Source: Rehaibacterium terrae (GTDB taxonomy: Bacteria; Pseudomonadota; Gammaproteobacteria; Xanthomonadales; Xanthomonadaceae). From it: 64,000 nucleotides of DNA. The stretch is taken from contig NZ_JACHHX010000003.1 in assembly GCF_014202935.1 (NCBI RefSeq), positions 124,001 through 188,000 on the forward strand, read 5' to 3'. Below the pieces are notes generated by a model that had not been told where the DNA came from, made no database searches, and saw only the letters and a program-made list of their open reading frames with translations. Below are positions 1 to 64,000 of the stretch, piece by piece. The translations under genes were made by a program, and so were the position numbers. Position 1 is the stretch's first letter. Every line of letters begins with the position of its first letter.

Positions 1-607
1 GGCCGCCCTCGCGGTGCGCCGGCACCACCAGCCGCCGCGCGATCTGGTTGGCGACGGCCGGTCCGTAGTCGCGCCGCACCAGGTGCAGGCACAGGTCGAT
101 GCCGGCCGAGCTGCCGGCGGAGGTGAGCAACTGGCCTTCGTCGACGTAGATCACGCCGGGATCGACCTCGATCCGCGGGTAGCGCGCACGCAGGCGTTCG
201 GCGTGCAGCCAGTGGGTGGTCGCGCGGCGGCCGTCGAGCAGGCCGGTGGCGGCGAGCACGAACACGCCCGAGCAGATCGACAGCAGCCGCGCGCCGCGGG
301 CGTGGGCACGACGCAGCGCGGACAGCAGCGCGGGTGGCGGATCGGTTTCGGGATCGCACCAGCCGGGGATCACGATGGTGTCGGCGCGCGCCAGCGCATT
401 GCGCTGCGGCGCGCAGATGCGGATGCCGCCGGTGGCGCGCAACGGGCCGCTCTGTATCGGATGCACGGCGAAGCGGTACCAGTCCGGGCCCAGTTCGGGG
501 CGCGGCAGGCCGAAGATCTCCACCGCGATGGCGAACTCGAACGTGCACAGCCCGTCGTAGGCGAGCACGGCGACGGTGTGCGGCGGTCTGTCGGTGCGGC
601 GTGGCAT
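1..607 (-). CDS. ftrA: FtrA/GlxA-like AraC-family transcriptional regulator, N-terminal part (cut by window start)
   Basis: Translating the minus strand from the ATG at 607 gives an open frame to the window edge. The protein opens with a DJ-1/PfpI (class I glutamine amidotransferase-like) domain: VAVLAYDGLCTFEFAIA near the start, then the nucleophile-elbow motif LLSICSGVFVLAATGLLDG and RRATTHWLHAERLRARYP. These are hallmarks of GlxA/FtrA regulators. The C-terminal AraC helix-turn-helix should lie outside the window; the last visible residues (RRLVVPAHREGG) lead into it in relatives. It faces DUF1272 and rhodanese genes across a 92-bp gap, and FtrA-type regulators are often found beside a rhodanese gene. 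Its effector is unknown. Confidence 0.85.
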   Translation of the reverse strand, partial: MPRRTDRPPHTVAVLAYDGLCTFEFAIAVEIFGLPRPELGPDWYRFAVHPIQSGPLRATGGIRICAPQRNALARADTIVIPGWCDPETDPPPALLSALRRAHARGARLLSICSGVFVLAATGLLDGRRATTHWLHAERLRARYPRIEVDPGVIYVDEGQLLTSAGSSAGIDLCLHLVRRDYGPAVANQIARRLVVPAHREGG

Positions 608-699
608 TGGCGGAATATTGATCCTTGTCGGCGATTACGCCAATGGCCCGTTCGTCATGGCGGCGCGACACTGGCCTGGTCCGCTACGCGAGGTATCCG

Positions 700-942
700 A
701 TGCTCCAGATGCGCCCCAACTGCCAGTGCTGCGACGCCGACCTGCCGCCCGAGTCGGCGCAGGCATGGATCTGCTCGCTGGAATGCACCTACTGCGCCGA
801 CTGCGCGCAGGCCCGGCTCGGCGGCGTCTGCCCCGGCTGCGGCGGCGAGCTGCGGCCCAGGCCGCGCCGCTTGCCGGCGACCGCCGCCAAGTACCCGCCC
901 TCGACCACCCGCCTGTTCACGCCGGAGCGCTGCGCCCGATGA
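700..942 (+). CDS. DUF1272 small zinc-ribbon-like protein
   Basis: An 80-residue protein starting at the ATG at 700. It matches the DUF1272 pattern: MLQMRPNCQCCDADLPP at the N-terminus, then ICSLECTYCADCAQ and GGVCPGCGGELRPRP. Eight or more cysteines in CxxC-like pairs suggest bound zinc, perhaps two ribbons. Its stop overlaps the rhodanese start by four bases (ATGA at 939-942), so the two are translationally coupled. The divergent FtrA-type gene may regulate both. The molecular function of DUF1272 is not established. It is probably cytoplasmic, as no signal peptide is seen. Confidence 0.8.
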   Translation: MLQMRPNCQCCDADLPPESAQAWICSLECTYCADCAQARLGGVCPGCGGELRPRPRRLPATAAKYPPSTTRLFTPERCAR

Positions 943-1333
943 AGACCCTGGTCAACCTCGTCCCGCCCGCCCCGTCCGACCTCGCCGCCGCGCACTACGC
1001 CGGCCGGCTGGCCTTCGAGACCGACTGCGCCGACGTCCACGCCGGCCTGATGCAGCCCGAGCGCGACTTCGTGCTGCTCGACGTGCGCTCGCCCGAGCTG
1101 TACGCGCGCGGCCACCTGCCGGGCGCGGTGAATCTGCCGCACGGCAGATCGGCGCGGAGACGCTGGCGGCGTTCCCGCCGGCGACGGTGTTCGTCACCTA
1201 CTGCGCCGGGCCGCACTGCAACGGCTCGACCAAGGCGGCGCTGAAGATCGCCCGGCTGGGACGGCCGGTGAAGGAGATGATCGGCGGTGTGACCGGCTGG
1301 CTCGACGAGGGCTTCGCGCTCGCGGGCGGCTGA
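939..1333 (+). pseudogene. Rhodanese-like protein gene broken by a one-base deletion
   Basis: The gene starts at ATG 939 (MKTLVNLVPPAPSDLAAAHY) and reads a rhodanese fold with FVLLDVRSPELYARGHLPGAVNLPHG. It then loses frame at about 1143-1145. The rest continues one frame over as QIGAETLAAFPPATVFVTYC, GPHCNGSTKAALKIA and GGVTGWLDEGFAL, ending at 1333. Adding one C (CAC GGC CAG instead of CAC GGCAG) restores one continuous protein of about 131 residues. The presumed active cysteine (VTYCAGPHC) lies downstream of the break. Either this is a recent pseudogene or it is a sequencing/assembly error in a GC-rich run. The family moves sulfane sulfur or acts as a single-domain sulfurtransferase. Confidence 0.8.
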
Positions 1334-1348
1334 GGCGGGGCCGGTGGC

Positions 1349-2134
1349 TCAGCGCACCTGCGCGGCGTGCTCGCGGGCGACCAGCCAGTCGACGGTGCGC
1401 AGCATGCCTTCCAGGCCGCCCTCGCGGGTCGCCATCACCTTGTACTTGCCGGCGACCACGAAGGTCGGCGTGGCCTCGATGCCCCAGCGCTGCAGCAGCT
1501 GCTGCGAGCGGGCGATCTTCGCATTGACCGCGAACGAGTCCATGGTCGAGGCGAACACCGCCGGGTCGACGCCGTGGCGGCCGTACCACTGGGCGATACG
1601 CGGCGCGGCGTCGGCGGTCATCGGCAGGCTGCGCTCGACGTGGATGGCGTGGAACAGGGCGTCGTGGGTGGCGTCGAGCACGCCCATCGCCTCGGCGGTG
1701 TAGAAGGCACGGGCATAGGGCGTCCAGAAGCCGCCGAACGCGGCCGGCACGTAGACGAAATTGACGTGCGCCGGGAGGCGCTTCTTCCACGCGTTGACGT
1801 GCGGCTGCAGGTTGGCGCAGTGGATGCAGGTGTAGCCGAACACCTCGGCGACCTCGACCTTGCCGGCGACCGGCTGCGCCGGCATGGCCGGCTCGATGCG
1901 GGTGTAGTCGACGCCCTCGACCGGGGCCGGGCCGGGCGGCGGCGCGGTGGCTTCGGCGGTCGGCGTGGCCGATGCGGCGGTGTCCTCGGCGGCGGGCGCA
2001 TCGGCGGACGGTGCCGCGGTGTCGCCGGTGTCGGCGGCTGGCGCGGCGGCCGGCGTGCCGGCGGTGTCCGGCGATTGGCCGCCGCAGGCGGCGAGCAGGG
2101 CGAGGGTCAGGGCGAGGGCGAGGCTGCGCAGCAT
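1349..2134 (-). CDS. dsbA: Thiol:disulfide interchange protein DsbA family, predicted lipoprotein
   Basis: A 261-residue exported thioredoxin-fold protein. The N-terminus (MLRSLALALTLALLAACGG) is a signal peptide ending in a lipobox (LAAC). A low-complexity Ala/Pro/Thr/Asp linker of about 50 residues follows, then the DsbA domain. The active site is CIHC (FGYTCIHCANLQPHV), where the common form is CPHC. A helical insertion follows (AFYTAEAMGVLDATHDALF), and the cis-proline loop reads EATPTFVVAGKYKV. The family oxidises cysteine pairs in periplasmic proteins. The lipobox suggests this copy is anchored to a membrane rather than soluble. It is convergent with the rhodanese gene, and priA lies 129 bp upstream on the same strand. 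Confidence 0.85.
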   Translation of the reverse strand: MLRSLALALTLALLAACGGQSPDTAGTPAAAPAADTGDTAAPSADAPAAEDTAASATPTAEATAPPPGPAPVEGVDYTRIEPAMPAQPVAGKVEVAEVFGYTCIHCANLQPHVNAWKKRLPAHVNFVYVPAAFGGFWTPYARAFYTAEAMGVLDATHDALFHAIHVERSLPMTADAAPRIAQWYGRHGVDPAVFASTMDSFAVNAKIARSQQLLQRWGIEATPTFVVAGKYKVMATREGGLEGMLRTVDWLVAREHAAQVR

Positions 2135-2263
2135 GGGCGTGCGTTCCGGAAAGCGGGAGCCGGAAGCTTACGGCAAGCGCGCGGGTGCTTCATGCGTGCC
2201 GGGTCGGCGCTCGCGGCGCATGCCGCTCCTGCGCGCGGAGCCGCGCGGCAAACCGCGAGCGCG

Positions 2264-4456
2264 TCAGTACAGATCCAGCGGATCGACATCCAGCGACCAG
2301 CGCACCCGGCGCGCTTCCGGCAGCGCATACAGCCGCGGCACGCCGGCGTGCAGCCGTGCCTGCAGCGCCGGCCGCAGCGGTGCGGACAGCAGCAGCTGGC
2401 CGCGGTGGCGGCCGGCGCGGCGCGCCATCGGCGCCGGCAGCGGGCCGTGCAGGGCGACCGTCTCGTCGCCCGCCAGCGCCGCGCGGGCGGCGCGCAGGAA
2501 GGCCGTCACCGCGCCCTCGTCCGGCGCCTCGGCGCGCAGCAGCGCCAGGTGCGCGAACGGCGGGAAGCCGGCCGCCTCGCGCTGCGCCAGTTCGAGCGCG
2601 GCGAAGGCGGGGTAGCCGCCGGCCAGCAGGGTGGTCAGCAGTGGGTGCTCGGGGTGGTGCGTCTGCAGGATCACCTCGCCCGCCGCCTGGGCGCGGCCGG
2701 CGCGGCCGGCGACCTGGATCAGCAGCTGCGCCAGCCGCTCCGGCGCGCGGAAGTCGGCGCTGAACAGGCCCTCGTCGATGCCGACCACGCACACCAGGGT
2801 CAGCCGCGGCAGGTCGTGGCCCTTGGCGAGGATCTGGGTGCCGACCAGCAGGCCGGGGCCGTCGCCGAGCGTGGCCAGGTGTTTCTCCACCGCGTCGCGG
2901 TGGCGGGTGGTTTCGCGGTCCACGCGCACCAGCGGGTAATCCGGGAAGCGCGCGGCCAGCGCGTCCTCGATCCGCTCGGTGCCGGCGCCCTGCGGCTGCA
3001 GGGCCAGGCTGGCGCAGGCGGGGCAGGCCGGCGGCACGCTTTGGCGTGCGCCGCAGTGGTGGCAGATCAGCCGACGGCCGCGGCCATGCACGGTCATCGG
3101 CGCGTCGCAGCGGCGGCATTGCGCGCTCCAGCCGCAGTCGTGGCAGAGCAGCACCGGCGCGTAGCCGCGGCGGTTCTTGAAGACGAGCACCTGCTCGCCA
3201 CGGCGCAGGCGGGTGTCGATGGCGGCGAGCAGTTCCTCGGACAGGCCGGCGTCGAGCTTGCGCTTGCGGATGTCGAGCACGCGCACCGATGGCGGCCTGG
3301 CCTCGCCGGCGCGCTGGCGCAGCGACAAGTGGCCGTAGCGGCCGGCGTGGGCGTGGTGCAGCGATTCGAGCGAAGGCGTGGCGCTGCCCAGCAGCACCGG
3401 CACGCCCAGCGCCTTGCCGCGCACCAGCGCCAGGTCGCGTGCGGAGTAGCGCAAGCCGTCCTGCTGCTTGTAGCTGCCGTCGTGCTCCTCATCGACGACG
3501 ATCAGCCCGGCCTCGGGCAGCGGGCAGAAGATCGCCGAGCGGGTGCCGACCAGCACCCGCGCCTGCCCGCGCCACATCGCCGCCCACACGCGGGCGCGCT
3601 CGCCGTCGGCCAGGCCCGAGTGCAGCGCGTGCACCGGCACGCCCAGGCGGGCGCGGAAGCGGCGCAGGGTCTGCGGGGTCAGGCCGATCTCCGGCACCAG
3701 TACCAGCGCCTGCCGGCCGCGTCGCAGGGTGTCGGCGATGGCTTCCAGGTAGACCTCGGTCTTGCCGCTGCCGGTGACGCCCTCCAGCAGCAGCGGGCGG
3801 AAGCGGCCGAACGCGGCGGTGATCTCCGCGACCGCCGCGCGCTGGGCCCCGTTCAGGGCCGGACCGGGCGTCGCCTCGGCCACCGCGTGCCGCGGCGGCA
3901 GCGCCACCCGTTCGACGTAGCCGCGCCTGGCCAGCGCGCGCATCACCGGACGCCAGTCGTCGGATTCGAGATCGAGCCGGTCTTCGGCCACCACACCCTC
4001 GCGCAGGCGCTCGGCGATCCGGCGCGGGCGGCTGTGCGGGCGCAGCCCGGCCAGACCGGTGCGGCCGGCCTCGGTCAGCGTCCAGCCGTGGGCACAGGTG
4101 TCGGGCAGCGGCTGGCCGGCACGCAGCGCAGTCGGCAGGGCGGTGGCCAACACCTGGCCGAGCGGCTCGTGGTAATAGCGCGCGGCCCAGCGCAGGCTGT
4201 CGAGCAGTTCGCCGGCCAGCAGCGGCTCGGGGTCGAGCCGGGCGAGCGCCGCTTTCAGCTCGGGCGCGTCGTCGCCGGCCGGGCCGGTCTCGGCGACCAC
4301 GCCGACCAGCTCGCGGCGGCCGAACGGCACCCGCACCCGGCAGCCGATCCAGTCCGCGTCGGCGCGCCCGCCAGCCGGCGGCAGGTAGTCGAACAGGCGC
4401 GGCAAGGGCACCGGCAGGGCGACACGCAGCACCGGTGCAGCGGAAGGGGTGGGCAT
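2264..4456 (-). CDS. priA: Primosomal replication protein N' (PriA helicase)
   Basis: A 730-residue SF2 helicase that restarts stalled replication forks. The N-terminal 3'-DNA-binding domain (residues about 1-100, LPRLFDYLPPAGG) is followed by a winged helix. The motor has a Walker A in LLLEGVTGSGKTEVYLEAI, Walker B/DEEH in LIVVDEEHDGSYKQ, and motif III at LLGSATPSLESL. The zinc-binding insert carries CHDCGWSAQCRRCD, CHHCG and CPACASL, the expected paired cysteines. The late helicase motif VQAGRAGR-like QVAGRAGRAQ is present. Length fits the family. The gene is divergent from the sigma-like gene at 5002 across a 545-bp region containing DnaA boxes. Confidence 0.97.
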   Translation of the reverse strand: MPTPSAAPVLRVALPVPLPRLFDYLPPAGGRADADWIGCRVRVPFGRRELVGVVAETGPAGDDAPELKAALARLDPEPLLAGELLDSLRWAARYYHEPLGQVLATALPTALRAGQPLPDTCAHGWTLTEAGRTGLAGLRPHSRPRRIAERLREGVVAEDRLDLESDDWRPVMRALARRGYVERVALPPRHAVAEATPGPALNGAQRAAVAEITAAFGRFRPLLLEGVTGSGKTEVYLEAIADTLRRGRQALVLVPEIGLTPQTLRRFRARLGVPVHALHSGLADGERARVWAAMWRGQARVLVGTRSAIFCPLPEAGLIVVDEEHDGSYKQQDGLRYSARDLALVRGKALGVPVLLGSATPSLESLHHAHAGRYGHLSLRQRAGEARPPSVRVLDIRKRKLDAGLSEELLAAIDTRLRRGEQVLVFKNRRGYAPVLLCHDCGWSAQCRRCDAPMTVHGRGRRLICHHCGARQSVPPACPACASLALQPQGAGTERIEDALAARFPDYPLVRVDRETTRHRDAVEKHLATLGDGPGLLVGTQILAKGHDLPRLTLVCVVGIDEGLFSADFRAPERLAQLLIQVAGRAGRAQAAGEVILQTHHPEHPLLTTLLAGGYPAFAALELAQREAAGFPPFAHLALLRAEAPDEGAVTAFLRAARAALAGDETVALHGPLPAPMARRAGRHRGQLLLSAPLRPALQARLHAGVPRLYALPEARRVRWSLDVDPLDLY

Positions 4457-5001
4457 GAGGGCAGTCTATGCAGCGGTCCGGTCGCCCGCCAGCCCGGCCG
4501 GACGGCGCGTTGGTGACGGTTTCCCGACAGTCTGGATCGAGCCGCTGGCGGCTACGGATGAGACTTACCGGACAAAGCTGTTCCGTTCGTGACAAAGCGG
4601 ACGTAAGGCGCCGTCTTCAATCGGAAAAAACCCTTATCCACACGATCTGTGGATAAGTTTGTGGAAGATCGGCGGGGCAGGTGCCCCTATCTGTGGCGGC
4701 TATGGCTTCTGTGACGAGTTGGTGATTTTTTAACCACAGTGTCATATGTCTTGAAATTCAATGGGTTAGTTAATGCCTGAGGCGCTCCGGCAGTCCTGTT
4801 CAGGGCGATGACAGGATCGTGAAACATCGCCGGCTGGTGCTGTGCACAACGCCTGCCGCTGCAGGCCTTGCGGCAAGGGGTGGAGCGACAGGATCCCGGC
4901 AGGTCAAGCGTTTCACGGCGGCGGCCCGCCGGACCGGTCCACCCTGCCCAGGGCGGACCGACAGCGCCTAGAATCCGGGCTCACGTCTGTTTCCCTGCGC
5001 C
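4457..5001. other. 545-bp intergenic region between priA and the sigma-like gene, with DnaA boxes and an AT-rich tract
   Basis: No coding frame is convincing here. The region holds two perfect DnaA boxes facing each other (4634-4642 and 4648-4656). Two near-boxes with one mismatch each lie at 4730-4738 (TTAACCACA) and 4841-4849 (TGTGCACAA). An AT-rich stretch, unusual in this genome, runs from about 4721 to 4780. A -10-like TAGAAT lies at 4969-4974, 27 bp before the next ATG. It serves at least as the divergent promoter region of priA and the 5002 gene. Confidence 0.6.
4633..4657. promoter_or_regulatory. Paired inverted DnaA boxes
   Basis: CTTATCCACA and its exact reverse complement flank a 5-bp spacer (CGATC), making a dyad with 10-bp arms. 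Both 9-mers match the TTATNCACA DnaA-box consensus exactly. A perfect box twice in 25 bp is not expected by chance in DNA this GC-rich. The site may be part of an origin or a DnaA-controlled regulatory site. Confidence 0.65.
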
Positions 5002-5856
5002 ATGCCCGGCTCCACCTCCCCCCCTTCGCCTGCGGCACTGCAGGCTTTCCTGCGCGGCATCGAGCGGCGCGCCTTCGTGCTTGCCGAGGCCCAGTGCGGC
5101 GATCCCGCCCTGGCCCGGGCCGCGCTGGCGGCGAGCTGCGCCCGGCTGCGGCACGAGGCGGCGGCGTTGCCGCTGCGCGAGTGGCCGTTGCGCTTCTGGG
5201 CCGGGCTGATTGCGCGACCGGAGCTGCGCGACTTCCGGCTGCCGCGCCGGCCGTTGCCTGGACAGGCCGCCTTGGCGGCTCTCTCGCCGGGCGCGCGTGC
5301 CGCGCTGCTGCTGCGGCTGGCCGCCGGCCTGGACCTGCCGCATGTCGCGGCGGTGCTCGGCGTCTCCGAATCGGCGGCGCGGTTGGCGCTGGCGCGCGCC
5401 GTGCGTGCGCTGGGCGCGGACGATGCCGGTGCGGGCGCGGCGTTGCGCGTGCTCGATGCCGCCCTGCATGCCCGCGTGCGCGACCTCCCCGAGGCCGAGC
5501 GTGCCCGGCTGGCCGAGCTGCGCGAGCGCAGTCTGCACGGCGAGGTCGCGGCGGCGACGGGCACGCCTCGCCAGGAACCGCCGCCGCGTCTGTTGCGCTG
5601 GCTGTGGGGCGCGCTGGCGCTGGTGACGGTGCTGTTGCTCGGTACCTTCCTGTGGCCGCCGGCCGGCGAATCGCTGGCGCCGGGCGAGAGCCGGCCGCTG
5701 CCGGAGGCCGCCGTGCCGGCGCTGTCGCCGGAGTCCGCCGCCCTGGCCAGTCCGGATTTCGAACTGCTGGCCGATCCCGAGGGACAGGCGCTGGCCCTGG
5801 ATCTGGCCTTCTACGCCTGGCTGGCGGCGCAGGACGGGGGTGCCGATGCGCGCTGA
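5002..5856 (+). CDS. Degenerate ECF-like sigma factor fused to a membrane-anchored C-terminus (DUF3619-like)
   Basis: A 284-residue protein. Residues about 15-75 loosely resemble ECF region 2 but are eroded. Residues 91-139 (LSPGARAALLLRLAAGLDLP, then HVAAVLGVSESAARLALARA) form a clear sigma region 4 helix-turn-helix. After a helical stretch (ALHARVRDLPEAERARLAEL), one transmembrane segment follows at about 198-218 (LRWLWGALALVTVLLLGTFL). A Pro/Glu-rich tail ends in DFELLADPEGQALALDLAFY. In many proteobacteria sigma, DUF3619 and DUF3106 are separate adjacent genes; here the first two look fused. DUF3106 follows with an 11-bp overlap. The region 4 call is good. The DUF3619 relationship is inference from context and pattern. 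Confidence 0.7.
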   Translation: MPGSTSPPSPAALQAFLRGIERRAFVLAEAQCGDPALARAALAASCARLRHEAAALPLREWPLRFWAGLIARPELRDFRLPRRPLPGQAALAALSPGARAALLLRLAAGLDLPHVAAVLGVSESAARLALARAVRALGADDAGAGAALRVLDAALHARVRDLPEAERARLAELRERSLHGEVAAATGTPRQEPPPRLLRWLWGALALVTVLLLGTFLWPPAGESLAPGESRPLPEAAVPALSPESAALASPDFELLADPEGQALALDLAFYAWLAAQDGGADAR

Positions 5857-6511
5857 GCATCATCGCCTCGGTCGCCTGCTGGCCTGGCTGCTGCTGCCGG
5901 CGCTGGCGCTGGCCGCGCCCCCCACCCTCGACCCGGCGCTACGCGAACTGCTCGCGCCCTGGCTGGCGCGCTGGGACAGCCTGGACGCGGGCGCCCGCGC
6001 GCGCCTGCAAGGCAATGCCCGGCGCTGGCTGGCGCTGGACGAGGCCGGGCGCATCGACTTCCTCGCCCGGGTCGCCGCCTGGGAGGCGCTGCCGCCGGCC
6101 GAGCGTGCGCGTCGACGCGAGGCGTATGCGGCCTGGCGCAGCCTGGAGGCCGGCGAGCGCGCCGCGGTCGCCGCCGCCGCGGCGCGCTACGCCGCGGCCA
6201 CGCCGGAGCGGCAGGCGGCCTGGCGCGAAGCCTTCGACGCGCTCGATCTCGACGTTCGCCGCGCCTGGCTGCTCGGCCCGGAGGCCGGGCGCGACTTCAT
6301 CCGGCTGCGGCCCCTGTTCGCCTTCGTCCCGCCCGAAGAGCACGCGGCGACGCAGGCCCTGCTGCGCAGTCTCACGCCGGCCGCGCGCGAGGACCTGATC
6401 GTGCTGCTGCGCCGGCTGCCACCGGCCGAGTGGGACGCGTTGCGGCGCGAGCTGGTCGCCCTGCCCGAGACGCAGCGCGCGGCGCGGCTGCGGGCGCGTC
6501 TGGCCGACTAG
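5846..6511 (+). CDS. DUF3106 domain-containing exported protein
   Basis: A 221-residue protein starting at ATG 5846; a GTG at 5840 in the same frame is the alternative. The signal peptide ends near LPALALAAPPTLDP. The body is Arg/Ala/Glu-rich and helical, with repeated W..L...ER.R motifs (WLALDEAGRIDFLARVAAWE, LPPAERARRREAYAAW) as in DUF3106. It overlaps the sigma/membrane fusion gene by 11 bp, so the two are probably one transcriptional and functional unit, perhaps in envelope signalling. The function of DUF3106 is not established. A periplasmic location is inferred from the signal peptide. Confidence 0.75.
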   Translation: MRAEHHRLGRLLAWLLLPALALAAPPTLDPALRELLAPWLARWDSLDAGARARLQGNARRWLALDEAGRIDFLARVAAWEALPPAERARRREAYAAWRSLEAGERAAVAAAAARYAAATPERQAAWREAFDALDLDVRRAWLLGPEAGRDFIRLRPLFAFVPPEEHAATQALLRSLTPAAREDLIVLLRRLPPAEWDALRRELVALPETQRAARLRARLAD

Positions 6512-6557
6512 CCGCTCCCTCCGGGCGTGCCTCGGATTCGGACCGGAGCAACCGGTC

Positions 6558-6872
6558 TCAGTGGGCCGCGATCGAGCGCAGCACCCGGCGGCTGGCGCGG
6601 AAGCGGCCGGCGAACCGGCGTTCGCCCTCGGCGCGCATGCGCGGGGCGTGTTCGCGCAGGTAGGTCTCGAGGGCAGCCTGGTCGAGCACCCGGTAGCGCA
6701 CGCAGATGGCGAACTGGCCGGCCGGCGGCGGCGGGTCGAGCACGTCGTAGAGCACGGCCGAGGTGAAACCGGGCAGCGCGCGCATGGCGCGGATGTGTTC
6801 GTCGAGCCAGGCCCGGTACTCGGCCTCGATGGCGCGGTCGACCGACAGGGACACTTCGTAGATCACAGCCAT
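6558..6872 (-). CDS. DUF4286 family protein
   Basis: A 104-residue protein from ATG 6872. MAVIYEVSLSVDRAIEAEYR, WLDEHIRAMRALPGF and FAICVRYRVLDQAALETYL show the alternating strand/helix pattern of DUF4286, a small ferredoxin-like/EthD-like alpha-beta barrel family. Its start overlaps the end of the upstream DUF3667 gene by 10 bp (6863-6872), so the two are co-translated. No catalytic residues are known. It is probably a cytoplasmic small dimer. Confidence 0.7.
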   Translation of the reverse strand: MAVIYEVSLSVDRAIEAEYRAWLDEHIRAMRALPGFTSAVLYDVLDPPPPAGQFAICVRYRVLDQAALETYLREHAPRMRAEGERRFAGRFRASRRVLRSIAAH

Positions 6873-8032
6873 ACGATCGCCGCCATCACGGTGAGCACCA
6901 CGCCGGTGGTCAGCATGCTCAGGTAAACGATGCCGATGACGGCGAACTTGAGCAGGGTCATCAACCAGCCTTGCCGGTAGACACGCTTCTGGGTCAACAG
7001 CAGATACAGCGGCATCCACGCCGCCAGCGCCACCTCCAGCCAGCCGAAGACGGCCTGCCCGGTCCACTCGCGCAGCGCGTCGAGCACCAGGATCAGCAGC
7101 AGCGCCATGCTCAGGAAGGCGTGGCTGTGCAGCGCCACGATCAGGTGCTCCATGTACAGCCGGCGCTTGAACAGGTAGGCGAATTTCAGCAGCAGCGCGA
7201 ACAGCGGCAGCAGGATGAAGAACGTGGTCGGCAGGGCGCCGAGAATCGCGTCCTTGAGCAGGTTGGGCTCCTCCTGCACGCGTGCGATGTTCTTCTGGCC
7301 GCGTTCGATCTGCCGGTTGAGCCAGTCGTTGCCGGCATCGGGCAGCCACGGCAGCCGCACCGGGTTGGTTTCGCGATCCCAGGGCAGGCCGCCGCCGAAG
7401 CGGATCTGCGGCGGTCCGGACGAGTGCGCCGTGGCCGGCGCCGCGGCATCGACCTCGCCGCGCTCGATCTGTGCGATGCGCCGGCGCGCCTCGGCGACCA
7501 CACCGGCGCGCGCACCCTCGATGCCGGCGCGGGCGGCGATCGCCGCCGGGCCGTCGAGCTCGGCCAGACGTTCGTCGAGATGGGCGAGGATGGCGTCGCG
7601 GCGGCGCTCGACCTCGTCCACGGTGGTGGCGTCGCCGATGCGCTCGCCGTCGATGCTGAAACCGGCGCTGTCGCCGGTCTGGATGACCGCGCCGTTGCCG
7701 TCGTCGACATCGAATGAGAGCTGGGCGAGCAGGAAGGCGATGACCGTGATGAAGAAGAACAGCCGGAACGGGCTGACGTAGCGCACCCGCCGCCCGGCCA
7801 GATACTCGTTGCTGAGGTGGCCGGGACGGAACACCAGCGGCAGCAGCGTGCGCCAGAGCCGGTTGTCGTACTCGAAGACGGTGTCGAGGACATCGCCGAT
7901 CAGGCTGCCGAAATGGCGCACCGCGCCCTTCACCGGCTGGCCGCAGGCGTGGCAGTGCGGGCCGTGCAGCGCGACGCCGCAGTTCTGGCAGCGGCCGGGG
8001 TCGCCGGCGGGCGCGGTGGCGGTGGCGGTCAT
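6863..8032 (-). CDS. DUF3667 membrane protein with N-terminal zinc ribbon
   Basis: A 389-residue protein from the ATG at 8032 (MTATATAPAGDP), chosen because the family's zinc ribbon follows at once: CQNCGVALHGPHCHACGQPV. The conserved block FGSLIGDVLDTVFEYDNRLW, FRPGHLSNEYLAGRRVRYV, SPFRLFFFITVIAF holds the first membrane segment. A soluble, charged middle region (residues about 105-240) follows, then several C-terminal membrane segments. This layout is typical of DUF3667, whose function is unknown. It is the first gene of a two-gene unit with DUF4286 and is divergent from the MATE exporter. Confidence 0.75.
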   Translation of the reverse strand: MTATATAPAGDPGRCQNCGVALHGPHCHACGQPVKGAVRHFGSLIGDVLDTVFEYDNRLWRTLLPLVFRPGHLSNEYLAGRRVRYVSPFRLFFFITVIAFLLAQLSFDVDDGNGAVIQTGDSAGFSIDGERIGDATTVDEVERRRDAILAHLDERLAELDGPAAIAARAGIEGARAGVVAEARRRIAQIERGEVDAAAPATAHSSGPPQIRFGGGLPWDRETNPVRLPWLPDAGNDWLNRQIERGQKNIARVQEEPNLLKDAILGALPTTFFILLPLFALLLKFAYLFKRRLYMEHLIVALHSHAFLSMALLLILVLDALREWTGQAVFGWLEVALAAWMPLYLLLTQKRVYRQGWLMTLLKFAVIGIVYLSMLTTGVVLTVMAAIVWL

Positions 8033-8160
8033 GCGTCGGATCCCCGGGACAGACTGTCGCCGGACGCCGCGCGCCCGGTCGCTGCGGCTAAGATACTGCA
8101 CCGGCCGGGTGGCGGGACGCGTGCCGTCAGTCCCGTCGCCGTCCGCCCGATCGCGCTCCC

Positions 8161-9537
8161 ATGTCCGTCTCCGAATCCCGCCTCGCCCGCCTGCGGCGCG
8201 AGGCCCGCGCCACCTTCGTGCTGTCGCTGCCGCTGGTTATCGGCCAGCTGGCGCAGGTCGCCATGAACCTGGTCGACACGGTGATGGCCGGCCACCACGG
8301 CCGGCTGACCCAGGCCGAGGTCGCGGTCGGCACCCAGGTGTGGTCGCTGGCGATCGTGCTCGCGCTGGGCGTGCTGATGGCGATCCCGCCGTTCGTCTCG
8401 CAGCTCAACGGCGCCAACCGGCGCGGCGAGATCGGCGCGCTGTTCCGCCAGACGCTGTGGCTGTCGCTGGCGCTGGGCATCGGTCTGCTCTGGCTGACCC
8501 GGCAGGCGGATGCGCTGCTGGCGCTGGTCGGCATCGCCGAGGAGGTACGTCCGGGCGCCACCGCCTACCTGCGCGCGATCAGCTGGGGCGCGCCGGCGCT
8601 GGTGCTGTTCTTCGCCCTGCGCTACCTGTGCGACGGCGTGGCCTGGACGGTGCCGACCATGGTCTGCAGCTTCCTGGGTCTGGTTGCGCTGGTGCCGGCC
8701 AACTACGTCTTCCTCTACGGCGGCTTGGGCATCCCGGCCCTGGGCACGGAGGGGCTGGCCTGGGCCACGGTGCTGGTGCTGTGGGGGCAGGCACTCGGTT
8801 TCCTCGGCTACCTGCTGCGCTCGCCGCGCTTCCGCGACCTGCGGCTGTTCGCGCAGTTCGAGTGGCCGAGTTGGGCCACGCTCGGCGCGTTGCTGTGGGT
8901 GGGCGTGCCCATGGGCGTGACGGTGTTCATGGAGGGCAGCCTGTTCGTGGTCACCGGCCTGCTGATCGGCACCCTCGGCGCGACTGAGGTGGCCGCCCAC
9001 CAGATCGCCCTGGTGCTGGCCAGCACCACCTTCATGGTGCCGCTGGGCGTGGCGATGGCGACCACGGTGCGGGTCGGCCACGCGGTCGGCGCCGGCGATG
9101 CGCCGGCGGTGCGCTGGGCGGCCGGTGCCGGCTACCTCATCGCCCTGTTCACCCAGACCGTCTCGGCGCTGGCGATGGTGGTGGGTGGCGGCTGGATCGC
9201 CTGGCTGTTCACTCGCGATCCCGGCGTGGCCGCCATGGCCGCCAGCCTGCTGCTGTACGCGGCGGCGTTCCAGTACGTGGACGGCGTGCAGGTGCTGTCG
9301 AACGGCGCGTTGCGCGGCCTGAAGGACACCCGCGTGCCGATGCTGATCACCGCCTTCAGCTACTGGCTGTTGGGCATGCCGGTCGGCTGGCTGCTCGGGC
9401 TGCGGCTCGGCTGGGGTCCGCAGGGCCTGTGGGTCGGGCTGATCTTCGGTCTGAGCGCGGCCGCCGTGCTGCTGACCTGGCGCTTCCTGCGTCTGGGCCG
9501 CGACCCGCTCGGCTACGTGCGCCGCGCCGGGCTGTGA
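8161..9537 (+). CDS. MATE family multidrug efflux transporter (NorM-like)
   Basis: A 458-residue inner-membrane protein with about 12 hydrophobic segments in two repeated halves. MATE hallmarks are near the N-terminus (LVIGQLAQVAMNLVDTVMAG) and at the start of the second half (GVPMGVTVFMEGSLFVVTGL, followed by TEVAAHQIALVLAST). The family exports cationic drugs and dyes using Na+ or H+ gradients. A TAAGAT -10-like hexamer lies at 8089-8094. A palindromic repeat region separates it from sppA, so it is probably monocistronic. Confidence 0.92.
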   Translation: MSVSESRLARLRREARATFVLSLPLVIGQLAQVAMNLVDTVMAGHHGRLTQAEVAVGTQVWSLAIVLALGVLMAIPPFVSQLNGANRRGEIGALFRQTLWLSLALGIGLLWLTRQADALLALVGIAEEVRPGATAYLRAISWGAPALVLFFALRYLCDGVAWTVPTMVCSFLGLVALVPANYVFLYGGLGIPALGTEGLAWATVLVLWGQALGFLGYLLRSPRFRDLRLFAQFEWPSWATLGALLWVGVPMGVTVFMEGSLFVVTGLLIGTLGATEVAAHQIALVLASTTFMVPLGVAMATTVRVGHAVGAGDAPAVRWAAGAGYLIALFTQTVSALAMVVGGGWIAWLFTRDPGVAAMAASLLLYAAAFQYVDGVQVLSNGALRGLKDTRVPMLITAFSYWLLGMPVGWLLGLRLGWGPQGLWVGLIFGLSAAAVLLTWRFLRLGRDPLGYVRRAGL

Positions 9538-9601
9538 CCTCCGGTGCTGGCGCCGGCGTCGCGAGCCGTTATGCTGGTGTCGAAGCCGGGTCGCTGTGTC
9601 G

Positions 9602-9713
9602 CTCCCGCGAACGCGGGAGTCCGGCGCCTTTGGCGCGGTGAGGCGTCGTGAAAGCGGCCGGGTTCCCGCTTGCGCGGGAATGACGCGGCTCCGATGCGCT
9701 TCCCCGAGTCCCG
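9602..9713. repeat. REP-like palindromic repeat, copy A
   Basis: Two short hairpins: CTCCCGCG/CGCGGGAG at 9602-9619 and TTCCCGC/GCGGGAA at 9663-9680. They are followed by GGAATGACG...CTCCGATGCGCTTCCCCGAGTCCC. The last part recurs at about 30638-30693 and 61627-61680 in the same orientation. It lies just upstream of sppA. No coding frame is credible here. Confidence 0.65.
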
Positions 9714-9742
9714 CCCAACCCCCTTCTCCGAGGAGCCTTCAC

Positions 9743-11617
9743 ATGGACGAGACCGCACCCCGCGGCAAGAAACCCGGCCTGATCGTGCGTCTGCTGCGCG
9801 GGTTCTGGCGCGGCGTCGATTCGAGCCGCCGCTTCACCGTCAATCTGCTGTTCCTGCTGCTCGCGCTGTGGCTGCTGTCGGTGTTCTTCGCCGGCGCGCC
9901 CAAGCTGCAGCCGCGCAGCGCGCTGGTGATCGCGCCCAAGGGCGCGCTGGTCGAGCAATACACGGTCGATCCGGCCTCGCGCGCGCTGGCCAGGCTGATG
10001 GGCGAGGAGGCGCCGGAGGTGCAGCTGCGCGACCTGCTGCGGGCGATCGAGGCGGCCAAGGACGATGACCGCATCGAGCGGCTGGTGATCCGCGCGGACG
10101 GCCTGCGTTCGGCCGGACTGGCAGCCCTGCGCGAGGTCGCGGCCGCGCTGCGCGAGTTCCGCGAATCGGGCAAGCAGGTGGTGGCCTACGCCGACTTCCT
10201 CGACCAGCGCCAGTATCTGCTCGCCGCGCAGGCCGACGAGGTCTACCTGCACCCGTCCGGTGCGGTGATGCTGGAGGGCTTCAGCCGCTACCGCCCGTAC
10301 TACCGTGAGGGTCTGCAGGACAAGCTGGGCGTGGACGTGCATCTGTTCCGCGTCGGCGAGTACAAGTCGGCCGCCGAGCCCTACATCCTCGACGCTCCCT
10401 CGGAGGAGGACCGCGTCGCCAACCTGTTCTGGATGAACGATGTCTGGCGCCGTCACCTGGACGACATCGCCGCCGCCCGCGGCATCGACGCCGCCGCGCT
10501 GCAGGCCGCGATCGACGACATGCCGGCGCGGCTGCGCGCCGCCGATGGCGACCTGGCCAGGCTGGCGCTGGCACAGGATCTGGTCGACGACCTCAAGACC
10601 CTCGACCAGGTGCGCGAGCTGCTGATCGAGCGCGGCGTGCGCGACGAGCGTCAGCACACCTTCCGCCAGGTGTCGCTGGACGACTACCTCGGCTTCGTCG
10701 ACCGCGAGCGCCTGCCGATCGGCAAGCGCCCGCAGGTGGCGGTGGTGGTGGCGCAGGGCGTGATCACCGATGGCGACCAGCCGCCCGGCACGATCGGCGG
10801 CGAGTCCACCGCGCGTCTGCTGCGAAACGCGCGCGAGGACGACCAGGTGAAGGTGGTGGTGCTGCGGGTGGATTCGCCCGGCGGCGGGGTATTCCCGTCC
10901 GAGCAGATCCGCCGTGAAGTCGAGCTGCTGCGCGCCGCCGGCAAGCCGGTGGTGGCCTCGATGGGCAGCGTCGCCGCTTCCGGCGGCTACTGGATCTCGA
11001 TGGATGCCGATGCCATCTACGCCGACCCGTCCACCATCACCGGCTCGATCGGCATCTTCGGCCTGTGGATGAGCGTGCCGCGCACGCTGGAGAAGATCGG
11101 CGTGCGCGTCGGCGGCGTCGGCACCACCCGCTTCGCCGGCGCCTTCGACCCGACCCGGCCACTCGATCCGGCGGTGGGCGAGCTGATCCAGTCGGTGATC
11201 GACAAGGGCTATCGCGATTTCGTCGGCAAGGTCGCCGCCGCCCGCGAGCGCGACGAGGACGCGATCGATGCGGTCGCCCGCGGCCGGGTCTGGAGCGGCG
11301 CGCAGGCGCACGAGCGCGGCCTGGTCGACACCCTGGGTGGCCTGCGTGACGCGATCGACCACGCCGCGGAGCTGGCGGGACTGGAGAAGGACCAGTACCG
11401 CCTGGCCTGGATCGAGAAGCCGAAGTCGACCTTCGAAAAGTTTCTCGCCAGCCTCGGCGGCAGCGCGCAGGCGCGCGCGCTGGCGCGCTGGACCGGGCTG
11501 GCGGGTGTGCTGGTCGGCGAGCGGACACAGGAGCAGATCGCGCGCGACATCGAGTGGCTGCGCAGCCAGCAGGACCGCCCGCTGCAGGGCGTGGCGCACT
11601 GCTTCTGCGGATTGTGA
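9743..11617 (+). CDS. sppA: Signal peptide peptidase SppA, 67 kDa type
   Basis: A 624-residue protein from ATG 9743 (MDETAPRGKKPG), preceded by GAGGAGCC. One membrane anchor lies near residues 30-52 (FTVNLLFLLLALWLLSVFF). Two tandem S49 domains follow, as in long-form SppA. The catalytic lysine is in VGEYKSAAEPYI in the first half, and the serine is in MGSVAASGGYWISMDADAIY in the second. SppA degrades cleaved signal peptides in the inner membrane, acting as a tetramer with composite active sites. It converges on eda across a strong hairpin (11682-11707). Confidence 0.95.
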   Translation: MDETAPRGKKPGLIVRLLRGFWRGVDSSRRFTVNLLFLLLALWLLSVFFAGAPKLQPRSALVIAPKGALVEQYTVDPASRALARLMGEEAPEVQLRDLLRAIEAAKDDDRIERLVIRADGLRSAGLAALREVAAALREFRESGKQVVAYADFLDQRQYLLAAQADEVYLHPSGAVMLEGFSRYRPYYREGLQDKLGVDVHLFRVGEYKSAAEPYILDAPSEEDRVANLFWMNDVWRRHLDDIAAARGIDAAALQAAIDDMPARLRAADGDLARLALAQDLVDDLKTLDQVRELLIERGVRDERQHTFRQVSLDDYLGFVDRERLPIGKRPQVAVVVAQGVITDGDQPPGTIGGESTARLLRNAREDDQVKVVVLRVDSPGGGVFPSEQIRREVELLRAAGKPVVASMGSVAASGGYWISMDADAIYADPSTITGSIGIFGLWMSVPRTLEKIGVRVGGVGTTRFAGAFDPTRPLDPAVGELIQSVIDKGYRDFVGKVAAARERDEDAIDAVARGRVWSGAQAHERGLVDTLGGLRDAIDHAAELAGLEKDQYRLAWIEKPKSTFEKFLASLGGSAQARALARWTGLAGVLVGERTQEQIARDIEWLRSQQDRPLQGVAHCFCGL

Positions 11618-11681
11618 CCGGGCCTGCCGTTCCTGCGGGAGTGGTCAGGGACGCAGCCGCGGGCGATGCGGCGCATGGCCG

Positions 11682-11707
11682 CGCCGCCCCGGATTCCCGG
11701 GGCGGCG
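11682..11707. terminator. Hairpin between convergent sppA and eda
   Basis: An 11-bp perfect stem (CGCCGCCCCGG with CCGGGGCGGCG) with loop ATTC, in the 94-bp gap between convergent genes. No T-run follows on either strand, so it would be a bidirectional, weak or Rho-assisted terminator. Confidence 0.5.
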
Positions 11708-11711
11708 TGGT

Positions 11712-12359
11712 TCATCTGTCTCGGGGCCTGAGCCGCACCGCTTCGCGTGCCAGCGCTTCCACGTGCGCGAAGTCGCCGGCGGCCAGCGTCCGGGCCGGGG
11801 TCAGCCACGAGCCGCCGAGGGTGACGACATTGGGCAGGGCGAGGTAGTCGGCCGCAGTCTGCGGCGTGATGCCGCCGGTCGGGCAGAAGCGTGCCTGTGG
11901 GAACGGCCCGGCGAAGGCGCGCAGCAGTGCAGGGCCGCCGATCGCCACTGCCGGGAACAGCTTGAAACAGCGGTAGCCCGCTTCCAGTCCGGCCATCAGC
12001 TCGCTGCCGGTGGCCACTGCGGGCAGGTAGGGGAAGTCGGCTGAGCGCGCCGCCGCCAGCAGCGCCGGGGTCGCCCCCGGCGAGACCGCGAACGCCGCGC
12101 CGGCCTCGCGCACCGCCTGCAGCTGCGTCGGCGTCAGCACCGTGCCGGCGCCGACGACCGCCTCCGGCACCTCGCGTACGACCCGTCGCATCGCTTCCAG
12201 CGCGTGTGCCCCGCGCAGGGTGATCTCGATCACCGGCAGCCCGCCGCGCACCAGCGCGCGCGCCACCGCGACCGCTTCGGCGGCGTCGGCCGGCGTGTAC
12301 ACCGGCACGACCGGCGCCCGCGCCAGGATCGCCTCGATGGGGTGTTCAGCGGCGAACAT
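11712..12359 (-). CDS. eda: 2-dehydro-3-deoxy-phosphogluconate (KDPG) aldolase
   Basis: A 215-residue class I aldolase that cleaves KDPG to pyruvate and glyceraldehyde-3-phosphate, the last step of the pectin/Entner-Doudoroff route. Family motifs are LPVIEITLRGAHALEAMR with the catalytic Glu, VVGAGTVLTPTQL, the Schiff-base lysine in YRCFKLFPAVAIGG, and FCPTGGITPQTAADYLAL. The start at 12359 overlaps the kdgK stop by 14 bp, so it is translationally coupled as the second gene of a kdgK-eda operon. Length is normal. Confidence 0.96.
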   Translation of the reverse strand: MFAAEHPIEAILARAPVVPVYTPADAAEAVAVARALVRGGLPVIEITLRGAHALEAMRRVVREVPEAVVGAGTVLTPTQLQAVREAGAAFAVSPGATPALLAAARSADFPYLPAVATGSELMAGLEAGYRCFKLFPAVAIGGPALLRAFAGPFPQARFCPTGGITPQTAADYLALPNVVTLGGSWLTPARTLAAGDFAHVEALAREAVRLRPRDR

Positions 12360-13365
12360 CGAAGCGCCCCTGGGCAAGGAAGGCGGCGACGTCGTCGACA
12401 TCGACCAGGTTGAAGTCGCCCGGCAGGGAATGCTTGAGGCAGGCCGCGGCCAAGCCGAAGTGCAGGCAGGCCGCATCGTCGAGCCCGGCGAAACGGCCGT
12501 GCAGGACGCCGGCGGCGAAGGCGTCGCCAGCGCCGATGCGGTCGACGATCGGCGTGAGCGGATAGGCCGGCGTGGCATGCACGGCACCGTCGCGGGTCAC
12601 CATCAGCGCCGACAGCGTGTGATGATCGACGCTGTGTTGCTCGCGGATGGTGGTCGCCAGCCGGCCCAGCGCCGGGAACGCGGCGAACGCCGCCTGCGCG
12701 GCGGCGATCACCCGTTCGGCCGGCGTCACTTGGGGGAACTCGGCGCCGAGTGCGACGGCGATGTCGCGGTGATCGGCGAACAGCAGATCGGCTTCGCCCA
12801 TCAGTGTGCGCAGGATGGCAGGCGCGTCGCCGCGCCAGGCATCCCACAGCTTGGGACGGAAGTTGCCGTCGAACGAAACATTGAGCCCGCGTGCGCGCGC
12901 GGCGTGGATCGCCCGCTGCGCGGCGGCAGCCGGGCCCGGACCGAGCGCCGGTGTCACCCCGGACAGGTGGAAAGCATCGGCGCCGGTCAGTAGCGCGTCC
13001 CAGTCGAATCGCTCCGGCGCGGCCAGGGCAAAGGCCGAGTGGGCGCGGTCGTAGAGCACCTCGCTCGGTCGCTGGATGGCGCCGGTGGCGAGAAAGTACA
13101 GGCCCATGCGGCCGGGGCCGGTCACCACCGCGCCGGTATCCACGCCGTGCCGGCGCAGTTCGCCGACCGCGGCTGCGCCGAGCGCGTTGTCGGGCACCAC
13201 GCTGACCATTGCGGCGGTGTGGCCGAAGCGCGCCAGCGACACGGCCACGTTGGCCTCGGCGCCGCCGACGTGGACCTCGAACTGCGGCGTTTGTAGCAGC
13301 AGCTGTCGATCAGGCGCGCCCAGGCGCAGCAGCAGTTCCCCTAAACACACGATGCGGTGCGGCAT
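12346..13365 (-). CDS. kdgK: 2-keto-3-deoxygluconate kinase (PfkB family)
   Basis: A 339-residue sugar kinase phosphorylating 2-keto-3-deoxygluconate (KDG) to KDPG. The start is ATG 13365 (MPHRIVCLGELLLRLGAP), preceded by a strong GGGAGGGAG ribosome site. PfkB signatures are FEVHVGGAEANVAVSLARFG near the N-terminus and DRIGAGDAFAAGVLHG with the catalytic Asp near the C-terminus. It heads a two-gene operon with eda and is divergent from the TonB-dependent receptor. A perfect 16-bp palindrome lies 37-52 bp upstream of its start. The KDG specificity rests on the eda linkage and the pectin locus. Confidence 0.92.
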   Translation of the reverse strand: MPHRIVCLGELLLRLGAPDRQLLLQTPQFEVHVGGAEANVAVSLARFGHTAAMVSVVPDNALGAAAVGELRRHGVDTGAVVTGPGRMGLYFLATGAIQRPSEVLYDRAHSAFALAAPERFDWDALLTGADAFHLSGVTPALGPGPAAAAQRAIHAARARGLNVSFDGNFRPKLWDAWRGDAPAILRTLMGEADLLFADHRDIAVALGAEFPQVTPAERVIAAAQAAFAAFPALGRLATTIREQHSVDHHTLSALMVTRDGAVHATPAYPLTPIVDRIGAGDAFAAGVLHGRFAGLDDAACLHFGLAAACLKHSLPGDFNLVDVDDVAAFLAQGRFDVRR

Positions 13366-13401
13366 CGCTCCCTCCCATGTCGTGGCCGTCATTCAAACCG
13401 A

Positions 13402-13417
13402 TCCGGAGCGCTCCGGA
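13402..13417. promoter_or_regulatory. Perfect palindrome upstream of kdgK, possible operator
   Basis: TCCGGAGC followed by its exact complement GCTCCGGA, 37-52 bp before the kdgK start. On the minus strand it directly follows a -10-like CATACT. The sequence differs from the TGACACCGGT sites, so a different regulator, or none, would act here. Confidence 0.35.
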
Positions 13418-13556
13418 GTATGTTGCGGCGCATCAGTTGTGGTCGATCCCGGTAGTGCCGGGCAATGATCTGAATTTGCTGGATTAATTGTGTCGAACTC
13501 GGAGCCGGACACACGGCCTTGCTGCTGCGCTGCGGTGTTTGCTAGCTTTCTTGGCT

Positions 13557-13598
13557 ACCGGTGTCAATCATTGCGCAACAGGATTACTACCGGTGTCA
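13557..13598. promoter_or_regulatory. Two direct operator sites upstream of the TonB-dependent receptor
   Basis: ACCGGTGTCA occurs at 13557-13566 and 13589-13598, with start points exactly 32 bp (about three helical turns) apart. Both are preceded by CT. The second lies in the spacer of a weak predicted promoter (ATTACT at 13583-13588, TATAGG at 13606-13611) that would start transcription about 40 bp before the GTG at 13656. The complement, TGACACCGGT, recurs at 21185 and 26140. Its CCGG centre suits a LacI-type regulator. Confidence 0.6.
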
Positions 13599-13655
13599 TC
13601 ACAACTATAGGCGTTGGCCGCGAACCGGTCCATCGCGTTGAGGGAGGGTCCAACT

Positions 13656-16469
13656 GTGAGCATTCATGCACGCGGCAACCGCCCGCTGGTCGCCGTCCTC
13701 TCGGTAGCGATCGCACTGGCGCTGCAGACGACGGCGCCCGGCCTGCAGGCGCAGGAAATCGTGGCCGATCCGCAGCAGCCCGACGGCGCACAGGACGCGG
13801 GCGATGCCGGCGAGGCGAAGACGCTCGATGCCATCGTGGTGACCTATCGCGCCAGCCTCAGCGCCGCACTGAACGAGAAGCGCGCCGAAGTCGGTCAGGT
13901 CGACGCGATCGTGGCCGAGGACATCGGCAAGTTCCCCGACCTCAACCTGGCCGAATCGCTGCAGCGCATTCCGGGTGTCGCGATCACCCGCGACGCCGGC
14001 GAGGGTCGCAACATCTCGGTGCGCGGCCTCGGTCCGCAGTTCACCCGCATCCGCATCAACGGCATGGAAGCACTGACCACCACCGGCGGCACCGATGCGT
14101 CCGGCGGCGTCAACCGCGACCGCGGCTTCGATTTCAATGTGTTCGCCTCCGAGCTGTTCAACAGCATCACCGTGCGCAAGACCTCGGCGGCCGAGGTCGA
14201 CGAAGGCTCGCTCGGCGCGACCGTCGACCTGCAGGTCGCGCGGCCCTTCGACTATCCTGGCTTCACGGCGGTGGCTTCGACCCAGGCCAGCTACGGCGAC
14301 CTGGCCGAGAAGTGGAATCCGCGCGCAGCAGCGCTAATCAGCAACGTCTGGGGCGACGGCCGCTTCGGCGCGTTGTTCTCGGTCGCCTATACCGAGCGCG
14401 ACCTGGTCGAGGAAGGGCACAGCACGGTGCGCTGGGACCGCGGCACCAGCAGCGGCAACTTCAATGCCGCCTCGCCGTTCGCCCAGGCGCGTTCGGCCGA
14501 CGTCTTCCATCCGCGCTTGCCGCGGTATGGGGTGCTCGAGCACTCGCAGGAGCGCATCGGCGCCACCACCTCGCTGCAGTGGCGTACCGGCGAGCGCACG
14601 CTGTTCACCCTCGACGGCTTGTACGCCAGGTTCGACGCCACGCGCACCGAGAACTTCCTGCAGGCGCAGTCGTTCAGCCGCGCCGGCAACGGAAAGCCGC
14701 AGACGATCGTCCGTGAGGGCGTGGTCGATGGCCGCAACAACCTGGTCTATGGCGTGTTCGACAACGTCGACCTGCGTACCGAGGCGCGCTACGACGAGAT
14801 GAGCACCCGTTTCAGCCAGATTACCCTTCACGGTAGTCATGAGTTCAGCGATACCTTCCGTGCCAGCGGCCTGGTCGGTTACGCCAAGAGCGAGTTCGAC
14901 AACCCGATCCAGACCACCATCACCCTGGACCGCGCCAACAGCAACGGTTACCGCTGGGACTACCGCGGCAACGACCGGCTGCCGCTGATCGACTACGGCT
15001 TCGACGTCACCAATCCGGCCAACTGGGGCTGGCTCAACACTTCGGCCAACAGCCAAACGTCCGAGATCCGGCTGCGGCCACAGACCGCCGACAACAGCTT
15101 CCGCACCGCGCGCCTGGACATGGCCTGGGATGTAGGTCATGCGTGGACCCTGAAGGGCGGCGCGAGCTGGAAGAAGTACAGCTTCGAAACCACCGAGCAG
15201 CGGCGCGCGTCCGAGACCGTGGTGCCGGCACTGCCGCCGGGTACCGACTTGTCCGGACTGACACGGCTGATCGGCCTGCGCGGCTTGAACGTGCCGGCGG
15301 GAACGCCCAGGGTCTGGCTGATTCCTAACCTGAATGCATTCGCCGGCCTGTTCGACATCTACTGCAACTGCGGCATGTTCGCGCTGTCGCCGGACAACGC
15401 GCGCGGCAACAACCGCAGCGTCGAGGAGGAGAATCTCGGTGGCTACCTGCAGGCCGAGTTCTCGACCGAGGCTCTCGGCCGACCGCTGCGCGGCAACTTC
15501 GGCGTGCGCTACGTCGAGACCGAGCAACGCTCGACCGGCATCGGGCTGATCAATGGCGTGCCGACCGAGATCACGGTCGGGCGCAAGTACGACGACCTCC
15601 TGCCGGCCCTGAACCTGAGTCTGGATCTCACCGACGACTTCGTCGTTCGTTTCGGCGCCGCCAAGGTGATGGCACGCCCGGGGCTGGGCAATCTCAGCCC
15701 CGGGGTCAACATCAGCGTCTCGGGTTCGGCGCGGACGGTCAGCGGCCAGAACCCATTGCTCAACCCGTTCCGCGCCACCACCTACGACCTGGGCTTCGAG
15801 TGGTACTTCGCGCCCGAGTCGCTGCTGTCGCTGGCGCTGTTCTACAAGGACATCGACAGTTTCGTGCAGACCACCCGTCAGACCGGCACCTTCGACCAGA
15901 ATCCGTTCGGTCTGCCGATCAGCCTGCTGCCGCCGGGCGTCTCGCCGCAGGACACCTTCGAGTTCACGTTCCCGGTCAATACCCCGGGCGGGCCGCTCAA
16001 GGGGTTCGAGGTCGGCTACCAGCAGCCGTTTACTTTCCTGCCCGGGATCTGGCAGCGTTTCGGCACCCAGCTCAACTACACCTACGTCGATTCGCAGATC
16101 AGCTACCTCACCGCGACCGGCGCACTGGCCGCGCGCGAGAACCTCACCGGCCTGTCGAAGAAGGCCTACAACGCGACCCTGTACTACGAGGACGAGCGCT
16201 TCGGGGCGCGCGTCTCGCTTGCCCATCGCGACGACTACCTGACCAACGTACCGGGCCGCAACAACAACGACGTCGAAGGCACCAAGGGCACCACCACCGT
16301 CGATGCCTCGGCGTCCTACAAACTCAACGAGCGGATCGAGCTGACCTTCGAGGGACTGAACCTGACCAACGAGTTCAACGACCAGTGGGTCGATTCGGTG
16401 GGCGACCGAGTATCGGTCTACCACCAGACCGGACGCGTCTACATCTTCGGCGTTCGGGTCCGCTTCTGA
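13656..16469 (+). CDS. TonB-dependent outer-membrane receptor (Xanthomonas/Caulobacter type), probable oligogalacturonide importer
   Basis: A 937-residue receptor. GTG 13656 is chosen as start because GAGGGAGGG lies just upstream and a signal peptide follows (LVAVLSVAIALALQTTAPGL). A TonB-box-like stretch (LDAIVVTYRAS) precedes the plug domain (DIGKFPDLNLAESLQRIPGV, ISVRGLGPQFTRIRINGMEA). A 22-stranded barrel follows and ends in aromatic VYIFGVRVRF, a proper outer-membrane insertion signal. The sequence resembles the TonB-Xanth-Caul subfamily linked to plant-polysaccharide use. It faces kdgK-eda and is followed by a pectate lyase, so oligogalacturonide uptake is a strong inference. Two predicted operators precede it. 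Confidence 0.9.
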   Translation: MSIHARGNRPLVAVLSVAIALALQTTAPGLQAQEIVADPQQPDGAQDAGDAGEAKTLDAIVVTYRASLSAALNEKRAEVGQVDAIVAEDIGKFPDLNLAESLQRIPGVAITRDAGEGRNISVRGLGPQFTRIRINGMEALTTTGGTDASGGVNRDRGFDFNVFASELFNSITVRKTSAAEVDEGSLGATVDLQVARPFDYPGFTAVASTQASYGDLAEKWNPRAAALISNVWGDGRFGALFSVAYTERDLVEEGHSTVRWDRGTSSGNFNAASPFAQARSADVFHPRLPRYGVLEHSQERIGATTSLQWRTGERTLFTLDGLYARFDATRTENFLQAQSFSRAGNGKPQTIVREGVVDGRNNLVYGVFDNVDLRTEARYDEMSTRFSQITLHGSHEFSDTFRASGLVGYAKSEFDNPIQTTITLDRANSNGYRWDYRGNDRLPLIDYGFDVTNPANWGWLNTSANSQTSEIRLRPQTADNSFRTARLDMAWDVGHAWTLKGGASWKKYSFETTEQRRASETVVPALPPGTDLSGLTRLIGLRGLNVPAGTPRVWLIPNLNAFAGLFDIYCNCGMFALSPDNARGNNRSVEEENLGGYLQAEFSTEALGRPLRGNFGVRYVETEQRSTGIGLINGVPTEITVGRKYDDLLPALNLSLDLTDDFVVRFGAAKVMARPGLGNLSPGVNISVSGSARTVSGQNPLLNPFRATTYDLGFEWYFAPESLLSLALFYKDIDSFVQTTRQTGTFDQNPFGLPISLLPPGVSPQDTFEFTFPVNTPGGPLKGFEVGYQQPFTFLPGIWQRFGTQLNYTYVDSQISYLTATGALAARENLTGLSKKAYNATLYYEDERFGARVSLAHRDDYLTNVPGRNNNDVEGTKGTTTVDASASYKLNERIELTFEGLNLTNEFNDQWVDSVGDRVSVYHQTGRVYIFGVRVRF

Positions 16470-16506
16470 AGCGTGAAGTCATTGCACGAGTGTGTGTGCA
16501 CCCAGG

Positions 16507-16531
16507 GCGCCGGGCTTCCGGCGCTTTTTTT
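16507..16531 (+). terminator. Rho-independent terminator after the receptor gene
   Basis: A perfect 7-bp stem (GCGCCGG/CCGGCGC), loop GCTT, then seven T. It lies between the receptor stop and the pectate lyase start 16 bp further on. It may attenuate read-through into the lyase gene. Confidence 0.8.
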
Positions 16532-16546
16532 CGGGAGGGAAGCAGC

Positions 16547-17896
16547 ATGAGCCGCAAGACCCGTGTCTCCGGCGTCGGCCTGATGGTCCTCGCCGCACTC
16601 TCCGCGCCGGCCTGGGCCGGCAAGCGTGACCTCGGGCGCGATGTGCTCGCCCCCGGCGACGGCTGGGCTGCGGCCGGGCCCGGCACCACCGGCGGCGCCG
16701 CCGCCGGTCCGCACCAGGTCTATGTCGTCGGCAACCGCCGCGAGCTGATCGCCGCGCTCAACGACGGCGTCCCGTCGTCGACCTCGCCGGCCAACCCGTC
16801 GGCCGCGCCGAAGATCATCTACGTCGATGGCATCATCGACGCCAACGTCGACGACGCCAACAACCCACTGGGTTGTGACGACTACGCGGCGGGCACCGGT
16901 TACTCGCTCGCGGCCTACCTCGAGGCCTACGATCCCGAGACTTGGGGGCGTGAGGTCCGGCCGAGCGGGCCGCTCGAGGACGCGCGCATCGTCGCCCGCA
17001 ATCGTCAGCAGGCGCGGGTGCGGATCCGCATCGGCTCCAACACGACCATCGTCGGAGTCGGCAAGGAGGCCACCATCCGTGGTGCCTGGTTCGACCTGCG
17101 CGGTGCTTCCACGACTAATCGTCGCGGCAACATCATCATCCGCAACCTCACCTTCGAGGACACCTTCGACTGCTTTCCGGCCTGGGATCCGCTCGACGGC
17201 GCGGCCGGCAACTGGAATGCCCAGTACGATGCGATTTCGCTGCGCGATGTCGACAACGTCTGGATCGACCACAACCGTTTTCGCAACGTGACCACGGCCG
17301 ATGACCTGCTGCCGACCCACTTCGGCCGCAAGTACCAGGTGCACGACGGACAGATCGACATCACCAACACCTCGGATCTGGTCACGGTGTCGTGGAACCG
17401 CTTCGAGCGGCATGACAAGCTGATGCTGATCGGCTCTTCCGACAGCGCGGTCGCCGACCGCGGACGGCTGCGGGTGACACTGCACCACAATCTCTTCGAC
17501 GACATCGGCCAGCGTGCGCCGCGGGTGCGCTTCGGGCAGGTGCATCTGTACAACAACTACTACCGGATCCGCGACCCGGCCAACTACAGCTTCAGCTGGG
17601 GTGTCGGCATCGAATCGCAGATCTTCGCCGAGGGAAATTTCTTCTTCAGCGATCACGCGGTGACGCCGGACCGGTTCATTGCGGTATTCCGCGGCACCGC
17701 CCTGACCACCGTTGGCAACCTGCACACCGGCGTGCCGGCGCGGCGGCCGGTGGACATAGTCGCCGCCTACAACGCGGTCAACGATCCGCCGCTCGGCAAT
17801 GACGCGGGCTGGACGCCGACCCTCGCGGCCGGGCTGCAACCGGCCTGGGTGGTGCCGCAGACCGTGTTGAGCAAGGCGGGGCCGATGGACTGGTAG
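16547..17896 (+). CDS. Secreted pectate lyase, polysaccharide lyase family 1
   Basis: A 449-residue enzyme with a signal peptide (MSRKTRVSGVGLMVLAALSAPAWAG), preceded by GGGAGGGA. PL1 hallmarks are the asparagine-ladder beta-helix (NIIIRNLTFED), the vWiDH signature in VDNVWIDHNRFRN, DGQIDITNTSDLVTVSWNRF, and the catalytic arginine in QRAPRVRFGQVHLYNNYY. The family cleaves polygalacturonate by calcium-dependent beta-elimination, giving 4,5-unsaturated oligogalacturonides. It lies 77 bp after the receptor, behind a terminator hairpin. It is probably periplasmic or secreted. Confidence 0.93.
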   Translation: MSRKTRVSGVGLMVLAALSAPAWAGKRDLGRDVLAPGDGWAAAGPGTTGGAAAGPHQVYVVGNRRELIAALNDGVPSSTSPANPSAAPKIIYVDGIIDANVDDANNPLGCDDYAAGTGYSLAAYLEAYDPETWGREVRPSGPLEDARIVARNRQQARVRIRIGSNTTIVGVGKEATIRGAWFDLRGASTTNRRGNIIIRNLTFEDTFDCFPAWDPLDGAAGNWNAQYDAISLRDVDNVWIDHNRFRNVTTADDLLPTHFGRKYQVHDGQIDITNTSDLVTVSWNRFERHDKLMLIGSSDSAVADRGRLRVTLHHNLFDDIGQRAPRVRFGQVHLYNNYYRIRDPANYSFSWGVGIESQIFAEGNFFFSDHAVTPDRFIAVFRGTALTTVGNLHTGVPARRPVDIVAAYNAVNDPPLGNDAGWTPTLAAGLQPAWVVPQTVLSKAGPMDW

Positions 17897-17939
17897 CCGG
17901 ACATGTCGCGCCGGTCATGGCCGCCGAACGGCCGGTCGG

Positions 17940-19592
17940 CTACAGGGTGCCGCGCTGGACGAACGGCGCCCGGCGCCACAGCTCGCGCTCGCCGCCGCGC
18001 GGGTCGTGCGCGAGCCGGGTTTCGGTGTCGAACAGCAGTGTTTCGCGGTGCGCGAGCGAGTAGGGCGGCCAGGCTGGGATGCCGGCGTGGTTCGGGTTGC
18101 CGGAGCGTGCGAACGCAAGCAGCGCCTCGCTCATGCGCTCGGCGAGCCTGCGCGCCCCGGCGCCGTCGCCGCTGCGCGCGCCGGCCCGGCCGGTGTTGTC
18201 GAACACCAGCGCGATGTCCAGGGTGTGGAAGGCGCCGAGTTCGGGCTCCAGCGGCGAGGCCCAGTCGAGCTGGTAGGCCCAGGTCGGCGCGACGTCGGCG
18301 CCGGCCTGCCGCGCGCGTGCCTCGAGCTCCTCGACCGCGCCACGCCACGAGCGGCCCGCCGTGGTCGCAGCGAAGAACACCTCGGACGGTGTGTAATGCG
18401 GATGGAGCCGGCGGTACTCGGCGATCACCTGATCGACCGGCAGATCGACGTACTGCTCGCGTTCGAGCCGGGCCGGCAGCGTGTCCCAGCACAACGTGAA
18501 ATTCGCCGGGTCCCCGCCGAGCAGGGCGCGGGTCTCGTCGCGGGTGTTGCCGATCACCATCGGAACCGCCGCCGACTGCGCCGGTGCATCGGGCCAGAAC
18601 GGGTGCCGTTGCAGCACCGTGCCATCGAGCACCGGGCCGAAGTAGAGGGTGGTGTCCTCGACCCAGGAGGGGTCGTGGGCCGCGCTCGCTTCCAGCAGAC
18701 GCTCGGCCGGCAGGGTGCGCAGGGTTGGGAGGTCGTCCGGGCCGAAGCCGAGCGCCCCGAGAAAGCGCAGGGCACGTCGGGTTGCCGCACGTGGCCCGGC
18801 GGCGGTGACCTGCTGCCCGCTCATGGTCCAGGCGCGGTGGAACAGCCCGGCTGCGGCTGGCATCGCCATCAAGGTGGCGATCTTGGCGCCGCCGCCGGAC
18901 TGGCCGAACACGGTGACGTTGCCGGGATCGCCGCCGAATTCGCGCGCGTGCTGCCGCACCCATTGCAGTGCCTGCACCAGGTCGAGTTGGCCGACGTTGC
19001 CCGAGCTGGCGAGCTCCGGTCCGCCGAGTCGGCCCAGGTAGAGGTAACCGAAGGCATTCAGACGGTGGTTGACGGTGACCACGACCACGTCGCCGCGCCG
19101 GCACAGGTTGCCGCCGTCGTAGAGCGGATCGCTGCACGAGCCGGTGTTGTAGCCGCCGCCGTGGATGTAGACGAGCACGGGCCGCTTCGCATCGTCGCGC
19201 AGGCCGGGCGTCCACACGTTGAGGAACAGGCAATTCTCGCAACCCGGCCCCTCAGCGCCGCGCTGCGGCGCCACGGCACCGTAAGCGGTCGCCTCGCGCA
19301 CGCCTTGCCACGGCACTTCCGGCCGTGCAGGCTGGAAGCGCCGCGGCGCGGTGTCGGCCCCGTAGGGGATGCCGCGGAACACGTGCACGCCGTCTTCGAT
19401 CGTGCCGCGGATGCGGCCGCTGCGCGTGCTCGCGAGCGTCGTGCGCGGCATGGCGGCGTGTGCGCCGAATGGCAGCGTTGCCACGAGCAGGCCGGCGCCG
19501 AGTGCGGTGCCCTGGTGCAGGAACTCGCGGCGGGTGGGGGACTGCAGCGGGGCGCGGCTGGCAGGAGGCTTGGGCGGACTCATCCTCGTCAT
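17940..19592 (-). CDS. Exported type-B carboxylesterase
   Basis: A 550-residue alpha/beta hydrolase. The N-terminus has a twin-arginine-like signal (TRREFLHQGTALGAGLLVAT, then LPFGAHA). Type-B carboxylesterase features are FRGIPYGADTAPRRFQPARP, CENCLFLNVWTP, the oxyanion loop VYIHGGGYNTGS, the nucleophile elbow VFGQSGGGAKIATLMAM and a histidine region GAFHTLDIALVFDN. A start at 19583 (MSPPKPPAS) is possible. It converges on the pectate lyase and lies between two lyase genes. No CE8 pectin methylesterase is present, so this enzyme might remove methyl or acetyl groups from pectin; that is inference only. Confidence 0.85.
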   Translation of the reverse strand: MTRMSPPKPPASRAPLQSPTRREFLHQGTALGAGLLVATLPFGAHAAMPRTTLASTRSGRIRGTIEDGVHVFRGIPYGADTAPRRFQPARPEVPWQGVREATAYGAVAPQRGAEGPGCENCLFLNVWTPGLRDDAKRPVLVYIHGGGYNTGSCSDPLYDGGNLCRRGDVVVVTVNHRLNAFGYLYLGRLGGPELASSGNVGQLDLVQALQWVRQHAREFGGDPGNVTVFGQSGGGAKIATLMAMPAAAGLFHRAWTMSGQQVTAAGPRAATRRALRFLGALGFGPDDLPTLRTLPAERLLEASAAHDPSWVEDTTLYFGPVLDGTVLQRHPFWPDAPAQSAAVPMVIGNTRDETRALLGGDPANFTLCWDTLPARLEREQYVDLPVDQVIAEYRRLHPHYTPSEVFFAATTAGRSWRGAVEELEARARQAGADVAPTWAYQLDWASPLEPELGAFHTLDIALVFDNTGRAGARSGDGAGARRLAERMSEALLAFARSGNPNHAGIPAWPPYSLAHRETLLFDTETRLAHDPRGGERELWRRAPFVQRGTL

Positions 19593-19752
19593 CGCTCGCG
19601 TGTGGGGTGCGGGTTCGGCCGATTCGCGGCGGGGAGGTCCCGCCCGCCCGTCCGCGCCTTCCCTCCGGATCGGGGCCGGGGTCGGTTCCGCCCTCGCGGG
19701 AATGCCGACCCCGAAGCACAGCCCCTGTTCCCAGCTCGTGCCCGCCAGGCAC

Positions 19753-21111
19753 TCATGCCGGCGGCGGCCGCCGCGGCAACTCCTTCAGCGGCTCCATGGT
19801 GTCGAGGTCCCAATCGGCCTCGACGAACGGCGCGCGCACCTCGGGCACCACTGGGTAGCCGCCGACCTCCTCTTCGCTGTCGATGATCGTGCCGCGGCCC
19901 TCGATCACGTTGGCGACGATGCGGCGGTCGATGTCGTCGCGGTCCCATGGACGCGCGCCGGCATGCAGGATCACGTGGTCCTGGACCTGCTCGGCGCGCA
20001 GCAGGCGCACGCCGAACGGCAGCACGGGTGCCCGGCGCAGCCGGTTGAGTCGGATCGGTGCGGTCGTGTAGCGGCCGATCTGCGGAATCGATCGACCGAT
20101 GCGGTCCACGGCGATGTTGTCCTCCATGTACAGGTCGAGGTCGCCGGAGCCCCCGATCATGAACAAGGCCAGGTCCTCAGTGGAAGGACCGGCCCGCATG
20201 ACGTTGCCGCGGATCGACATCAGCCCGGTCTGGTACTCGCGCCCGGCCCACTCCTCGGCGATCAGGTTGTAGTGGATGGCGCGCTGGCCCGGGTCGTAAA
20301 TCAGGTTGTTGATCACCTGCCCGCGCACACCACCCTTGAACAGCGGGCTGCGTTCGTAATTGTGCGCATAGAGGTTGCCCACGATCAGGATGTCGGTGAC
20401 GTTGTCGTGGATCAGCGAGCCTTTGGAATGTTCGCCCTTTGCGTGGGTGGAGTGCGCCAGGCCTTCGGCGATGATGTTGTTGCTGAAGGTGATCCGGTGC
20501 GAGGTGCCGGCGCGCCACTGCTCCGGGGTGTCGCCGATGAAGCGGGTGCCGGATGCGGAAAGGTTCTCGTCGGTGGCCCAGGTCAGCGAGTTGTTGTCGA
20601 TGATCACGTCACGGGCACCGGCCACGGTGGTGATGGCGTCGAAGTCGATGCCGGCGCCCTTGCGCAGCCCGCCCTCGCCGGGGCGGATGCGGATGTGCCG
20701 GATCACCACGTCGTGGGTGGCGATGACCAGGCCGCCCCGGATCAGGGTGACGCCTGGCGATGGTGCCGTCTGGCCGGCGATGGTCAGGTAGGGCTGGTCG
20801 ATGCGGATCTCGCGCAGGCCCAGGTCGATCACCCCGGCCACCTCGAACACGACGATGCGCGGCCCCGGCGTGCGCAGGGCTTCGAGCAGCGAGCCCGGGC
20901 CGTCCGCGCGCAGGGTGGTGACGCGCAGGATCTGGCCGCCGCGCCCGCCCGGGGTGTGCGCGGCCCAGCCCTGGGCGCCAGGGAAGGCCGTCTTGCGCGC
21001 GCCGTCGGCGGCGTGTGCCAGGCCGCCGACGGCCAGCATGCCGGCGACCAGCAGGGAGCCGAGGAGGCGACGACCGATGCCGGCCGCCCGATAGGCGAGT
21101 GTGGATTGCAT
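19753..21111 (-). CDS. Secreted pectate lyase-like protein (PL1, pectate trisaccharide-lyase type)
   Basis: A 452-residue protein from ATG 21111, preceded by GGGAGGG, with signal peptide GRRLLGSLLVAGMLAVGGLA. The mature start FPGAQGWAAHTPGGRGGQIL, followed by LRVTTLRADGPGSLLEALRT, is typical of this PL1 subgroup. The beta-helix is rich in Asn (DVIIDNNSLTWATDENLSAS, ITFSNNIIAEGL, VINNLIYDPGQRAIHYN). Its reaction would be calcium-dependent cleavage of polygalacturonate. It differs clearly from the 16547 lyase, so the pair may act endo and exo. It is divergent from the hydratase-TRAP operon, with a shared promoter region containing an operator. Confidence 0.88.
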   Translation of the reverse strand: MQSTLAYRAAGIGRRLLGSLLVAGMLAVGGLAHAADGARKTAFPGAQGWAAHTPGGRGGQILRVTTLRADGPGSLLEALRTPGPRIVVFEVAGVIDLGLREIRIDQPYLTIAGQTAPSPGVTLIRGGLVIATHDVVIRHIRIRPGEGGLRKGAGIDFDAITTVAGARDVIIDNNSLTWATDENLSASGTRFIGDTPEQWRAGTSHRITFSNNIIAEGLAHSTHAKGEHSKGSLIHDNVTDILIVGNLYAHNYERSPLFKGGVRGQVINNLIYDPGQRAIHYNLIAEEWAGREYQTGLMSIRGNVMRAGPSTEDLALFMIGGSGDLDLYMEDNIAVDRIGRSIPQIGRYTTAPIRLNRLRRAPVLPFGVRLLRAEQVQDHVILHAGARPWDRDDIDRRIVANVIEGRGTIIDSEEEVGGYPVVPEVRAPFVEADWDLDTMEPLKELPRRPPPA

Positions 21112-21177
21112 GGGCCCTCCCAAGGTGGTTCCGCGCGACAGGCCGCATTCTCGGCGACGGCTTTGCCGCACTGCACA

Positions 21178-21206
21178 TTGCCAATGACACCGGTTTACCA
21201 TATACA
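21178..21206 (+). promoter_or_regulatory. Promoter with operator inside the spacer, driving the hydratase-TRAP operon
   Basis: TTGCCA (21178-21183), a 17-bp spacer, then TATACA (21201-21206). The decamer TGACACCGGT (21185-21194) fills the spacer, where a bound repressor would block RNA polymerase. The site also lies 74 bp upstream of the divergent lyase start, so it could control both directions. Confidence 0.6.
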
Positions 21207-21273
21207 CCGACCCAAGCCCCTGTCGATGCGCACTGCAACAAACCGGCGGCGGGACCTGAACGGAGACGCAGTC

Positions 21274-22125
21274 TTGAGCACGACCACCCGCGATACCGGG
21301 GCCGCGCCGCCGGAACTGGCGCAGATCGCCGCCCGCTTCGTCGCCGCGCGCCGGCGGGGTGAGGTGTTGGCGGAGTTTCCGGGGACGATTCCGTGCGACC
21401 TGGAGACCGCCTACTGGGTTCAGGATCTCGCCATCGCGCAGTGGCCCGACCGACTGGTCGGCTGGAAGGTCGGCTACATTGCACCCGAACGGCGCGACGG
21501 CTCCGGCGACGATCGCCTGCTCGGCCCGATGTTCGCTCGCGCGCTCTGGCATGCCACTGGCGACATCTTGCCGGTGCCGGTGTTCGCCGGTGGCTTTGCC
21601 GCGATCGAGGCCGAGTACGTGCTGCAGCTCGCCGTCGATGCCCCTGCCGGCAAGTTGGACTGGACTCCCGAAGAGGCTGCCGCGCTGCCGGCGACCCTGT
21701 GGTTGGGCGTCGAGATCGCCAGCAGCCCGCTGGCGACGATCAACGCGCTCGGGCCCTGCGCAGTGGTCTCGGACTTCGGCAACCACAATGGCCTGGTGCT
21801 AGGCCCGCAGATCCGTGACTGGCAGCGGCTCGACGAGGCCAGCCTGCGGGCCGAGACCTGGATCGACGGCGTCCACGTCGGCAGTGGCGGCGCCGGCCGC
21901 CTGCCCGGCGGCTTGCGCGCGGCCTATGCTTTCGCCCTGACGCGCTCAGCGCGACGCGGCCGGCCGCTGAAGGCCGGCGAGCTGATCGCCACCGGCAACG
22001 CCACCGGCATCCACGAGATCCGCGTCGGCCAGCGCGCGCGGGTGCGCTTCCTCGGGCTGGCCGACATCGAGTGCGAGGCGCGGCCGGCGTTGCCTTCGCC
22101 TGCCGACGGAGAGCAGGGCGCATGA
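21274..22125 (+). CDS. 2-keto-4-pentenoate hydratase / fumarylacetoacetase-fold enzyme
   Basis: A 283-residue protein. TTG 21274 is preferred because GGAG lies nine bases upstream; ATG 21226 in frame has no ribosome site. The fold is shown by DRLVGWKVGYIAPERR, the metal-ligand motif FAAIEAEYVLQLAV, WLGVEIASSPLATINALGP, VSDFGNHNGLVLG and AGELIATGNATGIHEIRVGQ. Relatives hydrate, decarboxylate or cleave 2-keto acids using Mg2+. Its stop overlaps the dctP start (ATGA), so it is translationally coupled to the TRAP transporter. It is not part of the textbook pectin pathway; it may act on an unsaturated uronate or keto-acid by-product. Confidence 0.8.
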   Translation: MSTTTRDTGAAPPELAQIAARFVAARRRGEVLAEFPGTIPCDLETAYWVQDLAIAQWPDRLVGWKVGYIAPERRDGSGDDRLLGPMFARALWHATGDILPVPVFAGGFAAIEAEYVLQLAVDAPAGKLDWTPEEAAALPATLWLGVEIASSPLATINALGPCAVVSDFGNHNGLVLGPQIRDWQRLDEASLRAETWIDGVHVGSGGAGRLPGGLRAAYAFALTRSARRGRPLKAGELIATGNATGIHEIRVGQRARVRFLGLADIECEARPALPSPADGEQGA

Positions 22126-23114
22126 GCAGTCGTCGCCGGTTCCTGCTTGCCGGGCTCGGAGCCGCCTGTGCGCTGCCGTTTGCCGGCCGCGCCTGGGAGC
22201 CGGCGCCGATGCGCGTGCTCACCGCCACCGATGTGCATGTGCGCGACTACCCGACGGTGGCGGCCGTGCGCTGGATCGGCGAGCAGTTGACACGGGAAAC
22301 CGGCGGCCGGCTCGGCCTGCGCGTGTACCACGGTGGTCAGCTCGGCCGCGAGTCGGACGCGATCGACATGGCACGCTTCGGTGCCATCGACATCGTACGT
22401 GTCTACTCGGGTGCGCTGAACAACGCCTTTCCGCTGACCCAGGCGCTGTGCCTGCCCTACGTGTTCGACTCGGTCGCGCACATGCGCCGGGTGATCGACG
22501 GCGAGGTCGGCACGGCGGTGCTGCGCGGCTTCGAGGCGCGCGGCCTGGTCGGCCTGGCGATCTACGACAGCGGTGCGCGCTGTTTTTACAACACCCGCCG
22601 ACCTCTGCATACCCCGGCCGATCTGCACGGATTGAAGTTCCGCGCGCCGCCCTCGGACATCTTCATCCGCATGCTGCGCCTGTTCGGTGCCAATCCGACA
22701 CCGCTGTCGTTCGGCGAGGTGTTCTCGGCGCTGGAGACCCGGCTGATCGACGGTGCCGAGAACAACATGCGCAGCTTTCACTCCAGCCGCCAGTTCGAGG
22801 TCGCCCGCTACTGGTCGCAGACCGAACACTCCTACGCACCCGACGTGCTGCTGATCTCGCGGCGCAGCTTCGAGGCGCTCGCCCCCGACGAGCGCGCCTT
22901 GCTGCTCGACACCGCGCGGCGCTCGGTGGCGGTGATGCGGCGGCTTTGGGACGAGTCCGAGGCCGCCGCCCGCCAGGCCGTGATCGACGCCGGCGTGCAC
23001 ATCAACACCGTCGACATGGTGGCCTTCGCGCAGGCCGCGCAGCCGCTGCTCGACGACCACCTGCGCCGGCCGGGGATCGCCGAGCTGTACCGTCGCATCC
23101 GCGACCTCGCCTGA
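22122..23114 (+). CDS. dctP: TRAP transporter substrate-binding protein (DctP family)
   Basis: A 330-residue periplasmic binding protein with a signal sequence beginning SSRRRFLLAGLGAACALPFA (twin-arginine-like RRRFL). DctP features are LGLRVYHGGQLGRESDAIDM, AQALCLPYVF-like TQALCLPYVFDSVAHMRRVI, DLHGLKFRAPPSDIFIRMLR with the conserved carboxylate-binding arginine, and FSALETRLIDGAENN. The family binds organic acids including uronates. Genes for both membrane subunits follow, and the hydratase-like gene overlaps upstream. Uptake of galacturonate, unsaturated galacturonide products or KDG-like acids is inferred from the locus. Confidence 0.93.
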   Translation: MSSRRRFLLAGLGAACALPFAGRAWEPAPMRVLTATDVHVRDYPTVAAVRWIGEQLTRETGGRLGLRVYHGGQLGRESDAIDMARFGAIDIVRVYSGALNNAFPLTQALCLPYVFDSVAHMRRVIDGEVGTAVLRGFEARGLVGLAIYDSGARCFYNTRRPLHTPADLHGLKFRAPPSDIFIRMLRLFGANPTPLSFGEVFSALETRLIDGAENNMRSFHSSRQFEVARYWSQTEHSYAPDVLLISRRSFEALAPDERALLLDTARRSVAVMRRLWDESEAAARQAVIDAGVHINTVDMVAFAQAAQPLLDDHLRRPGIAELYRRIRDLA

Positions 23115-23133
23115 CCTGCGCCCACGAGCCCAG

Positions 23134-23655
23134 ATGACCGACACCGCCTCCGCCACCCCCGACCGCGACGCCCTCGGTCGCGCCCTCGACATGCTGGCAC
23201 GGCTGGCCATCGCGCTCGCCGCCGCCGCCCTGCTCGGCCTGGTCGTGGTGCAGGGCTGGCAGGTTTTCGCCCGCTACCTGCTCAATGCCTCGCCGAGCTG
23301 GACCGAGCCGGTCACGCTGCTGCTGCTGGCCACGGCGATGGGCTTCGGCGCCGCGGCCGGCGTGCGCGACAACCGTCACTTCGGCTTCTTCCTGCTGGCC
23401 GAGGCGGCCGGCCCGCGCGGACGCCGGCTGTTCGAGCTGCTCGGCGCGGCGGTGATGCTGCTGCTCGGCATGGCGATCGCCGGCTGGAGCGCGCGACTGC
23501 TGCTCGACGGCTGGGACGTGCGGCTGGCCGGCGCGCCGTTGCCTCAGAGCATCAATTTCCTGCCACTCGCGCTCGGCGGCGCGCTGATCGCGCTGTTCGC
23601 GCTCGACCGGCTGCGGCGGGCATGGCGTCCACGCGCCGCGGCCGGGGAGGGCTGA
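23134..23655 (+). CDS. dctQ: TRAP transporter small membrane subunit (DctQ family)
   Basis: A 173-residue protein with four hydrophobic segments: LAIALAAAALLGLVVVQGWQ, PVTLLLLATAMGFGAAAGV, FELLGAAVMLLLGMAIAGW and FLPLALGGALIALFAL. The family feature VFARYLLNASPSWTEP after the first segment is present, followed by DNRHFGFFLL. DctQ pairs with DctM in the inner membrane. It lies 19 bp after dctP and three bases before dctM, clearly in one operon. Confidence 0.92.
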   Translation: MTDTASATPDRDALGRALDMLARLAIALAAAALLGLVVVQGWQVFARYLLNASPSWTEPVTLLLLATAMGFGAAAGVRDNRHFGFFLLAEAAGPRGRRLFELLGAAVMLLLGMAIAGWSARLLLDGWDVRLAGAPLPQSINFLPLALGGALIALFALDRLRRAWRPRAAAGEG

Positions 23656-23658
23656 GCG

Positions 23659-24942
23659 ATGGCCACGGCGATCCTCTTCCTGGTCTTCGCCGTACTGCTG
23701 CTGGCCGGCGTGCCGGTGGCCTTCTCGCTCGCGGCCGCCGCACTGGCCACCCTGGTCTACCTCGATCTGCCGCTGGTGGTGCTGGTGCAGCAGCTCGGCG
23801 CCGGCATCGGCTCGGCCACGCTGATCGCGATCCCGTTGTTCATCTTCGCAGGCGAGATCATGCTGCGCGGTGGCATCTCCGAGCGGCTGATCGGCCTGGC
23901 GGCGGCGCTGGTCGGCCGGCTGCGTGGCGGGCTCGGCCAGGTCAGTGTGCTGTCCTCGCTGTTCTTCGGCGGCGTGTCCGGCTCCGCGATCGCCGACGTC
24001 TCGGCGGTCGGCGGCACGATGATTCCGCAGATGGTCAAGCGTGGCTACGACCGCGACTACGCTGTCAATGTCAGCATCACCGCCGCGCTGGTCGCGCTGC
24101 TGGTGCCGCCCTCGCACAACCTGATCCTGTACTCGGCCGCGGCCGGCGGCGGCATCTCGATCATCGAACTGTTCGCGGCCGGCATCGTGCCAGCGCTGAT
24201 GATGACGGTGGCGATCATGTTCACCGGCTGGGCGGTGGCGCGCCGGCGCGGCTACGGCACCGAGGCCTTCCCCGGCTTCCATGCCGTGCTGGTGCGGCTG
24301 GTGGCGGCACTCCCGGGCCTCGGCCTGGTGGTGCTGATCTTCGTCGGCATCCGCGCCGGCATCTTCACCGCGGTCGAGAGCGCGGCGATGGCGGTGCTGT
24401 ACGCGCTCGCCGTCACCGCGCTGATCTACCGCGGCATGGGCGTGCGCACCTTCCTGGATACCGTGGTGCACGCGGCGCGCACCACCGGTGCGATCCTGTT
24501 CGTGATCGCGTCGGCGGCGGCATTCGGCTGGCTGCTGGCCTACCTGCAGGTACCGGCGGCGGCGGTCGAGCTGCTGCAGGCGGTCGCAAGCGACCGACTG
24601 ACTGTGCTGCTGCTGATCATCCTGCTGCTGCTGGCGCTGGGCACCTTCATGGATCTGGCGCCGATGATCCTGATCTGCACGCCAATCTTCCTGCCGGTGG
24701 CGCGCGCCTACGGCATCGATCCGGTGCACTTCGGCCTGGTGCTGGTGCTCACCGGCGGCATTGGCCTGGTGACCCCGCCGGTCGGCTCGGTGCTGTTCAT
24801 CGGCACAGCGATCGGCAAGATCGGCGTCGGCGAATGCATGCGCACGATCTGGCCGTTCTGGCTTGCTGCACTGGGTGTGCTGCTGATCGTGGCCTTCTTC
24901 CCCGGGTTGTCGCTCTGGCTGCCGGGGCTGTTGCGGCCGTGA
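23659..24942 (+). CDS. dctM: TRAP transporter large membrane subunit (DctM family)
   Basis: A 427-residue inner-membrane protein with about 12 hydrophobic segments. It forms the translocation channel and uses a sodium gradient. Typical features are FAVLLLAGVPVAFSLAAAAL, TLIAIPLFIFAGEIMLRGGI, SSLFFGGVSGSAIADVSAVG followed by GTMIPQMVKRGYDRDYA, LLVPPSHNLILYSAAAGGGI, and near the end GGIGLVTPPVGSVLFIGTAI. It is the last gene of the hydratase-dctPQM operon. The LacI regulator follows 60 bp later with its own -10-like TAGAAT (24969-24974). Confidence 0.95.
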   Translation: MATAILFLVFAVLLLAGVPVAFSLAAAALATLVYLDLPLVVLVQQLGAGIGSATLIAIPLFIFAGEIMLRGGISERLIGLAAALVGRLRGGLGQVSVLSSLFFGGVSGSAIADVSAVGGTMIPQMVKRGYDRDYAVNVSITAALVALLVPPSHNLILYSAAAGGGISIIELFAAGIVPALMMTVAIMFTGWAVARRRGYGTEAFPGFHAVLVRLVAALPGLGLVVLIFVGIRAGIFTAVESAAMAVLYALAVTALIYRGMGVRTFLDTVVHAARTTGAILFVIASAAAFGWLLAYLQVPAAAVELLQAVASDRLTVLLLIILLLLALGTFMDLAPMILICTPIFLPVARAYGIDPVHFGLVLVLTGGIGLVTPPVGSVLFIGTAIGKIGVGECMRTIWPFWLAALGVLLIVAFFPGLSLWLPGLLRP

Positions 24943-25002
24943 CCGGCGCCGGGCGTCGGTGCGGACGCTAGAATCGGACGCCCAGCTCTCCACGGACCGG
25001 CC

Positions 25003-26067
25003 ATGGCCACGCGAAAGCCTCCGGACACTAGCACGCCCGCCGACAAGCCGACCCCGCCCGGCAAGGTCGCCACCATCAACGACATCGCGCGCCTGGCCGG
25101 AGTCTCGAAGAAGACCGTGTCGCGGATCATCAACCGCTCGCCGCTGGTCCACAAAGACACCCGCGAGAAGGTCGAGGCGCTGATGCGCGAGGTCGGCTAC
25201 GTACCCGACCCGATGGCACGTGGTCTGGCGTTCCGCCGCGCCTTCCTCATCGGCATGGTCTACGACAACCCGACCGCGCAGTACATCGTCGACATGCAGT
25301 ACGGCGCGCTCGACGCCCTGCGCGATTCCGGCTTCGAGTTGGTCGTGCACCCCTGCGACACCCGCAGCACCGGCTATATCGACGGCGTGCGCCGCTTCGT
25401 CCAGCAGCAGAAACTGCACGGCGTAATGCTGGTGCCACGAGCATCCGACGATCCGGCGCTCGCGCGGATGCTGGAGGAGATCGGCTGCCGTTACAGCCGC
25501 ATCGTGCCGGTCGCCGACGACCCCACCGACGGCCGCCTGGTGGTGACCCATGACCGCGACGGCGCCGCCGAGGCCGCCGACTACCTGCAGACACTCGGGC
25601 ATCGCGACATCGCCGTGATCACCGGCCCGCTGAGTTACCGCTCGGCGGTGGAGAGGACTGCCGGTTTCGTCGAGACCCTGGCCGCGCGTGGCATCGGCAT
25701 CCCGAAGGCGCGCATCGTCGAGGCCGGTTACACGTTCGAATCCGGCGTGGTTGCGGCCGAGAAGCTGTTGGCGGGCAGGAAGCGGCCTACCGCGATCTTC
25801 GCCGAGAACGACGAGATGGCTGCTGGCGTCTACAAGGTGGCCATGCGCGCCGGCATCAACATTCCGCGTGACCTGGCGGTGATCGGCTTCGACGACAGCC
25901 CGCTGGCCTCGCGGCTGTGGCCCTCGCTGACTTCGGTGCGCCGGCACACACGTGACACCGGGCGGATCGCCGCGACCATGCTGATCCGCGCCGACGGCGA
26001 CGCCATGCGGGCGGCGAGCGTACGGCCGCACCTGATCGTGCGCGACTCCTGCCAGCCGCCGCGCTGA
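25003..26067 (+). CDS. LacI-family transcriptional regulator of the pectin locus
   Basis: A 354-residue repressor-type protein. After a Pro/Lys-rich N-terminal extension of about 22 residues, the LacI helix-turn-helix reads VATINDIARLAGVSKKTVSR, then IINRSPLVHKDTREKVEALM. The periplasmic-binding-like effector domain follows: AFLIGMVYDNPTAQYIVDMQ, TLGHRDIAVITGPLSYRSAV, ERTAGFVETL, and PTAIFAENDEMAAGVYKVAM. It lies between the TRAP operon and kduI. The four TGACACCGGT sites at neighbouring promoters are its likely targets, and KDG or a related keto-uronate its likely inducer (inference). It resembles KdgR-type LacI regulators in context, but I cannot assign the symbol with certainty. Confidence 0.9.
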   Translation: MATRKPPDTSTPADKPTPPGKVATINDIARLAGVSKKTVSRIINRSPLVHKDTREKVEALMREVGYVPDPMARGLAFRRAFLIGMVYDNPTAQYIVDMQYGALDALRDSGFELVVHPCDTRSTGYIDGVRRFVQQQKLHGVMLVPRASDDPALARMLEEIGCRYSRIVPVADDPTDGRLVVTHDRDGAAEAADYLQTLGHRDIAVITGPLSYRSAVERTAGFVETLAARGIGIPKARIVEAGYTFESGVVAAEKLLAGRKRPTAIFAENDEMAAGVYKVAMRAGINIPRDLAVIGFDDSPLASRLWPSLTSVRRHTRDTGRIAATMLIRADGDAMRAASVRPHLIVRDSCQPPR

Positions 26068-26138
26068 GTGCGTCCTCCTCGCGGCTGACGCCGCTCCTGC
26101 ACGCGGGCCCCCGCTCGGTCGCCTCGTCGCGGCACGGA

Positions 26139-26167
26139 ATGACACCGGTTTCCTGAGTCGCTACACT
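26139..26167 (+). promoter_or_regulatory. kduI promoter with overlapping operator
   Basis: ATGACA (26139-26144, five of six bases of TTGACA), a 17-bp spacer, then TACACT (26162-26167). TGACACCGGT at 26140-26149 overlaps the -35 element. The kduI start follows 69 bp after the -10. Together with the 21178 site this gives the same operator in the same core-promoter region. Confidence 0.6.
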
Positions 26168-26235
26168 CGACCCGAGCCCCGTTCCACCGGGCGCCGCGCC
26201 CGTGCCCTCGCGCCCACCTTGCCAGGAGTCCCGCG

Positions 26236-27081
26236 ATGTTCCGCAAGACCTACCACGCTACCCATCCCGACATGATGGCCGGCGTCAGCAACCAGCAGTT
26301 GCGCGACCGCTACCTCATCGACGGACTGTTCCATACCGACCGGATCACGCTCGACTACCTGCATTACGAGCGTTTCGTGATCGGCGGCGCGGTGCCGGTC
26401 GACCGCCCGCTCAGTCTGCCGACGCAGAGTGAGCCGGCATCGGCCGCCGGTCAGCCGTTCCTGCAGCGGCGTGAGCTGGGCGTGGTCAACGTCGGTACCG
26501 GTATCGGCACGGTGCGCGTCGACGGCCGGGAGTATGCGCTGGTGCCGAAGGACGGTCTGTATGTGCCGATGGGCAGCGCCGAGGTGGTATTCGCCTCTGC
26601 CGATCCGGCCAATCCGGCGCGCTTCTACCTCGTCTCGACGCCGGCGCACGCCCGCCACGAGACCGTGCACATCTCGATCGAACGGGCAGTGCCGCTGGAG
26701 CGCGGCGCGCTGGAGACTTCCAACGAGCGCACCATCTACCAGTACATCGTTCCGGCTACCTGCAAGTCGTGCCAGCTGCTGCTCGGCCTGACCATCCTGA
26801 AGTCCGGAAGCGTCTGGAACACAATGCCGCCGCACCTGCACGACCGTCGCTCGGAGGTCTACTTCTACTTCGACCTCGCCGACCAGAAGGTAATGCACTT
26901 CATGGGTGAGCCACAGGACATGCGCCACATCGTGGTTGCCAACGAGGAGGCCGTGGTGTCGCCGCCGTGGTCGATCCACATGGGCTCAGGCACCAGGAAC
27001 TACTGTTTCATCTGGGCGATGGGCGGCGAGAACCTCGACTACACCGACATGCACCAGCTCGATATCTGCCAGCTCAAGTGA
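26236..27081 (+). CDS. kduI: 5-dehydro-4-deoxy-D-glucuronate isomerase
   Basis: A 281-residue cupin-fold isomerase that converts 5-keto-4-deoxyuronate, formed from unsaturated galacturonate, to 2,5-diketo-3-deoxygluconate. The start is ATG 26236 ([20 protein letters not shown]), preceded by AGGAG. Family features are [19 protein letters not shown], the metal site [20 protein letters not shown] with His and Glu ligands, [20 protein letters not shown], and a final histidine in [20 protein letters not shown]. Length matches known KduI. It is paired with kduD 162 bp downstream. Confidence 0.97.
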
Positions 27082-27100
27082 AAAGCACTCATGGAGAGAG

Positions 27101-27192
27101 CGGAAAACAACAGGAGGACTCGGAGAGTTTTCAATCGATCCTACTCCGTGTCCTCCGCTTCTCTCCCTTACTCCGTGTGTGTTGTTGCTTCC
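27101..27192. repeat. Imperfect inverted repeats with alternative pairing between kduI and kduD
   Basis: GGAGGACTCGGAG (27113-27125) can pair with CTCCGTGTCCTCC (27144-27156) at 12 of 13 positions. The wider left arm, beginning GGAAAACAACA at about 27102, can instead pair with CTCCGTGTGTGTTGTTGCTTCC ending at about 27192. The two pairings exclude each other, and GGGTTTTT follows the second arm. This may be a regulatory leader for kduD or a copy of a dispersed repeat. Confidence 0.5.
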
Positions 27193-27243
27193 GGGTTTTT
27201 CAGTCGCGTACGCAGGTGCGCACTTGCAGCGTGAGGACGTGAG

Positions 27244-27999
27244 ATGAGCCATCCATTCGATCTTACCGGCCGGGTCGCACTGGTCACCGGGGCCAATACC
27301 GGCCTGGGCCAGGGCATGGCGATCGCGCTGGCCGAGGCCGGTGCCGACATCGCCGCCGCCGGTATCACTCCGGCCACCGACACCGGCGAGAAGGTGCGTG
27401 CCCTGGGTCGCCGCTTCGTCAACATCGAGGCCAACCTCGGCAGCATCGAGCCGATCCCGCGCATCGTCCAGGAGACGCTCGCCGGGCTCGGCCGGCTCGA
27501 CATCCTGGTCAACAACGCCGGCCTGATCCGCCGCGCCGATGCGGTCGATTTCACCGAAAAGGACTGGGACGAGGTGATGAACGTCAACCTCAAGTCGGCA
27601 TTCTTTCTGTGTCAGGCCGTCGGCCGGCATTTCATCGCCGAAGGTCGCGGCAAGATCGTCAACATCGCCTCGATGCTGTCCTTCCAGGGCGGTATCCGCG
27701 TGCCCTCATACACCGCCAGCAAGTCCGGCATCGCCGGCATCACCCGCCTGCTCGCCAACGAGTGGGCGGCAAAAGGTGTCAATGTCAACGCCATCGCGCC
27801 GGGCTACATGGCCACCGACAACACCGCCCAGCTGCGCGCCGACGCCAAGCGCAGCGCCGAGATTCTCGGCCGCATCCCGGCCGGGCGCTGGGGCGAGCCG
27901 GCCGACCTCGGCGGTGCGGTGGTGTTCCTCGCCAGCCGCGCCTCCGACTACGTCAACGGCATCGTGCTGCCGGTCGACGGCGGCTGGCTGGCGCGCTGA
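27244..27999 (+). CDS. kduD: 2-dehydro-3-deoxy-D-gluconate 5-dehydrogenase (SDR family)
   Basis: A 251-residue short-chain dehydrogenase reducing 2,5-diketo-3-deoxygluconate to 2-keto-3-deoxygluconate with NAD(P)H. SDR landmarks are the cofactor loop VTGANTGLGQGMAIALAEAG, ILVNNAGLIRRADAVDFTEK, the catalytic serine in IVNIASMLSFQGGIRVPS, and YTASKSGIAGITRLLANEWA. The ending GIVLPVDGGWLAR is typical of KduD. Length fits. Its adjacency to kduI makes the assignment firm. Its product feeds KdgK, encoded at the far end of the locus. Confidence 0.95.
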   Translation: MSHPFDLTGRVALVTGANTGLGQGMAIALAEAGADIAAAGITPATDTGEKVRALGRRFVNIEANLGSIEPIPRIVQETLAGLGRLDILVNNAGLIRRADAVDFTEKDWDEVMNVNLKSAFFLCQAVGRHFIAEGRGKIVNIASMLSFQGGIRVPSYTASKSGIAGITRLLANEWAAKGVNVNAIAPGYMATDNTAQLRADAKRSAEILGRIPAGRWGEPADLGGAVVFLASRASDYVNGIVLPVDGGWLAR

Positions 28000-28082
28000 G
28001 GCCGTCCAGATCGAGGCCTGCCCACTCCGTGAGCGCTGTCGCTGCCGACGCTTCGAGATCCATACCGGAGCGGAGAACGGTC

Positions 28083-28511
28083 ATGCCCCGTATCAATGCC
28101 GTTCTTTCCGCCGTGACGCTCTCCGTCGTCGCGCCGGTCACGGCGCAGGCGCCGGCACGCAGCGATTCCCATGTCGAGAACGAGCGCGACATCGCCGTCG
28201 GCCAGCCAGGCCCGCACGCAGGCGATGGCACGACCACGGCGTATCCGTTCTTCGAACACGCCGCTGGCCTCGACATCGTGTTCCGCAAGCGCGCCCTGCA
28301 CGCCGGCGCCAGCATCGGCGAGCACGTCAACGACAAGGACGAGGTCTACTACGTGCTCAGCGGTCGCGGCCTGCTTCGCCTGCAAGGCGTCGAGCGCGAA
28401 GTCGGGCCCGGCGACGCCATCCTCACCCGCGACGGCGACAGCCACGCCCTGCGCCAGACCGGCGACGAGGACCTGGTGATCTTCATCGTCTACCGCCGGC
28501 CTGTGCGGTAG
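28083..28511 (+). CDS. Exported single-domain cupin
   Basis: A 142-residue protein from ATG 28083 with signal peptide INAVLSAVTLSVVAPVTAQA. The cupin core reads RALHAGASIGEHVNDKDEVY, YVLSGRGLLRLQGVEREVGP, GDAILTRDGDSHALRQTGDE; His and Glu in EHVNDKDEVYYVLSG and the later His are the likely metal ligands. It follows kduD by 83 bp and is probably the end of the pectin locus. Cytoplasmic KdgF, which opens unsaturated galacturonate, is also a small cupin, but this protein carries an export signal. A sugar-acid or periplasmic role is possible; function not assigned. Confidence 0.7.
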   Translation: MPRINAVLSAVTLSVVAPVTAQAPARSDSHVENERDIAVGQPGPHAGDGTTTAYPFFEHAAGLDIVFRKRALHAGASIGEHVNDKDEVYYVLSGRGLLRLQGVEREVGPGDAILTRDGDSHALRQTGDEDLVIFIVYRRPVR

Positions 28512-28516
28512 TTTCA

Positions 28517-28598
28517 GGAATCGGAAATCGGAAAAACCCAGGGCCTTTCCGATCGAGCACGACGAAGCCGAGCGGCTGATCTCCGATTCCCGATCTCC
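28517..28598. repeat. Inverted repeat between the cupin and lipoprotein genes
   Basis: GGAATCGG (28517-28524) pairs exactly with CCGATTCC (28583-28590). Each arm is followed by a related GATCGG/CGATC element, so the arms look like degenerate copies of a short unit. It lies in the gap between convergent genes and may act as a terminator or be a dispersed repeat. Confidence 0.4.
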
Positions 28599-28602
28599 GC
28601 CC

Positions 28603-28830
28603 TCAATCTCCGCTCGCGGCCTCGATCTGCTCACGCCGCCGCTCGGCGGCGTCCAGCGCCTGCCGCTCGACGGCGCGCGCGCGTTCCTGCGGCGCCAGGA
28701 TGGCCTCGCGCAACCGGGTGGCGGTCTGCGGGCGTTCGGGCGGGTTGGGCGGTGGCGGCGGGTCGGCGCAGGCGCACAGCGCCAGGGCGACGGTGGGCGG
28801 CAGCAGGGCGTGGCGGATCGTGCGGCGCAT
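28603..28830 (-). CDS. Small predicted lipoprotein
   Basis: A 75-residue protein from ATG 28830. The signal peptide (RHALLPPTVALALCACADPP) ends in a lipobox (LCAC). A proline-rich linker (PPPPPNPPERP) and an Arg/Glu/Ala-rich helix (REAILAPQERARAVERQALD) follow. No family is recognised. The layout suits a small membrane-tethered periplasmic coiled coil. It is convergent with the cupin gene and divergent from the SDR gene at 28895. Confidence 0.6.
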   Translation of the reverse strand: MRRTIRHALLPPTVALALCACADPPPPPNPPERPQTATRLREAILAPQERARAVERQALDAAERRREQIEAASGD

Positions 28831-28894
28831 GGGCGGCTCCGATGGCGCAGGCCTGCGGCTATGCTAACGCCGCCGACCCGAACGAGGATTTCGC

Positions 28895-29671
28895 ATGAAC
28901 CCGCATCGCTGGAGGCTGGATGGGCAGGTCGCGCTGGTGACCGGCGCCAGCTTCGGCATCGGCCGCGCTATCGCCGCCGAGCTGCTGGCCTTCGGCGCCG
29001 ACGTGCTGCTGGCGGCGCGCGACGCCGACCATCTGGAAACCGCCCGCACCGAGCTGGAGGAGGAGTTCCCCGGCCGCGCCGTGCGCGCCTTCGCCGGCGA
29101 CCTCGCCGACGGCGAGCAGCGTCGCGAGCTGTTCGACTGGGTGGAGGACCTGGGCTGCGGGCTCAACATCCTGGTCAACAACGTCGGCAACAACCACAGC
29201 CGCGCGGCGATGGACTACGCCGAGGACGAATGGCGCGCGCTGTTCGAGACCAATTTGTTCTCGGCCTGGGAGCTGAGCCGCTACGCCTACCCGCTGCTGA
29301 CCCGCCACGCGTCCTCGAGCATCGTCAACATCGGCTCGGTCTCCGGCCTGACCCATGTGCGCACCGGCGCCGTGTACGGCATGAGCAAGGCGGCGCTGCA
29401 TCAGCTCACGAAAAACCTCGCCTGCGAATGGGCCGGCGACGGCATCCGCGTCAACGCGGTCGCGCCCTGGTACATCCGTACCCGCCGCACCTCGCCCAAG
29501 CTGGCCGAGCCCGACTACTACGAGGAAGTGATCGCGCGCACGCCGATGGGCCGTGTCGGCGAGCCGGAAGAAGTCGCTGCGGCGGTGGCCTTCCTGTGCC
29601 TGCCGGCGTCGAGCTACATCACCGGCGAATGCATCGCCGTGGATGGCGGTTTCCTGCGCTACGGCTTCTGA
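28895..29671 (+). CDS. SDR family oxidoreductase (tropinone-reductase-like)
   Basis: A 258-residue NAD(P)-dependent short-chain dehydrogenase. Visible motifs are [40 protein letters not shown] (NNVGNN is common in the tropinone-reductase-like group), [14 protein letters not shown] with the catalytic serine, [20 protein letters not shown], and [15 protein letters not shown] at the end. The substrate is unknown. TATGCT at 28860-28865 is a -10-like hexamer 29 bp before the start. It is probably monocistronic; a role in uronate metabolism cannot be inferred, as it lies beyond the lipoprotein gene. Confidence 0.9.
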
Positions 29672-29775
29672 ATCGATGCGCTCACATCGCTGAATCGCCG
29701 GTTCATGCATGCCGGCGGGCGTTCAGCTTGGCCGGCGATACTCGCCATCACAGGCACGGAAAAGGAGGCCTTTGC

Positions 29776-30315
29776 ATGAACAAGCTTCTGATCGCTCTGT
29801 TCGCCGTCGCGCTGCTCGCCCTGGGCCAAACGGGCCATGCCGCCGACGCCCGCACCATCGACAAGCGCGTGCAGGAGACCCTGCAGAACCTGTACCGGCA
29901 TGCGCCGGCGCTGCGCCCGGTGGTGAACAACGCCGCCGGCGTGCTGGTGTTCCCGCGCGTCTACAAGGCCGGCATCGGCATCGGCGGCGACTACGGCGAG
30001 GGTGCGTTGCTCGAAGGTGGCCGCACCACCGGCTACTACAACATCGTCTCCGGCTCGGTCGGTTTCCAGCTCGGCGCGCAGCGCCGCGCGCAGATCATCG
30101 TCTTCACCGATCGCGACGCCCTGGCCAGGTTCAAGGCCACCAACGGCTGGAAGGCCGGCGTCGACGCCAGCGTGGTGCTGGTCGATCTCGGCGCCGCCGG
30201 CAACATCGACACCAACACCGCCCGCGAGCCCGTGCTCGGCTTCGTGCTCGGCGAGAAGGGCCTGATGTACAACGCGACGCTGGAGGGTTCCAAGATCACC
30301 CGCATCCAGCGCTGA
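29776..30315 (+). CDS. YSC84/SYLF-domain exported protein
   Basis: A 179-residue protein with signal peptide NKLLIALFAVALLALGQTGH and a strong AAGGAGG ribosome site. The SYLF (Ysc84 actin/lipid-binding) domain follows: AAGVLVFPRVYKAGIGIGGD, YGEGALLEGGRTTGYYNIVS, GSVGFQLGAQRRAQIIVFTD, and a final KGLMYNATLEGSKITRIQR. Bacterial members are periplasmic or outer-membrane-associated, with proposed phospholipid binding. A 20-nt perfect palindrome (30329-30348) lies 13 bp after the stop. Confidence 0.9.
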   Translation: MNKLLIALFAVALLALGQTGHAADARTIDKRVQETLQNLYRHAPALRPVVNNAAGVLVFPRVYKAGIGIGGDYGEGALLEGGRTTGYYNIVSGSVGFQLGAQRRAQIIVFTDRDALARFKATNGWKAGVDASVVLVDLGAAGNIDTNTAREPVLGFVLGEKGLMYNATLEGSKITRIQR

Positions 30316-30694
30316 CGCACGGGTGCCGCAGCCCGGGCGCCCGGGCTGTGAGGCCGGATCGCGCCGGAGCGCGTCCGGGCTGCGGCGCCCGCCCGGGCGG
30401 ATGCGTCCGGTGCCGCATCACCTTGCTGCGATCCGCCACACACAGGGTCCTCTCCCCGAGGGGAGAGGGCAGCGTGCGCCACACGCAGGGGCGCTCTCCG
30501 GCAACGTGGCGGGTCGTGCGCGGAGCGCACGCCACGAGAGCTGGTCGCGAAACCCGCACCTGTTCAACCTGGCCGACCTGCACGCTACCGCGCCGGGATC
30601 CCGTCCTTCCGTCGCGACCAATGCGCGAGGCAGCATGGACCCCGGCCTTGCGCCGGAATGACGGTGCTCCGATGCTCTTTCCCGGGTCCCGGCC
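30316..30694. other. 379-bp intergenic region with hairpins and a REP-like repeat
   Basis: No supported gene is seen. It contains a 20-nt perfect palindrome of CCCGGG units at 30329-30348, likely the end of the YSC84 transcript. A 9-bp stem CCTCTCCCC/GGGGAGAGG lies at 30449-30468, and repeat copy B at about 30638-30693. The flanking genes are convergent. Confidence 0.6.
30638..30693. repeat. REP-like palindromic repeat, copy B
   Basis: Contains CCGG-CCTTGCG-CCGG, then GGAATGACGGTGCTCCGATG and CTCTTTCCCGGGTCCC. The last two parts match copies at 9663-9713 and 61627-61680 with few changes. It lies directly before the stop of the convergent DUF4124 gene. Confidence 0.6.
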
Positions 30695-31300
30695 CTACCT
30701 GCAATACCGAGCCACGATATCCACCCGCCGCGCGAACTCGGCCTCCGCCTGCGCGCGGGTGTCGCTGAAGGCGAAGCGCAGGTCGCGCTCGGCCTCGGCG
30801 CGCAGGAAGCGCCAGCGCGCGCAGGCCGCGGCATCGTCCAGGCGCCGGCAGGTGTCGCGTACCCACTGGCAGGCGGCGGCCTGCTCGGGCGGCAGGCCGC
30901 GCATGTCCCAGCCCAGCACCGCCAGTGGCACGCAGCGCGGGATCGTTTCGCCGGTTTCACTGTCGTAGGTCTTGCCGTCCCAGGTCTGGCATTCCCACAA
31001 CGGCGGCGGCGACAGCGCCGCCTGTGGTTCGGGCGGCGGTGCAGGGGCGGGTGCCGGCCCGGGCTCGGCGGGCGGCGGTACTGGCGGTACCAGCGATGTT
31101 GGCGGCGGCCGCGCGGGCTCCAGCGGCCGCTCCAGTTCGCGCCGCTCCTGCCGCTGGCCGGACGGGCAGGGCTGGTCCTGCAGGCTGACCAGGCCCTCGT
31201 CGTCGACGCAGCGGTACACCGTCACCGGCTGGGCCTGTGCGAACAGCCACACGCCCGCCAGCAGCAAAGCCGTTATGCTCCGGAGCGTTTTCGCCGCCAT
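30695..31300 (-). CDS. DUF4124 domain-containing exported protein
   Basis: A 201-residue protein from ATG 31300; a GTG at 31336 is an alternative start. Signal peptide LRSITALLLAGVWLFAQAQ. The N-terminal DUF4124 motif reads VYRCVDDEGLVSLQDQPCPS. A proline/alanine-rich linker (residues about 60-105) leads to a C-terminal domain with paired cysteines (WECQTWDGKTYDSETGETIP, RCVPLAVLGWD, ACQWVRDTCRRLDDAAACAR). The cysteines are probably disulfide-bonded in the periplasm. DUF4124 proteins of this kind are frequent in Xanthomonadales; function unknown. Divergent from the amidohydrolase gene. Confidence 0.75.
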   Translation of the reverse strand: MAAKTLRSITALLLAGVWLFAQAQPVTVYRCVDDEGLVSLQDQPCPSGQRQERRELERPLEPARPPPTSLVPPVPPPAEPGPAPAPAPPPEPQAALSPPPLWECQTWDGKTYDSETGETIPRCVPLAVLGWDMRGLPPEQAAACQWVRDTCRRLDDAAACARWRFLRAEAERDLRFAFSDTRAQAEAEFARRVDIVARYCR

Positions 31301-31347
31301 GCGGACATTGTCCGCCCGGCGTCCTGCATCCGCCACCGGAGACCCGC

Positions 31348-32937
31348 ATGAAACGCCTGCTGCTCACCGCCGCCCTCGCGCTCGCACTGCCCGTGCAGGC
31401 CGCGATTCCGCCCGCGCCGGACCGCCGCGAGGGCGACGGTCCCTACCCGCAGCTGATCCTGCGCGGCGTGACGCTGATCAACGGCACCGGCGCGCCGGCC
31501 TACGGCCCGGTCGACATCGTCATCGAAGGCAACCGCATCGCCGAGGTGCGCAGCGTCGGCAGCCCCGGCGCGCCGATCGACCCGGCGCGCCGGCCCAGGC
31601 TGGCCGAAGGCGGCCACGAGATCGACCTGTCCGGGCATTACGTGATGCCCGGCATCGTCGACATGCACGGCCACATCGGCGGCCGCGACCAGGGCACGCC
31701 GGCCGAGTACGTCTACAAACTGTGGCTGGGCCACGGCATCACCAGCGTGCGCGACCCCGGCTGCGGCAACGGTATCGACTGGTGCGTGAGCGAGATGCGT
31801 CGCAGCGAGCGCAACCAGATCACCGCGCCGCGCATCTTTCCCTACGCCTTCTTCGGCCAGGGCCGCGCGCGGCCGATGCTGCGGCCGGAGGAAGCGCGCG
31901 AGTGGGTGCGCGACATGAAGCGCCGCGGCGCGCTCGGCATGAAGTGCTTCGGCTACCGCCCCGACATCCTCGAAGCCGCCTTCGACGAGCTGCGCAAGCA
32001 GGGCATGGGCAGCGCCTGTCACCACGCCCAGCTCGACGTCTCGCGCGTCAACGTGCTCACCACCGCACGCTGGGGCCTGACCACCATGGAGCACTGGTAC
32101 GGCCTGCCCGAGGCACTGTTCGACGGCCAGACCGTGCAGGACTACCCGGCCGACTACAACTACATGAACGAGCAGCACCGCTTCCACCAGGCCGGCCGGC
32201 TGTGGGCGCAGGCAGCGGAGAAGGGCAGCGACAAGTACGAGACGGTGATCAAGGAACTGCTCGCGCTCGACCTGACCATCGACCCCACCTTCAACATCTA
32301 CCAGGCCACCCGCGACCTGATGCGCGCCCGCCGCGCCGAGTGGCACGACGACTACACCCTGCCCGCGCTGTGGGACTTCTTCCGCCCCAACCGCGACAGC
32401 CACGGCAGCTTCTTCTTCGACTGGGGCAGCGAGGAGGAGACCGCCTGGAAGGACAACTACCGGCGCTGGATGGCCTTCGTCAACGACTACAAGAACCGCG
32501 GCGGCCGCGTCACCGTCGGTTCCGACTCCGGCTACATCTACAAGACCTACGGCTTCGGCACCATCGAGGAGATGGAGCTGCTGCGCGAAGCCGGCTTCCA
32601 CCCGCTGGAAGTGCTGCGCGCCGCCACCCTCCACGGCGCCCAGGCCCTCGGCGCCGCCGACCGCATCGGCAGCATCGAACCCGGCAAACTCGCCGACCTC
32701 GTCATCCTCGACGAAAACCCCCTCGCCAACCTCAAGGTGCTCTACGGCACCGGCCACATCCGCCTGGGGCCCGACGGCCAACCCACCCGCGTCGGCGGCG
32801 TGAAGTACACCGTCAAGGACGGCATCGTCTTCGACGCCCGCGCACTGCTCGCCGACGTGCGCCGGATGGTGGCGGAGGAAAAGGCCAAGCGGGGGATTAC
32901 GACCTTGCCGCAGCCGGGGACGGCGGGGGACGAGTGA
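31348..32937 (+). CDS. Exported amidohydrolase family protein
   Basis: A 529-residue protein from ATG 31348 with signal peptide KRLLLTAALALALPVQAAIP. It has the amidohydrolase layout: a split beta-sandwich (GVTLINGTGAPAYGPVDIVI) around a TIM barrel with the HxH metal motif in YVMPGIVDMHGHIGGRDQGT, further histidines in SACHHAQLDV and TTMEHWYGLP, the catalytic aspartate in VTVGSDSGYIYKTYG, and the closing SIEPGKLADLVILDENPLAN. Relatives hydrolyse dipeptides, imidazolonepropionate or organophosphates. The substrate is unknown; the signal peptide puts it in the periplasm. A perfect 15-bp hairpin follows at 32969-33001. Confidence 0.85.
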   Translation: MKRLLLTAALALALPVQAAIPPAPDRREGDGPYPQLILRGVTLINGTGAPAYGPVDIVIEGNRIAEVRSVGSPGAPIDPARRPRLAEGGHEIDLSGHYVMPGIVDMHGHIGGRDQGTPAEYVYKLWLGHGITSVRDPGCGNGIDWCVSEMRRSERNQITAPRIFPYAFFGQGRARPMLRPEEAREWVRDMKRRGALGMKCFGYRPDILEAAFDELRKQGMGSACHHAQLDVSRVNVLTTARWGLTTMEHWYGLPEALFDGQTVQDYPADYNYMNEQHRFHQAGRLWAQAAEKGSDKYETVIKELLALDLTIDPTFNIYQATRDLMRARRAEWHDDYTLPALWDFFRPNRDSHGSFFFDWGSEEETAWKDNYRRWMAFVNDYKNRGGRVTVGSDSGYIYKTYGFGTIEEMELLREAGFHPLEVLRAATLHGAQALGAADRIGSIEPGKLADLVILDENPLANLKVLYGTGHIRLGPDGQPTRVGGVKYTVKDGIVFDARALLADVRRMVAEEKAKRGITTLPQPGTAGDE

Positions 32938-32968
32938 GGCGGAATTGCACAGACGTTACTCGACCGAA

Positions 32969-33001
32969 CGCAGAAGGCCGGCGAATCGCCGGCCTTCTGC
33001 G
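32969..33001. terminator. Strong hairpin between convergent amidohydrolase and 33025 genes
   Basis: A perfect 15-bp stem (CGCAGAAGGCCGGCG/CGCCGGCCTTCTGCG) with loop AAT, midway between two convergent stops. No long T-run follows, but the AGAAGG/CCTTCT outer stem is typical of bidirectional terminators in GC-rich genomes. Confidence 0.7.
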
Positions 33002-33024
33002 CTTGCATCGGGCTTGCCCCGAAC

Positions 33025-34767
33025 TCAGGGTAAATCCACGGTCTGGTGCAGTTCGATGCCGCGTTCGGTGAATTCGATGCGCATGTCCATGCGCTGGAAC
33101 AGGTTGGCGTAGACGGTGCGCAGGGTGTCGGCTTCGCGGGCCATGCGGGTGTTGAGGGCTTCGAGCTTGGCGCGGGTTTCGGCGTCGGCGTCGGCGGGCA
33201 GGTCGGCGGCCTGCCGGGCCATGAGGTCGGCGAGCAGGGTGTAGAACCGCGCGCTGGCGCCGATGACCAGCAGGGGTTGTTCGGCGGCGTTCGATTGCAG
33301 GGCCCTGGCGAGCCTGGTCTGTTCGCCTTCGCCGAGGCTGAGGGCGAGGGTGTGTTCGCTCATCGCGGCGTGCAGCGGGGCGTCGATGGGCTGGTTGGGC
33401 AGGGGCGGCAGGGCGCGGACTTCGCCGTCGGGCACGAGGCCGGCGCCGGCGATCTGCGGGGCGACGCTCTGGGCGAGGCCGAGCAGGGCGGCGGGGTTGT
33501 CGGAGCCGAGGGTGAGGACGGCGGCGATGTCTTCGGGCAGGCCGCCCTCGCCAAGCGTCAGTTTCGTCAGCGCGATGTGGAAGCCGCGGAACACCGGGGC
33601 GGCCATGAACAGGCCGGGGTTGGTCGCGGCCTGCCGGGCCTGGGCGAAGCCGTCGTTGAGCGGCTTGAGCGCGTCGCACTGCCACGGGGCGTCGCCGGCC
33701 TGTTTGGCGAAGCCGTGGACGACCTCGGGCAGGGCGGCGAGTTTGAGGCTGAGGCCGAAGTGGACGAGGGTGTCGCCATCGACGGCGGGCAGGCCCGGCA
33801 TCGGGGCGCGCAGTTTCATCAGCGCCTGGGCGATGTCGGTGCGGGTTTCGATGACGCCGCGGGCGGCGGCGTGGCGGGCGTCCAGCGCGGTGTAGCCGAA
33901 GCTCATGCGCGGCCAGGCGGCGGCGAGCGCGGCGAACTCGCCGCGGCAGGTGGCGTCGAGGCTGGGCTTGGTGAGGCCGATGGCGGCGAGGAAGGCGGCC
34001 TGGATGGCGTCGGGCTCGCCGGTGGTGGCGTCGAGCAGGCGCGCGCTGTCGATGTAGCCGGAGACGAAGTCGATGTAGCCGAACTCGCGGTTGAGCGCGT
34101 GCAGGCCGCGGCTGTCGGCCAGCGAGCGCGCCGGGCGGTCGAGGCCGAGGATCTGCCGCTGCACGGCGCGGTCGGCGGTACGCGGCAGCAGGCTGATGAC
34201 GAGGTGGTCGCCGACGATGGCGATCAGGCCGGCGAGCGGGGCCTCGGGCGGCGCGTAGGTCCAGGTGGCCGCGCCGTCGATGTCGGCCGCGTTGGCCAGG
34301 TCGCCGGCGGCGTCGGCGAGGCGGCCGAGGAAGGCGTGCATCTTCGCGGCGTCGGCGAGCTCGATGCGGGCGACCGGCAGCAGGCCGAGGCCGTAGACGG
34401 CCATCTGCGCCTGCATGGAGAGGCCGAGGTCGGTGTAGGCCTGCATCGGTGTTTTGCCGGCGAACTCGCCTTCGATCGCATCGAGCACGGCGAGCAGGCG
34501 CGGGTCGCTGTCGGGCTTGTCGGCCAGCATCGCGCGCAGGTCGGCGAACTGGTTGGCGTAGACCTCGCCCATCGCAGCCATCTGCGCCTCCCACTGCGCG
34601 ATGGCGGCCGGCGGCGGTGGGTTGGTGCTGGCGAACACGAAGGGCGTGTCGGCCGGAACGAAGGCCAGCGGGGCGTCCGGATCGATCCGGTCGCGGCCGA
34701 GGTACCACCAGGTGCCGGCGGCGGCGATGGCGGCCAGCAACAACAGCAGCAGGAGGGTCTTGCGCAT
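33025..34767 (-). CDS. Unrecognised large membrane-anchored periplasmic protein
   Basis: A 580-residue protein from ATG 34767, preceded by AAGGAG. The N-terminal anchor is RKTLLLLLLLAAIAAAGTWW, then a short YLGRDRIDPDAPLAFVPADT. The rest is soluble, helical and Ala/Leu-rich, without an enzyme motif I can name. FVPADTPFVFASTNPPPP and repeated LAGLIAIVGDHLVISLLP-type strands recall DUF3352-like proteins, but that is weak. Two cysteines (DATCRGEFAAL, APWQCDAL) lie far apart. It ends in a beta-strand pattern (MRIEFTERGIELHQTVDLP). Codon use matches its neighbours. It is monocistronic between a terminator and the repeat-rich gap. Confidence 0.7.
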   Translation of the reverse strand: MRKTLLLLLLLAAIAAAGTWWYLGRDRIDPDAPLAFVPADTPFVFASTNPPPPAAIAQWEAQMAAMGEVYANQFADLRAMLADKPDSDPRLLAVLDAIEGEFAGKTPMQAYTDLGLSMQAQMAVYGLGLLPVARIELADAAKMHAFLGRLADAAGDLANAADIDGAATWTYAPPEAPLAGLIAIVGDHLVISLLPRTADRAVQRQILGLDRPARSLADSRGLHALNREFGYIDFVSGYIDSARLLDATTGEPDAIQAAFLAAIGLTKPSLDATCRGEFAALAAAWPRMSFGYTALDARHAAARGVIETRTDIAQALMKLRAPMPGLPAVDGDTLVHFGLSLKLAALPEVVHGFAKQAGDAPWQCDALKPLNDGFAQARQAATNPGLFMAAPVFRGFHIALTKLTLGEGGLPEDIAAVLTLGSDNPAALLGLAQSVAPQIAGAGLVPDGEVRALPPLPNQPIDAPLHAAMSEHTLALSLGEGEQTRLARALQSNAAEQPLLVIGASARFYTLLADLMARQAADLPADADAETRAKLEALNTRMAREADTLRTVYANLFQRMDMRIEFTERGIELHQTVDLP

Positions 34768-34840
34768 CGGGGAACTCCTTTTCACGGCGACGAAAGGCGC
34801 CATGCTACCGGCCCGGCCGGGCGGTCGTCATCCATGCGGG

Positions 34841-34956
34841 GCGCTGTAGAGCCCTCCCCTTCAAGGGGAGGGTTGGGTGGGGATGGCGTGCGGGCTCGCG
34901 GATGACGTCGCGAACACCACCCCCACCCCAGCCCTCCCCCTGAGGGGGAGGGAGAA
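34841..34956. repeat. 115-bp palindromic element, copy 1
   Basis: It begins GCGCTGTAGAGCCCTCCCCT and includes the hairpin CCCTCCCCTTCAAGGGGAGGG. A unique centre with CGGGCTCGCGGATGACGTCG follows, and it ends in CCACCCCAGCCCTCCCCCTG and AGGGGGAGGGAGAA. Both ends can fold, and they also pair with each other. It resembles non-coding palindromic elements dispersed in related genomes, possibly mobilised in trans. Confidence 0.65.
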
Positions 34957-35128
34957 AATGCAGCCGCCTCGAAGCCCTCTCGCGCTCGCTGGGAAGCGGT
35001 TGGGATGAGGGCTCGCCCGCTGCGGGGGTAGGCCTTCGCTTCTCTCGGTCGGCGGAGCGACTCACGACCCTGATCGCATCGACCCGGCCGCCCTCGCGAC
35101 CTTCTCCGGGCAGGGGCACGTGGCGGCG

Positions 35129-35242
35129 GCGCTGTCGAGCCCTCCCTTTCAAGGGGAGGGTTGGGTGGAGATGGTGTGCGGGCTCGCGGATGACGTCGCG
35201 AACACCACCCCCACCCCAGCCCTGCCCTGAGGGGGAGGGAGA
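35129..35242. repeat. 115-bp palindromic element, copy 2
   Basis: Nearly identical to copy 1, with a few substitutions and a one- to two-base length difference at the right end (GCCCTGCCCTGAGGGGGAGG). The whole central block, including GGCTCGCGGATGACGTCGCG, is the same in both copies. That argues for recent duplication or transposition of the element. Confidence 0.65.
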
Positions 35243-35343
35243 AGAGCGCAGTCGGCGTGACGCGCCTCCCGCACAGCGGGGCGGGAGAAGGATGCGGTTG
35301 TCTTGCCGCCCTCGCCCGCAGGCGCGGGAGGGCGGTGGGCCTG

Positions 35344-37806
35344 TCAGACGGCGGTCTTGCGCGCGCGAGTCTTCCTGGCCGGCGCCTTCTCGGTGGCGGC
35401 TTTCTTCGTCGGGGCTTTCCTGGCCGCGGCCTTCCTGGTGGCCGCCTTCTTGGCCGGGGCCTCGGCCTTGCCGGTGGTCTTCTTCGCCGCGGCCTTCCTG
35501 GCACCGGCGCCCTTGCGGACGGGCTTGCCGGTCTCGGCCAGGATGGCCCGGCACTCCTCCAGCGTCAGCGTGGCCGGTTCGCGATCCTTGGGGATCTTGC
35601 CGTTCTTCTCGCCGTCGGTGATGTAGGGGCCGAAGCGGCCGTTGAGCACCTGCACGGTGCTGCCCTCGAAGGCCTTGATGATGCGGTTGGCGGCGATCTC
35701 TTCCTTCTCGCGGATCAGCGCCAGGGCGCGGTCGAGCCCGAGGGTGTAGGGATCGTCTTCCTTCTTCAGCGAGGCGTAGGTCTTGCCACGCTTGACGAAG
35801 GGGCCGAAGCGGCCGATGCCGACGCTGACTTCCTCGCCCTCGTGCTCGCCCAGCACGCGCGGCAGCTTGAACAGCTCCAGCGCCTCTTCCAGCGTGATGG
35901 TGTGGATGCTCTGGCCGGGGCGCAGGCTGGCGAAGCGCGGCTTGTCCTCGTCGTCCTTGCTGCCGATCTGGGCGAACGGCCCGTAGCGGCCCAGGCGCAC
36001 GCTCACCGGCTTGCCGCTGGCCGGGTCGATGCCGAGCTCACGGGCACCGCTGGCCTCGGCGCGGTCGACGGTCTCGGCCTTCTCGTCCACCAGCGCCTTG
36101 AACTCATCCCAGAACCGCTCCAGCAACGGCACCCAGGCCTCCTCGCCGCGCGAGACGGCGTCGAGCTCGTCCTCCAGCTTGGCGGTGAAGTCGTAGTCGA
36201 CATAGCGGGTGAAGTGGCCGGTGAGGAACCTGGCCACGGCGCGACCGACGTCGGTGGGACGGAAGCGGCGGCTGTCGAGGTAGACGTAGTCGCGGTTGAG
36301 CAGGGTCTGGATGATGCTGGCGTAGGTGGACGGGCGGCCGATGCCGTACTCCTCCAGCGCCTTGACCAGCGAGGCCTCGGAGTAGCGCGGCGGCGGCTCG
36401 GTGAAGTGCTGGTCGGTGCGGATGCCACCCAGCGGCACCATGTCGCCGGGCTTCATCGGCGGCAGCTTGCGGCCCTCGTCCTCGTCCTCGGCGGTCTTCT
36501 GGTCCTTGCCCTCCTCGTACACGGCGAGGAAGCCGGGGTCGACCACGGTGGTGCCGGAGGCGCGGAAGGCGTGTTCGCTGCCGCAGGCCAGCTCGACCGA
36601 GACGGTGTTGAGGGTGGCCGGCACCATCTGGCAGGCCACGGCGCGCTTCCAGATCAGTTCGTAGAGGCGGCGGGCGTCGTCGTCGAGATACTTGGCGACG
36701 CTGGCCGGGGTGCGCAGGGCCGAGGTCGGCCGGATCGCCTCGTGGGCTTCCTGTGCGTTCTTGGACTTGGTCTGGTAGAGGTTGGGCTTGTCCGGCAGGG
36801 CATGGGTGCCGAAGTCGCGGGCGATCACGTCGCGCAGCTCGGCGATGGCCTCGGCGGAGAGGTTGACCGAGTCGGTACGCATGTAGCTGATCAGGCCGAC
36901 CGTGCCCTCGTCGCCCAGCGCCACGCCCTCGTAGAGCTTCTGCGCCACGCGCATGGTGCGCGAAGTGGAGAAGCCGAGCTTGCGGGCGGCTTCCTGTTGC
37001 AGGGTGGAAGTGATGAACGGCGGTGCCGGACGGCGCTTGCGCTCCTTGCTCTGCACGTCGGTGACGCGCAGGGCGTTGCCGCCGGCGGCGGCGAGGCGGG
37101 CACGGGCGGCCTCGGCGTCCTTGCGGTTGGTGAGGTCGAACTGCTCGAACTTCTTGCCGTCGAGCTTGACCAGGCGCGCGCTGAAGACGCCTTGCGGGTG
37201 GACGAGTTCGGCTTCGACGGTCCAGTACTCGCGGGGCTGGAAGGCTTCGATCTCCTCCTCGCGCTCGACGATCATGCGCAGCGCCGGCGACTGCACGCGG
37301 CCGGCGGACAGTCCGCGCTGCACCTTGCGCCAGAGCACCGGCGACAGGTTGAAGCCGACCAGGTAGTCGAGCGCGCGGCGGGCCTGCTGGGCATCGACCA
37401 GCTCGCTGGCGATGGCGCGCGGGTGGGCGATGGCCTCCTGGATGGCGCGCGGGGTGATCTCGGTGAACACCACCCGGTGCAGCGGCTTGCCCTCGAGCAG
37501 GCCGCGCTCGCGCAGGATCTCGGCGATGTGCCAGGAGATCGCCTCGCCCTCACGGTCCGGGTCGGTGGCCAGGTACAGGGCCTCGGCCTGCCTGGCGGCC
37601 TTGGCGATCGCCTCGACGTGTTTCTCGTTCTTGTCGATCAGCGTGTAGTTCATGGCGAAGCCGCGCGTCGGGTCGACCGCGCCCTCCTTCGGCACCAGGT
37701 CGCGCACGTGGCCGTACGAGGCCAGGACCTGGAAGTCCTTGCCGAGGTACTTGTTGATCGTCTTGGCCTTGGCGGGCGACTCGACGATGAGGAGGTTCTT
37801 GGCCAT
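35344..37806 (-). CDS. topA: DNA topoisomerase I
   Basis: An 820-residue type IA topoisomerase that relaxes negative supercoils. The start is ATG 37806 (MAKNLLIVESPAKAKTINKY). The TOPRIM domain shows LYLATDPDREGEAISWHIAE with the acidic triad. The catalytic tyrosine is in VGLISYMRTDSVNLSAEAI, and HEAIRPTSALRTP follows. The C-terminus has Toprim-C-type repeats (GRYGPFAQIGSKDDEDKPRF, GIGRFGPFVKRGKTYASLKK, NGRFGPYITDGEKNGKIPKD) instead of Cys4 zinc ribbons. It ends in a Lys/Ala-rich tail of about 60 residues (AAAKKTTGKAEAPAKKAATR) that should bind DNA. Last gene of the lysM-dprA-smg-topA series. Confidence 0.97.
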   Translation of the reverse strand: MAKNLLIVESPAKAKTINKYLGKDFQVLASYGHVRDLVPKEGAVDPTRGFAMNYTLIDKNEKHVEAIAKAARQAEALYLATDPDREGEAISWHIAEILRERGLLEGKPLHRVVFTEITPRAIQEAIAHPRAIASELVDAQQARRALDYLVGFNLSPVLWRKVQRGLSAGRVQSPALRMIVEREEEIEAFQPREYWTVEAELVHPQGVFSARLVKLDGKKFEQFDLTNRKDAEAARARLAAAGGNALRVTDVQSKERKRRPAPPFITSTLQQEAARKLGFSTSRTMRVAQKLYEGVALGDEGTVGLISYMRTDSVNLSAEAIAELRDVIARDFGTHALPDKPNLYQTKSKNAQEAHEAIRPTSALRTPASVAKYLDDDARRLYELIWKRAVACQMVPATLNTVSVELACGSEHAFRASGTTVVDPGFLAVYEEGKDQKTAEDEDEGRKLPPMKPGDMVPLGGIRTDQHFTEPPPRYSEASLVKALEEYGIGRPSTYASIIQTLLNRDYVYLDSRRFRPTDVGRAVARFLTGHFTRYVDYDFTAKLEDELDAVSRGEEAWVPLLERFWDEFKALVDEKAETVDRAEASGARELGIDPASGKPVSVRLGRYGPFAQIGSKDDEDKPRFASLRPGQSIHTITLEEALELFKLPRVLGEHEGEEVSVGIGRFGPFVKRGKTYASLKKEDDPYTLGLDRALALIREKEEIAANRIIKAFEGSTVQVLNGRFGPYITDGEKNGKIPKDREPATLTLEECRAILAETGKPVRKGAGARKAAAKKTTGKAEAPAKKAATRKAAARKAPTKKAATEKAPARKTRARKTAV

Positions 37807-37853
37807 GGGTCGGGATACTCCGCCGCCTCCGTGAAGGCCGCGCAAAGAAGGCG

Positions 37854-37875
37854 ACGCCCGCGGGGCCGCGGGCGT
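37854..37875. terminator. Hairpin in the smg-topA gap
   Basis: A perfect 10-bp stem (ACGCCCGCGG/CCGCGGGCGT) with loop GG, 48 bp upstream of the topA start. On the minus strand CGCCTTCTTTGC follows. It could terminate smg transcripts or shape the topA leader. Confidence 0.4.
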
Positions 37876-37985
37876 TGGGTCTATTTCAGTGGAGCCACTC
37901 GGGCGGGCGGTGTCAAGCTCAGGGCCCCGGCGGGGTGGCCATGGCGCCCGGCCGGACAACGCAGGCAGGGCGCCGGGCCGGCCAG

Positions 37986-38477
37986 TCAGTGCACCGGCTC
38001 GGGCTCGTCCTCGAACATCTGGCTCTCCATCCAGGCGTAGGCCGCCTCGGACCCCGGCTGGTTGAACAGCACCATCAGCACCACCCACTTGAGGTCGTCC
38101 AGATCGATCTCGTCCTGGTCCAGGGCCATGGCCCGGTCCAGCACCAGTTCGCGCTGGTGGGCATCGAGCACGCCGTTGTGCTCCAGGAACATCAGGAAGC
38201 CCCGGCAGTCCCCGTCGAGCCGGGCCAGCTCGGGCTCGGCATACACGCGCACCGGGCCGTCGCCGGCGCGCGGTGCTCCGCCGGACGGACGCTGGTTCGC
38301 CAGTGCGTCCAGCCAGTCGAAGGCCTTGCTGATTTCCGCGGGGGAGAAACCGGCCTGGGTCAGCTCGCTGAGCAGGGGGCCGTTGCGGAGGGAGTCGCGG
38401 TCGCGGACGGCGTCGGGGTCGTCGTAGAAGTAGTGTTCGAACAGGTAGAGCAGTACGTCGAGAATATTCTCTTTCAT
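37986..38477 (-). CDS. smg: Smg family protein (DUF494)
   Basis: A 163-residue protein from ATG 38477. The start [20 protein letters not shown] and the end [20 protein letters not shown] are diagnostic of Smg/DUF494, a conserved gamma- and betaproteobacterial family of unknown function that usually sits between dprA and topA, exactly as here. It is acidic and probably cytoplasmic. It lies 38 bp after the dprA stop and 179 bp before topA. Confidence 0.95.
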
Positions 38478-38515
38478 CACCCTCTGCCTGCGCCGGCTGC
38501 GGCGCGTGGGGGAGG

Positions 38516-39655
38516 TCAGGGCCTCCGGGCGTAGCGGCCGTGATCGGCGGTCACCAGGCCCTCGAGTTCCATGAGCAGGAGCATGGAGGACAGGACACCC
38601 ACCGTCAATCCTGTGCGCCCGGACAGTTCGTCCAGCCCCGCCGGGTCGTGCCCGAGGGCATCCCAGAGGCGCTGGTAGTCGGGGTCGGCGGGCAGTTTGA
38701 CCGCCGCCGATGTCTGCGCGGTGAACGTGGGGGCGGCCGCCGCGGCAGACAAGCGCCCGCGCAGTGCCTCGGCCAGCTCGGCGGCGACCGGGGCCAGGGC
38801 CTGGACCACTTCGCCGGCCTCCTCGACCAGCGCCGCGCCCTGCCGGATCAGCGCGTGACAGCCGCGCGCCAGCGGGTTGTGGATCGAGCCGGGCACGGCG
38901 AACACCTCGCGGCCGGCCTCGCCGGCCAGGCGGGCGGTGATCAGCGCCCCGGAGCGGGTGGCGGCCTCGACCACCAGCACGCCCAGCGCCAGCCCGGCGA
39001 CGATGCGGTTGCGGCTGGGGAAGTGCTCGCGGCGCGGGCCGGTGCCGGGCGGGTGCTCGCTGACCAGGCAGCCGTGGGCGGCGATGCGCGCGGCCAGCTC
39101 GCGGTGGGCGCCGGGGTAGACCTGGTCCGGGCCGGTGCCCATGACGGCCACCGTCGCGCCGCCGCCGGCCAGCGCGCCGAGGTGGGCGGCGGCGTCGATG
39201 CCGCGCGCCAGTCCGCTGGCGACGGTCAGCCCGGCCTGGGCGAAAGCCCGGGCGAAGGCGTGGGCGTTGTCGGCGCCGGTGGCGGTCGGCGAGCGGCTGC
39301 CGACGATGGCGACCTGCGGGTGCCAGAGCCAGTCGGGATCGCCCACCACCCACAGCGCCGGCGGCGGACTGGGGATGCGCCGCAGCAGGGCGGGGTAGTC
39401 GGGGCTGTCCCAGCCGATCAGGTGGTGGCCGGGCTGGGCCAGCCAGTCGCGGTCGCGGGCCAGCCGGTCCGGGTCGGGCGCGCGCAGCCGCGCGACGGCG
39501 TCCTCGTCGAGGCCGGCCGCGCGCCAGGCGCGTGGACCGGCGGCCACGGCCGCCTCGGCATCGCCATGCACTTCGACCAGCCGGCGCAACGCGGCGCGTC
39601 CGCCGGCCGCGCGCAGCAGCAGCGGCCAGGCGGGGAGTGCGCTGTCGTGGGGCAT
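38516..39655 (-). CDS. dprA: DNA processing protein DprA
   Basis: A 379-residue protein that loads RecA on incoming single-stranded DNA in natural transformation. The start is ATG 39655; 39667 is an alternative. The Rossmann-like core shows [80 protein letters not shown], and [22 protein letters not shown]-terminal winged helix follows ([20 protein letters not shown]). Its presence suggests at least latent competence. It lies 62 bp after the LysM gene in the conserved order. Confidence 0.96.
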
Positions 39656-39717
39656 GGCGGCGGCCATCCGTGGACGCGGGACGGAAGGCCCGGGCGGGCC
39701 TTTCACCAAGAAGGGGC

Positions 39718-40884
39718 TCAGCGGGTGGCGTCGGGGTGCTTGAGCACGTCGCCGACACGGGCCGGGCGGATGCCGTCCATCACCAGGCCATAGCTGACCT
39801 TGTCGAAGGTGCGGAACACCATCACCGTGCCGACGTAATCGTCCGGCAGCCGCACCCGGTCGCCGTCCTGGCTGGCCGGATGGCGGTTGCGGACCCGGTC
39901 CTTGGCCAGGGTGCCGGGGTGCCAGATCGAGAAGACGGTGCCGTTCTCGATGCCGTCCGCGCGGCCGCCGGACAGGGCGACCACGTAGCGTGGGCCGGCG
40001 CCCATCAGGCCGTCGGCGACCGACAGGATCTGCATCCGGCCGTAGTCGTGCTGGCGCTTGGGCGGATGCGGGTAGAACTGCAGGTCGAACGGTCGCGGCT
40101 CGATGCGGACCAAGCGGTCGCCCTCGCGCACCTCGCGGTCCTGGTCCATCAGCAGCAGGGTGGTGACGTCGATGCCGGCGCCTTCGCTGCGAGTCACCTG
40201 GGCGGTGCTGATTTCCATCAGCTCGATGCCGAGCTCGACGCGGTCGCGGTTGTAGTAGTTGACCTCGCGCCAATGGGCCTCCCAGTCGCGGCGGTAACGG
40301 TCGCCACGGAAATCCAGCTCGGTGGCGCGTCCCAGGTGCGAGCCGCCACCCTGGCGCTTGCTGATGTGGTAGCGCTGGGTGGGCCGCACGACGGCGTACA
40401 GGTCGCCGGGCCGGGCGCCGGCGATGCCGCGGGCGTAGATCACCTCGCCGCCGGCGGTGCGCAGGCGCTCCTCTTCCAGCGCCACCACGTGCGGCAGGCC
40501 GTCGATGCTGTCGACCACGCGCAGCTTGCGCAGGAACGGCTCGACCTCGGACAGCGGGATCGTGTCGATCGGCAGCTCGTCGCTGCGCGCCTGCGGGCCG
40601 CGTTCGGCGGTCAGCCGCGGCTGGCCGCGCAAGTAGGCCAGGCTGATCACGTCGCCCGGATAAATCAGGTGCGGATTCTCGATCTGCGGATTGGCCTGCC
40701 AGATTTCCGGCCACAGCCACGGTTTTTCGAGAAAACGGGCGGCGATATCCCAGAGGGTGTCGCCCTTGCGGACGACGTAAGTATCGGGATGGTCCCGGCG
40801 CAGGTCCGCCGCCAGGGTGAAGGATCCGAACGTGAGCAGCGCCACGGCGCCGATTCTCAGAATCTTGTCAAGCATGGCGGCCAT
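39718..40884 (-). CDS. LysM peptidoglycan-binding exported protein
   Basis: A 388-residue protein; ATG 40875 ([20 protein letters not shown]) is an equally good start. After the signal peptide, one LysM domain (residues about 36-82) reads [51 protein letters not shown]. The remainder is a conserved beta-rich region ([20 protein letters not shown]) with no enzyme motif. It binds the cell wall in the periplasm. The gene always lies upstream of dprA in this bacterial group and is divergent from def across 129 bp. Confidence 0.92.
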
Positions 40885-40959
40885 CTACCTGATTCCCCGG
40901 GCAGGTGTTTCGGACTATAGCCCAACTGTCATGCAAGCGGAATGCAAGCCCCAGGGCGT

Positions 40960-40965
40960 TACAAT
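40960..40965 (+). promoter_or_regulatory. -10-like element of the def operon
   Basis: TACAAT, five of six bases of the consensus, 48 bp before the def start. No good -35 is visible at 16-18 bp upstream. It lies in the divergent def/LysM gap. Confidence 0.35.
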
Positions 40966-41013
40966 GGGGTTCTGAAACCTTGCAGGGCGCCACGACGCCC
41001 CCACATATCCGCC

Positions 41014-41520
41014 ATGGCCAAGCTCACCATCCTGGAATTCCCCGATCCGCGCCTGCGGACCGTCGCCAAGCCGGTCGAGCGCGTGGACGACGCCCTGCGG
41101 CGGCTGATCGACGACATGTTCGAAACCATGTATGCCGCTCCCGGGATCGGTCTGGCCGCGACGCAGGTCGACGTTCACCAGCGCCTGCTGGTGCTCGACG
41201 TATCCGAGGACAAGAGCCGGCCAATGGTCTTCATCAACCCGGAGATCGTCGCCAGCGAGGGCACCGAGGTCTGCCAGGAGGGCTGCCTGTCGGTGCCGGG
41301 CATCTTCGCCGACGTCAAGCGCGCCGCGCAGGTCACCGTGCGCGCGCTCGACCGCGACGGCCGGCCGTTCGAGATCGTCGCCGACGGCCTGCTGGCGGTG
41401 TGCATCCAGCATGAGATGGACCACCTCGCCGGCAAGCTGTTCGTCGATTACCTCTCGCCGCTCAAGCGCGAGATGGTGCGCAAGAAGCTGGCCAAGCAGC
41501 GGCGCGGCGAAGCGGCCTGA
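41014..41520 (+). CDS. def: Peptide deformylase
   Basis: A 168-residue metalloenzyme removing the formyl group from nascent protein N-termini. All three signatures are present: GIGLAATQ in [28 protein letters not shown] in [20 protein letters not shown] with the metal-ligand cysteine, and HExxH in [20 protein letters not shown]. The start is ATG 41014 ([20 protein letters not shown]). Its stop overlaps the fmt start (TGATG), which couples deformylase and formyltransferase synthesis. Confidence 0.98.
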
Positions 41521-42452
41521 TGGGGGCGCCCTTGCGGCTGGTCTTCGCCGGCACGCCGGAGTTCGCCGTCCCCAGCCTGCACGCCGCGACCCGCGGCGGC
41601 GACGTGCTGGCGGTGTACACCCAGCCCGACCGCCCGGCCGGGCGCGGCCGCCAGCTCATGCCCTCGCCGGTCAAGCGCGCCGCGCTGGCGCTGGGCATCG
41701 AGGTGCGCCAGCCCGAGAGCCTGCGCCATGCCGAGACGCGCGAGGCCCTGCGCGCCCTGCGGCCGGACCTGATGATCGTGGTCGCCTACGGCCTGATCCT
41801 GCCGCAGGCGGTGCTGGACATCCCGCAGCACGGCTGCTGGAACGTCCACGCCTCGCTGCTGCCGCGCTGGCGCGGCGCCGCGCCGATCCAGCGCGCCATC
41901 GAGGCCGGCGACGCCGAGACCGGCGTGTGCCTGATGCGGATGGAGAAGGGCTTGGACACCGGCCCGGTGCTGCTGTCGCAGGCCACGCCGATCGGTCCGG
42001 ACGACACCGCTGGCGACTTGCACGACCGGTTGGCCCAGCTCGGCGCGCAGGTGCTCGCCGACGGCCTGCGCCTGCTTGCCGATGGCCGTCTGCCACCTGC
42101 CCGGCCACAGCCGGCCGAGGGTGTCACCTACGCCCACAAGCTCGACAAGGCGGAAGCGAAGCTCGACTGGGCCGCATCCGCCGAGGCGTTGGCGCGCAAG
42201 GTGCGCGCCTACCACCCGTGGCCGGTCGCCGAGGCGACGCTGGCCGGCGAGCGCATCCGCATCCACGCCGCCCGGCCGCTCGCCCTGGCGCACGGCCGGG
42301 CGCCCGGCGAAGTGGTCGCCGCCTCCGCCGACGGCATCGACGTCGCCTGCGGCGAAGGCGCGCTGCGCCTGCTGCGCGTGCAGCGCGAGGGCGGGCGGCC
42401 GGTATCGGCTGCCGATTACCTCAACGCCCGCCCGTCGCTGAGGCAGGGATGA
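41520..42452 (+). CDS. fmt: Methionyl-tRNA formyltransferase
   Basis: A 310-residue enzyme that formylates initiator Met-tRNA using 10-formyltetrahydrofolate. Motifs are [20 protein letters not shown] at the N-terminus, the catalytic region [39 protein letters not shown], and the C-terminal tRNA-binding domain from [20 protein letters not shown]. It overlaps def by one base and rsmB by four (ATGA at 42449-42452), so def-fmt-rsmB is a tightly coupled operon as in related bacteria. Confidence 0.98.
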
Positions 42453-43765
42453 GCCGGGCCGCACCCGGCGCCGCCACACGTGTGTTGGCGGCGCGCATCC
42501 TCGCTGCCGTGCTGTGGCACGGCCATTCGCTCAAGGCCGAGCTGGCGCGGCAGTTGCCGACCCTGGCCGATCCGCGCGACCGCGCCCTGGTCGAGGCGAT
42601 CTGCTTCGAGGTGCTGCGCTGGCGGCGCCGCTACGAGTACGTGCTGTCCGCGTGGCTGCCGCGCCCGCTGCCGGCGCGCGACCGCACCGTGCAGGCGCTG
42701 CTGCTGGCCGGGCTGGCCCAGCTCGACGCCCTGCGCCTGCCGGCGCACGCCGCGCTCGCCGCCACCGCCGAGGCCGCGCGCGGGCTGCGGCGCCCGAACC
42801 TGGTCGGGCTGGTCAACGCCGTGCTGCGCCGCGCCACCCGCGAGGCCTGGCCGATCGCCGGCGCCGAAGGCATCGACCTCAGCCACCCCGACTGGCTGAT
42901 CGACCGCCTGCGCGCCGACTGGCCCGGGCGCGTCGCCGCCCTCCTCGACGCCGGCAACCGCCCGGCGCCGATGTGGCTGCGGGTGAACCCGCGCCACGGC
43001 ACCCGCGCCGACTACCTCGCACGGCTGGCGCAGGCCGGCATCGAGGCGATCGCGCCGGACGTTCCCGCGCACGCCATCCGCCTCGACGAACCACTGCCGA
43101 CCGCGCGCCTGCCCGGCTGGAACGAGGGCGCGCTGTCGATCCAGGACGGCGCCGCCCAGCTCGCCGCCGAAGCGCTCGCCGTGTGCGACGGCGAGCGCGT
43201 GCTCGACGCCTGCGCCGCCCCCGGTGGCAAGGCCGCGCACCTGCTCGAACTCGCGCCCGGCCTCGCGCTGACCGCACTGGACGTCGATGCCCAGCGTCTG
43301 GATCGCGTGCGCGATACCCTGCGCCGGCTCGGCCTGCTCGGCGGCAACACCAGGCTGAAGGTGGCCGACGCCGCCGACACCGCCGCGTGGTGGGACGGCA
43401 CGCCGTTCGACGCCATCCTGCTCGACGCGCCCTGCTCGGCCACCGGCATCATTCGCCGCCAGCCCGACGTGAAATGGCACCGCCGCGAGGACGACATCGC
43501 CGCGCTGTGCACCGTGCAGGCGCGCCTGCTCGATGCGCTCTGGCCCACGCTCAAGCCGGGCGGCCGCCTGCTGTACGCCACCTGCTCGCTGCTGCGCGCC
43601 GAAAACGCCGAGCAGATCGCCGCCTTCCTCGCCCGCACCCCCGATGCCGTCGCGCAGCCGCTGGACGCGCGCTTCGGTCACCCCGACGGCGCCGGCCGCC
43701 AGCGCTTTCCCGGCGAGGACGGCATGGACGGCTTCTTCTACGCCCTGCTGCGCAAGTCCGGCTGA
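42449..43765 (+). CDS. rsmB: 16S rRNA (cytosine-967-C5)-methyltransferase
   Basis: A 438-residue SAM-dependent RNA methyltransferase. The N-terminal NusB-like RNA-binding domain covers residues about 1-140 ([20 protein letters not shown]). The catalytic domain shows [40 protein letters not shown] with one active cysteine, and [20 protein letters not shown] with the second. The end, [10 protein letters not shown], is normal. The reading frame stays open for 81 codons after the stop, an oddity listed separately. Third gene of the def-fmt-rsmB operon. Confidence 0.97.
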
Positions 43766-44011
43766 ACCTGCGACGGCAGTACGCCCTGCGGCATCCGGCC
43801 AACCGCGGTCTGTCGGCGGCGCTCGCCATGGCCGGAGCACGAGGCGCTGCTGGCCGGGCTGGACACGAGCCTGAGGCTGGCGATTACCGAAGGGCGCCAC
43901 TGGATGCTGCGCCAGTACCTGCGCCGGGGCTGGTGGGTACGGGCGGCGCGGTTGGCCTGGGCGCGTCACGACTGGACGCGGATGCCGCGAGCCGGGGCGG
44001 CGGCGACCTGA
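43766..44011 (+). other. Open, coding-like stretch after rsmB, possible gene remnant
   Basis: After the rsmB TGA the same frame stays open for 81 codons to a TGA at 44009-44011. The last 60 codons have strongly GC-rich third positions and read like protein (PEHEALLAGLDTSLRLAITE, GRHWMLRQYLRRGWWVRAAR, LAWARHDWTRMPRAGAA). The first ATG in frame is at 43904, and no ribosome site is seen. It may be the tail of a lost gene. The composition resembles lipopolysaccharide-biosynthesis C-termini, but I cannot name a family. Confidence 0.4.
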
Positions 44012-44012
44012 G

Positions 44013-44828
44013 TCAGGACGGGGGGCTGCCGTCGTCGCGCTGCCGGCGCAACAGCAGCCGGTACTTGTCGTAGACGTAGCCCGCCTGCGCCTTGTGGAAG
44101 CAGAAACCCTCGCGGCCGTCGAGGAAGCCGCCGCGCAGCAGGTAGTTCTTCAGCACATACGCGGTGCTGTGCAGCCACGGGTCGATCGGTAGCGCGTGGT
44201 AGCCCTGCGCCAGCCGTTCCTCGGCGAAGCCGCGGGCATTACGCTGCAGGCGCGCGCGGTGCTCCTCGACCGAGCGTGCGCTCTCGTGCTCGATGCGCGC
44301 CTTGTGGCGGCGGCGCTTGCGCCCGGCCAGGTGCAGGCGCTCGCCGTGGCGGGTCGGCACGTAGCGGCAGTCGGCGCGGAACAGCCGCGGCAGCCACTCG
44401 TTGCCCCAGCCGCCGAACTGCAGCGTGCGACCCAGGAAACGCGTGCGCCGCGGCAGCGACCACACGTCGGCGCGCTCGATGCGCCCGCTCTCGAACAACG
44501 CGGCGATGCGCTCGGGCGAGCTCGGCGCCAGCCACTCGTCGGCGTCGAGCATCAGCACCCAGGGCTGGGTGGCGCGCGAAATCGCAGTGTTCTTCTGCGC
44601 CGAGAAGCCCAGCCACTCCTGGTGCTCGACGCGCGCACCCTCGGCGCGGGCGATGGCGACGGTGGCGTCGTCCGAGCCGGCGTCGAGCACGATCACCTCG
44701 CGGCAGACCGGCCGCAGCGAGCGGATGCAGCGCGCGATGCGGTCTTCCTCGTTGAGGGTGATGACGACGCCGGACAGCGGGACGGGATGAGGCAGCCGGG
44801 CACGCATGGAAGGGTGGGCGGGTGGCAC
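44013..44828 (-). CDS. Glycosyltransferase family 2 (WaaE/KdtX-like)
   Basis: A 271-residue protein; ATG 44807 is an alternative start. The GT-A fold shows LSGVVITLNEEDRIARCIRS, VIVLDAGSDDATVAIARAEG, EWLGFSAQKNTAISRATQPW, and the DxD-like VLMLDADEWLAP. The C-terminal part (SLPRRTRFLGRTLQFGGWGN, EWLPRLFRADCRYVPTRHGE) matches WaaE/KdtX-type beta-1,4-glucosyltransferases that decorate the lipopolysaccharide inner core. It is divergent from the family 4 glycosyltransferase at 44894, supporting a lipopolysaccharide-core role. Confidence 0.88.
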   Translation of the reverse strand: MPPAHPSMRARLPHPVPLSGVVITLNEEDRIARCIRSLRPVCREVIVLDAGSDDATVAIARAEGARVEHQEWLGFSAQKNTAISRATQPWVLMLDADEWLAPSSPERIAALFESGRIERADVWSLPRRTRFLGRTLQFGGWGNEWLPRLFRADCRYVPTRHGERLHLAGRKRRRHKARIEHESARSVEEHRARLQRNARGFAEERLAQGYHALPIDPWLHSTAYVLKNYLLRGGFLDGREGFCFHKAQAGYVYDKYRLLLRRQRDDGSPPS

Positions 44829-44893
44829 GGTTAAAGTATAGCGTTCGGCCCGCGCCGCCTCGGCGCGCCAGCATCCACGGAGCCACGCCGCGC

Positions 44894-45919
44894 ATGCGGA
44901 TCGTCCACTTGCTTCTCACCAGCCGCTTCGCCGGCACTGAGCGCCACGTGCTCGAACTGGCGGCGGCGCAGGCCGCCAATGGCCACGACGTCACGCTCGT
45001 CCTGCGCCACAAGGCGGCCCAGTCGCGTCCCGACGCGATCGCCCATCGCGTCGATCCGCGGGTGAAGGTGGAACTGGTCGCCGACTGGCTGTTCCGCTGG
45101 CCGGCGCGCCGTGACGCGGCGAGGCTGGTGAGGCGGTTGCGCCCGGACGTGGCGCATGCGCACTTGGGTTCGGCCTGCCGCGCGTTGCACGGACTGGGTG
45201 GTGTCTGCCTGCGCGTGGCTACGCTGCACATCGCCTACAAGCCGCACCACCACGACGGTCTAGACGGCCTGATCGCCATCGCGCCCTGGCAGTTGCCGAC
45301 GATCCCCGCGCCACTGCGCGCGCATTCCACGCAGATCAACAACTGGACCGTGCCGCGCCCGCCTGCCGATGGCGCGCGCGAGCGGATCCGCGCCCTGTAC
45401 GGCATCGCACCGGATGAATTCCTGTTCGGCGCGCTCGGCCGCGTCGAGAGTAGCAAGGGTTTCGACGTGCTGGTCGATGCATTCGCGCGCGTGGCGATTC
45501 CTGGCGCGCGCCTGGCCATCGTCGGCCAGGGCAAGGCATGGGAGTCGCTGCGGCGGCAGGCGCCCCCCGAGGTGGTGATGCCGGGTTTCGCCGACCGCCC
45601 CGAGGACTGGTTGGCGGCCTTCGACTGCTTCGTCAGCCCGTCTCGCTTCGAGCCGTTCGGACTGGTGCTGCTGGAGGCCATGCAGGCCGGCCTGCCGGTC
45701 GTGGCCAGCGCTAGCGAGGGCGCACGCCATCTGGCGCCCTACTTCGAGCAGCCGCTGGTGCCGGTCGGCGACGCCGACGCGCTGGCCGATGCCCTGGTCG
45801 CGATGCACGCCCGCGGTCGCCGGCGCTGCGAGTACCCGATGTCGCATTTCCGCATCGAGGCCAAGTGCGCCGAGGTGGAGGCGTTCTACCGCGAGGGTCT
45901 CGCGAGGCTCGGCCGCTGA
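44894..45919 (+). CDS. Glycosyltransferase family 4
   Basis: A 341-residue GT-B enzyme from ATG 44894 (MRIVHLLLTSRFAGTERHVL). The N-terminal acceptor domain carries ERHVLELAAAQAANGHDVTL. The C-terminal nucleotide-sugar domain shows FGALGRVESSKGFDVLVDAF, ARLAIVGQGKAWESLRRQAP, and the donor-binding ESFGLVLLEA-type motif SRFEPFGLVLLEAMQAGLPV with the paired glutamates. It probably adds a sugar to lipopolysaccharide core or a surface polysaccharide in the cytoplasm. The acceptor is unknown. trkA follows 97 bp later with its own -10-like TAGAAT (45946-45951). Confidence 0.88.
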   Translation: MRIVHLLLTSRFAGTERHVLELAAAQAANGHDVTLVLRHKAAQSRPDAIAHRVDPRVKVELVADWLFRWPARRDAARLVRRLRPDVAHAHLGSACRALHGLGGVCLRVATLHIAYKPHHHDGLDGLIAIAPWQLPTIPAPLRAHSTQINNWTVPRPPADGARERIRALYGIAPDEFLFGALGRVESSKGFDVLVDAFARVAIPGARLAIVGQGKAWESLRRQAPPEVVMPGFADRPEDWLAAFDCFVSPSRFEPFGLVLLEAMQAGLPVVASASEGARHLAPYFEQPLVPVGDADALADALVAMHARGRRRCEYPMSHFRIEAKCAEVEAFYREGLARLGR

Positions 45920-46016
45920 AGGCGCTTTTTCGCATGCGGGCGGGCTAGAATCGCGGCCGTTCAAACCACGGGGCCGGCTGCCGCTACCGTTGGCGGGGGG
46001 GCTTCCAGGGGGCGCA

Positions 46017-47396
46017 ATGAAAATCCTGATTCTCGGCGCCGGCCAGGTCGGCTCCTCGGTGGCCGCGGCACTGGCGTCGGAGAACAACGACATCACCGTG
46101 GTCGATACCGACGCGGCCAAGCTGCGCGAGCTGTCCGAGCGGCTGGACATCCGCACCGTCAACGGCCACGCCTCGTTGCCCAGCGTGCTCGGCCAGGCCG
46201 GTGCCGAGGATGCCGAGCTGGTGGTCGCCGTAACCTCCAGCGACGAGGTCAACCTGATCGCCTGCCAGGTCGCGCAGACCCGCTACCGCACGCCCACCCG
46301 GGTGGCGCGGGTGCGCGAGGCCGAGTACCTGGAGATCCCCAACCTCACCCACGGCGAGACCTCGGCGGTGAGCGCCGCGATCAGCCCCGAGCAGCTCGTG
46401 TGCCGTCATGTCGAGCGGTTGATCGAATATCCCGGCGCGCTGCAGGTGCTGGACTTCGCCAACGGACGTGCCCAGCTGGTCGGCGTGCGCGCGGTGGCCG
46501 GCGGCGCCCTGGTCGGGCACCAGATCAAGGAACTGCGCAGCCATCTGCCGGCCAGCGTGGACGCGCGGGTGGCGGCGATCTTCCGCGCCGGCCGGCCGGT
46601 CAAGCCCGAGGGCGGCACGGTGATCGAGGCCGACGACGAGGTGTTCTTCCTCGCCAACCGCCGCGACATCCCGCTGGTGATGAGCGAACTGCGCCGGGTG
46701 GACAGCAAGCGCGCCCGCCGCGTGTTCATCGCCGGCGGCGGCAACATCGGCCGCTCGCTGGCGCGCGCGCTGGAGAACCGCTACTCGGTGAAGATCCTTG
46801 AACGCAGCCGCGACCGTGCCAAACGCATCGCCGAGGACCTGGTCAACTCCATCGTGCTGGTCGGCGATGCCGCCGACGAGGAGTTGCTGCGCGAGGAGAA
46901 CATCGACCAGACCGACGTCTACTGTGCGCTCACCAACGACGACGAGGCCAACATCCTGTCGGCGATGCTGGCCAAGCGCTTGGGCTGCTCGCGGGTGATG
47001 TCGCTGATCAACCGGCCGGCCTACGCCGAGCTGGTCGAGGGCGGGCCGATCGACATCGCGATCAGCCCGCAGCAGATCACCCTCGGCGCGCTGCTGGCGC
47101 ACATCCGCGAGGGCGCGCCGGCGCGGGTGCACTCGCTGCGCCGCGGCGCGGCCGAGGCCATCGAGGCGGTGGCGCGCGGTGATGGCCGCACCTCGCGGGT
47201 GATCGGCCGCTCGCTGGACGAGCTGGAGCTGCCCGAGGCCGCCACCATCGGCGGCATCGTGCGCGGCGACCAGTTGCTGATCGCCCATCACGACGTGGTG
47301 ATCGAACCGGAGGACCACGTCATCGTGTTCCTGATGGACAAGCGCCATCTGCCCGAGGTGAGTGCGCTGTTCCAGGCCGGAGCGACCTGGCTGTGA
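46017..47396 (+). CDS. trkA: Trk potassium transporter regulatory subunit TrkA
   Basis: A 459-residue peripheral membrane protein gating TrkH. It is a tandem of two RCK units. The first Rossmann fold starts KILILGAGQVGSSVAAALAS with VVDTDAAKLRELSERLDIRT; the second is VFIAGGGNIGRSLARALENR. Each is followed by a TrkA-C domain; the second ends EPEDHVIVFLMDKRHLPEVS. Nucleotide binding to the GxGxxG loops controls K+ flow. Its stop overlaps the trkH start (GTGA at 47393-47396), so channel and gate are co-translated. Confidence 0.97.
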   Translation: MKILILGAGQVGSSVAAALASENNDITVVDTDAAKLRELSERLDIRTVNGHASLPSVLGQAGAEDAELVVAVTSSDEVNLIACQVAQTRYRTPTRVARVREAEYLEIPNLTHGETSAVSAAISPEQLVCRHVERLIEYPGALQVLDFANGRAQLVGVRAVAGGALVGHQIKELRSHLPASVDARVAAIFRAGRPVKPEGGTVIEADDEVFFLANRRDIPLVMSELRRVDSKRARRVFIAGGGNIGRSLARALENRYSVKILERSRDRAKRIAEDLVNSIVLVGDAADEELLREENIDQTDVYCALTNDDEANILSAMLAKRLGCSRVMSLINRPAYAELVEGGPIDIAISPQQITLGALLAHIREGAPARVHSLRRGAAEAIEAVARGDGRTSRVIGRSLDELELPEAATIGGIVRGDQLLIAHHDVVIEPEDHVIVFLMDKRHLPEVSALFQAGATWL

Positions 47397-48850
47397 ACCT
47401 GCGCCTGCGCGCCATCCTGCGGGTGCTGGGCATCATCGTCGCCCTGTCCTCGCTGTCCAAGCTGCTCCCGGGCGCGCTGGCGCTGGCGCTGGGCGAGGGC
47501 GACATCGCGCATGTGTTCTTCTCCAGTTTCGCGCTCACCGCGGCGATCGGCACCGCCTTGTGGTGGCCGCTGCGCAACGTGCACTACGAGCTGCGCCTGC
47601 GCGACGGCTTTCTGATCGTCACCATGACCTGGGTGCTGGCCAGTCTGGTGTCGGCGCTGCCGTTCATGTACGCGCCGCCGTACCTGAGCTTCAGCCACGC
47701 CATGTTCGAGGCCACCTCGGGGCTCACCACCACCGGCGCCACGGTGATCGCCGGCCTCGACGGCCTGCCGCGCAGCGTGCTGTTCTATCGCCAGCTGCTG
47801 CAGTTCCTCGGCGGCATGGGCATCGTCATCCTCGCGGTCGCCATCCTGCCGATGCTCAAGATCGGCGGCACCCAGCTGTTCCGCGCCGAGAGCACCGGCC
47901 CCAGCAAGGACGCCAAGCTCACCCCGCGCATCGCCGAGACCGCCAAGGCGCTCTGGGCGGTGTACTTCGGGCTGACGCTGCTGTGTGCAGGCGCGTACTG
48001 GGTGGCCGGCATGGACCTGTTCGACGCCATCTGCCACGCGATGAGCACGGTCTCCACCGCCGGCTTCTCGACCAAGGACGCCGCGCTCGACCACTGGGGC
48101 AGTCCGCTGATCGAGTGGGTGGCGATCGTGTTCATGATCGTCGGCGGCATCAACTTCGGCCTGCACTACGTCGCCTGGCGGCGCGCCAGCACCTCGGTCT
48201 ACTACGGCGACTCGGAACTGCGCGCCTTCCTGCGCATCATCGCCGCCGCCACCGCCGTGGTGACCGCCGCGGTGCTGATCGGCGGCACCTTCGACGGCTT
48301 CGGCGAGGCCTTCCGCCGCGCCGCCTTCCAGACCGTCTCCAACCTCACCACCACCGGTTTCGTCACCGGCGGTTTCGACCAGTGGGCCGGCGTGGCGCCA
48401 CTGTTGCTGATCTGCCTGGCCTTCATCGGCGGCTGCTCCGGTTCCACCGTCGGCGGGCTGAAGGTGGCGCGCGTGGTGATGCTGCTGCGACAGGGCTTCC
48501 GCGAGGTCAAGCAGCTGGTGCATCCCAAGGGCCAGTTCCTGGTCAAGATGGGCGGCAAGCGCGTCTCCGAGAGCGTGGTGCTGTCGGTGAGCGGCTTCAT
48601 CGCGCTGTGGATGCTGTGCTTCGTCGTGCTGGTGCTGGCGATGAACCTCACCGGGCTGGACATCCTGAGCAGCTTTGGTGCCGCCGCAGCCACCCTGACC
48701 AACCTCGGCCCCGGTCTGGGCGAGGTCGCCGCCACCTGGAGCGGGGTCAACTACGGCGCCGTCTGGCTCGGCATCCTCGGCATGCTGCTCGGGCGCCTGG
48801 AAGTGTTCTCCGTGCTGGTGCTGCTGACGCCGCAGTTCTGGCGCGAGTAG
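47393..48850 (+). CDS. trkH: Trk potassium uptake membrane subunit TrkH
   Basis: A 485-residue inner-membrane K+ channel subunit starting at GTG 47393, inside the trkA stop. All four selectivity-filter loops are visible: FEATSGLTTTGATVIAGLDG, AMSTVSTAGFSTKDAALDHW, SNLTTTGFVTGGFDQWAGVA, and AAAATLTNLGPGLGEVAATW. The membrane segments between them match the TrkH/KtrB superfamily. Length is normal. Confidence 0.97.
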   Translation: MNLRLRAILRVLGIIVALSSLSKLLPGALALALGEGDIAHVFFSSFALTAAIGTALWWPLRNVHYELRLRDGFLIVTMTWVLASLVSALPFMYAPPYLSFSHAMFEATSGLTTTGATVIAGLDGLPRSVLFYRQLLQFLGGMGIVILAVAILPMLKIGGTQLFRAESTGPSKDAKLTPRIAETAKALWAVYFGLTLLCAGAYWVAGMDLFDAICHAMSTVSTAGFSTKDAALDHWGSPLIEWVAIVFMIVGGINFGLHYVAWRRASTSVYYGDSELRAFLRIIAAATAVVTAAVLIGGTFDGFGEAFRRAAFQTVSNLTTTGFVTGGFDQWAGVAPLLLICLAFIGGCSGSTVGGLKVARVVMLLRQGFREVKQLVHPKGQFLVKMGGKRVSESVVLSVSGFIALWMLCFVVLVLAMNLTGLDILSSFGAAAATLTNLGPGLGEVAATWSGVNYGAVWLGILGMLLGRLEVFSVLVLLTPQFWRE

Positions 48851-48966
48851 GCGCCCTGCGATCGCGCCGCCGGCCGGCGGCTGGCTGCTGCGGACCGCGC
48901 CCTGCGTGCGTTGCAGCGACTGGGTGACCGGTGCGGCGGGAGCGATGCGCCGTACTGAGCGACCGC

Positions 48967-49518
48967 TCAGGACGTGATGCCGGCGGTGTTCCGCGCCGCG
49001 CGCCGGAACAGCCCGGCCGAGGCGAGCCACAGGATGATGAACGGCGCTGTCAGCGCCAGGGTCTGGGGGGTGCCCGCGAACAGGGCGACCAGCGTCTGGG
49101 CGACGGCGGTCGCGAGCAGTGCGCGCGCCATGCCGCGCGGTCGGAAGCGGGCGAGCAGCGCGCCGACGATGCCGACCGCGGGCACGCCGTGGTACAGCAG
49201 ATTGGCCGGCTCGTCCTCGCTGCCGATGATGCCGACGGCGAGGTTGGCCCAGACCAGCATGAAGGCCGTCGCCAGTGCGATGGCGACGGCGGCCAGGTAG
49301 GTGCGGTCGCCGCTCGCCCGCGCGGCCAGCTCGAAGCTGCCGCAGGCGGCGGCCAGCATGGCGCCGAACACGGCGAAATCGCGCGGGCCCCAGGCCACCT
49401 CCGTGGTGAACTGCATCGCCAGCAGCGGCAGCAGCCACAGGCCGGCCGCCGCCCCCCACAGCGCCAGCCGCCAGCGGCGGCTGCGTCGGCCGGTGCCGTG
49501 TTCCGTGACTCCCGTCAT
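48967..49518 (-). CDS. Hypothetical multi-pass membrane protein
   Basis: A 183-residue protein from ATG 49518. This start is chosen over ATG 49524 because the GGAGGG ribosome site is then seven bases away. About five hydrophobic segments are visible: WRLALWGAAAGLWLLPLLAM, RDFAVFGAMLAAACGSFELA, YLAAVAIALATAFMLVWANL, VPAVGIVGALLARF, and LALTAPFIILWLASAGLF. Small membrane proteins of this layout are common in Xanthomonadales, but no function is known. It is convergent with trkH. Confidence 0.7.
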   Translation of the reverse strand: MTGVTEHGTGRRSRRWRLALWGAAAGLWLLPLLAMQFTTEVAWGPRDFAVFGAMLAAACGSFELAARASGDRTYLAAVAIALATAFMLVWANLAVGIIGSEDEPANLLYHGVPAVGIVGALLARFRPRGMARALLATAVAQTLVALFAGTPQTLALTAPFIILWLASAGLFRRAARNTAGITS

Positions 49519-49675
49519 CGCCATCCCTCCTGGGCGCGGATGGTCGCGCCGCCATGGACAGCCTACGCGCTGCGTGGGCGGAACATGAGGCATTTCGCGG
49601 GCAAGGCCGGGACGGCGGCTGGCAGGGCGCGGAGTGCACTGCGACCGGTCCGCCGCGACATGCGTTCGAACGCAC

Positions 49676-49699
49676 AAAGGCCGCCCGGAGGCGGCCTTT
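49676..49699. terminator. Hairpin after the ptrB gene
   Basis: A perfect 10-bp stem (AAAGGCCGCC/GGCGGCCTTT) with loop CGGA, 27 bp beyond the minus-strand S9 peptidase stop. AAA/TTT at the base makes it a plausible bidirectional terminator. Confidence 0.65.
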
Positions 49700-49726
49700 G
49701 GCTCGTGATGCAGGCGGGCGGGCGAG

Positions 49727-51931
49727 CTATTCGCCCACGCCCAACTGGTTGAGCATGAAGGCGTACTGCTCGGCGGTCTCGCGGAAGCGCTGGAAACGTC
49801 CGGACCTGCCGCCGTGGCCGGCTTCCATCTGGGTGCGGAAGACCAGCAGGTTGTCGTCGGTACGGCGGTCGCGCAGGCGGGCGACGTACTTGGCCGGCTC
49901 CCAGTACTGCACCTGCGAGTCCCACAGGCCGGTGCCGATGTACATGGCGGGGTAGGCCTGGGCGCTGAGCTGGTCGTAGGGCGAGTACGACAGCATGTAG
50001 TCGTAGTAGACCGGGTCCTTGGGGTTGCCCCACTCGTCGAACTCGTTGGTGGTGAGCGGGATGCTCTCGTCGAGCATGGTGGTCACCACGTCCACGAACG
50101 GCACCAGCGAGACGATCACGCGGTACTTCTCCGGCGCCATGTTGGCGATCGCACCCATCAGCAGGCCGCCGGCGCTGCCGCCCATGGCGGCGACGCGGTC
50201 GGGGGCGGCATAGCCTTCCTTCACCAGGTGATCGGTGACATCGATGAAGTCGGTGAAGGTGTTGATCTTGTTCAGCAGCTTGCCCTGCTCGTACCAGTGC
50301 CGGCCCATCTCCTGGCCGCCGCGGATGTGGGCGATGGCGTAGACCATGCCGCGGTCCACCAGGCTGAGCACGTTGCTGTTGAAGAAGGGGTCGCGGCTGC
50401 TGCCGTAGGAGCCGTAGCCGGCCTGCAGCAGGGCGGCGCTGCCGTCCTTGCGGAAGCCCTTGCGGTACAGCAGCGAGACCGGCACGCGGGTGCCGTCGCG
50501 GGCGGTGGCCCAGACGCGGTCGGTGACGTAGTCGGCCTTGTCGAAGCCGCCCAGCACCGGCTGCTCCTTGAGCAGCCTGCGCTCGCCGGTTTTGACATTG
50601 AGCTCGTAGGTGGTGGCCGGGGTGGTCAGCGAGGTGTAGGTGTAGCGCAGCCAGTCGGTACCGGGCTGGGCGTTGGTGGACAGCGCCATCACGTAGGCCG
50701 GCTCGTCGGCCTTGACGTACTCGGCCTGGCCGTCACGCAGCACGCGGATGCGGGTGAGGCCGTCGGAGCGCTCGCCGACGGCGAGGAAGTCGTCGAACAG
50801 CTCGTAGCCGCTGATGAACACCGCCTCGTCGTGGCCGAGCAGGTCGCGCCACTGGGTGCGGTCGCCCCACCGGCCGTCGGCGAACTGCATCAGCTTGAAG
50901 TTCTTCGCGTTCCAGTTGGTGCGCACCACCCAGCGCTCGCCGAGGTGGTCGGCCTGGTATTCGAAGTCGCGCTCGCGCGGGGCGATCAGGCGGAACTCGC
51001 CGGGCGCGTTGCGCTCGGTGCAGCGCTGCTCGCTGGAGACGGTGCTCTGCACGACGATGCACAGGTACTTCTCCGAGCGCGTGGTCAGCAGGCCCATGTA
51101 GAAGCTGTCGTCGGGCTCGTGGTAGACGACCGGGTCGTCCGCCGGGTCGTTGCCGAGGGTGTGCGCCCTGACGCGCTTGGTCAGCAGCGTGACGGGGTCG
51201 TTCTCGATGTAGTAGACGGTACGGTTGTCGCCGGCCCAGGCCAGACTGGCGGACAGGCCCGGCACTTCGTCGGCGTAGGTTTCGCCGGTGGCGAGGTTCT
51301 TGATGCGCAGGGTGTACTGGCGGCGGCCGACGGTGTCCTCGACATAAGCCAGCAGCTGCTGATCCGGGCTGACTTCGAAATTGGCGACCGAGTAGAAGCT
51401 CTTGCCCTCGGCGAGCCGGTTGAGGTCGAGCAGGATCTCCTCGGGGGCGTCCATGCTGCCCTTGCGGCGGGCGTGGATCGGGTACTCCTTGCCCTCCTCG
51501 AAGCGGGTGTAATACCAGTAGTCCTTGTACTGGAACGGCACGCTGGCGTCGTCCTGCTTGATGCGGCCGACCATCTCCTCGTACAGCCGGTTCTCGAAGC
51601 CGCGCAACGGCGCCATCACCGCGTCGGCGTAGGCGTTCTCGGCGTTCAGGTAGGCCAGCACCTCGGGCGACTGGCGGCTGTCGTCGCGCAGCCAGTAGTA
51701 CTCGTCCTGGCGGGTGGCGCCGTGCGGGGCGACCACTTCGTAGGACCGCTTCTCGGCCACCGGCGCCGGCGGCAGCGCCAGGCTCTCGGCGCTGAGCGGC
51801 GGGATGGCCGGTGCGGCGGTGACCGATGGCGACTGCGCGTCGTCCCGGCCGCTGCAACCGGCCAGCAGGCCGAGGCCGAGACACAGCGTGAGCGCGTGGC
51901 GCAGGGGAAGAGCGCGACGGATCGGACTCAT
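49727..51931 (-). CDS. ptrB: Exported oligopeptidase B-like S9 serine peptidase (predicted lipoprotein)
   Basis: A 734-residue S9A peptidase. The N-terminus LRHALTLCLGLGLLAGCSGR is a lipoprotein signal with lipobox LAGC. A seven-bladed propeller (APHGATRQDEYYWLRDDSRQ, VEDTVGRRQYTLRIKNLATG) covers the catalytic domain. The triad is Ser in RVAAMGGSAGGLLMGAIANM, Asp in TGLWDSQVQYWEPAK, and His in QMEAGHGGRSGRFQRF. Oligopeptidase B cleaves after Arg/Lys in short peptides. The lipobox suggests an envelope-facing form. It lies 32 bp after a second S9 peptidase on the same strand, so the two are one operon. Confidence 0.93.
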   Translation of the reverse strand: MSPIRRALPLRHALTLCLGLGLLAGCSGRDDAQSPSVTAAPAIPPLSAESLALPPAPVAEKRSYEVVAPHGATRQDEYYWLRDDSRQSPEVLAYLNAENAYADAVMAPLRGFENRLYEEMVGRIKQDDASVPFQYKDYWYYTRFEEGKEYPIHARRKGSMDAPEEILLDLNRLAEGKSFYSVANFEVSPDQQLLAYVEDTVGRRQYTLRIKNLATGETYADEVPGLSASLAWAGDNRTVYYIENDPVTLLTKRVRAHTLGNDPADDPVVYHEPDDSFYMGLLTTRSEKYLCIVVQSTVSSEQRCTERNAPGEFRLIAPRERDFEYQADHLGERWVVRTNWNAKNFKLMQFADGRWGDRTQWRDLLGHDEAVFISGYELFDDFLAVGERSDGLTRIRVLRDGQAEYVKADEPAYVMALSTNAQPGTDWLRYTYTSLTTPATTYELNVKTGERRLLKEQPVLGGFDKADYVTDRVWATARDGTRVPVSLLYRKGFRKDGSAALLQAGYGSYGSSRDPFFNSNVLSLVDRGMVYAIAHIRGGQEMGRHWYEQGKLLNKINTFTDFIDVTDHLVKEGYAAPDRVAAMGGSAGGLLMGAIANMAPEKYRVIVSLVPFVDVVTTMLDESIPLTTNEFDEWGNPKDPVYYDYMLSYSPYDQLSAQAYPAMYIGTGLWDSQVQYWEPAKYVARLRDRRTDDNLLVFRTQMEAGHGGRSGRFQRFRETAEQYAFMLNQLGVGE

Positions 51932-51963
51932 GTCGGATTCCTTTCGACGGTGGTGGTGGCGGG

Positions 51964-54090
51964 TCATTCGCTGGCGGACAGGCGCTGCCTGAGGAACTGG
52001 TATTGCAGCGCCTGCATGAAGGCGGCCTGCCGGTTGTTGGCTGCGCCGCCGTGGCCGCCCTCGATGTTCTCGTAGTAGAGGACCTCGTGCCCCTGTTCTT
52101 CCATCCGCGCCATCATCTTGCGGGCGTGGCCGGGGTGGACGCGGTCGTCGCGGGTGGAGGTGGTGAACAGCGTCGGCGGATAGCGCACGTCCGCACGGAC
52201 GTTGTGATAGGGCGAGAAGGTGCGGATGAACTCCCACTCGGCCGGGTCGTCGGGATTGCCGTACTCGGCCATCCACGAGGCGCCGGCCAGCAGCAGGTGG
52301 TAGCGCTGCATGTCGAGCAGCGGCACCGCGCTCACCGCGGCGCCGAACAGCTGCGGGTAGAGCGTGATCATGTTGCCGACCAGCAGGCCGCCGTTGCTGC
52401 CGCCACGGATGCCCAGGTGCGGCGGCGAGGTGATGCCGCGGGCGATCAGATCCTCGGCGACCGCGGCGAAATCCTCGTAGGCGCGGTGGCGGTTGGCCTT
52501 GAGCGCGGCCTGGTGCCAGCGCGGGCCGTATTCGCCGCCACCGCGGATGTTGGCCACCACGTACACGCCGCCCTGTTGCAGCCAGGCGCGGCCGACCACC
52601 GGGCTGTAGCTGGGCAGCTGCGAGATCTCGAAGCCGCCATAGGCGTAGAGCAGGGTCGGGTTCTTGCCGTGGGTCTCCAGGAACTTCGGCGCGACCAGGA
52701 AGTACGGCACGCGGGTGCCGTCCCGGCTGGTGGCGAAGTGCTGGCTGATGGTGAGGTGGCTGGCGTCGAAGAAGGCCGGCATCTGCTTGAGCTTCTGCAG
52801 CGGCTGGCCGACCGTGCCGAGGTGGAGCGTGGTCGGGGTGATGAAGTCGGTGGCGGTCAGGAAGACGTCGTTGGACGCGTGCGGGTCGATCGCCGAGACC
52901 GACACCGTGCCGAACTCGGGCGCACCGGCGAACGGCTCGCGTCGCCAGGTCGTGCGGCCTGCTTCCGTCACCGGGGTCAGCACGTAGAGCCGGTTCTTGA
53001 CGTCGTCGAGCACGTTGAGGATGACGTGGTCGCGGGTGACCACGACATCGGCCAGCGAAGTGGTGTCGCTGGGCTCGAACAGCACCTCGAATTCGCGCTT
53101 GCCGGCCATGAAGTCGTCGAACTTCGTCACCAGCAGCGAGCCGGCGGCGTAGTGGCGGCCGTCCACGGCCCACGGCTCGCGCAGCTCCAGGCTCAGCCAT
53201 TCGCGGAACACGCCCTTCTTGGCGCTGTTGGGCACGTCGATCTTCGCCAGCGAGCCGTCGCCGCGGCGCAGGTACAGCTCGTTGTTGTAGAAGGCCAGGG
53301 TGCGGCTGACGAAGTCGCGCACGTGGCCCGGGGTGTGGTCGCGGAAGGCGGCGATGTACATGTCCTCCACCCGGCCTTCGAAGACCGGCTGCGCCTGGCT
53401 CATCGGGGTGCCGCGCTTCCACTGCTTGACGATGCGCGGGTAGCCCGAGCTGGTCAGCGAACCGGCGCCGAAGTCGGTGTAGACATAGACGGTGTCGCGG
53501 TCGATCCACTGCAGGCCGCCCTTGGCCTCGGGGCGGAAGAAGCCGTCGGTGACGAACTCGCGTCTTTCGAGGTCGAATTCGCGGGTGACATTGGCGTCGG
53601 CGCCGCCGCGCGAGAGCGCGATCAGGCAGCGGGTGTAGTCCGGGCGCAGGCAGTTGGCGCCGGCCCAGACCCAGTTCTCGCCCTCGGCCTCGGCCAGCGC
53701 GTCGAGGTCGAGCACGGTTTCCCAGGCGGGCTCGGCCTTGCGGTATTCGTCCAGCGTGGTGCGCCGCCACACGCCGCGGACATGGTTCCGGTCGCGCCAG
53801 AAGTTGTAGTAGTGGCTGCCGAGCTTGGTCACGCCGGGGATGCGCGCGTCGGAGTCGAGGATGGCGAGCAGGTCGTCCTGCAGCTTCGCGAACTCCGGGT
53901 CGGCCTGCATCTTCTCGACGGTGACCGCGTTGCGGCTGCGCACCCAGTCCAGCGCCCGCTCGCCGGTCACGTCCTCCAGCCACAGGTAGGGGTCGGCGGC
54001 GGACGCTGGCGGGGTGGCGACATCGGCGGCGTGAGCGGCCAGGCCGAGGCCCAGGCCGGACAGCAGACAGGCGAGGGACGCCTTGCGCAT
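51964..54090 (-). CDS. Exported prolyl oligopeptidase family S9 peptidase
   Basis: A 708-residue protein from ATG 54090 with signal peptide SLACLLSGLGLGLAAHAADV. The family N-terminus ADPYLWLEDVTGERALDWVR precedes a beta-propeller. The catalytic domain has KNPTLLYAYGGFEISQLPSY, VVANIRGGGEYGPRWHQAAL, Ser in LGIRGGSNGGLLVGNMITLY, Asp in STRDDRVHPGHARKMMARME, and His in NIEGGHGGAANNRQAAF. It would cut short periplasmic peptides, often after proline. First gene of the two-peptidase operon. Confidence 0.93.
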   Translation of the reverse strand: MRKASLACLLSGLGLGLAAHAADVATPPASAADPYLWLEDVTGERALDWVRSRNAVTVEKMQADPEFAKLQDDLLAILDSDARIPGVTKLGSHYYNFWRDRNHVRGVWRRTTLDEYRKAEPAWETVLDLDALAEAEGENWVWAGANCLRPDYTRCLIALSRGGADANVTREFDLERREFVTDGFFRPEAKGGLQWIDRDTVYVYTDFGAGSLTSSGYPRIVKQWKRGTPMSQAQPVFEGRVEDMYIAAFRDHTPGHVRDFVSRTLAFYNNELYLRRGDGSLAKIDVPNSAKKGVFREWLSLELREPWAVDGRHYAAGSLLVTKFDDFMAGKREFEVLFEPSDTTSLADVVVTRDHVILNVLDDVKNRLYVLTPVTEAGRTTWRREPFAGAPEFGTVSVSAIDPHASNDVFLTATDFITPTTLHLGTVGQPLQKLKQMPAFFDASHLTISQHFATSRDGTRVPYFLVAPKFLETHGKNPTLLYAYGGFEISQLPSYSPVVGRAWLQQGGVYVVANIRGGGEYGPRWHQAALKANRHRAYEDFAAVAEDLIARGITSPPHLGIRGGSNGGLLVGNMITLYPQLFGAAVSAVPLLDMQRYHLLLAGASWMAEYGNPDDPAEWEFIRTFSPYHNVRADVRYPPTLFTTSTRDDRVHPGHARKMMARMEEQGHEVLYYENIEGGHGGAANNRQAAFMQALQYQFLRQRLSASE

Positions 54091-54163
54091 CGTTTTCCTC
54101 CGGGGAATGCCACGAAAACGCCGACGCTAGCACGGTGTGCGAGTCCGGCGACCATGACTTTGG

Positions 54164-54622
54164 TCATGGGGGCGTCGGCAGCGCCTTTTCCAGCCGCAGC
54201 CCGTCGCCGCCGTCCTCGTAGTAGCCGGGCAGGGCGGCGAGCCGGCGGTAGCCGGCGCCTTCGTACAGCGCCAGCGCGGCCGGGTTGTCGGCGCGCACCT
54301 CCAGCCGCAGGCGGGTGCAGCCGCGGGCGCGGGCGAGGTTTTCGGCATCGTCGAGCAACCGCCGGCCCAGGCCCTGCCCGCGCCGGGCGGGATCGACGAC
54401 GATCGAATACAGTCGCGCCGTCGCGCTGCCGGCGCGGAACAGCAGCACGCTCGCCCCGGCCAAGGTGCCGTCGCGCTCGGCGACCCGGATCCGCGCGCGC
54501 GGGCTGGCGAGGTGACGCCGGTACTGGCGCGCGCTCATCCGGTCGCCGGGAAACTGCGCCTCAAGCGCCAGCAGGGCGGGCAGGTCGGCGGGGGTGGCGT
54601 CGCGCGGGGCGGAGTCGGGCAT
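54164..54622 (-). CDS. GNAT N-acetyltransferase
   Basis: A 152-residue protein from ATG 54622. The acetyl-CoA loop is in IVVDPARRGQGLGRRLLDDA (RRGQGLGRRL matches R/QxxGxG/A), followed by LRLEVRADNPAALALYEGAG, YRRLAALPGYY, a RimI-like pattern. It is divergent from the RimK-like ligase gene across 119 bp. GNATs of this kind are recurrent neighbours of such ATP-grasp ligases. A short CCATGAC/GTCATGG hairpin (54152-54169) overlaps its stop codon. The substrate is probably a protein or peptide N-terminus. Confidence 0.85.
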   Translation of the reverse strand: MPDSAPRDATPADLPALLALEAQFPGDRMSARQYRRHLASPRARIRVAERDGTLAGASVLLFRAGSATARLYSIVVDPARRGQGLGRRLLDDAENLARARGCTRLRLEVRADNPAALALYEGAGYRRLAALPGYYEDGGDGLRLEKALPTPP

Positions 54623-54741
54623 GGCCGGATGATGGCAGGAAAGCGCGCGTCCGGCGGCGTGTCGGGCGCGGCGTGCGCGCCGCCCCGCCACGCCGACCGG
54701 GGAACCTGTCAGACTGGTGCCGCCCACTGCCAGCGCCCGCC

Positions 54742-56238
54742 ATGAGCCGCCTCGTCATCGTCGTGGAAAAAGCCTCCGACTGGGGGGCGTTCTACCCTTC
54801 GGAGAACATCGTCAGCGCGGTCGATTACCTCAAGCAGCCGCTCGGCGGCGGCGAGGGCGAGCGCACCCAGGTCATCAACCTGTGCCGCAGCTACAAATAC
54901 CTGGGCCTGGGCTACTACGTGTCGCTGCTGGCCGAGGCGCGCGGTCACAAGGTGATCCCGTCGGTGCGCACCATCAACGACCTGCGCCGGCGCTCGATCT
55001 ACGGCGTGGACATCGAGGATCTCAACGCCAAGCTGGCGAGGTTCCTGCCGGAAGGTGCGCGCGACGCCACCGACTTCGGCCTGCTGGTGTACTTCGGGCA
55101 GACCAACTACGCGCCGCTGGCCGACCTGGCGCGGCAGGTGTTCGAGACCTTTCCCTGCCCGATCCTGCGGCTGGAGTTCGAGCGCCAGAAGGTGTGGCAG
55201 ATCGCGTCGATCAAGCCGGCCGGGCTGCACACGCTGTCCGACCCGCAGGAGGACGCCTTCGCCGACGCGCTCGACCACTTCAGCAAGAAGCTGTGGCGCA
55301 AGCCGCGCGCGCGCAAGAAGTACCGCTACGACCTGGCCATGCTGCACGACCCGGCCGAGGCGATGCCGCCCTCCAACAAGCGCGCGCTCAGGCAGTTCAT
55401 CGAGGCCGGCAAGGAGCTTGGCATCGAGGTCGATCCGATCACCCGCAACGACTTCGCGCGGCTGGCCGAGTACGACGGCCTGTTCATCCGCGAGACCACG
55501 GCGCTGGACAACCACACCTACCGCTTCGCGCACCGTGCCGAGCGCGAGGACATGGTGGTGATCGACGACCCGACCTCGATCCTGCGCTGCACCAACAAGA
55601 TCTACCTGCACGACCTGCTGAAGTCGAAGAAGCTGCCGACGCCGCGCACCGAGGTGGTGTTCCGCGACGACGCGAAGCGGCTCGCCGCACTGCCCGAACT
55701 GCTGGGCTTCCCGATCGTGCTGAAGATCCCGGACGGCAGCTTCTCGCGCGGCATCCACAAGGTGGAGACGCCCGAGCAGCTCAAGGCCGCCGCCGCCGAG
55801 CTGTTCGACCACACCGCGCTGCTGCTGGCGCAGGAATACCTCTACACCGAATTCGACTGGCGCATCGGCGTGCTCGACGGCCAGCCGCTGTACGCCTGCC
55901 AGTACTTCATGTCGCGCGGGCACTGGCAGATCTACGACCACTCGGCCCGGAGCGCCAAGGGCGCGGCCAAGTCGGGCGGCTTCAAGACCCTGCCGGTGCG
56001 CGAGGCGCCGGGCGAGGTGGTCAAGCTGGCGGTGCGCGCCTGCAACGCCATCGGCGACGGCCTGTACGGCGTCGACATCAAGGCGATGAAGGACCGCGTC
56101 GCCCTCATCGAGGTCAACGACAACCCCAGCATCGACGCCGGCGTCGAGGACGCCTACCTCGGCGAGGACCTGTACCGGCGGATCATGGAGGAGTTCCTGC
56201 GCCGGCTGGAGCGCAAGCGGCTCGGCATCCACGATTGA
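54742..56238 (+). CDS. RimK-like ATP-grasp ligase with N-terminal RLAN domain
   Basis: A 498-residue protein from ATG 54742. The N-terminal RLAN-type domain (residues about 1-180) begins RLVIVVEKASDWGAFYPSEN and includes INLCRSYKYLGLGYYVSLLA and VIPSVRTINDLRRRSIYG. The ATP-grasp domain follows: NDFARLAEYDGLFIRETTAL, DDPTSILRCTNKIYLHDLL, FPIVLKIPDGSFSRGIHKVE, LLLAQEYLYTEFDWRIGVLD, and the Mg2+ site VALIEVNDNPSIDAGVEDAY. The family ligates amino acids to peptides or proteins; the substrate of this subgroup is unknown. The divergent GNAT is a likely functional partner. Confidence 0.9.
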   Translation: MSRLVIVVEKASDWGAFYPSENIVSAVDYLKQPLGGGEGERTQVINLCRSYKYLGLGYYVSLLAEARGHKVIPSVRTINDLRRRSIYGVDIEDLNAKLARFLPEGARDATDFGLLVYFGQTNYAPLADLARQVFETFPCPILRLEFERQKVWQIASIKPAGLHTLSDPQEDAFADALDHFSKKLWRKPRARKKYRYDLAMLHDPAEAMPPSNKRALRQFIEAGKELGIEVDPITRNDFARLAEYDGLFIRETTALDNHTYRFAHRAEREDMVVIDDPTSILRCTNKIYLHDLLKSKKLPTPRTEVVFRDDAKRLAALPELLGFPIVLKIPDGSFSRGIHKVETPEQLKAAAAELFDHTALLLAQEYLYTEFDWRIGVLDGQPLYACQYFMSRGHWQIYDHSARSAKGAAKSGGFKTLPVREAPGEVVKLAVRACNAIGDGLYGVDIKAMKDRVALIEVNDNPSIDAGVEDAYLGEDLYRRIMEEFLRRLERKRLGIHD

Positions 56239-56513
56239 CCGGGGAGCCTGCGGACAAGCCCGCCTGCGCCCGCCATTGCCGCGAAAGCGGGGCCGGGTGC
56301 AGCGATGGCGTGGCCGCGAAGCGGCCGAGTCCTGTGCATTTGCTTCCAGAGGCCCGAAGTCGCGGGGATGGCGGCACGGGCCCGGATCTTCCCCGGCCTG
56401 CGGTTTTCCCTGCCATCGCGGCCGCGGTGCCGGGCGTGGCCATGGTGGCTGGCGGACGCGCCGGCCGCGGTCAGGGCCGTTTCCGCAGGCCCCTGGTTCC
56501 CGCGACCGCGGCC

Positions 56514-56849
56514 TCACGCCGCGCGCAACGGCGTTCGGCGCGCCTGGCCGGCACCGACCCGCCGCGCCTGGCCGCGCCGGAGAAGGCGGCGACGGCGCGA
56601 CCCGGGGACGAGGAACCGGGACCGCGCCGCCGCCAGCCGATCGCGCAGACGATGGCGGTACAGCACGCACAGCGAGACGCCCGGCGCGACCAGCAGCCAG
56701 AACGGCAGCCAGCCGACGGCGGCGCTGTAGCCGCGCGCGGCGGGGAACAGCACGAGCAGCAGCGCGCCGAGCGCGAGCCATTGCCACAGCGCGCGGGCGA
56801 GGCGCGGGTCGGGGGCGAGGATGCGTGGGGTGGGCTGCAGTCTCGGCAT
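56514..56849 (-). CDS. Small hypothetical two-pass membrane protein
   Basis: A 111-residue protein from ATG 56849, with AAGGAG upstream. Two hydrophobic segments (LARALWQWLALGALLLVLFP and AVGWLPFWLLVAPGVSLCVL) are followed by a strongly basic C-terminus (RHRLRDRLAAARSRFLVPGS, RRRRLLRRGQARR). No family is recognised. The basic tail suggests a cytoplasmic C-terminus near lipid head groups or nucleic acid. It is divergent from the DUF883 gene. The 275-bp gap on its other side, to 56239, shows no gene. Confidence 0.6.
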   Translation of the reverse strand: MPRLQPTPRILAPDPRLARALWQWLALGALLLVLFPAARGYSAAVGWLPFWLLVAPGVSLCVLYRHRLRDRLAAARSRFLVPGSRRRRLLRRGQARRVGAGQARRTPLRAA

Positions 56850-57016
56850 GGCGGCGTCTCCTTGCGGGCGAACGCAGACAGCCTGCCGGGCCGCGGTCTC
56901 ACCGGCCGAGACGGCATGCGCCGGCCGGCCCGGTTCCGGGGTGCGGCCGGCCGACACGCCGGGTTCGCGCCCGGAGCGTAGACTGGGAGGCCCATCGTCC
57001 CCAGGGAGTGACCGCC

Positions 57017-57406
57017 ATGAGCGAAACCACCCGGCCCAATGTGGAGTCCGCCAATGCCGGCGACCATGCCGCCGCCGCCAAGGCCCATCTGAAGGAATCC
57101 GGCGAACACCTGCGACAGGCCGCCAGCCTGGCCGGCACCAGCGCCCGGCACGCCGCCGAGGCCGCGCGCGACGAACTGCGTGCCGGCGGCGAAGCGGTGC
57201 GCGAGGAGTTGGAGGAGGCCCGCAAGGCCGGCCGCGCCGCCGCGCAGGAGGCGCGCGAGGCGGCCGACGAGAAGCTCGAGGCTGCGCTCGGCAAGGGCCG
57301 CGAATTCCTGGCCAGCGCCGAAGCGCTGATCCGCGAACGCCCGCTGGCCGCCTTCGGCGTCGCCTTCGCCGCCGGCTTCCTGCTCTCGCGCATCGGACGC
57401 CGCTGA
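57017..57406 (+). CDS. DUF883 (ElaB/YqjD-like) membrane-anchored protein
   Basis: A 129-residue protein. A long Ala/Glu/Arg-rich amphipathic helix (AKAHLKESGEHLRQAASLAG, AAEAARDELRAGGEAVREEL, EEARKAGRAAAQEAREAADE) is followed by a C-terminal hydrophobic anchor FGVAFAAGFLLSRIGRR. This is the layout of ElaB/YqjD/DUF883, inner-membrane proteins that bind ribosomes in stationary phase in Escherichia coli. It starts at ATG 57017 after an AGGGAG site, with TAGACT at 56979-56984 as a -10-like element. Its stop overlaps the next start (TGATG). Confidence 0.8.
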   Translation: MSETTRPNVESANAGDHAAAAKAHLKESGEHLRQAASLAGTSARHAAEAARDELRAGGEAVREELEEARKAGRAAAQEAREAADEKLEAALGKGREFLASAEALIRERPLAAFGVAFAAGFLLSRIGRR

Positions 57407-57846
57407 TGGTGACGGCCGCGCCGGAGCAGGAGGCCGCGCGCCCGCAGGAGGATGCCGCCGCCGAGGCGCTCGCGCTCGGCGAAGCCGCCCGCCGCCTGTA
57501 CGAGGAAGGCGGCGATGCCGCGCGCGCCGCCGCCGACACCGCCGCGGCGCTGAAGGCGCTCGCCGCCGCCGAGCTGGGCCTCGCCCGGGCAGCCGTTCCG
57601 CGCGCGCTGGTGCTCGGCGTGCTGGCGATGGTCGCCGCACTGGCCACGCTGCTCTACCTCCTGGCCGTCTTCGCGGTCGCCGTGCAGCGCGCCGGCCTGG
57701 ACTGGCCGTGGGCGCTGCTGCTCGCCGCACTGCTCGGGCTGGCGCTGACCGTGCTGCTCGGCTGGCGCGCGCGCGCGGTGTTCCGGCTCGCCAGCTTCGC
57801 GGCGACCCGCCGGCAGTTGGCGCGGTTGGGCGGAGAGCCGCCATGA
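57406..57846 (+). CDS. Phage-holin-family / YqjE-like membrane protein
   Basis: A 146-residue protein with an N-terminal Ala-rich helix (EALALGEAARRLYEEGGDAA), then two membrane segments: RALVLGVLAMVAALATLLYL and WPWALLLAALLGLALTVLLG. This matches YqjE-like proteins (holin superfamily III), normally beside YqjD/DUF883. It overlaps its neighbours on both sides (TGATG and ATGA). It is probably part of an inner-membrane stress-associated complex; no lysis role is implied. Confidence 0.75.
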   Translation: MVTAAPEQEAARPQEDAAAEALALGEAARRLYEEGGDAARAAADTAAALKALAAAELGLARAAVPRALVLGVLAMVAALATLLYLLAVFAVAVQRAGLDWPWALLLAALLGLALTVLLGWRARAVFRLASFAATRRQLARLGGEPP

Positions 57847-58211
57847 GCCTGCGGCGCCAGCTCGCCGCGGTACGCGCCGCCGAGGCCAGCGTCGAGCTCA
57901 GTCATGCCGCACTGCGCGCGCGCTGGGAGGTGCTGCGCGACAGCAGCCTGGCCGCCGCCACGCCGGGACGCATCGTCGTCGCCGGGCTGCTGCTGGGCTA
58001 CCTCGGCGGCAAACTCGCCCCGGCGCTGAAACAGCCGGAGCTGAAGGCCGGGCTCGACCGCGGCATCGACTTGCTCACCCAGCTGCTGCGTCTGCTGGCC
58101 GTCGGCATGCCCGCGCTGGCGCCGCTGTGGGCGGCCAAGGCAGCCGCCGAGCCAGCCGCCGAGCCGGCCGCCGAGCCGGCCGCGAAGGCAACTGCCGGGG
58201 GCGCCCGATGA
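57843..58211 (+). CDS. Hypothetical protein in the DUF883 cluster (YqjK-like position)
   Basis: A 122-residue protein. A basic helical N-terminus (SLRRQLAAVRAAEASVELSH) precedes a moderately hydrophobic stretch (PGRIVVAGLLLGYLGGKLAP), a second one (LLTQLLRLLAVGMPALAPLW), and an acidic-alanine repeat tail (AAEPAAEPAAEPAAK). The four-residue AAEP unit is repeated about three times. The position after DUF883 and YqjE suggests a YqjK-like role, but sequence support is weak. It overlaps both neighbours by four bases. Confidence 0.6.
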   Translation: MSLRRQLAAVRAAEASVELSHAALRARWEVLRDSSLAAATPGRIVVAGLLLGYLGGKLAPALKQPELKAGLDRGIDLLTQLLRLLAVGMPALAPLWAAKAAAEPAAEPAAEPAAKATAGGAR

Positions 58212-59290
58212 GTGGGCAGGCGCCCGCGCCGGCAGCGGGTCCCCGCCAGCCCGGCGCGCTGGCGGGCACGCTGCTGGTGCTGGCGCTGCTGTACACCGCC
58301 TGGGCGGCCAGCAGTCTGCTGATTCCGATCGTGCTGGCGATGTTCCTCGGCCTGATCGCCAACCCGATCGTGCGCGGCCTGCAGAAGCTGTGGATCCCGC
58401 GCTGGTTGGGCGCGCTGGGGGTGGTGGTCGGCGGCGTCGCCGCCGCCGTGCTGCTGGCCAGCGTGCTGGTGCGCCCCGCCGCCGAGTGGGTGCGACAGGC
58501 GCCCAGCGAGATCCGCCAGCACGCCCCCAAGCTGCGCGCCCTGACCAAGCCCTTCGAGGAGGCCAACCGCGCCGCCTCCGAATCGCTGAGCCAACTCGCC
58601 GGCCAGGCGCCGCAGGCGCCCAGCCCGGTGCAGATCGTCGAGCCGGCGCCGAGCGGGCTGTGGTCGGTGTTGTCGGGTACGCCGATCACGCTCGCCAGCG
58701 TCGGCGCCATCGTGCTGCTGGCCTATTTCTTCCTGCTCTACGGCGAGAACCTGCAGCGGCGCGCGATCACCCTGCTGCCCGACCGCGCCAAGCAGCGGGT
58801 GACGGTGGAGATCCTGCGCACCATCGAGAGCGAGGTCTCACGCTACGTGCTCACCATCACCGTGATCAACATCGGCCTCGGCGCCGCCACGGCCGCCGCG
58901 CTGTGGGGGCTGGGGCTGAAGCCGGGCGACGCGCTGCTCTGGGGCACCGTGGTCGGCCTGCTCAACTATGCGCCCTACTTCGGTCCGCTGGTCGGCACCA
59001 TCGCGCTCACCCTGGTCGGCATGGTCGCCTTCAAGGAGCTCGGCCAGGCCCTGCTGGTGCCGGCGGCCTACCTCGCGATCAATCTGGTCGAGAGCCAGCT
59101 GGTGACCCCGATCGTGCTGGGGCGGCGCATGGCGATCTCGCCGCTGATCCTGCTGTTGTGGCTGATGCTGTGGGGCTGGCTGTGGGGGGTGGCCGGGCTG
59201 CTGCTGGCGGTGCCGATGCTGGTGACCTTCAAGATCGTCTCCGCCCGCATCGACGGCTGGCAGGGCTGGGCGCAGGTGATGGAGGACTGA
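58208..59290 (+). CDS. AI-2E family transporter (PerM-like)
   Basis: A 360-residue inner-membrane protein with about seven hydrophobic segments. It begins LAGTLLVLALLYTAWAASSL, then LLIPIVLAMFLGLIANPIVR. It has the family C-terminal half: VINIGLGAATAAALWGLGLK, GTVVGLLNYAPYFGPLVGTI, LAINLVESQLVTPIVLGRRM, and ILLLWLMLWGWLWGVAGLLL followed by AVPMLVTFKI. The family exports diverse small molecules or ions; autoinducer transport is proven for few. It is the last gene of the four-gene coupled cluster. Confidence 0.9.
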   Translation: MSGQAPAPAAGPRQPGALAGTLLVLALLYTAWAASSLLIPIVLAMFLGLIANPIVRGLQKLWIPRWLGALGVVVGGVAAAVLLASVLVRPAAEWVRQAPSEIRQHAPKLRALTKPFEEANRAASESLSQLAGQAPQAPSPVQIVEPAPSGLWSVLSGTPITLASVGAIVLLAYFFLLYGENLQRRAITLLPDRAKQRVTVEILRTIESEVSRYVLTITVINIGLGAATAAALWGLGLKPGDALLWGTVVGLLNYAPYFGPLVGTIALTLVGMVAFKELGQALLVPAAYLAINLVESQLVTPIVLGRRMAISPLILLLWLMLWGWLWGVAGLLLAVPMLVTFKIVSARIDGWQGWAQVMED

Positions 59291-59320
59291 CGCGCGGCGT
59301 GCGCGCGTTACCATTGCCGC

Positions 59321-60028
59321 GTGCCTCACCGCCCCCGCGCCATCACCCTGGATCTCGACGACACGCTGTGGCCGATCGGCCCGGCGATCGCCCGCGCCGA
59401 AGCTGCGCTCGACGCCTGGCTGCGCGCGCATGCGCCGCGCACCGCCGCGCGCTGGCCGGTGCCGGCGATGCGCGAACTGCGCGACCGCGTCGCCCGCGAC
59501 AACCCGCAGCTGGCGCATGACTACTCGGCGCAGCGCCGGCTGTCGCTGGCGCTCGCGCTGGAGGCCGCCGGCGACGACCCCGCCCTGGCCGACGCGGCGT
59601 TCGCCGCCTACTTCGCCGCCCGCCACGAGGTCGAGCTCTACGACGACGCGCTCGACGCGCTGCGCCGCATCGCCCGACGTGTCCCCATCGCCGCGCTGAG
59701 CAACGGCAATGCCGAGCTGGCGCGGATCGGCCTGGACGCGCATTTCGTGTTCCAGCTCAGCGCCCGCGAGCATGGCGCGGCCAAGCCCTCGCCCTGCATC
59801 TTCCACGCCGCCTGCGCGCGTCTGGGCGAGCCGGCGCATGCGGTGCTGCACGTCGGCGACGACCCGCACATGGATGTCGTCGGCGCCATCGGCGCCGGCC
59901 TGTCGGCCTGCTGGATCAACCGCCATGGCGCGCCGTGGGTCCATCCCGGCGCGCGCCCGCACCTGGAATTTTCCGACCTCGCCGCCCTGGCCGACTGGCT
60001 GGAGGCGGACGCCCCTGCCCCGGAGTGA
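59321..60028 (+). CDS. HAD-superfamily hydrolase
   Basis: A 235-residue phosphatase-like protein starting at GTG 59321; no in-frame ATG gives the whole fold. All four HAD motifs are present: I, AITLDLDDTLWPIGPAIARA with the nucleophile Asp; II, PIAALSNGNAELARIGLDAH; III, the lysine in HGAAKPSPCIFHAACARLGE; IV, VLHVGDDPHMDVVGAIGAGL. It resembles the YigB/FMN-phosphatase type. It is followed by the M17 aminopeptidase seven bases after its stop, so the two are probably co-transcribed. Substrate unknown. Confidence 0.88.
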   Translation: MPHRPRAITLDLDDTLWPIGPAIARAEAALDAWLRAHAPRTAARWPVPAMRELRDRVARDNPQLAHDYSAQRRLSLALALEAAGDDPALADAAFAAYFAARHEVELYDDALDALRRIARRVPIAALSNGNAELARIGLDAHFVFQLSAREHGAAKPSPCIFHAACARLGEPAHAVLHVGDDPHMDVVGAIGAGLSACWINRHGAPWVHPGARPHLEFSDLAALADWLEADAPAPE

Positions 60029-60035
60029 CCCACCG

Positions 60036-61442
60036 ATGAACCTGCCACCCTGCTTCGCCCCCGCCGACCCGTTCGACGCCGCCGTCCCGGTGATCGCGCT
60101 CGACGGCGCCGCCCTCGACAGCTTCCTCGGCGGCGAACCGGAGGCGGTGCGGCACTGGGTGGCGGCCAACGGCTTCCGCGCCGAGCCCGGCACCGTGCTG
60201 CTGGTACCCGGCGACGGCGGCGTGCCGCTGTACGCGCTGATCGGCATCGCCGACGCCGCCGATCCGTTCGCGCTGGCCCACGCGCCGATGCTGCTGCCCG
60301 AAGGGCTGTACCGGCTCGACGCCCAGCGCGGCCTGCGCATCGCGGCGGGCGACGCGCTGCTCGGCTGGGGCCTGGGCGCTTACCGCTTCGACCGTTACCG
60401 CCGCGCCGGCCGCGCGCCGGCGCGGCTGGCGCTGCCGCCGCGCGACGCCGCCCACGACGAGGCCGCCGCGCTGCTGCGCGCCAGCGTGCTGGTGCGCGAC
60501 CTGGTCAACACGCCCAGCGAGCACATGGGTCCCGAGCAGCTCGAACAGGAGGCGCGCCGCCTCGCCGAACTCTACGGCGGGCAGATGCACGCCGTCGTCG
60601 GCGACGCGCTGCTGGCCGGGAACTTCCCCGCCATCCACGCCGTCGGCCGCGCCAGCCATCGCGCGCCGCGGCTGATCGAGCTGACCTGGGGCGACCCGTC
60701 GCATCCGCACGTCGCCATCGTCGGCAAGGGCGTGTGCTTCGACACCGGCGGCCTCGACATCAAGCCCGCCGACGGCATGCGCAACATGAAGAAGGACATG
60801 GGCGGCGCCGCCCACGCGCTGGCGCTGGCCAAGCTGGTGATGATGCGCAAGCTGCCGGTGCGGCTGACCCTGCTGATTCCCGCGGTCGAGAACGCCATCG
60901 CCGGCAACGCCTACCGCCCCGGCGAGGTGATCGCCACCCGCAAGGGCCTGAGCGTCGAGATCGACAACACCGATGCTGAGGGCCGCGTGGTGCTGTGCGA
61001 CGCGCTCACCTACGCGGCCGAGAAATCGCCCGCGCTGCTGCTCGATTTCGCCACCCTCACCGGCGCCGCGCGCATCGCCCTCGGCCCCGACTTGCCGGCG
61101 CTGTACGCCAATGACGAGGCGCTGGCGCGCGACTGGCTGGCGGCGGCCGAGGCCGCCCGCGACCCGCTGTGGCGGATGCCGCTGTGGCGGCCGTACCTCA
61201 GCTATCTCAAGAGCAACGTCGCCGACCTGGCCAACGCGGGCGGATCGCGCATGGCCGGCTCGATCACCGCCGCGCTCTACCTCGACCGCTTCGTGCCGCC
61301 GGATCTGCCCTGGGCGCACCTGGACGTGTATGCGTGGAACGACAGCGATCGTCCCGGCCGGCCAGCCGGCGGCGAAGCGCAGGGCCTTCGCGCCGCCTTC
61401 GCGCTGCTGCGCTCACGCTTTGCGCCCTTGAGCGGTGGGTGA
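60036..61442 (+). CDS. Leucyl aminopeptidase family protein (M17)
   Basis: A 468-residue di-metal aminopeptidase. The M17 catalytic core is intact: VAIVGKGVCFDTGGLDIKPA with the metal-binding Lys and Asp, MRNMKKDMGGAAHALALAKL, VENAIAGNAYRPGEVIATRK, and the signature NTDAEGRVVLCDALTYAAEK. DFATLTGAARIALGPDLPAL and SVLVRDLVNTPSEHMGP are further landmarks. The N-terminal domain is short and divergent. It removes N-terminal residues from peptides in the cytoplasm. It follows the HAD gene closely and is separated from the efflux operon by a repeat-rich gap. Confidence 0.93.
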   Translation: MNLPPCFAPADPFDAAVPVIALDGAALDSFLGGEPEAVRHWVAANGFRAEPGTVLLVPGDGGVPLYALIGIADAADPFALAHAPMLLPEGLYRLDAQRGLRIAAGDALLGWGLGAYRFDRYRRAGRAPARLALPPRDAAHDEAAALLRASVLVRDLVNTPSEHMGPEQLEQEARRLAELYGGQMHAVVGDALLAGNFPAIHAVGRASHRAPRLIELTWGDPSHPHVAIVGKGVCFDTGGLDIKPADGMRNMKKDMGGAAHALALAKLVMMRKLPVRLTLLIPAVENAIAGNAYRPGEVIATRKGLSVEIDNTDAEGRVVLCDALTYAAEKSPALLLDFATLTGAARIALGPDLPALYANDEALARDWLAAAEAARDPLWRMPLWRPYLSYLKSNVADLANAGGSRMAGSITAALYLDRFVPPDLPWAHLDVYAWNDSDRPGRPAGGEAQGLRAAFALLRSRFAPLSGG

Positions 61443-61517
61443 GGATCGTCATGCCGTCGCGCTGACGGCGGCCACTGGGGCGGCTGGCGGCGCGGGGGCA
61501 GGATGAGGATCGGGCCG

Positions 61518-61561
61518 GGCCCCGGAATCCGGGGCCGGGGACCCGGGACCCGGGACCCGGG
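61518..61561. repeat. Hairpin plus tandem ACCCGGG repeats after the M17 gene
   Basis: GGCCCCGG/CCGGGGCC with loop AAT (61518-61536), then three exact tandem copies of the 7-bp unit ACCCGGG (61541-61561). It is probably transcription-end structure plus a short slippage-prone repeat. No gene is supported in the gap 61443-61718. Confidence 0.5.
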
Positions 61562-61626
61562 AAAAGCGTCGAGCCGGGTCTCCAAGGCACCCATGACCGG
61601 CGAGGTGATGCGAATCCTTCCCCACC

Positions 61627-61680
61627 GTCATTCCGGCTTTCGCCAGGATGACGAAGCTGTGATGCTCTTTCCCGAGTCCC
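61627..61680. repeat. REP-like palindromic repeat, copy C
   Basis: GTCATTCCGGCTTTCGCCAG, then GATGACGAAGCTGTGATGCT and CTTTCCCGAGTCCC. It matches copies A and B over the last 40 bases. GTCATTCC/GGATGAC forms an imperfect hairpin. It ends 38 bp before the efflux adaptor start. Confidence 0.6.
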
Positions 61681-61718
61681 ACAACCACCCCGAACTCCGC
61701 CAACCACCGAGAGCCCCC

Positions 61719-62933
61719 ATGGATCGCGCCGAAGAACTCCTGAAGGAACTGCGCATCGAGCGTCGTCAGGGCGCTCCGCGCAAGCGCCGCCGCTGGCCGT
61801 GGATCGCCGGCGCCGTGATTGCGCTGCTGCTGGTGTGGATGGTGCTGGACGCGACCCGGCCGGTCGAGGTCGAAACCACTGCCGCGCGCCCGGCCGACGA
61901 CCCGGCCAGCGCCTCGGTGCTCGATGCCAGCGGCTACGTCACCGCGCGCCGGCAGGCCACCGTCTCCGCCAAGATCACCGGCAAGGTCGCCGAGGTGCTG
62001 ATCGAGGAAGGCATGCGCGTGGACGAGGGCCAGGTGCTGGCGCGCCTGGACGACGTCGATGCGCAGGCGCAGCGTGCGCTCTCGGCGGCGCAGCTGGCCG
62101 CCGCCCGCGCCCAGCTCACCGAGGTGCAGGCGAACCTGGATCTGGCCGAGCGCACGCTGCAGCGGCAGCGCGCGCTGTTCGCGCAACGGCTGACCAGCCA
62201 GGCTGCGCTCGACCAGGCCCAGGCCGAGCGCGACGCGCTGGCCGCGCGCCGGGTGTCGGTGCAGCGGCAGATCGCCAGCGCCGAGAACGCGCTGCGGATC
62301 GCCGAGATCGGCGTGGAGAACACCATCGTCCGCGCGCCGTTCGCCGGCGTGGTGATCGAGAAGGCGGCGCAACCGGGCGAGATGATCTCGCCGATCTCGG
62401 CCGGCGGCGGCTTCACCCGCACCGGCATCGGCACCATCGTCGACATGGACTCGCTGGAAGTGCAGGTGGACGTCAACGAGGCCTATATCGGCCGCGTGCG
62501 CGCCGGCCAGCCGGTGGAGGCGGTGCTCAACGCCTACCCGGACTGGCGGATTCCGGCCGAGGTGATCGCCATCATCCCCGCCGCCGACCGCAGCAAGGCG
62601 ACGGTGCGCGTGCGCATCGCGCTGAAGATCAGCGATCCGCGCATCGTCCCGGACATGGGCGTGCGGGTGAGCTTCCTCGCCGAGCCGCGCGCCGACGACG
62701 CGCCGGCGCCGCAGGGCGCGTGGGTGCCGGGTCGCGCCATCGTCACCCGCGATGGCCGCAGTGTCGCCTTCGTGGTGATCGACGGCCGTGCGGTCGAGCG
62801 TGCGGTGACGGTGGCGGAAACACGCGACAACGACCGCTTCGTCACGGCGGGGCTGGCGGCCGGCGAGCAGGTGGTGCTGTCGCCGCCGGCGCGGCTGGGC
62901 GACGGTGACCGCGTGCGGCCGAAGTCGCCCTGA
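61719..62933 (+). CDS. Periplasmic adaptor of an efflux ABC transporter (MacA/HlyD-like)
   Basis: A 404-residue membrane-fusion protein from ATG 61719. A short basic cytoplasmic start (APRKRRRWPWIAGAVIALLL) leads into one membrane anchor. The barrel-sandwich domain has VLDASGYVTARRQATVSAKI and GKVAEVLIEEGMRVDEGQVL, and a coiled-coil hairpin follows (QLAAARAQLTEVQANLDLAE, RTLQRQRALFAQRLTSQAAL). The second half of the lipoyl motif is ENTIVRAPFAGVVIEKAAQP. It should bridge the inner-membrane ABC pump encoded next with an outer-membrane channel. The ATPase follows five bases after its stop. Confidence 0.92.
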   Translation: MDRAEELLKELRIERRQGAPRKRRRWPWIAGAVIALLLVWMVLDATRPVEVETTAARPADDPASASVLDASGYVTARRQATVSAKITGKVAEVLIEEGMRVDEGQVLARLDDVDAQAQRALSAAQLAAARAQLTEVQANLDLAERTLQRQRALFAQRLTSQAALDQAQAERDALAARRVSVQRQIASAENALRIAEIGVENTIVRAPFAGVVIEKAAQPGEMISPISAGGGFTRTGIGTIVDMDSLEVQVDVNEAYIGRVRAGQPVEAVLNAYPDWRIPAEVIAIIPAADRSKATVRVRIALKISDPRIVPDMGVRVSFLAEPRADDAPAPQGAWVPGRAIVTRDGRSVAFVVIDGRAVERAVTVAETRDNDRFVTAGLAAGEQVVLSPPARLGDGDRVRPKSP

Positions 62934-62938
62934 GCGCG

Positions 62939-63661
62939 ATGGCGATGGATACCCGTAACGGCTCGCCGGGCACCGACGCGGTGTTGGTCCGCATCCGCGG
63001 CCTGACCAAGACCTACCTGCGTGGCCAGCAGCGGATCGAGGTGCTGCACGGCATCGACCTGGACATCCCCGACGGCGATTTCGTCGCGCTGATGGGGCCG
63101 TCCGGTTCGGGCAAGACCACCCTGCTCAACCTGATCGGCGGACTGGACACGCCCACCACCGGCGAGCTGGTGGTGGCCGGCGAGCGCATCGACCGGCTCC
63201 ACGGCGAGGCGCTGGCGCGCTGGCGCGCCGACACGGTCGGCTTCATCTTCCAGAGCTACAACCTGATGCCGGTGCTGACCGCGCAGAAGAACGTCGAGCT
63301 GCCGCTGCTGCTCACCGACATGGGCGCCGCCGAGCGCCGCCGGCGCGCCGCGCTGGCGCTGGCGCTGGTCGGGCTGGAGGATCGCGCCGAGCACAAGCCC
63401 AGCGAGTTGTCCGGCGGCCAGCAGCAGCGGGTGGCCATCGCCCGCGCGCTGGTCTCCGACCCGCGCCTGCTGATCTGCGACGAACCCACCGGCGACCTCG
63501 ACCGCAAGACCGCCGACGAGGTGCTCACCCTGCTGCAGGCGCTCAACCGCCGCTTCGGCAAGACCATCGTCATGGTCACCCACGACCCCAAGGCCGCCGA
63601 GTATGCCAACCGCGTGGTGCATCTGGACAAGGGCACGCTGGTGGATGTGCCGGCCCATTGA
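62939..63661 (+). CDS. ABC transporter ATP-binding protein (MacB/LolD-like)
   Basis: A 240-residue ATPase; ATG 62945 is an alternative start. It has Walker A in LMGPSGSGKTTLLNLIGGLD, the Q-loop in GFIFQSYNLMPVLTAQKNVE, the signature LSGGQQQRVAIARALVSDPR, Walker B in LLICDEPTGDLDRKTADEVL, and the H-loop in TIVMVTHDPKAAEYANRVVH. The sequence belongs to the MacB/LolD/FtsE-type group, which works with permeases carrying a large periplasmic domain. It lies between the adaptor gene and a permease gene, forming an export system. Confidence 0.95.
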   Translation: MAMDTRNGSPGTDAVLVRIRGLTKTYLRGQQRIEVLHGIDLDIPDGDFVALMGPSGSGKTTLLNLIGGLDTPTTGELVVAGERIDRLHGEALARWRADTVGFIFQSYNLMPVLTAQKNVELPLLLTDMGAAERRRRAALALALVGLEDRAEHKPSELSGGQQQRVAIARALVSDPRLLICDEPTGDLDRKTADEVLTLLQALNRRFGKTIVMVTHDPKAAEYANRVVHLDKGTLVDVPAH

Positions 63662-63757
63662 GCCGATGCGGAACCTGCGCCTGCCACGGCGGTCGACTGC
63701 CGTGACGGGAGCCGCTGCGGCCGTGCCAGGCCACGGGCCATCGCCGGAGAGACGCGG

Positions 63758-64000
63758 ATGAAATACTTCCCTCTGATCTGGGCTGCCCTGTTCCGCCGCA
63801 AGACCCGCACGCTGTTCACCCTGCTGTCGCTGGCCACGGCCTTTCTGCTGATCGGGCTGCTGCAGGCGGTCAACGCGGTGTTGGCCGGCGGTGCCGACTT
63901 CCTCGGCGCCGACCGGCTGATCGTGCAGGCGCGCAGCAGCTTCACCCAGCCGCTGCCGATCCGGATGCTGCCGCAGATCGAGGCGATTCCCGGTGTGTCG
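63758..64000 (+). CDS. ABC transporter permease, N-terminal part (cut by window end)
   Basis: The first 81 residues from ATG 63758 are visible. A short basic start (MKYFPLIWAALFRRKTRTLF) and one membrane segment (TLLSLATAFLLIGLLQAVNA) lead into a periplasmic MacB-like region (GADRLIVQARSSFTQPLPIR, MLPQIEAIPGVS). This is the typical N-terminus of a FtsX/MacB-type permease. Together with the ATPase and adaptor it forms a tripartite efflux pump. The rest lies beyond the window. Confidence 0.88.
   Translation, partial: MKYFPLIWAALFRRKTRTLFTLLSLATAFLLIGLLQAVNAVLAGGADFLGADRLIVQARSSFTQPLPIRMLPQIEAIPGVS

Follow-up and report, generated by a model that had tools for sequence, protein, structure and literature searches.

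The window analysed here comprises 64,000 nt from the 2.9-Mb genome (G000) of Rehaibacterium terrae, a member of the Xanthomonadaceae, the family that also includes Xanthomonas, Stenotrophomonas and Lysobacter. Two open reading frames on the forward strand (5002–5856 and 5840–6511), which overlap by 17 nt, encode the proteins P0001 and P0002, and the following features were assigned to them:

5002–5856, + strand: fusion gene for P0001 (284 aa), a sigma-like and DUF3619-like single-pass membrane protein (ORF, Pfam, NF006550, family profile)
5029–5232, + strand: worn sigma region 2-like domain of three helices, residues 10–77 (best NF006550 stretch, alignment with separate sigma factors, model block with pLDDT >90)
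5263–5412, + strand: sigma region 4-like helix-turn-helix, residues 88–137 (PF08281, E 8e-8)
5422–5535, + strand: two helices, residues 141–178, matching the cytoplasmic part of DUF3619-type proteins and presumed to be anti-sigma-like (hhalign, model)
5596–5652, + strand: transmembrane helix, residues 199–217, presumed N-in/C-out (hydropathy 1.92, helix in model)
5749–5832, + strand: conserved, presumably periplasmic segment, residues 250–277, DFELLADP...FYAWL (D252 and W273 invariant)
5840–6511, + strand: DUF3106 gene for P0002 (223 aa), whose hydrophobic N-terminus reads as a signal peptide (PF11304, E 6.8e-16)

A composite protein beside priA

A preliminary description of this DNA had read P0001 as a chimera in which an eroded sigma region 2 and a good region 4 helix-turn-helix are joined to a single membrane span and an acidic tail resembling DUF3619, and Pfam, NF006550, hydropathy and hhalign bear out each of these parts. 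Profile searches of separate residue ranges were less uniform in outcome: Sigma70_r4_2 (PF08281) was recovered at residues 88–137 above the Pfam cut-off, whereas residues 1–77 and 144–284, searched alone, gave no Pfam match, and no DUF3619 match was returned for P0001 as a whole either. NF006550, which models the PRK09047 sigma factor, aligned with P0001 in two stretches (E 2.5e-11), yet with 43.4 bits against a curated cut-off of 173 the protein falls short of membership. As the best of these stretches covers residues 9–69 and scores far below the cut-off, the N-terminal part resembles a remnant of a PRK09047-group region 2. P0002, in turn, exceeds the cut-off for DUF3106 (PF11304) clearly (59.1 vs. 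24.3 bits). Where the neighbourhood was examined in relatives, it was conserved, with a divergent priA gene upstream and genes for a DUF4286 protein, a DUF3667 protein and a MATE pump downstream.

The single reading frame is a trait of the family

An initial search of 60 genomes returned matches in 33 of them, including 30 of the 36 from the same family (the genome under study among them). A profile built from the fusion matched 205 of 247 Xanthomonadaceae genomes, in 39 of 54 genera, with E values no higher than 1e-20, a count of profile hits rather than of individually inspected loci; at this threshold, three genomes with separate genes (G022, G032, G035) stayed unmatched, as did two with a fused gene (G122, G014). 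Closer inspection covered the best 80 of 202 relatives (L051–L130), found with the peptide pattern AF[LV]RG[VI]ERR, and in all 80 loci the sigma-like part and the C-terminal part (C-part) shared one ORF. Because the pattern served to find these loci, its conservation in the resulting fusion alignment (A3) arises partly by construction; the 60-genome search and the profile count are free of this bias. Sequences within each set are related, and counts throughout therefore do not represent independent events.

These numbers bear on the most trivial explanation, namely that the fusion is a decaying pseudogene or an assembly frameshift joining two genes that are separate elsewhere. A few members do carry an in-frame stop, e.g. 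L023 (from G013) and G511, and L023 was left out of the initial fusion alignment together with L014, which meets a contig end. Relatives with separate genes do exist, as the preliminary description had anticipated for such a frameshift, but the single ORF is conserved across the family, dN/dS values are low (see below) and partly worn relatives are known, which refutes a frameshift in the window and renders the reading as a pseudogene or assembly error extremely improbable.

Descent from a three-gene operon

Outside the fusion group, the corresponding genes are consecutive and distinct. Among the 60 loci L131–L190, which pool the top 30 DUF3106 matches from a search at the level of order with the top 30 from one at the level of class, 59 harbored ORFs for a sigma factor and for DUF3106, in no case joined into one; the remaining locus (L182) contained DUF3106 alone, and in L141 the sigma gene was split over two ORFs. 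The ORF in the middle was recognised by the C-part profile in 24 of the 60. Next to priA, genes for an extracytoplasmic function (ECF) sigma factor, a DUF3619 protein and a DUF3106 protein occur as three separate units in two genomes of the same family (G032, G035) and in two of another family (G048, G073), in line with the earlier suggestion that P0001 unites genes which are elsewhere separate and consecutive and which belong with DUF3619 and DUF3106.

In a midpoint-rooted tree of DUF3106 sequences, the fusion loci formed one group (SH-aLRT 99), adjoined by the separate-gene loci of G035 and then G032, with supports of 88 and 86, i.e. below the tool's mark of 95. G022, likewise a family member with separate genes, grouped elsewhere in the tree and lacked priA within its 14-kb region, and was for these reasons not counted as a pre-fusion state. 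Many genomes of the family additionally possess a second, separate copy of the operon at another site (L191–L206), which forms its own clade in the DUF3106 tree; priA was absent from the five such regions that were compared.

One locus, L207 of G122, documents a less worn condition. Its 346-aa fusion lies beside priA. In the sigma part, VQ of region 2.2 is still in place, and neither region 2.4 nor the linker has been shortened: the span between two conserved positions measures 77 residues, compared to a median of 75 in separate sigma factors and 37 in fusions. It has, however, lost the aspartate of region 2.4 as well as T-H in the recognition helix, and no Pfam region 2 match was obtained for L207 at E up to 1, so that this protein is not an intact sigma factor either.

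By sequence, gene order and position at the priA locus, the PRK09047/NF006550 operon of ECF sigma factor, DUF3619 and DUF3106 is the direct ancestor of the arrangement in the window. It differs in having three separate genes, a full-length sigma factor and an ECF promoter, whereas in the fusion region 2 is worn, the linker deleted and the ECF-type –10 element lost. We regard this architecture and descent as close to certain.

Signature residues for polymerase contact and –10 recognition are lost

The losses were counted in an alignment that set 50 fusions against 46 separate sigma factors. The glutamine of region 2.2 and the tyrosine following it were each present in 46/46 separate sigma factors and in 0/50 fusions. 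Thirty-nine columns, filled in at least half of the separate rows, were empty in every fusion; they include the invariant aspartate of region 2.4 (46/46 vs. a gap in 50/50), the position adjacent to it, and the linker that leads to region 4. Following the missing aspartate, a basic stretch can still be aligned, but its three arginines drop from 46/46, 44/46 and 44/46 to 34/50, 10/50 and 1/50, respectively. Consistently, Pfam recognised region 2 in 45 of the 46 separate sigma factors and in none of the fusions.

Region 4 fared differently. PF08281 was matched by all 46 separate sigma factors and, at E up to 0.01, by 43 of the 50 fusions, whose region 4 helix also aligns with that of Mycobacterium tuberculosis SigD (3vep; GAVRVAQHRAL). 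This conservation and the alignment with sigma factors identify the region as homologous and dismiss a chance helix-turn-helix, which had been raised as a caveat at the outset. Within the recognition helix, V, K, T and H (each in 46/46 separate sigma factors) were each found in 0/50 fusions, and the DNA specificity must hence have changed, or binding been lost.

Both parts are under purifying selection rather than decaying. After removal of saturated or too-short pairs, median dN/dS values in four groups ranged from 0.00 to 0.31 for the region 2-like part and from 0.14 to 0.19 for the region 4-like part, the tail being more variable (0.09–0.66).

Sigma factors engage core polymerase through region 2.2 and recognise the –10 element through region 2.4. 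Without the signature of region 2.2, the aspartate of region 2.4, most of the adjoining basic residues and the linker, the fusion is not expected to guide RNA polymerase in the way a sigma factor does. The preliminary description had likewise doubted that P0001 is a true sigma factor, and with these signatures and the linker missing from 50/50 fusions, we consider it probable that P0001-type proteins are not; a stronger wording is withheld because part of region 2.4 remains alignable.

This weighs against a mode of action known from IutY (ECF243) of Pseudomonas putida, a sigma/anti-sigma fusion which, according to the portions of the sources consulted, is cut by Prc and RseP, thereby freeing a working sigma domain (PMC8999054, PMC5411451). 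As in IutY, a sigma domain, a membrane segment and a periplasmic part follow one another in a single polypeptide, and the single span, the short outer part and the still alignable stretch of region 2.4 with its first arginine would suit a sigma domain held by its fused anti-sigma until intramembrane proteolysis. However, as far as those portions describe it, IutY contains a working sigma domain and serves an iron-siderophore system, while the present fusion has a worn sigma part and DUF3106 as partner. With the linker, the glutamine of region 2.2 and the aspartate of region 2.4 absent from all 50 aligned fusions, release of a functional sigma factor appears quite unlikely.

The C-part derives from a DUF3619-type protein and is tied to DUF3106

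Compared by hhalign, the C-part of the fusions matched the separate middle genes of relatives with a probability of 98.7% (E 1.5e-16). For these middle genes, an alignment (A4) was assembled from which 13 of 42 candidates (duplicates, truncated or doubtful sequences) were left out; DUF3619 (PF12279) was matched by 20 of the 29 retained, and weakly by 5 of 50 fusion ORFs (E up to 0.01, at best 0.0013). A single hydrophobic span was present in 47/50 fusion C-parts and 28/29 separate middle genes and in 0/46 separate sigma factors. The presumed orientation, with the sigma-like part in the cytoplasm, comes with a small charge difference across the span of P0001 (0 before it, –2 in the next 23 residues and –9 over the whole tail). 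Beyond the span, D252 and W273, invariant in the fusion alignment, are matched in separate DUF3619-type genes.

DUF3106 follows the fusion directly or resides in the same ORF in 79 of the 80 loci L051–L130, the exception (L100) ending with its contig. In 10 of these 80 loci, and in L006, L022, L025 and L026, DUF3106 is part of the fusion ORF itself, yielding a triple fusion. Mapped onto the tree, this same-polypeptide state requires four changes, of which well-supported branches force at least three. The changes could be joinings or splittings; we read them mainly as repeated joining, which suggests that the two proteins work together. With the partly worn fusion in between, a sequential course from three genes to two and on to one can be followed.

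AlphaFold models hint at how the two might interact. In the model of the triple fusion L067, the DF...W segment, which there runs from residue 237, lay in blocks with a pLDDT of 95–97 compared to 70–76 in P0001 alone; judging by this gain in pLDDT, the segment probably docks on DUF3106.

The predicted fold resembles sigma factors held by their anti-sigma factors

The AlphaFold model of P0001 comprised a block with pLDDT ≥90 over residues 11–180, and its fold was sigma-like, with the best matches among sigma chains of sigma/anti-sigma complexes and PhyR. VIA-align ranked CnrH from the CnrY complex at the top (Z 14.1, 3.0 Å, 138 residues), although matches within 1 Z are to be taken as tied; RpoE with NepR (Z 13.9, 2.3 Å, 135 residues), SigW with RsiW (Z 13.5, 3.1 Å, 136 residues), PhyR with NepR (4qic; Z 13.1, 3.0 Å, 120 residues) and SigG1, a sigma factor with an extension of its own and also in a closed fold (7qh5; Z 12.8, 3.1 Å, 142 residues), came next. 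Polymerase-bound SigH chains, on the other hand, superimposed at an rmsd of ~27 Å only. In the model, the cytoplasmic domain thus takes on the arrangement of a sigma factor closed up with its anti-sigma factor. Since Z values as high as 13 may be frequent among helical proteins, the match speaks to arrangement and not to function; Foldseek alone gave no E below 0.001 for the models.

The matches to PhyR raise the alternative of a decoy, in which the worn sigma domain would bind another anti-sigma factor, e.g. the DUF3619 protein of the paralogous operon, and so free the true sigma factor. According to the titles of the structure entries, the response regulator PhyR binds NepR, and its sigma-like fold acts as an anti-anti-sigma. 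That fold is common to PhyR and P0001, but also to ordinary sigma factors, and while a PhyR_sigma-like match (E up to 0.01) was found in 12/50 fusions, 43/46 ordinary separate sigma factors gave one too; the receiver domain characteristic of PhyR was not among the Pfam matches of P0001. A potential client would be at hand in most of the family, given that 225 of 247 genomes encode a PRK09047 sigma factor above the cut-off. The genome of the window does not, nor do G009, G011 and G018, even though all four match the fusion profile, ruling out a decoy for the separate paralogous sigma factor as a general explanation; moreover, the fusion's own DUF3619 segment would occupy the binding site. We therefore rate a decoy function as rather unlikely.

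The promoter kept its –35 half and lost its –10 half

Upstream of the fusion gene in the window, two elements were noted:

4903–4908, + strand: GTCAAG box, probably left over from the –35 element of the ancestral ECF promoter (comparison with upstream regions of relatives)
4969–4974, + strand: TAGAAT, possible and weak sigma70-type –10 box (consensus resemblance)

Separate sigma genes are preceded by GTCAAC-N12..18-CGTT in 72 of 94 upstream regions (a few genes having been fetched twice, e.g. L036 and L152), 67 of them with a spacer of exactly N16, compared to 0.1% in mononucleotide shuffles; among the 22 regions that lack the motif, many belong to genomes of other orders. GTCAAC-N16-CGTT represents an ECF-type promoter, by which these sigma factors presumably control their own synthesis.

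At fusion loci, the window included, GTCAA[CG] was retained in 72/81 cases (10% expected by chance), whereas CGTT at the ECF distance occurred in 0/81, which further disfavors a working sigma domain of the IutY kind. Instead, TAnnAT was found 24–27 nt beyond the box in 61/81 loci (0.08% expected), with the remaining 20 lacking this layout; the hexamer at the sigma70 –35 position showed no consensus. Unlike in most relatives, the GTCAAG box of the window lies 60 nt before the next TA box, the TAGAAT listed above, so that its own promoter is a poor fit to the idea of a fusion acting through this box. A further 25 loci, some of them the same genes as among the 81 (L003 and L057, L005 and L076), had the box in 22 cases and the full layout in 11, the layout being absent from 14. 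In G122, the box is present and the ECF –10 element absent. Judged from these comparisons, protein and promoter changed in parallel: in both, the –10 half is gone and the –35 half retained.

We considered whether the box could instead be the –35 element (TTGACA on the other strand) of the divergent priA gene. A –10-like site at 15–19 nt was found in 0/71 cases, with ~2% expected, which rejects this assignment, though a promoter of another type is possible. Loci whose fusion carries basic residues at positions 127 and 132 (R127/R132) had the layout in 59 of 67 cases, compared to 2 of 14 for the others; since only 2–4 independent changes underlie this association, it is not significant when evaluated on independent pairs.

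Genome-wide, the fusion-type motif was found at seven sites in ten genomes, five of them just upstream of the fusion gene, while four of the ten genomes had none and the reversed control gave zero. Being nearly confined to its own locus, the motif does not support a wider regulon, and that notion was abandoned. The separate-sigma motif, in comparison, occurred at 37 sites in 12 genomes (9 in the control).

This confinement, the loss of the recognition-helix residues and the recurrent one-polypeptide state with DUF3106 would all fit if the cytoplasmic part were a folded plug that contacts neither DNA nor polymerase, and the protein a membrane anchor or envelope factor for DUF3106. Such a plug should, however, have had little reason to keep its region 4-like part under the purifying selection seen in all four groups, or the locus its GTCAA[CG] box, and we hold this explanation to be unlikely. 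A DNA-binding autoregulator, with binding to its own promoter region deduced from the retained box, appears a reasonable possibility, if one that falls short of probable.

Discussion

Taken as a whole, our data are best explained by a membrane-tethered regulator that arose from a sigma/anti-sigma pair and has DUF3106 as its periplasmic partner, a reading that we judge nearly as likely to hold as to fail. Under this model, an operon beside priA, encoding an ECF sigma factor, a single-pass DUF3619 protein (the presumed anti-sigma factor) and a presumably periplasmic DUF3106 protein, was remodelled in the Xanthomonadaceae: its first two genes fused, and the sigma part subsequently lost the signatures for –10 reading and core binding. 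On the outside, DUF3106 might read the state of the periplasm and pass the signal on via the docked tail segment and the one membrane helix, and the state of that segment could decide if the helix-turn-helix of the region 4-like part has access to GTCAA[CG] in its own promoter. The fusion would then be an ordinary transcription factor anchored in the membrane, working on a promoter whose –10 box is of the TATnAT or TAGAAT type.

Put in evolutionary terms, and more tentatively, a sigma factor may have been turned into a tethered, one-polypeptide transcription factor through fusion with its anti-sigma factor and a stepwise loss of –10 reading. Region 2 and the –10 element would have worn away together, whereas region 4 persisted along with the –35 box, the latter as an activator site ~25 nt upstream of a housekeeping-type –10 box. 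In some lineages, with the presumed sensor DUF3106 in the same chain, a three-protein pathway would have been condensed into a single molecule.

Several known systems share individual aspects of this design. CnrH, CnrY and CnrX form a three-part set of sigma factor, membrane anti-sigma factor and periplasmic sensor, and CnrH in complex with CnrY provided the top structural match to P0001; these are, however, separate proteins, with a functional sigma factor. Membrane-bound transcription factors of the ToxR/CadC type combine an N-terminal DNA-binding winged helix, one span and a periplasmic part, a layout like that proposed for the fusion, but the winged helix is a different fold without sigma ancestry. 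Sigma factors of ECF48, ECF52, ECF53 and some of ECF36 carry membrane extensions (PMC8999054, PMC5411451) and, as here, have the sigma factor fused to an anti-sigma-like membrane part. In the consulted portions of these sources, their extensions are described as zinc-finger C-terminal or as N-terminal ones, with no mention of a lost region 2 signature.

The preliminary description had called the arrangement an unusual signalling design. Sigma/anti-sigma fusions as such are known, IutY being a case in point, and what sets the present one apart is the wear of its promoter-reading parts after fusion; the known fusions are described, in the source portions at hand, with working or releasable sigma factors. 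Our literature search, covering its sources in part, met no description of a sigma/anti-sigma fusion with worn regions 2.2 and 2.4, nor any mention of PRK09047 or of a "degenerate sigma factor", and a term search of PMC7406223 found nothing on such fusions. Neither was a mention of DUF3619 or DUF3106 met in the literature searched; both now gain a concrete hypothesis, as a membrane anti-sigma factor and its periplasmic partner, respectively. Collectively, the findings suggest a sigma factor in the course of turning into a different kind of membrane-bound regulator, and they make the conversion of a sigma factor into an ordinary regulator testable in the family of Xanthomonas, Stenotrophomonas and Lysobacter.

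Variant fusion and DUF3106 loci

Six Stenotrophomonas-type loci among the best 80 of 202 relatives (L094, L099, L101, L106, L108 and L111) lack the GTCAA box, the probable remnant of an ancestral ECF –35 element. In their region 4-like helix, neither position 127 nor position 132 retains its basic residue. Otherwise good fusion genes at locus L023 (genome G013) and at G511:C17 are each interrupted by an in-frame TGA that may reflect sequencing error or decay. The Xanthomonadaceae-type fusion locus is also present in two records whose titles name Rhizobium sp. MAG (L061) and Bacillus subtilis (L108); these are probably mislabelled or contaminated. Two DUF3106 loci possess long frames:

L176, 484–1929: long frame of 481 aa, DUF3106 near its end
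L223, 401–1897: long frame of 498 aa, DUF3106 near its end

Likely promoter motif of the separate operons

Many Xanthomonadaceae genomes carry an additional operon of separate sigma, DUF3619 and DUF3106 genes at another genomic site (L191–L206); searching the window's genome for a PRK09047 sigma factor returned no match over the cut-off. Upstream of separate sigma/DUF3619/DUF3106 operons in general, a motif search allowing N12–18 spacers identified GTCAAC-N16-CGTT in 72 of 94 regions (e.g. at L191, L193, L131 and L228), a likely promoter element for autoregulation by sigma factors of the PRK09047 group.
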